Shown here: one piece after another, positions 1-32,080 of the stretch
Layout: each line of letters opens with the position of its first letter
Position numbering within the stretch: the stretch's first letter is position 1
Origin: Alphaproteobacteria bacterium
GTDB taxonomy: Bacteria; Pseudomonadota; Alphaproteobacteria; Rhodobacterales; Rhodobacteraceae
Direction: 5' to 3'
NCBI GenBank assembly: GCA_013151335.1
Contig: JAADIJ010000048.1
Coordinates: 1-32,080, forward strand
Length of the DNA stretch: 32,080 nt
The notes under the pieces: model-generated
Database searches by the model: none
What the model was told of the DNA's origin: nothing
What the model saw: only the letters and a program-made list of their open reading frames with translations
Position numbers and translations under genes: made by a program

Positions 1-123
1 GAGATCATGCTTGCACCGGAACACCGCATTTATGCAAGCCGTTACTTCTCAAAAACCGTTTATTGCTGTGGTTAACACATTGGGTCCACAGCAGCCTTCC
101 GCAGCGCAGCAAATTGGCAGGAA

Positions 124-201
124 CCCGGATACCAAGGTGTGCGCACGGTCGAATATGACGGCAAGCGCGTCACCTACGCCACAGACACCAAATGCCGATG
201 A
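124..201 (+). pseudogene. Phage head-tail joining protein (gpW-like) fragment
   Basis: One reading frame on the plus strand encodes GVRTVEYDGKRVTYATD and then stops. This resembles the short conserved segment of gpW-type head-tail joining proteins, which help attach the tail to the capsid in siphophages. Neither the usual N-terminal helix nor the C-terminal helix is present, so only a scrap remains. It fits the other phage remnants at 3.6-6.2 kb and 17.2-17.7 kb. The match rests on motif memory over about 18 residues. Bases 1-123 and 202-341 show nothing I can assign. Confidence 0.4.
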
Positions 202-341
202 GGAACCCCACGGCTACGGACGGGAATATGTCCGGATCCAGCGCGCCCAGCTTGGTTGCCATGTTGATGGGGGGCGGCACAAAACCGGTAGTTACACCCA
301 CCCGGACGCCGAGTTTGTCGCTGCCATTGTCGCCGGGATAC

Positions 342-620
342 CCAAATGCCGATACGCGCTCTATCACCCGCGAAGAGCATGAAGACGCCCGTCAGGTTGC
401 CCGCGACATCGCCAAGACCAAGCAATATGACATCTCGATGAAACTACGAAAGAAGGTCGAAATGCTCTTCGCCCATCTCAAACGCATTCTTGGTTTGGGA
501 AGGTTCCGATTACGTGGCCCATGCGGTGCAAATGACGAATTCCTCCTTGCCGCCACCGCCCAAAACCTCCGCAAACTGGCCAAGATCTTTCCTGCACTGC
601 AGCAAATGCGCAAAGCCTGA
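342..620 (+). mobile_element. IS1182-family transposase, C-terminal remnant
   Basis: The last roughly 92 codons of an open frame that runs from 192 to 620 match the C-terminal part of IS1182-type DDE transposases. The diagnostic stretches are KKVEMLFAHLKRILGLGRFR followed by LRGPCGANDEFLLAATAQNL. The upstream half of the frame (192-341) is unrelated sequence, so the N-terminus and the first catalytic residues are gone and the element cannot move by itself. The IS end probably lies around 675-700, where a GTTG-TTTTT-CAAC hairpin and a TTTTTCAACAGAATC stretch occur. I infer a partial IS copy left by recombination just upstream of yjjI. Confidence 0.75.
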
Positions 621-709
621 CAAGAAAGGCCCTTGCGTCACGTTCTGGGCTCCACTTTCTGCGCCTGCAACACGTTGTTTTTCAACAGAATCAGCGGAAA
701 CCGGATTTG

Positions 710-751
710 TTGACTTGAGTCATTTAGGATTGGCATGGGTACGGGTATCAT
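710..751 (+). promoter_or_regulatory. FNR/Dnr-type box with class II promoter geometry upstream of yjjI
   Basis: TTGAC (710-714), a 4-base spacer (715-718) and GTCAT (719-723) form the FNR/FnrL half-site pair TTGAC-N4-GTCAA with one mismatch. A -10-like TATCAT lies at 746-751, which predicts a start near 758. The box centre (716.5) is then at about -41.5, the standard class II activator position. Oxygen-controlled expression fits a radical enzyme that oxygen destroys. The 620-784 stretch holds only the IS end and this promoter. Confidence 0.55.
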
Positions 752-784
752 TCTGCCTATATCAGATTTTCTGGGAATACTGTC

Positions 785-2320
785 ATGCAAGAAATTATTG
801 AAAAGTTGCAAAACATCACGGATGATAAAACGCTGAACCCTGCGCAGAAAGCCCGCTACCTGTCGATCGAAGCGGAAAACATGCTGCCTTACCCTGCGCT
901 GGATGCTCAAACCGCCGAAGCCCTGAAACAACGGGTGATTTGTGACATGTATGAGGGCCACGCCCCCTATAAGCCGCGCTATGTGCTCCCCGACTATAGT
1001 ATCGTGCTAAAAAACGGCAGTGCTTACCTAGAATTACCTCCCCCCGAAACGCTGGACGAGGCGATAAATACCCTGATGATCGCCTATCATCATGTGCCAT
1101 CCGTCACAGGCATTCCGGTTTATATCGGGCAACTCGACGACCTGCTGCTGCCGTTTTGCGATGGCGTCAGCGATGATGCCCTCTACCGGAAGATCAAGCT
1201 TTTTTGGCGATATTTGGACCGCGTGCTGCCCGACGCCTTTATGCACGCCAATATCGGGCCCACCGATAACCGTGTTGCCCGCGCCATTTTGCGCGTGGAT
1301 GCAGAGCTAAAGCAGATCGCGCCGAACCTGACGTTTCTGTATGATCCAAAGATCAGCTCCGAAGACATACTGGCGATGGCGACCAATAATATCGTTGAAT
1401 GCTCTAAACCGCATATCGCCAATCATCCATTGCACGCCAAGCTTTTTGACGACCGTGGTTACGGGATTGTCAGCTGTTACAATGTGCTCCCCATCGCGGG
1501 CGGGGCCTCTACGCTCACCCGTGTGAACCTGAAAGAGGTTGCACTGCGGGCGGACAGCGTCGTGCATTTTTTTGCCGAGGTTCTACCACATTATATGGAG
1601 CTGAACTTCCGTCTAGCCAAGGTGCGTGTCGATTATCTGTTTAATAAATCAAACTTTTTCACCAGTTTTTTGGTTGAAGAAGGCTGGATAGATCCCGACC
1701 GCTTTACCGTCATGTATGGTATTTATGCTATGGCCGAGGCGGTGAATATCTTGCAGGAAAAAGAAGGCCTTGCAGGGCAATATGGCTTTGACGACGTTGC
1801 CAATAAACTCGGGTACAGGATGTCCGAAGAGATGGCGCGGATTGTGAAGAACAGGCCGCTGGAAAACGTTTGGCGCGGGCGGGCAATGCTGCACAGCCAA
1901 GCCGGAATCAGCATTGACGAAGGCGCAACGCCAGGGGTGCGTATCCCCTATGGCACTGAGCCTGATCCGGTTTCCCATGTGCAGGCGCTGGCCCCGCATC
2001 ATCAGTATTACAGCTCCGGAATTAGCGAGATTCTGACGGTGGATGAAACCATCAAGAACAACCCCGAGGCCATGCTGCAACTCTGCAAAGGTGCGCTCGA
2101 AAGCGGGTTTCGCGAATTCACCGCCAATGTTGCCAGCAACGATCTGGTGCGGGTGACGGGATATATGGTCCGGCTGTCGGATATTGCAAAATTCAAGGCC
2201 TGTAAGGGGTCACGCACCAATACAACCGCTTTGGCCTCCGAGGCCGCCGATGGCACCGGCATTCTGGACCGAAAACCGCGGGTGGTGGGTCATGAACTCT
2301 ATCCAAGCTACGGTCAATAA
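785..2320 (+). CDS. yjjI: YjjI-family glycine radical enzyme
   Basis: This 511-residue protein matches the YjjI family (DUF3029) of glycyl-radical enzymes in length and sequence. The family's reaction is not established. The likely radical site is Gly459 in RVTGYMVRL (456-464), which aligns with the RVSGYAVRF motif of pyruvate formate-lyase. A tail of about 50 residues follows, containing a second glycine motif RVVGHELYP near 499. Candidate thiyl cysteines are Cys231 (GIVSCYNVLPIAGG) and Cys206 (NIVEC). The ribosome site is weak (GGGAA). The gene overlaps yjjW by 29 bases, so the two are probably translationally coupled, and an FNR-like box lies 62 bases upstream of the start codon. I am confident of the family and have no view on the substrate. 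Confidence 0.92.
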   Translation: MQEIIEKLQNITDDKTLNPAQKARYLSIEAENMLPYPALDAQTAEALKQRVICDMYEGHAPYKPRYVLPDYSIVLKNGSAYLELPPPETLDEAINTLMIAYHHVPSVTGIPVYIGQLDDLLLPFCDGVSDDALYRKIKLFWRYLDRVLPDAFMHANIGPTDNRVARAILRVDAELKQIAPNLTFLYDPKISSEDILAMATNNIVECSKPHIANHPLHAKLFDDRGYGIVSCYNVLPIAGGASTLTRVNLKEVALRADSVVHFFAEVLPHYMELNFRLAKVRVDYLFNKSNFFTSFLVEEGWIDPDRFTVMYGIYAMAEAVNILQEKEGLAGQYGFDDVANKLGYRMSEEMARIVKNRPLENVWRGRAMLHSQAGISIDEGATPGVRIPYGTEPDPVSHVQALAPHHQYYSSGISEILTVDETIKNNPEAMLQLCKGALESGFREFTANVASNDLVRVTGYMVRLSDIAKFKACKGSRTNTTALASEAADGTGILDRKPRVVGHELYPSYGQ

Positions 2321-3158
2321 AATCCTGACATATTCCTGCGTCGACGGGCCGGGAAACCGGCTGGTGATCTTTTTGCAGGGGTGCAATTTTAGCTGCGTTA
2401 CTTGCCACAACCCCTATACGGTCGGACTGTGCAATCACTGCGGTGATTGCATTCCGGCCTGTCACGCTAACGCGCTTGAACTGATCGATGGCCAGATCGC
2501 GTTCGATCCCAGCGCCTGTGACCAGTGCGATGCCTGCCTTGATATTTGTCCGATCAGTGCCAGCCCGATGGTCCAGAATATCAGCGTTGCCGATATTCTG
2601 GAGATCGCCCGCAAAAATAAGCCGTTCCTGAGCGGCATCACCGTGTCCGGCGGCGAAGCAACATTGCAGTTAAAATTCGTTATCACCCTGTTCGAGGCGA
2701 TAAAAGCCGACTCCGAGCTGAAAAGCCTGACCTGTTTTGTCGATACAAACGGCCATTTAGGGGCACAAAGCTGGGGCCGCTTGCTGCCGGTCACTGACGG
2801 GGTCATGCTGGACATCAAGGCGTTTGACCCAGCCCTGCACCACGGGCTTACGGGGCAGAATAATGCAAAAACCCTTAAAGCGGCCAAGACTGTGCGTGAT
2901 GCGGATAAGCTCTATGAACTGCGTTTCCTCGTGATCCCCGGCAAGACAGACACGGAAGCCGAAATTGACGGACTGACTAAATTTGCTCTCTCGCTTGGCC
3001 CAGATATTCGCGTCAGACTTAACGCTTTCCAGCATCACGGCGTAAGGGCCGAGGCGCAAGGCTGGGAAACAATGACCAAAACGGGCATCGACAAAATTGC
3101 GGCGCATCTCCGGAAAGCGGGCATACCTGAGGTGATTACACCAGCCTTTTATTTGTGA
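2292..3158 (+). CDS. yjjW: YjjW-family glycine radical enzyme activase (radical SAM)
   Basis: This 288-residue protein is the cognate activating enzyme of YjjI. It cleaves S-adenosylmethionine and abstracts hydrogen from the target glycine. The radical-SAM cluster motif is CNFSCVTC (Cys31, 35, 38). An inserted ferredoxin-like domain carries two further four-cysteine sets, CNHCGDCIPAC (47-57) and CDQCDACLDIC (76-86). A TVSGGEATLQ motif follows, consistent with SAM binding. I chose the ATG at 2292 because it gives the family's usual length (about 287) and starts at the conserved N-terminus. The frame is open further upstream but there it only reads through yjjI. The overlap with yjjI supports co-translation and a one-to-one enzyme-activase pair. 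Confidence 0.92.
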   Translation: MNSIQATVNKILTYSCVDGPGNRLVIFLQGCNFSCVTCHNPYTVGLCNHCGDCIPACHANALELIDGQIAFDPSACDQCDACLDICPISASPMVQNISVADILEIARKNKPFLSGITVSGGEATLQLKFVITLFEAIKADSELKSLTCFVDTNGHLGAQSWGRLLPVTDGVMLDIKAFDPALHHGLTGQNNAKTLKAAKTVRDADKLYELRFLVIPGKTDTEAEIDGLTKFALSLGPDIRVRLNAFQHHGVRAEAQGWETMTKTGIDKIAAHLRKAGIPEVITPAFYL

Positions 3159-3171
3159 ATCCATAATCAAT

Positions 3172-3441
3172 TCAATTTAGCTTTGCGCTTTTGAGGTCGG
3201 CGAGCACACATAGTTTGCCTCGAGATCTAGCGGCTAGATCAAGGACCGCTTTCTTGCTTTTCATCCGTTTCCATATGGCCACAAATCCAGCGAGCATCTC
3301 TTCGCCGCATTGGGTGAGGCCTATGCCCGCCACGATGTCAAACCGGCCGACTGAAGCCCATCCAGCCAGATCCGCAATGCTGCAATTCCAGCGCGCCGCT
3401 GCCTCAATAAGTGAATAAAATGCCTTTGGTGGTAATGCCAT
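3172..3441 (-). CDS. Small hypothetical protein with a possible DNA-binding fold
   Basis: This 89-residue protein starts at an ATG with a modest upstream AGGCAGGGCAG ribosome site. The N-terminal part (YSLIEAAARWNCSIADLAGW) resembles MerR- or excisionase-like helix-turn-helix segments in which an aromatic-Leu-x-E-A-A stretch starts the recognition helices. The C-terminus is basic (KRMKSKKAVLDLAARSRGK). It lies 13 bases from the convergent end of yjjW and on the same strand as the phage tail remnants, so it may be a prophage leftover or a small regulator. I do not recognise the family firmly. Its codon use looks like host coding sequence and there is no visible damage. Confidence 0.55.
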   Translation of the reverse strand: MALPPKAFYSLIEAAARWNCSIADLAGWASVGRFDIVAGIGLTQCGEEMLAGFVAIWKRMKSKKAVLDLAARSRGKLCVLADLKSAKLN

Positions 3442-3575
3442 GCTGCCCTGCCTGTTGCTCTGACCTGTTGAACGCGTCGCCCCGGTTTGGTTGGGGCGTT
3501 CGCGCTTTTCTTTGTTGGGCCCGGATCACACAATCAATTTCTTCTTGGATTTATGGCAGCATCAAAGAAGGCTCA

Positions 3576-4226
3576 TCAACAATGGCCACGTAAAAAATCA
3601 CCGATGGGACCCCGATTCTGCAAGCAAACAATTTTCGATGATTTTCGTATTTCACCTTGACCAACAAATATCGTGAGTCTTCCGTGGGTTGCTTGAGCGG
3701 GTTTCTGCTCACCCATGAATTTCAGCCCACCCCTCCATAAAAACAAGGGGTGGCATCGGGTTTGGCAAATGAGCGCCACCCTGCGCCACCCCGCCAGGTG
3801 CAGCTGCTGCAAAGCTTTCACCGCTGGCCCCGTGCCTGCCGCGGCTTGGCTCAGGCTCTTAGTCATCATGATCGTAGCTTGCGAGACTTCGCCCTGCGAC
3901 ACGCCTGCCAAATCAGCGGCCCGCGCCAACACCTGCATGGAGGCGGTGGTGGTGCGCAACGACGCCGCCAGTTTTGCCTGCTCATCGATGGTTTTAAGGC
4001 TAGAGCGCACCATGGCAATGCCCGCCGCAGCGGCAGCAGCGACCATAACACCGACCGCGATCTTGGCCCGGCGCGCGAACTTGGCCAGTTTCGCATTGGC
4101 AATCTTCATCTCGCGGGAGGCTTTGCCAAAGCCCTTCTTGCCAGCGTCGCCAATGCCGGTCAATTCGGCCCGCACCTGCTTGCCGCCGACAGCCGCAAGG
4201 CGCACGGAGACGCGTTTTTCAGCCAT
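3576..4226 (-). pseudogene. Phage tail tape measure protein, N-terminal fragment
   Basis: The first roughly 145 residues look like the start of a siphophage tape measure protein. They show an MAEKRVSVRLAAVGGKQV start, a lysine/alanine-rich helix, a transmembrane-like VGVMVAAAAAAGIAMV stretch (58-73), then LAASLRTTTASMQVLARAAD and SQATIMMTKSLSQAAAGTGP. Similarity stops near base 3792. The remaining 70 codons to 3576 are unrelated out-of-context sequence. Full tape measure proteins exceed several hundred residues, so most of the gene has been deleted. The start codon is intact and lies 70 bases from the divergent vapB start. This is part of the decayed tail module 3.6-6.2 kb. Confidence 0.7.
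3727..3753. repeat. Perfect 8-bp hairpin at the tape-measure break
   Basis: CCACCCCT (3727-3734) and AGGGGTGG (3746-3753) are exact inverted repeats around an 11-base A-rich loop. The hairpin lies just beyond the point where similarity to tape measure protein ends (about 3792). It could be a leftover of the recombination that removed the rest of the tail genes. No T-run follows on either strand, so a classical intrinsic terminator is unlikely. Confidence 0.4.
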
Positions 4227-4296
4227 GTTTCAGGTTCCTTGAATTATTCGGCAGAATATCTTACGTTACGGGTGTCGATTATAAGAAAGTAAGAAC

Positions 4297-4509
4297 ATGC
4301 CCGAGACCGCCACCTTGTCCTCAAAATTCCAGATATCGATCCCCAAGGCCATCAGGGCCACCCAGCATTGGGAGGCTGGTCTGACTTTTGCCTTCATCCC
4401 CAAGGGCTCGGGCGTCCTGCTTGCGCCCATCCCGAAGCGCGAAGCGTTGAAAGGACTGGCGAAAGGGGCAAAGCCTGCAAATTATCGTGACCGCTCGGAT
4501 CGCGCCTGA
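4297..4509 (+). CDS. vapB: AbrB/MazE-type antitoxin of a VapBC module
   Basis: This 70-residue protein has the SpoVT/AbrB swapped-hairpin antitoxin start (TATLSSKFQISIPKAIR, 4-20). That fold binds the module's own promoter, while a C-terminal tail neutralises the toxin. The tail here (LAKGAKPANYRDRSDRA) is basic and short. The stop codon overlaps the start of the PIN toxin by one base (TGATG), which is typical of co-translated toxin-antitoxin pairs. A CTTAC/GTAAG pair of arms lies in the 70-base gap to the tape measure start and could be part of the operator. The genes run opposite to the surrounding phage tail genes. Confidence 0.85.
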   Translation: MPETATLSSKFQISIPKAIRATQHWEAGLTFAFIPKGSGVLLAPIPKREALKGLAKGAKPANYRDRSDRA

Positions 4510-4889
4510 TGCAGCTTGTTGATACCTCGGCCTGGATCGAGTGGCTGATCGCCTCGCCAACGGGCGAAAAGGTGGAAAAACACCTGCCGGAACAGTCCGA
4601 GTGGTTGGTACCAACCATGGTTCAGCTGGAACTGGCCAAATGGCTGACGCGCGAGGTTGGTGAGGACAAGGCGGATCAGGTGATTGCCTTCACACAGGTC
4701 TGCAATGTCGTCCCGCTTGACACTGAAATCGCGCTGGCCGCTGCCGAGGCTTGCCGCGAATACAAGCTGGCCACCGCCGACGCGATCATCCTTGTAACCG
4801 CCCGCGCACATAGTGCCGAGTTGATCACCTGCGATCGCCATTTCAGCGGTCTGGATGGGGTTGCATTTATCGAGAAAATCAAGAGCTGA
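4509..4889 (+). CDS. vapC: PIN-domain ribonuclease toxin (VapC type)
   Basis: This 126-residue protein has the full acidic set of a PIN-domain RNase: Asp5 (LVDTSAW), Glu41 (VQLELAKW), Asp91 (LATADAIILVTA) and Asp109 (LITCDRHF). VapC toxins cut tRNA or rRNA when their antitoxin is lost. The length is normal and nothing is broken. The gene ends 7 bases before the convergent stop of a phage tail gene remnant at 4897, so the pair was inserted between tail genes without trimming either coding end. The cognate antitoxin overlaps its start. The exact RNA target cannot be read from the sequence. Confidence 0.87.
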   Translation: MQLVDTSAWIEWLIASPTGEKVEKHLPEQSEWLVPTMVQLELAKWLTREVGEDKADQVIAFTQVCNVVPLDTEIALAAAEACREYKLATADAIILVTARAHSAELITCDRHFSGLDGVAFIEKIKS

Positions 4890-4896
4890 CGCGAAT

Positions 4897-5092
4897 TTAT
4901 TGATCCTGATCCATCTGTTCGTTAAGTTTTGTCACCATCACCGCCTCGATCGCGGGCAGGAACTCTGCAACGGCGAGTCCATTGATCCCGAGCGCCGCCG
5001 CCAACGCCAGCGCCGCAGACATATCCCAGCCAATAATGCCGCCTGCCGGTGCCACGCGCATTTGCCCACCAAGGCGGCCGACCAGATCCCAC
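4897..5092 (-). pseudogene. Small phage tail-region protein, C-terminal remnant
   Basis: About 64 codons read WDLVGRLGGQMRVAPAGGII and continue through SAALALAAALG to a natural stop at 4897. This looks like the short proteins encoded between the tail tube and tape measure genes of Rhodobacterales siphophages, perhaps the tail assembly chaperone region. Its N-terminus is missing. The upstream sequence abruptly becomes the tail tube gene in another frame near 5092. I infer a deletion that joined the two genes out of frame. Confidence 0.5.
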
Positions 5093-5698
5093 GAGGTTGT
5101 TGGCATAGGTGATATCGGCTGAAACGATATTGCCGAGCGCCACGCCGCCACGTTTGATCGCGCCGTTGAAATGGCCATAGCGCTGCAATCCATAGGCCGT
5201 CGGGGTTCCGGCAGCGGTGGTGGTCGCGACGTTCTCGCCCTGCGCAATCAGCTTTGCATCCGCCGTCAACAGGCCCGAGCGCAGCATCTGCCAGGATATC
5301 TGATCCAGAACGCAACCGGTATACATGGCAAAACGGGGGATTTCCGGCATCGCCACCTCGATCGCCATGCTGGGCAAATTCCAATTACCCGACTTGAAAG
5401 TATGCGTCTTGTTGGTGGTGCCGGTGGTGGTTGGTGCGCCAAACGCCGCCTTCAGCCAGAACCCGAACGCTTCGGCGTCGATCGGCACCTTGATGTCGCC
5501 ATCGGCCGTCACCGCATCCTTGATCGGGGCCAGCGGATCACGACCATAACCCAGCAGTTCAGAGGTCAGCAGCGGCTGTTCCGCCCCTAACGAGGCGCTG
5601 GCAAACGGCATCTGCCTGAAGCCGCTTACCGGCGCGGTGCCATAAGTTGTCTCGAACGCAGCCGCAAGTTGCGACCGCGCGCCTTGTGCACGTGCCAT
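4922..5698 (-). pseudogene. Phage tail tube protein, 3'-truncated by deletion
   Basis: The first 202 residues read as a major tail tube protein of siphophages: QLAAAFETTYGTAPVSGFRQ, then IDAEAFGFWLKAAFG, MPEIPRFAMYTGCVLDQISW and SADITYANNL. The tube polymerises around the tape measure to form the tail shaft. The usual family length is near 300 residues. After Leu202 (about base 5093) the frame runs out of register into the next tail gene and stops at 4922, so the C-terminal third is gone. The start is preceded by a GAAAGGACCCACC ribosome site. It lies downstream of the tail terminator-like gene, the usual phage order. Confidence 0.75.
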
Positions 5699-5729
5699 GA
5701 TGGTGGGTCCTTTCGGTGGGTTTTGTGGA

Positions 5730-6161
5730 TCAAGCCAGAGGGTCAGTCGTTGTGTAAATCAGCGTAATCTCGATGATCGCCACTTTCAGCGCATCGGCTC
5801 CTTCAATGGGCAGGTCGACTGGTTTCGGGGCCGTCGCCTCGATCCAATCGCAGAGGCCGCCGAGGGTCCGGTTGGCGGCAATGACCGCGCCGATCTCTTG
5901 TACGAGGCTGTCAAAGGCGGTCGCCCGCGCTGTCGGTGTTTTGCCCTGCACAATCACCTCAAGTTCGGCCTTGTGTTCATAAGAATATGACAGCGGCGAG
6001 AGCATGACTTCGGGCGCACCGGGATCGCCATCGCGCAGGATTACGAGGCCTGCAGGCGGGGTGCGTTTGGGCAGGATTTCTTCGCGCAAAACTGTGGCGG
6101 CAGGCATGGTTTCAAGCGCCGCAAGCAGGGCCTGCAGGATGGTTTCTCGGATGGTAGACAT
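5730..6161 (-). CDS. Phage tail terminator/completion-like protein
   Basis: This 143-residue protein has a TIRETILQALLAALETMPAA start, a central PAGLVILRDGDPGAPEVMLS strand region and an ALKVAIIEITLIYTTTDPLA end. That pattern is typical of minor tail or tail terminator proteins that cap the tube before head joining. It is intact and directly upstream of the tail tube gene (31 bases), the normal phage order. The rest of the prophage upstream (portal, capsid, terminase) is not here. The 172 bases from 6162 to 6333 between this gene and the FAD oxidoreductase contain no recognisable feature. The function is inferred from position and style and not from a firm motif. Confidence 0.6.
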   Translation of the reverse strand: MSTIRETILQALLAALETMPAATVLREEILPKRTPPAGLVILRDGDPGAPEVMLSPLSYSYEHKAELEVIVQGKTPTARATAFDSLVQEIGAVIAANRTLGGLCDWIEATAPKPVDLPIEGADALKVAIIEITLIYTTTDPLA

Positions 6162-6333
6162 GAATGTGGCTTCTGATTTTATGGAGTTGCTACAGACGGG
6201 AGTTCAACCCAAGCACGGCTGCAAAACAACGACTTCGACAACTGCGCGCGGTCGGTGGAATTTTGAAACCGTCGTCACGAAGGGTGCCAAACCATCCTTC
6301 GCTGTGGATAGCATTGCAGGAACACAAGATGGT

Positions 6334-7632
6334 TCAGCGCTCGGTGAGTGCTGCTGATCGTTCTAGATGTAACTTCACCTTTGCTACGGGATCGAAGAGA
6401 GGGCGCGGGGGGATTAAGTTCGGTTTCTTCAATGTCAATACATCGTCCAGCAAGGATGAAGAAGCGCCAAGCGTCAGGTCGCTGATCAGCCGACCCATAA
6501 TTGTACCGCGTGAAACCCCCGATGCATTGTAGCAACCACACAAAAACAGCCCCGGTGCGGCTTCCTCAAATACCGGCTTTGAATTACGGCTGATGCCGAT
6601 CGTGCCGCTCCAAGTATAGTCGATGGCGCTATCATTAAGGAAGCTGAAACGCTTTGTTAGCCCGTCTGCATGTAATTTTCGGCGCTCTGCCAGCATTTTT
6701 AGCGAAATTCCGGATGGCCTGTACTCGCCGGTGTTACGAATTAGGATGCGCCGGTCTTTGGTCAGCCGCATCGTTGCACCAAGGCTGCGCGGTGACAGGA
6801 TGCCCCAAGAAGGGGGCTGGTTGATTTCGGCCTCCTCCTGTTCTGTCAGGGGACGGGTCAGGCTGGCGGTTAAGGCCAGCGGAAAGACACGCATCGACTT
6901 AAAGCCAAGCCGCGGAAAAACCGCATTTACCGACACGATCACCTGCGTCGCTTGAACCAAACCGTTTGGTAACGACAACGCCCATCCCTTGCCGGCATGT
7001 TCAATGCTCTGGACCGGTGTGTTCTCATAGCATTCTACATTGGGCGGAAGGCTTTCCAGCAGCCCCTTGACCAGCATGGCAGGTTGCACCAAGGCGCCAC
7101 CTCTGGATTCCACGCCCAGTTTGTAAAAACTGGTCCCAAGGCGACCCTGCAAAACATCGGCTTCCAACAGCTGCGCATCGACACCCAGCTTTTTAAACGC
7201 GGCAACATGGTGGCGCAGCTTGTCAAAATTCCTGGGGTCGTGGGCTGCATGGATCGAGCCAGTATCTTCCCACTGGCACTGGATATTGTGCAAGGCGATC
7301 AAGCGCCGCAATTCCTCGACACCCGCGTGATCCAGCCGGTTCATGGTTTGGTAACTGGCAAGTCCCTCTATCGTGTGCAGGCGTGAATGCCCGGGGCTTT
7401 CATTGGCAACAGCAAAGCCGGAATTGCGCGCGCTCGCTCCTTGCCCGATGCGCTTTGCATCAATCAGCAGAATACGGGCCTCAGGTTTAAGCTCGCCGTA
7501 GCGCCGAGCAGCGGCAAGGCCAGTAAAACCGGCCCCGACAATGGCAAGATCGGCAGTTTGCCGTTGACGTAATTCTGGAAACTTCCGAGTTTCGCCAGCC
7601 AATTCAGACCAGCCGCAGCAATCAGCAATCAT
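6334..7632 (-). CDS. FAD-dependent amine/amino-acid oxidoreductase (DAO family)
   Basis: This 432-residue protein belongs to the D-amino-acid oxidase-like FAD oxidoreductases. The dinucleotide-binding GAGFTG is at 33-38, followed by the acidic strand end LLIDAKRIGQGASARNSGFA, which is typical of the gamma-glutamylputrescine oxidase (PuuB) and sarcosine oxidase branch. A C-terminal FAD contact (PGLFLCGCYNASGVSRGT) is present. I chose the ATG at 7632 because it has a GGAGG ribosome site 8 bases upstream and the Rossmann fold at the expected place. The frame is open to 7782 without coding character. It lies beside the M81 peptidase and peptide transporter and is transcribed the same way, so it may oxidise a product of that pathway. 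The exact substrate is unknown. Confidence 0.85.
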   Translation of the reverse strand: MIADCCGWSELAGETRKFPELRQRQTADLAIVGAGFTGLAAARRYGELKPEARILLIDAKRIGQGASARNSGFAVANESPGHSRLHTIEGLASYQTMNRLDHAGVEELRRLIALHNIQCQWEDTGSIHAAHDPRNFDKLRHHVAAFKKLGVDAQLLEADVLQGRLGTSFYKLGVESRGGALVQPAMLVKGLLESLPPNVECYENTPVQSIEHAGKGWALSLPNGLVQATQVIVSVNAVFPRLGFKSMRVFPLALTASLTRPLTEQEEAEINQPPSWGILSPRSLGATMRLTKDRRILIRNTGEYRPSGISLKMLAERRKLHADGLTKRFSFLNDSAIDYTWSGTIGISRNSKPVFEEAAPGLFLCGCYNASGVSRGTIMGRLISDLTLGASSSLLDDVLTLKKPNLIPPRPLFDPVAKVKLHLERSAALTER

Positions 7633-7890
7633 AAATCCATCCTCCACCACTTTTGAGACACTACCATGCAACAACTTCTTGGCATTCCGAAGCGAGAACG
7701 TAAAACGGAAGGTCCACATCACTGCCAGGCGGATAATCCCAGATGAGGTTTTGAAGCATAAACTCGGACCGCCAATTGTCATCCATTGTAAACCGCTTGC
7801 CGCCGGTTCTGCCTAAAGCAGGTTTCCGCAGATGATGCCTCCGTTTCGCTTTCAACAGATACATGATCTACAACCAATCAACTCATTTCT
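7633..7890. other. Interval between FAD oxidoreductase and M81 peptidase
   Basis: This stretch of about 258 bases holds the ribosome site of the downstream oxidoreductase at its left end. A minus-strand frame ending at 7661 encodes MDDNWRSEFMLQNLIWDYPP from about 7786, too short (41 residues) and unrecognised to call a gene. It may be a fragment of a lost gene or a leader. No hairpin with a T-run was found after the peptidase stop. Confidence 0.3.
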
Positions 7891-9375
7891 TCAAACGGAA
7901 ACGTCCAATGGGTGCATGGGGCGCGGCACAGCTCGATAGCCCAGTGTGGCATAGTCAAGAGTACACAAAGCGCCGCTGTCGCAGACGATAATGCGGCCTG
8001 CAATCGGCGCAAAAGCGGCCCGGAAATGCTGCATTGATTTCAGGGCAACAACGCGCAGGTTCTGAGGCTCGATGCCAAACGTTTCAAATTGCTGAAGATC
8101 AAGAATTTGATGCGCGATGCTGACGATCAGGATATCTATGCCCTGAACACGCAAGACCGCCGTGTCGCCGTAGCTGCGCCTCTGCCCGCCAAGTATGGGA
8201 CCACTGCCGATGAAAACCCCCTCGCCCAGCCACTGCACCGTTCCGGTCACTTTGATCGGGCCACCGCCAAACTCGGGTGCGGTCTTGCCGCCCAAATCCA
8301 GCGTCACCCTGTTGCCGACGGTTTCCGATTGCAGCTGATGGGCGATTTTTGGATCGATCATCGGCCCAAAGCAGGCCTCCCCGACGTCAGCCGCCAACAA
8401 AGCTGACAGCAACGCGGTTGAATCCCCATACGCCCCGGCCCCCGGATTGTCGGCATAGTCCGCAATGACAAGCGGGCCTGCGCCGGTTTTCCATGCGGCT
8501 GCCATCTCGGCAGCTTGGCCGACCGAAAGATAGGTGTTCAATGCCTCGGCGCGCCGCTCCCAGATATCATCGGCAATGGTTTCGGCCATGGCTTGGGCAC
8601 CATCGTGACCCGCCTCGGCGGTGACCAGCACGGTCGGCCCGACTATGGCAATATCCGCGTTGGGAAAAGCCCCGTTGATGCTGACCGCGAAAATGCCCTC
8701 CTGTGTTTCAAACTGGCGCGCCATTGCGTGACGCGCGACCATCGGGCCAATATCGGTACGCCCGCCATTGGCCTCTTCCAGCATCGGGCGATGCGCGCGC
8801 AGGGTGATGGGGTGGATATCGCCAGCCATGGTTTGCTGTAGCAACTCAGCGGTGCGCTGGCCGGTGGTGCGGATATCCACATGCGGATAGGTGGTAAAAG
8901 AGACCAGAATCTGCGCCAGATCGCACATGGCAGCACTGACATTTGCATGGGGGTCCAGCGTGACGGCGATGGGCAGATCAGGCCCGACCACGGCGCGCAG
9001 CCGACGCAATATCTCCGCTTCGCCATCATCATATGAGGCCACGACCATAGCGCCGTGCAGGATCAAAAAGATGCCGTCCCATCCCCCTTGGGCGGCAGCG
9101 CTCAAAAGTGGCGCGCACAAAACATCCAGCGCGGCGTCAGTCACTCGTCCACCAGGACCGGCACTGGCGCTGATCGTGTGCGTAATCTCCCAGTCATAAA
9201 TGCGGCCAATGTCCAGCACGCCGGCAAGTTCGGTATTGGCGTCACCACCACGCTGCGCGATGGCGGCAGGGCCGTCCAGAAAACACCTGTCTTTGAAATC
9301 CTGAAGGTCAGTCGGGCGGATACTGAAGGTGTTGGTTTCATGCGAAATTTCGGCAGTCAGGACGCGATTTGCCAT
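7891..9375 (-). CDS. M81 family metallopeptidase (MlrC-like)
   Basis: This 494-residue protein matches the M81 zinc peptidase family, founded on microcystinase MlrC, which hydrolyses linearised peptides containing unusual residues. Visible motifs are HETNTF (12-17), ILHGAMVVASYDDGEAE, TLDPHANVSAAM and TTYPHVDIRTTG, covering the acidic and histidine metal ligands, plus a C-terminal domain ending PMHPLDVSV. I chose the ATG at 9375 for its AAGGA site. A GTG at 9390 in frame would overlap the upstream gene by four bases. It is the last gene of a transporter operon, so its substrate is probably the imported compound. The actual substrate is not shown by the sequence. Confidence 0.9.
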   Translation of the reverse strand: MANRVLTAEISHETNTFSIRPTDLQDFKDRCFLDGPAAIAQRGGDANTELAGVLDIGRIYDWEITHTISASAGPGGRVTDAALDVLCAPLLSAAAQGGWDGIFLILHGAMVVASYDDGEAEILRRLRAVVGPDLPIAVTLDPHANVSAAMCDLAQILVSFTTYPHVDIRTTGQRTAELLQQTMAGDIHPITLRAHRPMLEEANGGRTDIGPMVARHAMARQFETQEGIFAVSINGAFPNADIAIVGPTVLVTAEAGHDGAQAMAETIADDIWERRAEALNTYLSVGQAAEMAAAWKTGAGPLVIADYADNPGAGAYGDSTALLSALLAADVGEACFGPMIDPKIAHQLQSETVGNRVTLDLGGKTAPEFGGGPIKVTGTVQWLGEGVFIGSGPILGGQRRSYGDTAVLRVQGIDILIVSIAHQILDLQQFETFGIEPQNLRVVALKSMQHFRAAFAPIAGRIIVCDSGALCTLDYATLGYRAVPRPMHPLDVSV

Positions 9376-9386
9376 AAGGTTTTCCT

Positions 9387-10340
9387 TCACAAAGGGTTGT
9401 GGCAGGCGACGGCGTGACCGTCATGAGCCACCAAGGCGGGTGTATCGGTGCGACAGATAGCGCGGGCATGGCGGCACCGGTCGGCGAACGCGCAACCGGG
9501 CGGCAGATCAAACGGGCTTGGCACTTCCCCCTCCAGCGGGGTGATGACACGGCGCTGTTTGGGATCAACGGCAAAGGTGCTTTCCCTCAGGGTCGCAGTA
9601 TAGGGGTGGCGCGCCGCGGCATCGGTGTCGGGCAGCGCCTCGACCACGCGGCCCAGATACATCACCAGAATTTCGTCGCAGAAATAGCGTACCAGACGCA
9701 AATCATGGCTGATAAAGAGAAAGGTCAGCCCCAGTTCGTCGCGCAACTGTTGGAGCAGGCTGATGATCTGCGCCTGAACCGACACATCAAGCGAGGCCGT
9801 GGGTTCATCCAGCACCAATAGCGAAGGCCGCAACGCCAGCGCGCGGGCAATACCGACGCGCTGCTTTTGGCCGCCCGATAACTGGTGCGGATAGCTGCTG
9901 GCAAGGCCGGGGCTAAGGCCCACCATCGACAACAGCGCGGCCACCTCCTCGGCGGGTAGCTGCGTCGGTTTTTGGCCCTGCACTTTGAAAGGCTCGAGCA
10001 CTGCGCGCGCGATGGTATAGCGCGGGTCAATCGCCGAATAGGGGTCTTGAAACACCATTTGCATCCGCGCCCGCAAGCGGCGCATTTCGCCCGGAGATTT
10101 CGCCCGCAGGTCCTGTCCGTCAAAGCGAAGCGTGCCAGCACTGGGTTCAATCAAGCGCAAAATCAGCCGCGCCAATGTGGATTTACCGCAGCCGCTTTCA
10201 CCGACAACGCCGATAACGCGGCCTTTGGGCAGATCAAAGGACACATCGTTTACCGCATGCATCGCGCGGGCTTTGCGAAACGGGCCACCGGCGCTGGTGA
10301 ACTGTTTTGACAGGTTGCGCACTTCAAGAAGGGCCGTCAT
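9387..10340 (-). CDS. Peptide ABC transporter ATP-binding protein (DppF/OppF type)
   Basis: This 317-residue ATPase has Walker A GESGCGKST (47-55), signature LSGGQKQR, Walker B LLVLDEPTASLD and a switch histidine in FLFISHDL. The C-terminus carries the oligopeptide/dipeptide-specific domain with a cysteine set (CAFADRCRHARAIC), typical of the DppD/DppF and OppD/OppF pair that can hold an iron-sulfur cluster. It starts four bases inside the end of the partner ATPase gene (ATGA overlap). The pair would power uptake through the two permeases upstream. Nothing looks damaged. Confidence 0.93.
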   Translation of the reverse strand: MTALLEVRNLSKQFTSAGGPFRKARAMHAVNDVSFDLPKGRVIGVVGESGCGKSTLARLILRLIEPSAGTLRFDGQDLRAKSPGEMRRLRARMQMVFQDPYSAIDPRYTIARAVLEPFKVQGQKPTQLPAEEVAALLSMVGLSPGLASSYPHQLSGGQKQRVGIARALALRPSLLVLDEPTASLDVSVQAQIISLLQQLRDELGLTFLFISHDLRLVRYFCDEILVMYLGRVVEALPDTDAAARHPYTATLRESTFAVDPKQRRVITPLEGEVPSPFDLPPGCAFADRCRHARAICRTDTPALVAHDGHAVACHNPL

Positions 10341-11293
10341 TTCATATCTCCGGCAAAGTGGCAGGCGGCGGCGCTGTCATTGTGGCTGACAAAGGCGGGG
10401 ACGTCAGTTGTGCAAATGGGCTGCATGTGCGCGCAACGGGTATGAAACGGGCAGCCCTTTGGGTAATTGAGCACCGTCGGCACCGTGCCGGGAATACTGG
10501 TCAGATGTTCATCCGCCCCGGCAGCGCCGGGAATGCAGCCGATCAGCGCCTGCGTATAGGGGTGCTGGGGGGCATCAAATATCGCCGTGACCGTGCCACG
10601 TTCGACAACCCGCCCGGCATACATCACCACGACCTTGTCGCAGGTTTGGGCAACCACGCTCATGTCATGCGTAATCAGCACCAGCGCCAGATCGCGCTCT
10701 TTGACCAAATCATCGAGCAGGCGGATGATCTGCGCCTGCACCGTCACATCCAGCGCGGTGGTCGGCTCATCGGCAACCAGCAAATCGGGGTCCGCTGCCA
10801 AGGCCATGGCAATGACGATGCGTTGCTTCATGCCGCCCGACATCTGATGCGGATAGCGGTTGCAGATCAGGGCAGGCTCGGGAATACGCAAAGTGCCAAG
10901 TATATCCACGGTGCGCGCGCGGGCCTGCGCTGATGTCATGCCAAGATGCAAAACGGCAACCGCATCGACTTGCGGGCCGATCTTTTGCAGCGGATCAAGC
11001 GAGGTCATCGGGTTCTGGGTGATCAGGCCAATACGCCCGCCGCGCAGCTTGCGGTAAGCAGGCTCGGGCAAGCCTGCCAGCTCTTGCCCGTCAAATATGA
11101 TTGACCCGGCCGTGATCCGTCCGCCCGATAAAGGCAGCAAGCCTAGCACGCTCATTGCGGCCAGCGATTTTCCCGAGCCGCTTTCGCCAACGATACCCAG
11201 TGTTTCGCCCTTTGACAGCGAGAAACTGACGCCCGACAGCGGTGCAATAGGCCCAAAGGCAACTTCCAGATCGCGAACTTCAAGCATGGTCAT
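10337..11293 (-). CDS. Peptide ABC transporter ATP-binding protein (DppD/OppD type)
   Basis: This 318-residue ATPase has Walker A GESGSGKS (36-43), signature MSGGMKQR and Walker B LLVADEPTTALD. The C-terminal oligopeptide domain has GCPFHTRCAHMQPIC. I chose the ATG at 11293 because it overlaps the permease stop by four bases (ATGA) and gives the family's normal N-terminus. The longer frame to 11404 only reads through the permease gene. It pairs with the DppF-type ATPase directly downstream to form the ATPase dimer of one importer. Confidence 0.93.
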   Translation of the reverse strand: MTMLEVRDLEVAFGPIAPLSGVSFSLSKGETLGIVGESGSGKSLAAMSVLGLLPLSGGRITAGSIIFDGQELAGLPEPAYRKLRGGRIGLITQNPMTSLDPLQKIGPQVDAVAVLHLGMTSAQARARTVDILGTLRIPEPALICNRYPHQMSGGMKQRIVIAMALAADPDLLVADEPTTALDVTVQAQIIRLLDDLVKERDLALVLITHDMSVVAQTCDKVVVMYAGRVVERGTVTAIFDAPQHPYTQALIGCIPGAAGADEHLTSIPGTVPTVLNYPKGCPFHTRCAHMQPICTTDVPAFVSHNDSAAACHFAGDMK

Positions 11294-12174
11294 GCGCCCC
11301 TGATCCGGTCGCGGATATCCAGAGCACGGATCAGCTCGTCGCCAAACAGGTTGACCGCAACAACGGTTACCGCAACAACGACGCCGGGAAAAATGATCAC
11401 CCACGGGCTGAGAAACAGTTGCGCGGTGCCGCTTGACATCATCGCGCCCCAGCTTGGCGTTGGGGGTTGTGCGCCAAGGCCGAAAAAGCCCAGCGTCGCC
11501 TCAAGCACGATACCGTCGCCGATCGCCAGCATACCCACCACGATCACCGGCGCGATGGCGTTGGGCAGCAGATGGCGCAGCAGGATATGGCTGGGGCGGG
11601 CGCCAAGGTTAATTGTTGCCTCGATGAAGGTCTCGCGTTTCAGTTGCACGATTTGCGCCCGAGTTAGCCGGGTGAACTGCGCCAGATAGGCGATGGCGAT
11701 GGCAAACATGGTCGAGGTCAGGCCGGGGCCGATGATGGCGACAAAAATAAGCGCGATCAGGATGTCGGGAAAAGACCAGGTAAGGTCAACCACCGTCATC
11801 ACCACGCGTTCAAACAGCCCGCCAAAATAACCAGCGGCCGCCCCCAGCGTCATGCCGACGCTGACCGAAATGGCGATTGCCGTGGCACTGACCGACAGCG
11901 AGGTGCGCGCGCCATAGATCACCCGGCTGAGCACATCGCGCCCAAACCGGTCGGTGCCCAGCAGGTGCGGCCAGGCTGGCGGCGTGTTGCCATTCATCAG
12001 ATCCTGGGCGGCATAGTCAAAAGGCGTGATCCAGGGCGCAAAGATTGCCATCAGCAGCAGCAGGATTAGAAATCCCCCCGCGATCTTGCCCAGCCACGAC
12101 CCGAAGGCGCGGCCAAGAGCACTCTTTCCGAAACCGGCCATTGCGCGGCTCGCAACCCCTGTGGTGCTGGTCAT
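11290..12174 (-). CDS. Peptide ABC transporter permease (DppC/OppC type)
   Basis: This 294-residue inner-membrane protein has the OppC N-terminal domain (WITPFDYAAQDLMNGN, then HLLGTDRFGRDVLSRVIYGA) followed by transmembrane helices and the EAA loop that contacts the ATPases (EATINLGARPSHILLRHLLP). The ATG at 12174 overlaps the previous permease stop by four bases. The open frame further upstream to 12663 is antisense-like reading through dppB and is not counted. It forms the channel with the DppB-type partner. Confidence 0.92.
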   Translation of the reverse strand: MTSTTGVASRAMAGFGKSALGRAFGSWLGKIAGGFLILLLLMAIFAPWITPFDYAAQDLMNGNTPPAWPHLLGTDRFGRDVLSRVIYGARTSLSVSATAIAISVSVGMTLGAAAGYFGGLFERVVMTVVDLTWSFPDILIALIFVAIIGPGLTSTMFAIAIAYLAQFTRLTRAQIVQLKRETFIEATINLGARPSHILLRHLLPNAIAPVIVVGMLAIGDGIVLEATLGFFGLGAQPPTPSWGAMMSSGTAQLFLSPWVIIFPGVVVAVTVVAVNLFGDELIRALDIRDRIRGA

Positions 12175-13100
12175 GTTTTGGCCTCTCGAATACGGGGGTC
12201 CATCATGGCTTGGGCTACATCCCCAATCAGAGTACCAAGCATCACCGCCAGCGCCAGCATCAGCAGGCTGCCCTGCACCACCGGATAGTCCCGCTGCCCC
12301 AGCGCCCGGATCAGCAGGGACCCAAGACCGGGGCGGGCAAAGACGAACTCGACGGTAACCGCCCCGCCAAGGATCCAGCCAATCCGAAGCGCGAGAATGG
12401 TCACCACCGGCAGCATCGCGTGTGGCAAAAGGTGGCGAAACAAAATCGCGGCCGATGAGAGCCCCTTGGCGTGCAGCAGCACCACAAAATCCTCGCGGCG
12501 CACATCGAGCAAAGCCACCCGCGTCACCCGTGCCACAAGTGCCACGCCGCCAAAGCCGATGGTCAGCACCGGCAACACCAACGAATCCCAGCCCCTGGCG
12601 CCCGAAACGGGAAACCATTGTAGCTGCACCGCGAAAAATAGGATCATCAAAAGCGCCAGCCAAAAGCCCGGCACGGTTGAGCCAAGCAGGATGAAGCCGC
12701 GCACGAATTGTTGGACCACCTTTGATCGTGTTGTTGCCGATATTGTCCCCAGAATGATGCCGACGATGCTGGAAAACGCGAATGCAAATGCCCCTAACGT
12801 CAGGCTATAGGGCAGGTTCTGCGCGATCAGATCGGCGACAGGGCGGCGCAACACGATGGCCGTGCCGAAATCGCCGTGAAACATCGCACCGACCCAGCGG
12901 AAATATTGTACGAAAATCGACTGGTCCAGGCCGTATTTGACCACAAGCGCCGCGCGGTCACTTGGCGACGAGCCGACCCGGATCAGATTATCAATCGGGT
13001 CTCCGGGGATCAGATGAACGATCATGAAAATCACCACAGAGATCGAGATCGAGACCGGGATCAGCATCAATGCCCGGAAGAATATGTAACGCAAAAGCAC
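12171..13100 (-). CDS. Peptide ABC transporter permease (DppB/OppB type)
   Basis: This 309-residue permease has the typical first helix followed by VHLIPGDPIDNLI, then transmembrane segments and the EAA region around LHAKGLSSAAILFRHLLPHA, ending GDVAQAMMDPRIREAKT. It begins with GTG at 13100 behind a GGGAGAG ribosome site. It follows the substrate-binding protein gene after a 70-base gap that contains a strong hairpin, and it couples by overlap to the DppC-type gene. Together they form the transmembrane channel. Confidence 0.92.
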   Translation of the reverse strand: MLLRYIFFRALMLIPVSISISVVIFMIVHLIPGDPIDNLIRVGSSPSDRAALVVKYGLDQSIFVQYFRWVGAMFHGDFGTAIVLRRPVADLIAQNLPYSLTLGAFAFAFSSIVGIILGTISATTRSKVVQQFVRGFILLGSTVPGFWLALLMILFFAVQLQWFPVSGARGWDSLVLPVLTIGFGGVALVARVTRVALLDVRREDFVVLLHAKGLSSAAILFRHLLPHAMLPVVTILALRIGWILGGAVTVEFVFARPGLGSLLIRALGQRDYPVVQGSLLMLALAVMLGTLIGDVAQAMMDPRIREAKT

Positions 13101-13127
13101 TCCGGGCTCTCCCTATAGGCTAGATTT

Positions 13128-13155
13128 ACCCACCCCCCGCGTCAGGGGGATGGGT
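13128..13155 (-). promoter_or_regulatory. Strong hairpin between substrate-binding protein and permease genes
   Basis: ACCCACCCCCC (13128-13138) pairs with GGGGGATGGGT (13145-13155) around a 6-base loop, with one mismatch. In the transcript it follows the binding-protein stop by about 15 bases and precedes the dppB ribosome site. Such hairpins after binding-protein genes often stop mRNA decay or reduce read-through, so the binding protein is made in excess over the membrane parts. No T-run follows, so partial attenuation or stabilisation is more likely than full termination. Confidence 0.5.
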
Positions 13156-13170
13156 CAGATAGTGTCGGGT

Positions 13171-14748
13171 CTATTTGACCACATTCATATCAAGCACCGT
13201 CTGCGAGCGGAACCGGGTTCCACGCACCTTGGCAGGCACAGTGATCCGGTCGGTATTGTAGGCGATGTTCTTGGTCGGCTGATAGATCGGCACGAACAGG
13301 TACTGCGACAGGATATATTCATGGTAGGTCTTGAAATTGGCGCTACGTTCGGCCGCAGTCTTGCTCTGTTCCATGGCGATGTCGTTCAGACGCTGGCCTT
13401 CAGGATCGTTCCACATGGAGACGTTGGGGTATCCCAAACGCTTGCCCGAAAAGAACCAGTCAAGGATATCGGCATTGTTCCAGTCATAGCTGCGAACGGC
13501 CAGCTGATGCTGGTTTGACTTGTATTCGTCGCGGATGGTGGAGCTGTCGAACACGGTGATATCGGCCTGCATCCCGATATCGGCCAGTTGGGCCTGAATT
13601 ACCTGTGTGAGTGAGGTGAATTCCGTGCCGTTCTGGGTGAACAGCTTGACCTTCAAAGGCTTGCCATCTTTCATGCGGACCCCGTCAGAGCCCATGACCC
13701 AGCCAGCCGCGTCCAGCAGCGCCTTTGCCTTTTCAGGATCGTAAGAGACATTGAGCGCGGGATTTACATTTGCGGCAGGCAGGGACGAAATCAGGAAGTT
13801 ATGCGCCGGTGCGCCCACGCCGTTATAAATTGATGCGACGATGGCCTCTTGATTGATCGCAAGCCCCGTGGCCTCACGCACCCTGATGTCGGTGAAAGGG
13901 GCCGACGTGACATTGATCGGCATATAATAGATGCCGGTTCCGGGCATCTGAATGACCGCAATGTTCTTTTCCTTCTTGAGGATTTTCAGGAAATCCGTCG
14001 GCACGCCCAGCAGCATGTCAAGACCACCGGTCTTAAGCTCTAGAAAGGCGGTGGACTGGTCGGGGATTTCACGAAAAGTAATCTGTTTCAGATACGCGGC
14101 ACCCTGATTTTTCGACAGATCCGAGGCCCAGGCATAGTCATCATTTCGCACCAGAACCGTATCAAGGCCGATGTCGAACTTCTTGAGCTTGAAGGGGCCG
14201 GTACCGACCGCAGCAGTTACACCAAAATCGTCGCCCAATTTGTCGTATGACGCTTGCCCCGGTATGCCCATGAAGGTCGAGGAAAGATTGTAAAGCAGGT
14301 TGGGCTCAGGCCGCTTCATCACGAATTTGACGGTCAGGTTGTCGATAACCTCGACCTTGTCAATCGCCGCCACAAGATAGGCGTTCTCGGTCCCGGCAAA
14401 ATCCGGAATCCAGTCGGCAACCGACTGTGCGTTGAACGGTGTGCCATCATGAAACTTGACGCCGTCCTTCAGATGGAACGTCCATGACATGCCGTCCGGG
14501 GCTTCGTCCCAAGAGGTGGCCAGATGTGGATGATAGGACTGGTCGGCATCTTGTTCGACCAGCCGGTCATAAATCAACGAGGCCGCCGAGTTGAGATTGC
14601 TCGAGGTTACCGGATTATAGGAGGTTGACCCCAGTTCATCCGCGGAAAAGGCAATCGTCGCCTCTTGCGCCATAGCGGCGGTGGCCAGGAACCCGGCCGC
14701 AAGCAGCGCTGCTCCGGATAGAAATTTGAATTTGGTCGCATATCGCAT
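13171..14748 (-). CDS. Peptide ABC transporter substrate-binding protein (SBP family 5)
   Basis: This 525-residue periplasmic binding protein has a signal peptide with a likely cut after AMA (residue 27). It then shows the family-5 layout of DppA/OppA proteins: LIYDRLVEQDADQSYHPHLA, WTFHLKDGVKFHDGTPFNAQ and VKFVMKRPEPNLLYNLSS. These proteins capture peptides, opines or nickel-like ligands and deliver them to the permeases. A GAGGAC ribosome site precedes the ATG. It is the first transporter gene, 45 bases after the broken rpiR gene. The specific ligand cannot be read, but the M81 peptidase at the operon end suggests a peptide or N-blocked amino acid. Confidence 0.92.
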   Translation of the reverse strand: MRYATKFKFLSGAALLAAGFLATAAMAQEATIAFSADELGSTSYNPVTSSNLNSAASLIYDRLVEQDADQSYHPHLATSWDEAPDGMSWTFHLKDGVKFHDGTPFNAQSVADWIPDFAGTENAYLVAAIDKVEVIDNLTVKFVMKRPEPNLLYNLSSTFMGIPGQASYDKLGDDFGVTAAVGTGPFKLKKFDIGLDTVLVRNDDYAWASDLSKNQGAAYLKQITFREIPDQSTAFLELKTGGLDMLLGVPTDFLKILKKEKNIAVIQMPGTGIYYMPINVTSAPFTDIRVREATGLAINQEAIVASIYNGVGAPAHNFLISSLPAANVNPALNVSYDPEKAKALLDAAGWVMGSDGVRMKDGKPLKVKLFTQNGTEFTSLTQVIQAQLADIGMQADITVFDSSTIRDEYKSNQHQLAVRSYDWNNADILDWFFSGKRLGYPNVSMWNDPEGQRLNDIAMEQSKTAAERSANFKTYHEYILSQYLFVPIYQPTKNIAYNTDRITVPAKVRGTRFRSQTVLDMNVVK

Positions 14749-14793
14749 TGGTTTTGTCCTCTTTGTGGTTGGAATTTCAATCGGGTCGATAAT

Positions 14794-15679
14794 TTATTCT
14801 TTGTGTGTAAATGGCGCGCTCCCCACATGGCCGGTGAACCGTTCATAGAGCGACGCGATGCGGTTCATGCGGTCTTCAACTTCGGGTCCGAGTTGCATGA
14901 AAACGCCGTTAATCAGCAGATTGGCAAGGCTGGCCATCTGCGCGGTAGACTCCCAAAACAGGTTGAACTGCGTGGGAACCACGAACATTTCATTGGCAAC
15001 CTCGCGGCCCCAGTCGCAATAAGGGTCGGTGATCAGAGTGACGGGAATGCCGGCGGCCTTGGCCTCGACGGCGAGGTCACGCGCCAGTCGCGAATACCGG
15101 CGCGCCTCGAAGATAACCAGCGTTGCATCCGGGTTGTCGCGCACCAGCAATTGGGCAAAGTTGCCGCCTGCAAGGTCCAAAAGCTCGACCCCGTCGCGCA
15201 GATACTGCAATTGATTGACTGACGAAGATCTGCGCCATACCCCGTTCGGTCTGAAACCCGGTGGCAAAAACCATTTTCGCCGTGGCAAGACGTTTCACGG
15301 CACTTTCCCAGCCCGGCGAATTGGCAATTTCATAGACCGCTACCAAGGCGGCCATCTCAAGTTCCAGCCCGCGGACAAGTTGGTTTTCGCCCGCAAGATT
15401 GCGCGCCCTAAGATCGCTCAGCCTGTCACCGATCAGCCAGGGTTGGTCGCCCATATCCAGCCGCAGGTGGCTTTTGAAATCCTTGAAGCCCTTGTATCCC
15501 AATGTGCGGCAGAAGCGCCCGACGGTTGGCTCGCTGACGGCGACCTTTTTTGCCAGACTGGCGGCAGTTTCAAAGGGCAATGTTGCCAGCTCTGCCAGCA
15601 TATAATTAGCCAGCATTCGTTCTGCCTTGGAGGCAAAGGAATTGGCGTCTGACAAGCGTGCTCGCAATGATTTTGGCAT
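14794..15679 (-). pseudogene. MurR/RpiR-family transcriptional regulator, frameshifted
   Basis: The N-terminal half (LARHFS-type HTH: MPKSLRARLSDANSFASKAE and PTVGRFCRTLGYKGFKDFKS) and the C-terminal sugar-isomerase (SIS) half (YLRDGVELLDLAGGN to FTGHVGSAPFTHKE) lie in two frames. The break is at a tandem TGAC-TGAC (15216-15223). Removing one copy restores MAQIFVNQLQYLRDGVELL. I chose the ATG at 15679, preceded by AGGGGGG. RpiR proteins sense phosphosugars or amino-sugar and amino-acid ligands and control a neighbouring operon. Here it lies just upstream of the binding-protein gene. Either the regulator is lost, leaving the operon unregulated, or the duplication is a sequencing or assembly error. 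Confidence 0.85.
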
Positions 15680-15707
15680 AGACCCCCCTGATCGTCCTTT
15701 TAAGAAG

Positions 15708-15723
15708 TGTAATAAAACTTTCA
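15708..15723. promoter_or_regulatory. Candidate RpiR operator
   Basis: TGTAATAAAACTTTCA forms a near-palindrome (TGTAA-N6-TTTCA) 29 bases upstream of the rpiR start. It resembles the TGTAAT-type sites bound by RpiR-family members such as HexR. Its place in the rpiR leader suggests autoregulation in the intact ancestor. Confidence 0.4.
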
Positions 15724-15750
15724 ACGAGTCAATCTATTTTTAAAAACTTG

Positions 15751-15762
15751 CAAAACGTTTTG
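15751..15762. promoter_or_regulatory. Perfect 12-bp palindrome in the rpiR/FAD-oxidase divergent region
   Basis: CAAAACGTTTTG is a perfect palindrome in the 148-base gap between the divergent rpiR and FAD oxidoreductase genes. It could be a second operator or a site for another factor. The region is AT-rich and is the only place for both promoters. Confidence 0.4.
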
Positions 15763-15827
15763 ATTTCACGCTATGTAATCCGACTGGCACCGCATTCCGC
15801 GTGTGCGGTGTTAAAGGGCGCCAGAGC

Positions 15828-16961
15828 ATGATCTATGATTTCGTCGTGATCGGTGCGGGCATGGCCGGCGCGTCGGCCGCTTTTGAGCTTGCGGCCCGGT
15901 CCTCTGTGCAGCTGATCGAGGCCGAGCAACACCCCGGCTATCATAGCACAGGACGCTCGGCGGCGCTTTTCACCCGCAACTACGGCACACCGCTGGTGCG
16001 CCGGATCAATGCGCTGAGCGAGCCGTTTTTTCACGCGCCACCCGACGGCTTTTCCGATGGACCGCTCCTCCACCCCAGAGGGGCCTTGGCCGTTGCCGGG
16101 CCGGGAGATGAGGCACGACTTGACGCCGTGATCAAAGCCTCGACCCGCTGCAACCCAGTGGTCGAAATGTCCCCCAAAGATGTGCTGGCCATGGTTCCGT
16201 TCCTGCGCCCCGAACGCGTTAGTCGCGCCGCCTATGAAGAAGGTGTGGCCGATATTGATGTCGCCACCCTGCTGAAATCCTACCTAAAAGGGTTCAAGAA
16301 CCGCGGCGGTCGGATCGTGACCAGCGAGCCTGTCATTGCATTGAAAAATGGGGCAGGAACATGGACTGTCACCACGGCCAAAGGCACCTATCGGGCAAAG
16401 ACCGTTATAAACGCGGCCGGCGCTTGGGCCGATAAAATCGGCGCGCTCGCTGGTGCCTCGCGGATCGGGCTGGTGGCCAAACGGCGCACCGCAATTATTG
16501 TCGATGCACCTGCCGGCGATCCCGTTAACGCCCTGCCCTGCGTGGATTTTGCCAGCAATGACGCCTATGTCAAACCGGAAGCTGGCAGGCTAATGGCGTC
16601 TCCGGGGGACGCGACTCCGACCCAGCCCCAAGACTCTCAGCCAGACGAAATGGACGTGGCCGTTCTGGTCGACTGGATAGAGCGAGAAACCCTTATCACG
16701 GTGCGCCGTATCGCACATAAATGGGCCGGGCTTCGATCCTTTGTTGCGGACGAGAGCCCAGTGGTAGGTCGAGATACCACCGTGGCCAACTTTGTCTGGC
16801 TCGCGGGTCAAGGCGGATACGGGATCATGATGGCCCCTGCCCTTGCGCGAGCAGTCGCGTCGCTATGTCTGGAAGGCAGGCTGCCCATCGATTTCGTAAA
16901 ATCTCAGTTCACCATAGATGATCTTGGGCCGGTGCGGCTTGGGCAAAACGCTACCGTTTAG
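15828..16961 (+). CDS. FAD-binding oxidoreductase (glycine/D-amino-acid oxidase family)
   Basis: This 377-residue protein begins with VVIGAGMAGASAAFELAA (GAGMAG 9-14) and has the HSTGRSAALFTRNYG loop typical of DAO-family flavoenzymes (D-amino-acid dehydrogenase, glycine oxidase, dimethylglycine oxidase branch). The C-terminal FAD contact is NFVWLAGQGGYGIMMAPALA. It would oxidise the amine carbon of an amino acid and pass electrons to oxygen or quinone. The ATG at 15828 has an AAAGGG site. It is divergent from the rpiR-transporter operon, sharing a promoter region, so it likely belongs to the same catabolic route. A second DAO protein lies at the other end of the island. Confidence 0.87.
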   Translation: MIYDFVVIGAGMAGASAAFELAARSSVQLIEAEQHPGYHSTGRSAALFTRNYGTPLVRRINALSEPFFHAPPDGFSDGPLLHPRGALAVAGPGDEARLDAVIKASTRCNPVVEMSPKDVLAMVPFLRPERVSRAAYEEGVADIDVATLLKSYLKGFKNRGGRIVTSEPVIALKNGAGTWTVTTAKGTYRAKTVINAAGAWADKIGALAGASRIGLVAKRRTAIIVDAPAGDPVNALPCVDFASNDAYVKPEAGRLMASPGDATPTQPQDSQPDEMDVAVLVDWIERETLITVRRIAHKWAGLRSFVADESPVVGRDTTVANFVWLAGQGGYGIMMAPALARAVASLCLEGRLPIDFVKSQFTIDDLGPVRLGQNATV

Positions 16962-16977
16962 AACGCGGAGGCCCACC

Positions 16978-17025
16978 ATGAAGTCCATCGTTCATGTATG
17001 GTTGTTAGCGCCGATGCAAAGCTGA
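16978..17025 (+). pseudogene. Start of a truncated gene at an IS21-type end
   Basis: An ATG with a strong GGAGG site 17 bases after the FAD oxidoreductase stop begins a 15-residue frame that is cut off at 17023. The coding sequence appears to end where the IS21-type end begins (about 17003). The good ribosome site suggests the oxidoreductase once had a downstream partner that was lost. Too little is left to name it. Confidence 0.4.
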
Positions 17026-17055
17026 CCTAAGTCACCGTTTAAAAAATGACCCACC
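17003..17055. mobile_element. IS21-type terminal fragment
   Basis: The stretch starts TGTTAGCG and contains the repeat pair GATGCAAAGCTGACC (17012-17026) and GTTTAAAAAATGACCCACC (17037-17055). Short repeats ending in TGACC are typical of the multi-repeat ends of IS21-family elements, where the transposase binds. A near copy (GTTTAAAACTGACCCACC) lies at 31501, next to an istB remnant, which supports the call. No transposase gene is attached, so this is a solo end. Bases 17056-17191 contain no gene I can assign. Confidence 0.5.
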
Positions 17056-17191
17056 TGTTACTGTCCCTTTCGATGCGTGGCACTGGCTTTTGTTTTGGTG
17101 TTAAGCCGGATCGCATTGATAGACCGGCCCCGTGAAGAAACTGTTGTTCAATCGCCTGAACTGACCTTTTTGTCTTATGATATCCCGGCTG

Positions 17192-17494
17192 TCATGTCAT
17201 GGCGGGGGTTGGACCGTTCCCCCTCTTGGTTTTGTGGACCGTGCCTGAGTATGGTCCGTTGCGCGGCAGTGGTTTGCTTGCGAACCATGAGAGCGGCCCC
17301 GTCCTTTCTTTTGACCTGATTCTCGCCCATGCAAACATGACCCCGTTGCCAACAGCATTGCCAGCCCAGCTTTCCAGCGCATTCAGCGCATAGCCATTAT
17401 TGCGCCCCAACCTGCGGGGGTCTGTCGGATCATTCACAAAGCCACCTTCGCGGGCGATGATCTCACTGGCAATATCGGCCACATTCAACCCCAT
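17192..17494 (-). pseudogene. Chimeric phage ORF: lysin N-terminus fused to portal-like fragment
   Basis: Residues 1-28 (MGLNVADIASEIIAREGGFV, then NDPTDPRR) look like the start of a phage GH108-type peptidoglycan hydrolase, including the catalytic glutamate in the REGGFVND motif. Residues 30-51 (RNNGYALNALESWAGNAVG) instead resemble the conserved early segment of lambda-type portal proteins. The last half is unlike either. The frame is open, but I infer two successive deletions that joined unrelated phage genes. It is unlikely to make a functional product. It sits beside tRNA-Asn, a possible integration site. Confidence 0.5.
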
Positions 17495-17495
17495 C

Positions 17496-17705
17496 TCATT
17501 CTCCCATCCCGAACATATGCAGTTTCACGGCGACACCGGCGATCAAGGCCAGCAGCAGCGCGATGATGATCAGGCGCACGATGGTTAGCCAAGCGCCGCG
17601 CCGCGCCATGCGCAAGGACGCCAGCAACGTGCGCAGTTCGCGGACGTCAATCGCGGCCTCAGCGACATTTGTGAATTGTTCGACCCGGACGGATGCTTGA
17701 ACTTC
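17496..17705 (-). pseudogene. Phage holin-like membrane protein, 5'-truncated
   Basis: About 69 codons without an N-terminal start encode a polar helix (VEQFTNVAEAAIDVRELRTL) and then one strong membrane segment (TIVRLIIIALLLALIAGVAV, about 41-60) with a short tail. The stop lies one base before the ATG of the lysin fragment. A small membrane protein directly upstream of an endolysin is the usual lysis cassette order, so this is probably the holin or a spanin-like partner. An in-frame TAA lies just upstream and no ATG opens the frame before residue 33, so the gene start seems lost. Confidence 0.45.
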
Positions 17706-17754
17706 TTAAAGGCTGCAGGATATACCTCAGATTAAATGCAAAATGCTTTAAGAC

Positions 17755-17789
17755 AGCAAAAGGGCCTAGCAATTTTACGCTAAGCCCTT
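17755..17789 (-). terminator. Intrinsic terminator after tRNA-Asn
   Basis: On the minus strand AAGGGCTTAGC, an 8-base loop and GCTAGGCCCTT form an 11-bp stem with one wobble, followed by TTTT. It starts 9 bases after the CCA end of tRNA-Asn. Confidence 0.7.
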
Positions 17790-17797
17790 GTATTTGT

Positions 17798-17872
17798 TGG
17801 CTCCGGCGGTAGGGGTCGAACCTACGACAAATTGATTAACAGTCAACTGCTCTACCACTGAGCTACGCCGGA
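17798..17872 (-). tRNA. tRNA-Asn (GTT)
   Basis: A full cloverleaf is visible: acceptor TCCGGCG/CGCCGGA, D arm GCTC-AGTGGTAGAGC, anticodon arm GTTGA-CTGTTAA-TCAAT with anticodon GTT, and T arm GTAGG-TTCGACC-CCTAC. CCA is encoded. A terminator follows, and phage fragments lie immediately downstream, which fits use of the tRNA 3' end as a former attachment site, although no repeated att core was found. Confidence 0.95.
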
Positions 17873-17971
17873 ATATTGCTTGCACCCTAGGTGTCTTGCG
17901 GGGGTTCGTATATCAAAGAGGATTTCGGTCGTCCAGTGTATTTCGGGGGGTAGCGCAGGTTTTTCTTGGGG

Positions 17972-18904
17972 CTAATTTAAAAGTTTAAACTTGGCGTTGG
18001 AGCCGAGGATATCGACTGTGCCAACCGTGTTTCTATCAAGAAGATCAATGAGATGGGAGAATACGTTGCGCGCCGCTGCGGGCAAGAGTTCGGGTGGAAT
18101 TTCGGTGTATATTCGCCGCGCAAGCTCTGCGGGGGTTGCCGGGCATGTGGCTAGCGCCTCCAGAATTTGGGTTTCGCGCATTTGACGGTGGGATATTTGG
18201 TAGCGAACCATGTTTTGTGGATCGTCCAACTCGGCACCATGGCCGGGATAATAGCGCTGATCCTCATCGCGCTTGGCCATATATTGCAGCGATGCCATGA
18301 AGGCGGTCAGATCTCCGTCAGGGGGTGAGACCAGCGTGGTGGCCCAGCTCATTACATGGTCGCCGGAAAACACGCCTCCGGTGCCAACCCATTCAAAACA
18401 CAAGTGATTTGAGAAATGACCGGGGGTTGCAAGCGCCGTTAACGACCATTCGGGCGTGCTGACGGTTTCGCGGTCGTGCAGCCGTTGGTCGGGTTGAAAA
18501 TCCGTGTCCACACCCTCGCCGCCGCCAAGATCGGACGACCGCGCCAGCTCGGCCATGCGCGCGCTGCGTCCCACATAGCTGTCGCCAAGCGCCAAAACGG
18601 GCGCATCGGCCATCTGGCCAAGGCGGCGCGCCAAGGGGGAGTGATCAACATGGCTGTGCGTGACGAAAATATGGCTGATTTTGCGGGCCGGACCGACCGA
18701 TTTCAGGATGGCCTCAAGGTGGCGCAGATCATCCGGGCCGGGGTCGATCACGGCGATTTTGGTTTCGCCGAGCAGATAGGTGTTGGTGCCACGAAACGTC
18801 ATCGGCGAAGCGTTGGGCGCAACCAGCCGCCGCAGCCCCGGCGCAAGCTGGCTCGGCGCTCCGATTTCGGGGTTGAAATCCTTGATGAAGGGATCGGGCG
18901 GCAT
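17972..18904 (-). CDS. MBL-fold metallo-hydrolase with C-terminal winged helix (LACTB2-like)
   Basis: This 310-residue protein has the binuclear zinc motif THSHVDH (82-88), followed by GHFSNH, the bridging FSGDHVM aspartate and YPGHGAEL. A winged-helix-like C-terminus (ILEALATCPATPAELARRIY) is the layout of LACTB2-type beta-lactamase-fold hydrolases, some of which act on RNA or thioesters. I chose the ATG at 18904 because AGGAG lies 7 bases upstream; an in-frame start at 18928 lacks this. It is divergent from the sensor kinase, 45 bases away, so the promoters overlap. The substrate is not determined by the sequence. Confidence 0.88.
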   Translation of the reverse strand: MPPDPFIKDFNPEIGAPSQLAPGLRRLVAPNASPMTFRGTNTYLLGETKIAVIDPGPDDLRHLEAILKSVGPARKISHIFVTHSHVDHSPLARRLGQMADAPVLALGDSYVGRSARMAELARSSDLGGGEGVDTDFQPDQRLHDRETVSTPEWSLTALATPGHFSNHLCFEWVGTGGVFSGDHVMSWATTLVSPPDGDLTAFMASLQYMAKRDEDQRYYPGHGAELDDPQNMVRYQISHRQMRETQILEALATCPATPAELARRIYTEIPPELLPAAARNVFSHLIDLLDRNTVGTVDILGSNAKFKLLN

Positions 18905-18949
18905 GGTGGCTCCTTGCAAGTTCGGCACGTAGCGCGATAGTTTGGCAGC

Positions 18950-20284
18950 ATGAACTTCGCATGGCTCAAGTCAATCCTGCCCAAGGGAATTTTCGGTCGA
19001 ACCGCGCTTATTTTGCTGTTGCCGGTGTTAACCATTCAGGTTGTGGTCTCGGTCGTGTTCATTCAGCGGCATTTTGAGGGGGTAACCAAGCAACTGACCA
19101 TCAGTGTGGCGCTGGAGCTGCAATACCTGATCAACCAGATCAACAACTCGCCCAACATCACGGTGGCCACCCGTGTCATTGAGGATATCGCCGAGCCGCT
19201 CGACTTGCAGGTGACGCTGATCGGCGCGCATGAGCGTAAAAACGGTGACGTCAAGAACTTCACCGACCTGACCGGAGCGTCGGTTATTCTGGCGCTGCAT
19301 TCCAAGTTACGTGCGGTCAGCTATATCGACCTCAGCGTTAATCCCCGGCAGGTTTGGCTGCATGTCACCACCAATAAGGGGGTGTTTTTGATCAAGTTCA
19401 GCCGGGCGCGGGTCTCGGCGGCCAATCCCCATCAGTTGCTGGTTTTAATGTTGGTCGTGTCCATACTGATCACGTTGATTTCATTTATTTTTCTCAAAAA
19501 CCAAGTGCGCCCGATCCGGCGTTTGGCGCGCGCTGCCGAGGCGTTCGGCAAGGGGCGAAACCTGCCCTATATTATCGCTGGCGCAACCGAGGTTCGCCAA
19601 GCTGGGCAGGCATTTTTGGATATGCGCAACCGGATTGAGCGCCAGATCGAGCAACGAACCTTGATGCTTTCGGGCGTCAGCCATGATTTACGCACGCCGC
19701 TCACGCGCCTGAAGCTTGGCCTGTCGCTGGTCGGAGACGACGCCGAGACCCACGCACTGGTTCAGGATGTTAACGATATGGAGCAGATGCTGAACGAGTT
19801 TTTGGCGTTTGCGCGAGGGGACTCGCTGGAAGAGACTTCGAAAATTGACCCACTGGAGCTTGCCAAGCAGGTGGTCTCCGACGCGCGGCGCGGCAATGGA
19901 GAGGTGGAGCTTGTTGCTCCCGCGGCGAGCGACGAATTTGTATTGGTACCCATGCGCGAAAATGCGGTGCGGCGGGCGCTGGACAATCTGGTTAATAACG
20001 GCCTGCGCTATGGCTCGAAATGCCGGTTGAGCCTGACATACGCCGCCGACCACATCCAGTTCACCGTCGAGGATAACGGCCCCGGCATTTCCGCCGATTA
20101 CCGCGAAAAAGCGGTGAGACCGTTTGAGCGTCTTGATATCGCCCGAAACCAGAATCGCGGAACTGGCGTGGGGCTGGGGTTGGCGATTGCCACCGATATT
20201 GCCAGCAGCCACGGCGGGGGTCTGATGCTGTCCGATAGCGACGGGATGGGCGGGTTAAGGGTGGAGTTTCGCTTGCCTAAATAA
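18950..20284 (+). CDS. Sensor histidine kinase (EnvZ-like)
   Basis: This 444-residue membrane kinase has two transmembrane helices (17-38 and 162-182) around a periplasmic sensor of about 120 residues, a HAMP linker (NQVRPIRRLARAAEAFGKGR), and phosphoacceptor His245 in SGVSHDLRTPLTRL. The ATPase has N-box DNLVNNGLRYG, G1 DNGPGIS and G2 GTGVGLGLAI. The overall order matches EnvZ-type partners of OmpR-class regulators. No response regulator gene lies next to it, so its partner must be encoded elsewhere. It ends 5 bases before the convergent histidine phosphatase gene. Confidence 0.9.
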   Translation: MNFAWLKSILPKGIFGRTALILLLPVLTIQVVVSVVFIQRHFEGVTKQLTISVALELQYLINQINNSPNITVATRVIEDIAEPLDLQVTLIGAHERKNGDVKNFTDLTGASVILALHSKLRAVSYIDLSVNPRQVWLHVTTNKGVFLIKFSRARVSAANPHQLLVLMLVVSILITLISFIFLKNQVRPIRRLARAAEAFGKGRNLPYIIAGATEVRQAGQAFLDMRNRIERQIEQRTLMLSGVSHDLRTPLTRLKLGLSLVGDDAETHALVQDVNDMEQMLNEFLAFARGDSLEETSKIDPLELAKQVVSDARRGNGEVELVAPAASDEFVLVPMRENAVRRALDNLVNNGLRYGSKCRLSLTYAADHIQFTVEDNGPGISADYREKAVRPFERLDIARNQNRGTGVGLGLAIATDIASSHGGGLMLSDSDGMGGLRVEFRLPK

Positions 20285-20289
20285 TCTGC

Positions 20290-20961
20290 TTACAGCAGGG
20301 TTTGGGCGAATTGGCGCTCGCGGCTTTCCAGATGGCCGATGCCGTTGAACTGGCTTAAAACCAGCTTATCCCCGCGCAGCAGATACCGGCTGTAAGAGGC
20401 GTTATAGGTGCGCAAAACAATCTCAGTCAGCCCATTGATATCAAGACCAAGCACCCGGCTCAGCAACACAGCAGATGGCCCGCCAGAGCTGACAATAAGC
20501 GTGCGCTTCCCGAGAGTTATGTGCTCATCCACCGCTGCCAGAACACGGGTCTTAAAGTCGTTAAAGCCCTCGGGAGCATCGTCGATCCGGTCCTGTTGCC
20601 ATGCGGTCATGACACGCTTGAACTGGGCCTCCATTTCTGGCGGCGTGGTCGCTATATCTTCGCCGTTTTGGGCGAGATATGCCCGCTCCATCACGAAGTA
20701 AGACATTTCGTTCAGGCGCGCGTCCTCAACGGTATCCGCCCCGGTCAGGTTTTTTTCCAACCCGACAAGCGTTTCGCGATGACGTCTTAAATTGCCGTGA
20801 ATAATCTGGTCAAACCCGTCAGTATTGGCCGCGAGATGCTGGCCGAGCCACAGGGATTGCTGATGGCCGAGCGCGCTGAGCTTGTCGTAATTCGCAGCGC
20901 CATATGAGGCCTGACCATGACGGATGAAATAAAGCTCTCCCATGGTTCGATGTCCAATCAT
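20290..20961 (-). CDS. Histidine phosphatase family protein with altered second catalytic site
   Basis: This protein of 217-223 residues has the phosphohistidine motif YFIRHGQASYG near the N-terminus. The usual second histidine site (VSHGG) reads TLIVSSGGPSAVLL, so Ser-Ser replaces the Ser-His pair. This is also seen in some proteobacterial members and may change activity or make it a pseudo-phosphatase. Two starts are possible: 20961, preceded by AGCGG, or 20943, giving MGELYFIRHG. Neither has a strong ribosome site. It lies upstream of no other gene on its strand. The substrate, if any, is unknown. Confidence 0.83.
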   Translation of the reverse strand: MIGHRTMGELYFIRHGQASYGAANYDKLSALGHQQSLWLGQHLAANTDGFDQIIHGNLRRHRETLVGLEKNLTGADTVEDARLNEMSYFVMERAYLAQNGEDIATTPPEMEAQFKRVMTAWQQDRIDDAPEGFNDFKTRVLAAVDEHITLGKRTLIVSSGGPSAVLLSRVLGLDINGLTEIVLRTYNASYSRYLLRGDKLVLSQFNGIGHLESRERQFAQTLL

Positions 20962-20979
20962 TGCCGCTAAATCTGGTAT

Positions 20980-21056
20980 TGGTAGGCCCGGTAGGACTTG
21001 AACCTACGACCAAAGCGTTATGAGCGCTCTGCTCTAACCAACTGAGCTACAGGCCC
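20980..21056 (-). tRNA. tRNA with CAT anticodon (Met or Ile2)
   Basis: A full cloverleaf with D arm GCTC-AGTTGGTTAGAGC, anticodon arm GAGCG-CTCATAA-CGCTT and T arm GTAGG-TTCAAGT-CCTAC, plus encoded CCA. The anticodon is CAT. It lacks initiator features (no mismatched first pair with three G-C pairs in the anticodon stem). The GGTCG...GGTTCAAGTCC part recalls tRNA-Ile2, which becomes isoleucine-specific after lysidine modification, but elongator Met cannot be excluded. Confidence 0.9.
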
Positions 21057-21123
21057 GCCTTGGCCCTGCTTATCGGCGCTCGCCAAAAGGGTCAAGAGGT
21101 GGTGTTCTCCGCGTAAACCCCAC

Positions 21124-21147
21124 GAAAAAGGGGGCCGTCTGGCCCCC
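21124..21147 (-). terminator. Intrinsic terminator after cold shock gene
   Basis: On the minus strand GGGGGCC-AGAC-GGCCCCC is a perfect 7-bp GC stem with a 4-base loop, followed by TTTTT. It lies about 60 bases after the cold shock stop. Confidence 0.9.
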
Positions 21148-21207
21148 GATCTTGTTTTAGAAAATCGCGATTATGGATCACACAGACCCAAACCCGCCAT
21201 CAGCGCC

Positions 21208-21414
21208 TTAAAGGGCTTTGATGTCTGTTGCGTTTTCTTTGCCGTTACGGCCTGTTTCCAGCTCGTACGAAACCTTTTGGTTGTCGTCCAGACCGGAAAG
21301 ACCAGCGCGCTCAACAGCTGAGATGTGTACAAACACGTCAGAGCCGCCATTGTCGGGCTGAATGAAGCCGAAGCCTTTAGTTGCGTTAAACCATTTTACG
21401 GTGCCGTTGGCCAT
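21208..21414 (-). CDS. Cold shock domain protein (CspA family)
   Basis: This 68-residue protein has both RNA-binding motifs, KGFGFIQP (RNP1) and DVFVHISA (RNP2), in a single OB fold. These proteins melt mRNA structures and help translation at low temperature. I chose the ATG at 21414 with its AGGAGA ribosome site; the open frame to 21543 is only leader. The leader of more than 100 bases is in the range of the long, structured leaders known from cspA mRNAs, but no base pairing was worked out here. A clean terminator follows. Confidence 0.95.
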
Positions 21415-21604
21415 CCGTCGTCTCCTGATTGTGCCACCCGCGACATGCGGTGGTTTGGTGTAGTGCGGTCTTATATTACAAACCGTCATGCAGCATAGGG
21501 CGTCAGGAGGTTCTTGGTGAAAGACATACTTCACAGCCGCCATATGGGGGATAGTTGGCGCGATTGCAAGTAATCTATGCCGACTTATTCGATTTATCTG
21601 TAGA

Positions 21605-22003
21605 TCAGCCCATGCCCGGTTCCAGCGGAGTGATCACTTCGCCGCCTGCATCGGCCCAGTCTTTCAGGCCGCCAAGGTTAAAGACCCGCTCATAGCCCAT
21701 ATCGAGCAAGAGCTTTCCTGCAAGGGCGGCGCGGCCACCGGAGGCGCAATAGATCAGCACGGGACGGCTGGTTTCGAGCGACTTGTGATGAAAAGGAGTG
21801 GCGGCATCGGCGCGAAATTCGAGCATCCCGCGCGAAACATGTATCGCTCCGGCAGCAAGACCGCTTTTTTCAACCTCGGGTCCGTCGCGCACATCCAGAA
21901 GAACTGCGTTCTCGTCGCGAATCATCGCAACCGCGTCCTCATAATCCATACGCTTGACCACCTTATGCGCCGCTGCGAGCATCTCGCTTACCGTTGTTCC
22001 CAT
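21605..22003 (-). CDS. Rhodanese-like domain protein
   Basis: This 132-residue single-domain protein has the rhodanese fold: [20 protein letters not shown] early and the active-site loop [15 protein letters not shown] with Cys86, followed by [13 protein letters not shown]. It can carry a persulfide on that cysteine. Start at ATG 22003, behind AAGGGAT. The frame is open to 22297 but only reads into the leader of the divergent membrane gene. It is divergent from that gene, with 159 bases between the starts. Confidence 0.88.
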
Positions 22004-22162
22004 TTTTAAAATCCCTTTTTGGTTGTTCGCCACGCATGTAGGGCGGGCATCGGACATAGGCAAGGGCAGTGGGTGGACTTCAAGGTCACGGAGCCTGCGG
22101 GCCTCTTGTGGATGCGCCCCTTTGCCCATAAGTAGCGTAGCGCACGCACAGGAGGCACTTTC

Positions 22163-22519
22163 ATGCGCAACGCGGCCCTTATTCTCGGCATCATCGCCGG
22201 CATTGTCGGCATGATCGTCGGCATCGCCAGCTTTGGCTATACCGAGTTCATCAACTGGAGCGGCGGCTGGCAAGGGGTTGCCGAGCAGGTCGATCATGTC
22301 GGGCGTATTCGCACGGTGAGCTTGCTTGCACCGCTCTTGGCCATCGCGGGGGGCGCTATGGCGCGCTCAAGGCCGATGGTTGCCGGTCTTTCACTGATCG
22401 TGTCGGCGGCGGGGATGTATTGGGGCTTTGGCTTTAATGCCTTCACCATGTTCCCGATCGCCATGGCTGGCCTCGGTGGAGCGTTGGCGTTGGGGGCCAA
22501 GCAGCCGGACGAGCATTGA
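22163..22519 (+). CDS. Four-helix small membrane protein, function unknown
   Basis: This 118-residue protein has four hydrophobic segments (LILGIIAGIVGMIVGIAS, VSLLAPLLAIAGGAM, GLSLIVSAAGMYWGFGF, MFPIAMAGLGGALAL) with a polar loop after the first. An AGGAGG ribosome site precedes the ATG. I do not recognise a named family. It is divergent from the rhodanese gene. It could be a small integral membrane accessory or a stress protein. The 298 bases from 22520 to 22817 contain one short hairpin (GCACC-AAA-GGTGC) and no gene I can support. Confidence 0.75.
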   Translation: MRNAALILGIIAGIVGMIVGIASFGYTEFINWSGGWQGVAEQVDHVGRIRTVSLLAPLLAIAGGAMARSRPMVAGLSLIVSAAGMYWGFGFNAFTMFPIAMAGLGGALALGAKQPDEH

Positions 22520-22817
22520 TCCGACGCTCAAAGCAAAAATACCGCCCTTTCCACTCAGTCCCGCCCGGCTGATAAGCCGCGCCGCGCCGGACCTTCCCCG
22601 TCGCACCAAAGGTGCGCTTTCAGCGCAACGGAGGCGCGATGCAAGAACGGCGAAAATTATGAAGGATCAACGGGTTGCAATGCCACCTCAGCCAATAAAT
22701 GTGGGAGGACGCCACCCCAAGGTCCGGTGCGCCCCTCGCTCTCTTCAACAAAACTCACCGGAGTTTCCATTGATACGAACTTCGGGTTTGAGGGGATTAG
22801 TCCCAGAGCGGACGCTG

Positions 22818-23636
22818 TCAGCCCACAAACGCCTTTTCCAGCACATATTGCCCCGGCGCGCTGTTGGAGCCTTCGCTGAGACCTGCCGCCTCCATGATCG
22901 CGACCATATCGGTGTTCAGCCCCATCGAGCCGCAGATCATCACCCGATCATTGGCCGCATCAAAGCTGGGAATATCAAGATCGGCGAACAGCTCGCCCGA
23001 GGAGATCAAATCGGTGATCCGGCCCATTTTCGGCGTCTCTTCGCGGGTCGAAGTCGGGTAATACCACAGCTTGCCGCCAGCGATCTCGCTGACAATCTCG
23101 TCGGACAGGATGTCATTGACCAGTTTTTGGCTGTAATGCAGGGCCGAGGCTGACCGCGTGGTGTGGGTCAGGATCACCTTGTCAAATTTCTCGTACACTT
23201 CGGGATCGCGCACGAGCGAGGCAAACGGGGCGACCCCGGTGCCGGTCGCAATCAAAAACAGCCGTTTGCCGGGCAGCAGAGCATCCACCACCAACGAGCC
23301 GACGGGCTTAGGGCGGATGATCACCTGATCTCCGGCTTGAATATGTTGCAGCCGCGAGGTCAGCGGGCCGTCCTGCACCTTGATCGAGTAAAACTCCAAC
23401 TCCTCATCCCACGAGGGCGAGGCGATGGAATAGGCGCGCAGCAACGGTTTGCCGTTATCGCGCAAAAGGCCGATCATCAGAAACTCGCCCGAACGAAACC
23501 GCAGCGACAAAGGCCGCGTGACCCGAAACGAGAACAGGCGGTCATTCCAGTGGGTGACCGAGGTCACGGTTTGGGCATCCGGCAGACGAGTGGCGTTGCG
23601 CACAGCATCGGCGGTGATCAGGCTTTGGTCATTCAT
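22818..23636 (-). CDS. fpr: Ferredoxin--NADP(+) reductase
   Basis: This 272-residue flavoprotein has the FAD-binding RAYSIASP (67-74) and the NADP-binding TGTGVAPFASL (131-141), and ends YVLEKAFVG, typical of bacterial FPR-type reductases. It moves electrons between NADPH and ferredoxin or flavodoxin. It is the last gene of the sulfur block (68 bases after the DUF934 gene), so it may supply reduced ferredoxin to the sulfite reductase. Confidence 0.9.
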   Translation of the reverse strand: MNDQSLITADAVRNATRLPDAQTVTSVTHWNDRLFSFRVTRPLSLRFRSGEFLMIGLLRDNGKPLLRAYSIASPSWDEELEFYSIKVQDGPLTSRLQHIQAGDQVIIRPKPVGSLVVDALLPGKRLFLIATGTGVAPFASLVRDPEVYEKFDKVILTHTTRSASALHYSQKLVNDILSDEIVSEIAGGKLWYYPTSTREETPKMGRITDLISSGELFADLDIPSFDAANDRVMICGSMGLNTDMVAIMEAAGLSEGSNSAPGQYVLEKAFVG

Positions 23637-23704
23637 GGTTGGTCTCTTGATATGCTCTGACTTGAGGATTTGCGGTGTCTATCTGGCCTCAAGGGCGGGG
23701 GGAA

Positions 23705-24136
23705 TCAGGCAAATTGGCGCAAGCGGTTTTGATAGTCATGCTCGCGCCAATCGGCACGCGCGCGCCAGTGCTCCTGAGGTTGGCGCTTGGCCATCGCGTC
23801 GGGGATTTCAACCTCGTCAAAGCCACATCGGCGCGCCATCGCGTATTGATCCGACAACAGCGGGCCGGACGCGCGCAGTCGCCCCTGAAACCCCAATAGG
23901 CGCAATCGGCGCGCTTGGGAAAACCCGCGCCCGTCCGAAAATACCGGAAACGCCACCCGGATCAGGTCGATCCGGTCGAGATATGGCGCAAGCTCGGTCA
24001 CGTCAAAATCATTGGCGATATCGAGGGCAAAACCGTTGGGGCTTGCGCCAATGGTCGCCTCAAGGGCATCGGTGTCGTGAAACCCGAAGCCCCAATCCTC
24101 AGGGGCAAAGCCCTGATCCGTTACCAAAATGCTCAT
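23705..24136 (-). CDS. DUF934 family protein (sulfite reductase neighbourhood)
   Basis: This 143-residue protein belongs to DUF934, which lies next to sulfite reductase genes across alphaproteobacteria. Typical stretches are IRVAFPVFSDGRGFSQARRL and SDQYAMARRCGFDEVEIPD. It is thought to act with CysI/CysH, but no reaction is established. Its ATG overlaps the CysH stop by four bases. Confidence 0.88.
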   Translation of the reverse strand: MSILVTDQGFAPEDWGFGFHDTDALEATIGASPNGFALDIANDFDVTELAPYLDRIDLIRVAFPVFSDGRGFSQARRLRLLGFQGRLRASGPLLSDQYAMARRCGFDEVEIPDAMAKRQPQEHWRARADWREHDYQNRLRQFA

Positions 24137-24879
24137 GCCGCGTCCTTCTCGGGTCGTGTCACGCCATTTTCATCGAAATGGATGCCACATTCAATTTTGT
24201 CGGTGTTGCGCCAACGCCCCGCGCGGATGTCCTCGCCGAGATTAACTTGCGTTGTGCAAGGCGCGCAGCCGATTGAGGGATAGCCCTTGGCCACCAGCGG
24301 ATGACGCGGCAGGTTGTTGTTGGCGATGTAGTCCTCAAGATCGTCGCGGCCCCAATGAGCCAGCGGGTTGATCTTGATCCGCTCGGCGTTCTCAGCCTCG
24401 AAAAACTCGATTTTCTGGCGCAGACCGCCCTGATACCGTTTGCGTCCGGTGACCCACGCGTCAAAACCGCTGAGGCCCTTTTGCAGCGGCTCGATCTTGC
24501 GCAAATGGCAGCAGGCGTCGGGATCGAAATGGCGCAACAGGTTGTCGGGATCGCGCTCGAATATCTGGTCTCGCGGGGTTGTCAGGCGACGAATATCGCT
24601 CAGCCCGAAGGCTTCCGCCAGCGTTTCCTGATAGTGCAGGGTCTCGGCAAACAGCAGTTCGGTGTCGATAAACAAGACCGGCGTGGTGCGGTCCATGATC
24701 GAAATCAGGTGCAGCAGTACGACCGATTCCGCGCCAAATGACGAGACCAGCGCGATTTTTCCCAACATCGGATCGGCCAGCGCATGGCTGAGCACCGACA
24801 CCGCGCCGTGATTGCGATAGCGCGCGTTAAGATCGGCAATGCGTTGACTGATCGGGGCAAGTGGAGCTTCAAGCGGCAT
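24133..24879 (-). CDS. cysH: Phosphoadenylyl/adenylyl-sulfate reductase
   Basis: This 248-residue enzyme reduces activated sulfate to sulfite with thioredoxin or similar. The PP-loop SSFGAES is at 46-52. Cys123-Cys124 and Cys205/Cys208 (GCAPC) are the four ligands of a [4Fe-4S] cluster, which indicates the APS-type (assimilatory, plant-like) reductase. The catalytic cysteine is in ECGIH (Cys231). I chose the ATG at 24879, which overlaps the sulfite reductase stop by 11 bases; the frame is open to 24909 inside that gene. Confidence 0.92.
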   Translation of the reverse strand: MPLEAPLAPISQRIADLNARYRNHGAVSVLSHALADPMLGKIALVSSFGAESVVLLHLISIMDRTTPVLFIDTELLFAETLHYQETLAEAFGLSDIRRLTTPRDQIFERDPDNLLRHFDPDACCHLRKIEPLQKGLSGFDAWVTGRKRYQGGLRQKIEFFEAENAERIKINPLAHWGRDDLEDYIANNNLPRHPLVAKGYPSIGCAPCTTQVNLGEDIRAGRWRNTDKIECGIHFDENGVTRPEKDAA

Positions 24880-26539
24880 TGGTTCGGGCCTCCTGCCCAT
24901 AAAGCGCATGTTTGAATGGTGTCATTCCAAGTCGTTGAAAAAGAGCACGAAAACTCTCTGATGGGTCGCCTCTGAGATCAAGATAGGTGTCGATCAGGGT
25001 CTCAATCGCCGGCAATATCGCCTGCGCCGAGAACCCCGGTCCGACCGGTTTGCCAATCGCCGCATCCTCGGAACCATCGCCGCCAAGCGTGATCTGATAG
25101 CTTTCAACCCCGGCTTTTTCCAAGCCTAAAATCCCGATATGACCCACATGATGATGCCCGCAGGCATTGATGCAGCCAGAGATTTTAATCTTGAGCGGCC
25201 CGATATCACGCTCGAGCTTCAGCGCGTCAAACCTGTTGGCGATGTCTTGGGCCACCGGAATGGAGCGCGCGGTGGCCAGATCGCAATAATCCATACCGGG
25301 GCAGGCGATAATATCCGAGATCAGGCCGATATTGGCCGTGGCCAGACCCGCCTCTTTCAGCGTCGCGTGTACCGTCTTGAGATCGGATTTGGCCACATGC
25401 GGCAAAACGATGTTCTGCTCGTGGCTAAAGCGCAGATCGTCATAGGAATAGGTCTTGGCGAGCTTTGCGATTACACGCATTTGCGCCGAACTGATATCGC
25501 CGGGCGTGTCGCCATGTTTTTTGAGCGAGACCGACACAATCGCATAATCGGGGTTCTTATGCTGTGCGGTATTGGTGTCGACGAAGGAGCGGAAAATTGG
25601 GTCGCTGGCAAGGGTCGCCTCAAAACCGCCACTGCCGCTGGATTTATAGGCGGGTGGGGTGAAATTACGTTCAATCTCGGCCAGCAAGACCTGATCCGCC
25701 CCGTCAAAATACGCCGACTGCTCCAAGAAACGTTGCTCGACCATAGCGCGGATGGTTTCGATCTTGTGCTCATGCACCGTGATTTTGATGCGGGCTTTAT
25801 ATTTGTTGTCGCGACGTCCGATCTGGTTGTAAACGGCCAGAACCGCCTCGATATAGGGCAGCAAATCCGCTTGGGGCAGAAACTCGCGGATCAGACGCGC
25901 GATCATCGGGGTGCGGCCCAGACCGCCTCCGATCAGAACGCGGTAGCCGGGCGCGCCGCTGGCGTTTCTCACCAGTTGCAGGCCAATGTCATGGACCTTG
26001 ATAACCGCGCGGTCGTGATCCGAACCGGTTACGGCGAATTTGAATTTGCGCGGCAGAAAGGCAAACTCCGGATGGTCAGCAAACCACTGGCGGATCAGCT
26101 CGGCCGTGGGGCGGGGATCAGCGATTTCGTCAGCCGCCGCTCCGGCGAAATGATCGGCGGTAACCGCGCGTACGCAATTACCCGAGGTTTGCGTCGCATG
26201 CATATCCACCGCCGCCAGCGCGTCGAGAATATCGGGAACGTCGCAGAGTTTGGGCCAGTTGAACTGGATATTTTGACGGGTGGTGATATGGCCGTAGCCC
26301 TCATCCCAACGATCCGCGATATCGGCCAGCGCGTTCATTTGGCGACTATTAAGCGCGCCATAAGGCACCGCCACGCGCAGCATATAGGCGTGCAGTTGCA
26401 AATAAAGCCCGTTCATCAGGCGCAAAGGGCGAAACTCGTCCTCGGTCAGCGCGCCGCTGATGCGGCGAGCGACTTGATCGCGAAACTGCTGGTTGCGGCG
26501 GGTCAGAAACGCGCGGTCAAAATCGCTATAACGATACAT
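24869..26539 (-). CDS. cysI: Sulfite (nitrite/sulfite) reductase hemoprotein
   Basis: This 556-residue enzyme reduces sulfite to sulfide with six electrons. The [4Fe-4S]-siroheme ligands are in CPGMDYC (Cys413, Cys419) and CINAC (Cys456, Cys460). The first half domain has the GYGHITTRQNIQF stretch and the NCVRAVTADHFAG loop. The length matches ferredoxin-dependent assimilatory enzymes. It overlaps the upstream DUF2849 stop by one base (TAATG) and CysH downstream. Siroheme must come from elsewhere because no siroheme synthase gene is in this cluster. Confidence 0.93.
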   Translation of the reverse strand: MYRYSDFDRAFLTRRNQQFRDQVARRISGALTEDEFRPLRLMNGLYLQLHAYMLRVAVPYGALNSRQMNALADIADRWDEGYGHITTRQNIQFNWPKLCDVPDILDALAAVDMHATQTSGNCVRAVTADHFAGAAADEIADPRPTAELIRQWFADHPEFAFLPRKFKFAVTGSDHDRAVIKVHDIGLQLVRNASGAPGYRVLIGGGLGRTPMIARLIREFLPQADLLPYIEAVLAVYNQIGRRDNKYKARIKITVHEHKIETIRAMVEQRFLEQSAYFDGADQVLLAEIERNFTPPAYKSSGSGGFEATLASDPIFRSFVDTNTAQHKNPDYAIVSVSLKKHGDTPGDISSAQMRVIAKLAKTYSYDDLRFSHEQNIVLPHVAKSDLKTVHATLKEAGLATANIGLISDIIACPGMDYCDLATARSIPVAQDIANRFDALKLERDIGPLKIKISGCINACGHHHVGHIGILGLEKAGVESYQITLGGDGSEDAAIGKPVGPGFSAQAILPAIETLIDTYLDLRGDPSESFRALFQRLGMTPFKHALYGQEARTNAA

Positions 26540-26871
26540 TATTCACCTCGTAGCCGTGCTGCATCGGCCTGTTTGCCTAAAAACCGGTTTGAAGGACCGT
26601 TGGCGCGAAACCGCTCGCGCATATGTGTCGGTTCGGGAACGCCGTTTTGGCCGATGCGGGCATTGGTCAAGAACGCGCTAACGATTTGATTCTGTTGGGT
26701 TTCTGCCTGTGCCGAGGCCTCGTTCGCCGCCACGTCATTTGTAAACAGCTTCGCGTTGGCAAAGGCTTTGACCCATTGCCCCTCGGCGGACAGATAGACC
26801 ACTTCGCCGTTGATCAGGTCATTGGCGGTCAGAACTTTGGACTGAAATCCAATGTGGGTTGGCTGTGCCAT
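26539..26871 (-). CDS. DUF2849 family protein
   Basis: This 110-residue protein belongs to DUF2849, found in alphaproteobacteria directly upstream of sulfite reductase. It starts FQSKVLTANDLINGEVVYLS and lacks membrane helices or obvious catalytic residues. An AGAGGAAG ribosome site precedes the ATG. Its role is unknown. The one-base overlap with cysI implies co-expression and perhaps a stable complex. Confidence 0.88.
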   Translation of the reverse strand: MAQPTHIGFQSKVLTANDLINGEVVYLSAEGQWVKAFANAKLFTNDVAANEASAQAETQQNQIVSAFLTNARIGQNGVPEPTHMRERFRANGPSNRFLGKQADAARLRGE

Positions 26872-26911
26872 CTGCTTCCTCTTAAGGTTTTGAACCTGTC
26901 AAACGCTCGGA

Positions 26912-27484
26912 TCATGCCGCCAATTTGCGCGCACCCACCGACAGCAATCCTGCCGCGTCAAGCTTGCTCCAAAGAGGCCGCAACAGCGCCACCGGCACGT
27001 TGGGCAGACGGATTGAAACGCCTGCGGTGAGACGAATAGTGGAGTGGCCAAAAACCTCGGCCACATCGGCAATGAGGCGAAGCTGCGCAGGCCTGATCGC
27101 CGATTGCAGCGCGATCACCACCAGACGATAGCCGTTGCGGGCATGGGCGACGGTGTAGCCATCGATGAAAGCGCGAAACTCGGAGTTTTGGGCATAGGTC
27201 AGATTATAGCGATCTTGCGGCAGATCAATGAGGCGCGCGGGGGTCTCGATCGGTTGCGCAATGCTGTCGCGTTCGGCACGGCTGATCGGGGTGTCAAACA
27301 GCACGCCTCCGCCGGGAGTGAAGCGCACGTCGCCGCGCACATCGCTCAGCGTGGCAATCGCGCGCAAGCTTTGCGGAGACTGAATGTCGCTTTCGCTGCG
27401 AATGTTGATCTCTGGGCTGAGGATTTGATCCTTGCTGGGCACGACATGAAGCGTGGCGGGCTGGCCTCGGGTTTCGATCTGCAT
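26912..27484 (-). CDS. Cysteine-free sulfite-reductase-like half-domain protein
   Basis: This 190-residue protein is the first gene of the sulfur operon. The C-terminal half (RLVVIALQSAIRPAQLRLIA to GHSTIRLTAGVSIRLPNVPV) resembles the ferredoxin-like half domain of nitrite/sulfite reductases. An earlier LRAIATLSDVRGDVRFTPGG may be a second copy. It has no cysteine at all, so it cannot carry the siroheme/iron-sulfur ligands. The usual gene here in relatives is cysG. It could be an accessory subunit, a structural partner of CysI or an evolved remnant. The start at 27484 has an AGGAGA site and the gene is undamaged. Confidence 0.7.
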   Translation of the reverse strand: MQIETRGQPATLHVVPSKDQILSPEINIRSESDIQSPQSLRAIATLSDVRGDVRFTPGGGVLFDTPISRAERDSIAQPIETPARLIDLPQDRYNLTYAQNSEFRAFIDGYTVAHARNGYRLVVIALQSAIRPAQLRLIADVAEVFGHSTIRLTAGVSIRLPNVPVALLRPLWSKLDAAGLLSVGARKLAA

Positions 27485-27535
27485 GTGACATCTCCTAGGA
27501 TGAGCGCTTATGGCGGGTTATTCCTTGCCCATAAT

Positions 27536-27589
27536 AGAATAATATTCTCGAAAAATTGCTATACCCCGCTTGAAATAAGAAATATGTTC
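27536..27589. promoter_or_regulatory. Two candidate Lrp-type operators, 42 bp apart
   Basis: A perfect palindrome AGAATAATATTCT (27536-27548) and a second GAA-N5-TTC site GAAATATGTTC (27579-27589) lie in the 156-base gap between the sulfur operon and lrp. The first agrees with the Lrp consensus (YAGHAWATTWTDCTR) at 13 of 15 positions. The GAA-N5-TTC sites have centres at 27542 and 27584, which are 42 bp, four helical turns, apart. This suits cooperative binding of a multimeric Lrp protein controlling both genes. Confidence 0.5.
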
Positions 27590-27640
27590 GGATATAGAGA
27601 AAATATAGTCACATCGTTCCAAAATAGACCGAGCAACAAA

Positions 27641-28102
27641 ATGTCAGCCCGCATCGACGCAATTGACCGGAAAATCCTTTTCGAGCTTCAGCGCGACGCC
27701 AGCCAATCTTTGGACGAAATCGCCCGAAAAACCGGCTCTTCCAAGACGCCGGTGTGGAATCGCATCCGCAAATTGCGCAAGGCCGGGGTGATCCGGCAGC
27801 AAACCGTGCTGCTGGATCCCGAGGCTTTGGGGCTGGAGGCGTGCTTTTTTGTTTTGGTGCGCACATCGGAGCATGACGCCGAGTGGCAGGGGCGGTTTTT
27901 GCGCAGTCTGCTCGCGCGCCCCGAGGTGCAAGAGGCGCACCGTCTGGCCGGGGACATCGACTATATTCTCAAGGTCAGGGTCGAAAACGCCAAGGCCTAT
28001 GACATCTTTTATCAGGCGCTGATTGCCGAGGTGAAGATTTTCAACGTCACAGCACTTTTGTCGATGGAAGAGATCAAATCAACCACCGTGCTGGCGGTTT
28101 GA
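27641..28102 (+). CDS. Lrp/AsnC family transcriptional regulator
   Basis: This 153-residue protein has an N-terminal winged HTH (IDAIDRKILFELQRDASQSL, then SSKTPVWNRIRKLRKAGVI) and a C-terminal RAM ligand-binding domain (QEAHRLAGDIDYILKVRVEN). I chose the ATG at 27641 because it gives the conserved N-terminus; an earlier in-frame ATG near 27584 would extend into the operator region. It is divergent from the sulfur operon and most likely regulates it in response to an amino acid or sulfur metabolite. Effector not known. Confidence 0.9.
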   Translation: MSARIDAIDRKILFELQRDASQSLDEIARKTGSSKTPVWNRIRKLRKAGVIRQQTVLLDPEALGLEACFFVLVRTSEHDAEWQGRFLRSLLARPEVQEAHRLAGDIDYILKVRVENAKAYDIFYQALIAEVKIFNVTALLSMEEIKSTTVLAV

Positions 28103-28151
28103 TCGTTGCACAAACCGTCGGGTTTCGTGGGTCTGACCGGCAGGTTTCCTC

Positions 28152-29258
28152 TTAAAGAAACGGTGCGGGGTCGACGCTGACTGTGCCGCGTCGCACCTCG
28201 AAATGAAGGAATGGCGGGCTGCCAGCGGCGACAGCTCCCAGCCTTTGCCCGCGTTTCACCTTTTGGCCTTTGGTCAGGTTCACATCCGTCACATTGGAGT
28301 AAACGGTGAATATATTGTCGGCGTGACGCAGCAACACGATGGTGTTTGAGCCGACCGATTTTGACACCAGCGCAACCTCGCCATCCTCTGCCGCTTTGAC
28401 TGCGGTGCCAGCGGGAGACGCGATGTTTATACCCTCGTTGCCGCCTTTTTTACCCGAATATTGCTTGATGATCTCGCCCTGAACCGGCACGAGGAATTTC
28501 CGGTTTTGTGTGGTGGTTTTGAACTGTTTGAGATTGGGCGAAGCAGGCACAACCGCCGGTTTCACCGTACGAGGCAGGGGCTTTGATGCGCTCGGCGGGG
28601 GCGGAGCGATGGTACCAAGGCCGGGCTTGCTGTTGTCGACGATGGTCTGTCCGACCGGGCCTTGGACAATGGGGATAAGCAATTGCTGCCCTTCGCGCAC
28701 CGCCAAATCCGACCCCAGCCGGTTCCATGATGCAAGTGCCGTCACCGACACATTGTAAAGACGCGCAATCGAGTAGGCAGTCTCGCCGCGCTCCACCTGA
28801 TGCTGGATCGGTTCAAGGCCCCCTTGAGGTTGGATCGGCACCTCATTTACCGGCTTATCGGCGTTGTTAATGGCGTTGGAGGCGATCAGTTTGATGTCGA
28901 GCACCCCGCTTTCTGCACTGCCAATAGCCGAGCCGCCGGGCAGCGCCAGCAACTCTCCTGCGCGAAGCCGTTGATCAACCCTCAGCCCGTTATGAGCCGC
29001 GAGCGCCTCAGCGCCAAGACCCACGCGCACCGCGAGCGTTGTCACCGTATCACCTTGTTTGGCCGCGACCATCTGGTAGTTCGGATAGGTAATCACCCCT
29101 CGGGCGTCGGGTTTGGGGCGCGGAGCCGTGCGCAAAGCCGGGTCATCTTTGTTGAGATTGAAGCTCTGGATATTCAGCCCGGCGTTGCACGCACTAAGAG
29201 TGCCCGCGGCCAATATCACCCCGGCAAGCCGCTTTATCGTCCGAAATCTCGTCGCCAT
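28152..29258 (-). CDS. LysM/M23 lipoprotein with degenerate catalytic site (NlpD-like)
   Basis: This 368-residue lipoprotein has a signal and lipobox LSAC (Cys24), two LysM repeats (about 61-107 and 151-196), a proline-rich linker and a LytM/M23 domain (257-366). The zinc-ligand positions have changed: NEGIN (Glu275, Asn278) replaces the usual H-x3-D, and YSNV (320-323) replaces the usual YxHL, while LHFEVR (351-356) keeps part of the last motif. This matches the inactive LytM factors that activate cell-division amidases, such as NlpD. I chose the ATG at 29258 with AGGTGG ahead. It follows pcm and surE on the same strand, the usual alphaproteobacterial order. Confidence 0.88.
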   Translation of the reverse strand: MATRFRTIKRLAGVILAAGTLSACNAGLNIQSFNLNKDDPALRTAPRPKPDARGVITYPNYQMVAAKQGDTVTTLAVRVGLGAEALAAHNGLRVDQRLRAGELLALPGGSAIGSAESGVLDIKLIASNAINNADKPVNEVPIQPQGGLEPIQHQVERGETAYSIARLYNVSVTALASWNRLGSDLAVREGQQLLIPIVQGPVGQTIVDNSKPGLGTIAPPPPSASKPLPRTVKPAVVPASPNLKQFKTTTQNRKFLVPVQGEIIKQYSGKKGGNEGINIASPAGTAVKAAEDGEVALVSKSVGSNTIVLLRHADNIFTVYSNVTDVNLTKGQKVKRGQRLGAVAAGSPPFLHFEVRRGTVSVDPAPFL

Positions 29259-29307
29259 TCTAGCCACCTACACCTGTCCGTCACATTATGTTTCGCCCCG
29301 ATAGATA

Positions 29308-29949
29308 CTAGCCTTGGGCGATCCCTTCAACCAGTGGAACGAAGCGAACCTCGCAAAGCTCGGTATAATCCAGCCCATCGGCGGTTTTTCGCACCTTTAT
29401 CAGGCTTTGAACCGTATCTGACTGCCCCACGGGTAACACCATGATGCCGCCAACCCGTAATTGGCCAAGAAGATTGGCGGGCGGGTCTTCGGGCGCTGCG
29501 GTCAGGATGATACGGTCAAACGGGGCCTGATCGGGCAGGCCGAGCGAGCCATCCGAGGTCATCACGGTCACATTCACCAAGCCAAGAGTTTCGATGATCT
29601 GGCGTGCCGAGCGGGTCAACTCCCGGTGACGCTCGACCGAATAAACCCGCCGCGCAAGGTGGCTGAGAATGGCCGCCTGATAGCCAGAGCCGGTGCCGAT
29701 CTCCAACACCTTATTGCGCGGCTGAACGTCGAGCGCTTGGGTCATCAACCCAACCACCGAGGGCTGGCTGATGGTTTGGCCGCAGGCAATCGGCAACGGG
29801 CGATCCTCGTAAGCGCGATTGGCAAACAGGCCCTGAACGAACAGGCCACGATCAACCTTTTCCATCGCCTCCAACACCCGCGCATCGGTCACGCCGCGCG
29901 ATCTGAGCGAGAACAGAAATTGCATCTGGGTTTCGGGGGTAAGGTTCAT
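29308..29949 (-). CDS. pcm: Protein-L-isoaspartate O-methyltransferase
   Basis: This 213-residue enzyme methylates isoaspartyl residues in damaged proteins. The SAM-binding [15 protein letters not shown] and the substrate motif [10 protein letters not shown] are clear, and [12 protein letters not shown] follows. Its start overlaps the surE stop by four bases (ATGA). The genes surE-pcm-LysM/M23 form one operon. Confidence 0.93.
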
Positions 29950-30728
29950 GAAATCGCGCTTGTAACCTTGGCCAGAACGTCATGCGCGGTCAGATCTGCG
30001 CGCATCGGCGTGACCGAGATATAGCCGTCGAGATTGGCGTGAACATCAGTGTCGGGCGCAGTCGGTTCATGCTGCGTACCGCCTTTGACCCACAGGAATT
30101 TTCGCCCCGACGGGGATTGGTGCGGCTCGACAGAGAAGCCGCCATTGCCACGAAAGCCCTGCGCTACGACCTTGTTTCCCTTGACTAATTTAGCGGCAAT
30201 CGGTGGAAAATTGATGTTGTAAAACACGCCGTAAGGTTGGTCCTGCCAGATGCCGTTTTCAAGTAGGCTCGCCAATAACGGAGCGGCAAGCTGGCCTGCC
30301 GCCTCGAACGGATCATCAAGTTTGGCGTTATCTGGCCCGAAATATTGCGACAACGCAACCGAACGAATACCGTGCAACGCGCCCTCAAGCGCGGCACCGA
30401 TTGTGCCGGAATAAAGCGTATTTTCGCCAGCGTTATTACCACGATTTACCCCCGAGAGGATCAGATCAGGTGCCGAAGGCATCACCTCGCAAATTCCCGC
30501 CAAAACACAGTCGGCCGGGGTGCCTTCGACCGAATATCGCCGGGGCGCGAGTTTGGTTATCATCATCGGTTTGACGTAAGAGATGCAATGGCCCACGCCG
30601 GATTGTTCGAGCGCGGGCGCAACGGTCCAAATCTCGCTATCATCCCCGGCCAAATGGGCGGCGATCCCCTCCAAAATAGCAAGCCCCGGCGCGTTGATAC
30701 CGTCGTCATTGGTGATGAGTATGCGCAT
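29946..30728 (-). CDS. surE: 5'/3'-nucleotidase SurE
   Basis: This 260-residue metal-dependent nucleotidase starts [18 protein letters not shown] with the Asp8-Asp9 metal ligands, then [20 protein letters not shown]. It dephosphorylates nucleoside monophosphates and may act in stress survival. It leads the operon with pcm. A promoter is expected in the 30729-30850 part of the upstream gap. Confidence 0.93.
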
Positions 30729-30853
30729 GAAACAAGCCCTGCAGTTAATATGTGACTGCGTAGCTATAGCAAGCGGATGGTCAAGGAAAGAGGGGCAGTT
30801 CGCGGGGTAGAAAAAGCCACAAATAGGCCTGTTCCCCCGCCTGTTTAAACTTT

Positions 30854-30889
30854 CATCTGCGCCAGTGAGCTTAGCTCAGGGCGCAGATG
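30854..30889. repeat. Long hairpin between surE and the small secreted protein
   Basis: CATCTGCGCC (30854-30863) and GGCGCAGATG (30880-30889) are exact inverted repeats of 10 bp. Inside is a second short stem TGAGC-TTA-GCTCA. It lies 51 bases downstream of the secreted protein gene on the minus strand. No T-run is present, so a non-canonical terminator, a barrier to RNA decay, or the 3' end of a small RNA is possible. Otherwise the 30729-30939 interval contains only the surE leader. Confidence 0.45.
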
Positions 30890-30939
30890 GGTTGCTTTGA
30901 ATTGGTCGAATTGACTGTCAGTGTCTGGCAAGTCGTAAC

Positions 30940-31206
30940 CTACCGGTCAGACTCTGAGCGTGCATCATTGCCAAAGTTCCGGTTGGATTTGAAAGAATAA
31001 AGTTTCAACGTAGAACCAACTTCGGCGTAATCGCGTCCGGTCATGAAGTTAGAGCTTGAGCGGCTGACGACAGTGCCCGAGATCAAGCCTCCGGTGCTGT
31101 TTTCTGCCAAATCACGCGAGGTCAGAAAGCCATTGCCGAAAATCCCGGCGGAAGCAGAGGTTGCGATGACGAATGTTGCTGCCAGAGCTGTAAGAACAAG
31201 TTTCAT
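30940..31206 (-). CDS. Small secreted protein with an internal repeat
   Basis: This 88-residue protein has a signal peptide (cut after SASA, residue 20) and an AAGGGAT ribosome site. The mature 68 residues contain two copies of a motif 27 residues apart: GFLTSRDLAEN (26-36) and NFMTGRDYAEV (53-63), sharing F-[LM]-T-x-R-D-[LY]-A-E. No family is recognised. It is probably periplasmic or exported. The repeated R-D-x-A-E may be a binding motif. The promoter candidate lies at 31257-31284. Confidence 0.75.
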   Translation of the reverse strand: MKLVLTALAATFVIATSASAGIFGNGFLTSRDLAENSTGGLISGTVVSRSSSNFMTGRDYAEVGSTLKLYSFKSNRNFGNDARSESDR

Positions 31207-31256
31207 TTTAGTATCCCTTCGTTGCGTTTGTTTGCGATCGTTATTGATCTGGAACA

Positions 31257-31284
31257 AATCTAGGGTCGATTTTCCAACGTTCAA
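31257..31284 (-). promoter_or_regulatory. Candidate sigma-70 promoter of the small secreted protein
   Basis: On the minus strand TTGAAC (31279-31284) and TAGATT (31257-31262) are spaced by 16 bases, about 50 bases before the ATG at 31206. The spacing and hexamers are good. Experimental mapping is needed to prove the start. Confidence 0.4.
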
Positions 31285-31489
31285 AACACAAGCTCACACA
31301 TGGCGGTGTCGGCTTGAGAAAAATCTGTTACCGGCGGTGAGTCGTGAGCGTTTTTGAAGGATAAAATTCATTTAATACAAAATGTTATAGTATATCAACT
31401 TCGTGAGTGGGGCGTCATGAGTGGGCAAAATTTCCGTCTTTTCTTATGAAGATTCCCTTTAGTGTCCGAGCGTTTTATTGTTCGTAAGC

Positions 31490-31704
31490 TGTCAATGAGC
31501 GTTTAAAACTGACCCACCCTTGAGGGGCAAAGCCTATAGGCGAGATGCCCTCATATAGCGAGCTCGTCTATTGGCCTTGCTTGTGCCGCGGGTTTATTGA
31601 ACGCGGCTGTTTTTGCTCTGTGCGAAGCGGAACGAGGCATTGCCGGTCTCGATGATCGAACAGTGATGCGTTACCCTGTCCAGAAGCGCCGTTGTCATTT
31701 TGGC
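31490..31704 (-). mobile_element. IS21-family remnant: end repeats and istB 3' part
   Basis: The minus-strand frame ending at 31594 encodes [20 protein letters not shown] and [16 protein letters not shown], which is the conserved C-terminus of the IS21 helper ATPase IstB. The similarity starts abruptly at about 31704. Beyond the stop the sequence contains TGTCAATGAGCGTTTAAAAC and TGACCCACC (31490-31518), the multi-repeat end of an IS21 element. A weaker copy of the repeat (TGTCCGAGCGTTTTATTG) lies at 31463. The 5' part of istB and all of istA are missing. Bases 31285-31489 show no gene I can assign. Confidence 0.65.
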
Positions 31705-31719
31705 ATCCACTGCCCGGCA

Positions 31720-31855
31720 GGCGTTTGCTTGCAAACGCTGGCCCCGTCCAACGCCGCGCTGGTCAGACGCGCCGTCGCGCTTTGCGACAAATATTACGGC
31801 CCCGTGTCGAGCTGGCAGTAAGCGCGCGACATCCTCGGCCTGCCGCTGCGTTAGC
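31720..31855 (+). pseudogene. Probable BKACE (DUF849) 3' remnant
   Basis: A plus-strand frame reads [20 protein letters not shown] and GPVSSWQ, then a TAA, then [10 protein letters not shown] and a stop at about 31853. This is the style of the C-terminal helix of beta-keto acid cleavage enzymes (DUF849), where SNAxLVRRAV and AREILGL occur. A TAA in place of a codon near the end and a broken 5' side next to the istB remnant mark it as a dead fragment. Confidence is limited because only about 40 codons remain. Confidence 0.4.
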
Positions 31856-31874
31856 AACGGGACCGATACGACGT

Positions 31875-32080
31875 CTAGCGGTCGATCTTGGTCGACAGGA
31901 TGATCGAGGACATGGTTTCGTCAATGCCTTCGAGGCACCCGATCTGATCAATGGCCCGGTTCAGATCAGCCATCGAACCGGCCGAAACTACCGCCGCAAG
32001 GTCATACGCCCCGCTGATCGAGTACAGCGATGTCACTGGCGGCATGTCTTCCAGGGCCTGCTCGACACTGGCGCGTTGTC
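31875..32080 (-). CDS. Lrp/AsnC family transcriptional regulator, 5' partial
   Basis: The minus-strand frame running out of the window at 32080 ends at a TAG at 31875. It encodes the RAM ligand-binding domain of an Lrp/AsnC regulator: [20 protein letters not shown], then [20 protein letters not shown] and [11 protein letters not shown] at the end. The HTH and start lie beyond the window. It may regulate genes there. It looks intact so far. Confidence 0.88.

Follow-up and report, generated by a model that had tools for sequence, protein, structure and literature searches.

What is the small, cysteine-free protein encoded at the head of a cys gene block in a member of the Rhodobacteraceae, at a place that relatives often give to siroheme synthase? 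The window analysed here, positions 1-32,080 of contig JAADIJ010000048.1 in assembly GCA_013151335.1, holds at 26912-27484 on the reverse strand an open reading frame for 190 residues, which we call X190; it starts with ATG and has an AGGAG-like site ahead of it. An intact 190-residue protein between lrp and DUF2849 had been described in an earlier note on this DNA, and the ORF call confirms it at these coordinates. X190 heads a block that continues on the same strand with DUF2849 (26539-26871; PF11011, E 5.1e-27), cysI (24869-26539; a full-length siroheme/4Fe-4S sulfite reductase with PF01077, PF03460 and the conserved cysteines present), cysH (24133-24909; APS/PAPS reductase, PF01507, E 4.2e-41), DUF934 (23705-24136; PF06073, E 1.4e-25) and a ferredoxin/flavodoxin-NADP reductase-like gene (22818-23636; PF00970 and PF00175) that we take to be fpr. 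It is divergent from a gene for an lrp/AsnC-type regulator (27641-28102, forward strand; PF13412, PF13404 and PF01037), and this regulator is the divergent neighbour of X190 in all ten genomes of the genus; DUF2849 was detected beside X190 in five of the ten by tblastn synteny.

The absence of siroheme synthase from this slot was noticed earlier and is confirmed, the lrp-DUF2849 position being occupied by X190. The accompanying claim that cysG usually lies between lrp and DUF2849 is fair but loose: DUF2849 was found in 57 genomes of a 61-genome family sample, and cysG (counted as a cysG_Nterm match at E <= 1e-20) lay within 2.5 kb of it in 27 of the 57, only elsewhere in 14 and gave no match in 16. 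Twenty of the 29 slots in other genera that have no adjacent cysG were retrieved: eight hold the methyltransferase half only, one a partial match and nine no cysG match (two CysG queries gave nothing in tblastn at E 1e-5), and two are without the standard locus. The eight loci in which the methyltransferase (cobA-like) half of CysG stands alone between lrp and DUF2849 are L195, L198, L203, L205, L208, L209, L211 and L212. Within the genus, a cysG_Nterm match above the cut-off is present in every one of the ten genomes, and a search for cysG elsewhere, which the earlier note had recommended, located a full cysG near dsrA: the two matches share a contig in all ten genomes and lie 2.2-2.9 kb apart (in the window genome, G000:C64, L089). 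The missing neighbour therefore does not imply loss of siroheme synthesis, and we reject such a loss for the genus; routes of siroheme synthesis are treated in PMC7242693. X190 occupies the place behind lrp that CysG has in relatives such as G020, but it belongs to a different protein family, and neither the precorrin-2 dehydrogenase nor the methyltransferase domain of CysG was found in it by Pfam and NCBIfam scans. As a side observation, the cobA/cysG methyltransferase model matches CysG and one small fragment in the whole genome of the window and has three to six matches in each of its nine relatives; the window genome may lack a cobalamin pathway.

From what, then, is X190 derived? A single family, NIR_SIR_ferr (PF03460), was returned by the Pfam scan (42 bits against a gathering cut-off of 24, E 7.6e-11); at E <= 1e-3 its match covers only the C-terminal unit of the window protein (residues 128-178), and PF03460 is matched at that threshold in all ten orthologues. 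The profile comparison with CysI that the earlier note had called for aligned X190 residues 79-184 (26933-27250, reverse strand) with CysI residues 292-403, including the linker before half-domain 2 (probability 99, E 8.8e-18, 28% identity over 106 columns), and on this alignment X190 is most likely a CysI-derived paralogue. When the loci were searched with the X190 profile, CysI frames scored up to 3.6e-22, those of NirB lay between 1.4e-5 and 3.8e-4, and nothing from Dsr was matched at E 1e-3. An NCBIfam scan of the window protein gave weak matches only, to CobG, NirA, NirB and thiolase models. The likeness to the precorrin-3B synthase CobG (TIGR02435) covers one half-domain, X190 residues 126-181 (E 9.7e-4), but at 18.2 bits it lies far below the NCBIfam cut-off of 234.8, and none of the ten genus genomes has a TIGR02435 match above that cut-off. 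An origin from CobG or NirB is rejected because CysI scores far better, and an origin from Dsr because no Dsr frame among the loci searched was matched at E 1e-3; DsrA and DsrB share with X190 a related half-domain fold (Z 5.2-5.9 to the B chains among the matches listed), but no sequence match at that threshold among those loci. A tree of the C-terminal half-domain, in which 6 of 56 inner branches are starred, puts X190 on the CysI side; it was made by a quick method, long branches meet in it and the CysI rows of G001, G002 and G006 were left out, and we take from it that the relationship is to CysI rather than NirB and draw nothing beyond.

The ferredoxin-like half-domain fold proposed earlier reappears, twice over, in an AlphaFold model of X190 built from ten sequences (pLDDT 79, pTM 0.71; residues 1-30 unreliable). 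The model consists of two beta-alpha-beta-beta-alpha units, residues 33-73 and 111-177. The N-terminal, half-domain-like unit (27266-27388, reverse strand) carries the motif RFTPGGGV and is weak by sequence; the C-terminal ferredoxin-like half-domain (26954-27154, reverse strand), with the motif IRLTxxVSIRLPNVP, coincides with the PF03460 match and is related to the second half-domain of CysI at E 1.5e-13. VIA-align overlays 130 residues of X190 (between 30 and 188) on residues 100-414 of Mycobacterium tuberculosis NirA (Z 11.2) and 124 residues on residues 85-424 of SiRHP (Z 11.2), with unrelated folds beginning at Z 4.5. The Z 11.2 overlays, on 1zj8 and 6c3m, start at model residue 29-32 and cover both halves of X190, so that the suggested AlphaFold comparison returned both half-domains of a sulfite/nitrite reductase; the segments covered are consistent with domain 1 of these enzymes, the domain that intervenes being skipped. 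As modelled, X190 is two half-domains packed as domain 1 of the reductases, where support for the N-terminal unit comes mostly from the model and the second unit alone is clear by sequence. A Foldseek search with the model likewise gave nitrite and sulfite reductases as best matches, at E 8.9e-3 or worse, with no match at E <= 1e-3.

How the two-unit layout arose can be asked of the first unit. An origin by duplication and fusion is described for the assimilatory reductases themselves in PMC10229431. A duplication of the half-domain, which had been put forward as one explanation of X190, is weakly supported, in that the first unit resembles its own second unit most closely (E 7.7e-4, probability only 10%), against E 0.01 for half-domain 2 of CysI and E 0.064 for half-domain 1. 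The alternative is an internal deletion within a copy of cysI.

Whatever its route, X190 has parted from the chemistry of its parent. It shares with the CysI/NirA of the Rhodobacteraceae (24869-26539 in the window) the homologous linker and second half-domain, an operon and, in the model, both half-domains in identical order; unlike that enzyme it has 190 rather than 556 residues and is without the NIR_SIR domain, the 4Fe-4S cysteines and the TTRQN and QN motifs. CysI residues Cys413, Cys419, Cys456 and Cys460 are invariant in 12 aligned CysI proteins, seven of them from the genus, and so are Thr86, Thr87, Arg88, Gln89 and Asn90 (TTRQN) and Gln375-Asn376, motifs that presumably contact siroheme. 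Facing Gln375-Asn376 is Val156-Ser157, invariant in ten X190 proteins; facing TTRQN is TPGGG in seven of the ten, TPGAG in two and MLGGG in one, a pairing taken from a weak alignment. Both motifs are absent from all ten X190 proteins, and the 4Fe-4S domain PF01077 was not found in the window X190 at E <= 10, which sets it outside the CysI/NirA family. As the earlier note had observed, the window protein contains no cysteine; the same holds for nine of the ten orthologues, and that of G007 carries one non-conserved cysteine. The further claim that X190 cannot bind the cofactors stands, by sequence, for a cysteine-ligated 4Fe-4S cluster, and as regards siroheme, whose presumed motifs are replaced, X190 likely does not bind it.

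Could X190 nonetheless carry siroheme or sirohydrochlorin from CysG to the apo-reductases? Domain 1 lines the siroheme pocket in reductases, X190 keeps Arg54 and Thr56 (nine of ten orthologues each) and Arg151 and Thr153 (all ten), and the slot in relatives often holds tetrapyrrole genes (cysG in 27 of 57; the methyltransferase only in 8 of 20). However, the reductase motif residues beside these kept positions are replaced, other dsr-bearing genomes of the family have no X190 match at E <= 1e-15, and we consider a carrier decidedly unlikely.

X190 is a real gene under purifying selection. Its frame is open in all ten genus genomes; across the orthologue alignment, identity to the window protein is 46-55%, with 48 invariant columns, and the invariant arginines are Arg72, Arg92, Arg120, Arg151, Arg159 and Arg169. 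In the five closest pairs, those more than 60% identical, dN/dS is 0.20-0.27; the G002/G008 pair gives 0.204 at a dS of 0.21, and the other four, at dS 1.1-1.5, give rougher estimates. A decaying, functionless relic of a duplicated cysI would suit the loss of most of the enzyme and the G002/G008 dN of 0.042, which is above those of lrp (0.009), cysI (0.021, first 340 codons) and fpr (0.023). Such a relic would hardly keep ten open frames, a dN/dS in this range and 48 invariant residues at so low an identity, nor persist in G004 and G009, whose loci are rearranged as described below. We regard the relic as very improbable, and the ten open orthologues and their dN/dS likewise disfavour a chance open reading frame.

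How far does the gene extend? A search of 394 family genomes, in which at most eight candidates per genome were scored and distant relatives could escape, gave matches at E <= 1e-15 in ten genomes, two of them sampled genus members with the short protein; in the eight others, among 392 genomes outside the genus, the matching frames have 559-632 residues and so the size of CysI. The same search hit G006 a second time, in a 700-residue frame. When two X190 peptide patterns were run against the GTDB species collection, a scan that distant relatives could also escape, nine loci came up, all in metagenome-assembled genomes, and these are the other nine genus genomes. Neither the family search (E <= 1e-15) nor the two-pattern GTDB scan returned a short X190 relative outside the genus, and at the sensitivity of these searches X190 is restricted to one genus. 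In a search of the class for other free-standing half-domain proteins, PF03460 was matched at E <= 1e-4 in 75 of 142 genomes, where the matches listed reach only E 5.3e-13 and proteins as weak as X190 fall outside them; one short PF03460 frame was noticed among the matches listed, G470:C162, of 185 residues and running off the contig end, beside an 806-residue frame that resembles cobN by eye. Searches of an open-licence library listed no paper about a comparable free-standing protein.

With whom might X190 work? The earlier note had suggested an accessory or structural subunit of CysI, which would dock on CysI or its electron donor and modulate sulfite reduction. In keeping with this, X190 derives from CysI and heads or adjoins the cysI-holding block in eight of the ten genomes (the G008 contig ends inside cysI), and in G001, G002 and G008, where DUF2849 was not detected, it lies directly upstream of cysI. 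Two genomes weaken the suggestion. G004 carries lrp, X190 and fpr, in this order, on a 223-kb contig (L038, G004:C21:158000-175000), without cysI, cysH, DUF2849 or DUF934 between X190 and fpr; in this genome, which is 99% complete, the NIR_SIR matches are dsrA and dsrB only, with no CysI, and there is no CysH (PAPS_reduct) match; this dsr organism has apparently lost the assimilatory reduction of sulfate. G009 retains X190 and lrp, the block from fpr to DUF2849 is absent there and a cysI block is found on another contig, although this genome is 83% complete and 3% contaminated and its cysI block might be foreign. Since X190 is kept without CysI and CysH in G004 and apart from cysI in G009, it is unlikely to be an obligate CysI subunit. 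CysI itself is full length, and a putative orthologue, SPO2634 of Ruegeria pomeroyi, is a single-subunit, ferredoxin-dependent sulfite reductase according to the text of PMC13188885, whose Fig. 3 legend gives ferredoxin to Sir1 instead. We consider an accessory or structural subunit of CysI unlikely. A whole-length model matched DsrA from end to end in the two genus genomes where it was applied, and CysI is full length in seven aligned genus copies; X190 therefore replaces no missing domain, and we reject that possibility.

The divergent promoter region offers another candidate partner. A perfect palindrome, AGAATAATATTCT, lies there at 27536-27548; it fits a block common to other Rhodobacteraceae cys loci and is a possible Lrp operator. 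Of 22 intergenic regions at the lrp slot (ten from the genus and 12 chosen from 22 other-genus loci), 20 contain a GAA-(A/T)-TTCTA-like block at 91-99 bases from the lrp end, against a shuffled mean of 0.1, the pattern having been fitted after the sequences were inspected; a stricter pattern finds 17 of 22 and misses the window's own site, and a third, for a second block, finds 13 of 22. The block is present in genera with and without X190, and X190 appears to sit behind an inherited cys promoter. X190 might be a regulatory partner of the divergent Lrp, sensing a sulfur oxyanion or a tetrapyrrole and altering how Lrp acts at the cys promoter, in favour of which stand the operator-like block, the invariant arginines and the adjoining lrp in ten of ten genomes, including G004 and G009 with most of the operon gone. 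Yet the same lrp and block occur in other genera without X190, the lrp-X190 pairing may be simple inheritance, and we think such a partnership improbable. Siroheme decarboxylases of the AsnC family are the subject of PMC4835899.

A third candidate is the dissimilatory-type sulfite reductase DsrAB, which presumably runs in reverse here. The NCBIfam model detects dsrA in all ten genus genomes, and dsrB is present in all eight tested with a dsrB model; in G002 and G008, dsrA is accompanied by another NIR_SIR match. X190 is retained in G004, where neither CysI nor CysH was found, so its partner cannot be CysI only, and DsrAB, as a siroheme enzyme in all ten genomes, becomes the first candidate. 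Retention in a member without CysI also makes a new, non-catalytic job probable. We tentatively propose, with clearly less than even confidence, that X190 is a CysI-derived, non-catalytic pseudo-enzyme of reductase domain 1 that most likely acts on DsrAB, and on CysI where present. In this proposal, a cysI paralogue would have been reduced to the two ferredoxin-like half-domains of domain 1, its 4Fe-4S domains gone. Its product, expressed from the old cys promoter, would do no redox chemistry and would work by binding another protein of siroheme or sulfite metabolism, helping in the assembly, loading or tuning of DsrAB, and also of CysI in genomes that have it, by means of a surface like that of domain 1 that bears the six invariant arginines. 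We rank the partners DsrAB first, CysI second and Lrp third, a ranking that could well be wrong. Indeed, of the 27 genomes with dsrA among 394 in the family, two belong to the genus, and the 25 outside it gave no X190 match at E <= 1e-15, which argues that DsrAB does not generally need X190; moreover, X190 is located in the cys locus and not in the dsr cluster, and that it accompanies DsrAB in a single genus may reflect nothing more than shared ancestry. A bolder version, which we hold to be rather doubtful, is that a free-standing domain 1, born from cysI in a slot that is often that of cysG, became in one lineage a dedicated non-catalytic partner that links the dissimilatory sulfur metabolism of Dsr with the promoter of the assimilatory cys genes.

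Sulfite reductases are large siroheme/Fe-S enzymes, and X190 would be, to our knowledge, the first sulfite-reductase pseudo-enzyme. If our proposal is true, the sulfite-reductase scaffold can serve anew in binding or regulation and be kept without the parent enzyme. As far as we know, the delivery of siroheme to its enzymes is poorly understood, and X190 is a candidate for studying it. X190 also suggests how a cysG near dsrA can free the cys slot for a new gene.

Some minor observations may be recorded. The dsrA contig of the window genome holds frames that by eye resemble dsrK and dsrM. In G009 the dsrA match is split into two overlapping matches, with a 251-residue frame (L216, G009:C162, about 12523-13186), perhaps an assembly error. 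Within the window, at 785-3158, a 511-residue frame resembling a YjjI-type glycyl-radical protein is followed by a radical-SAM activase-like frame, both named by eye.
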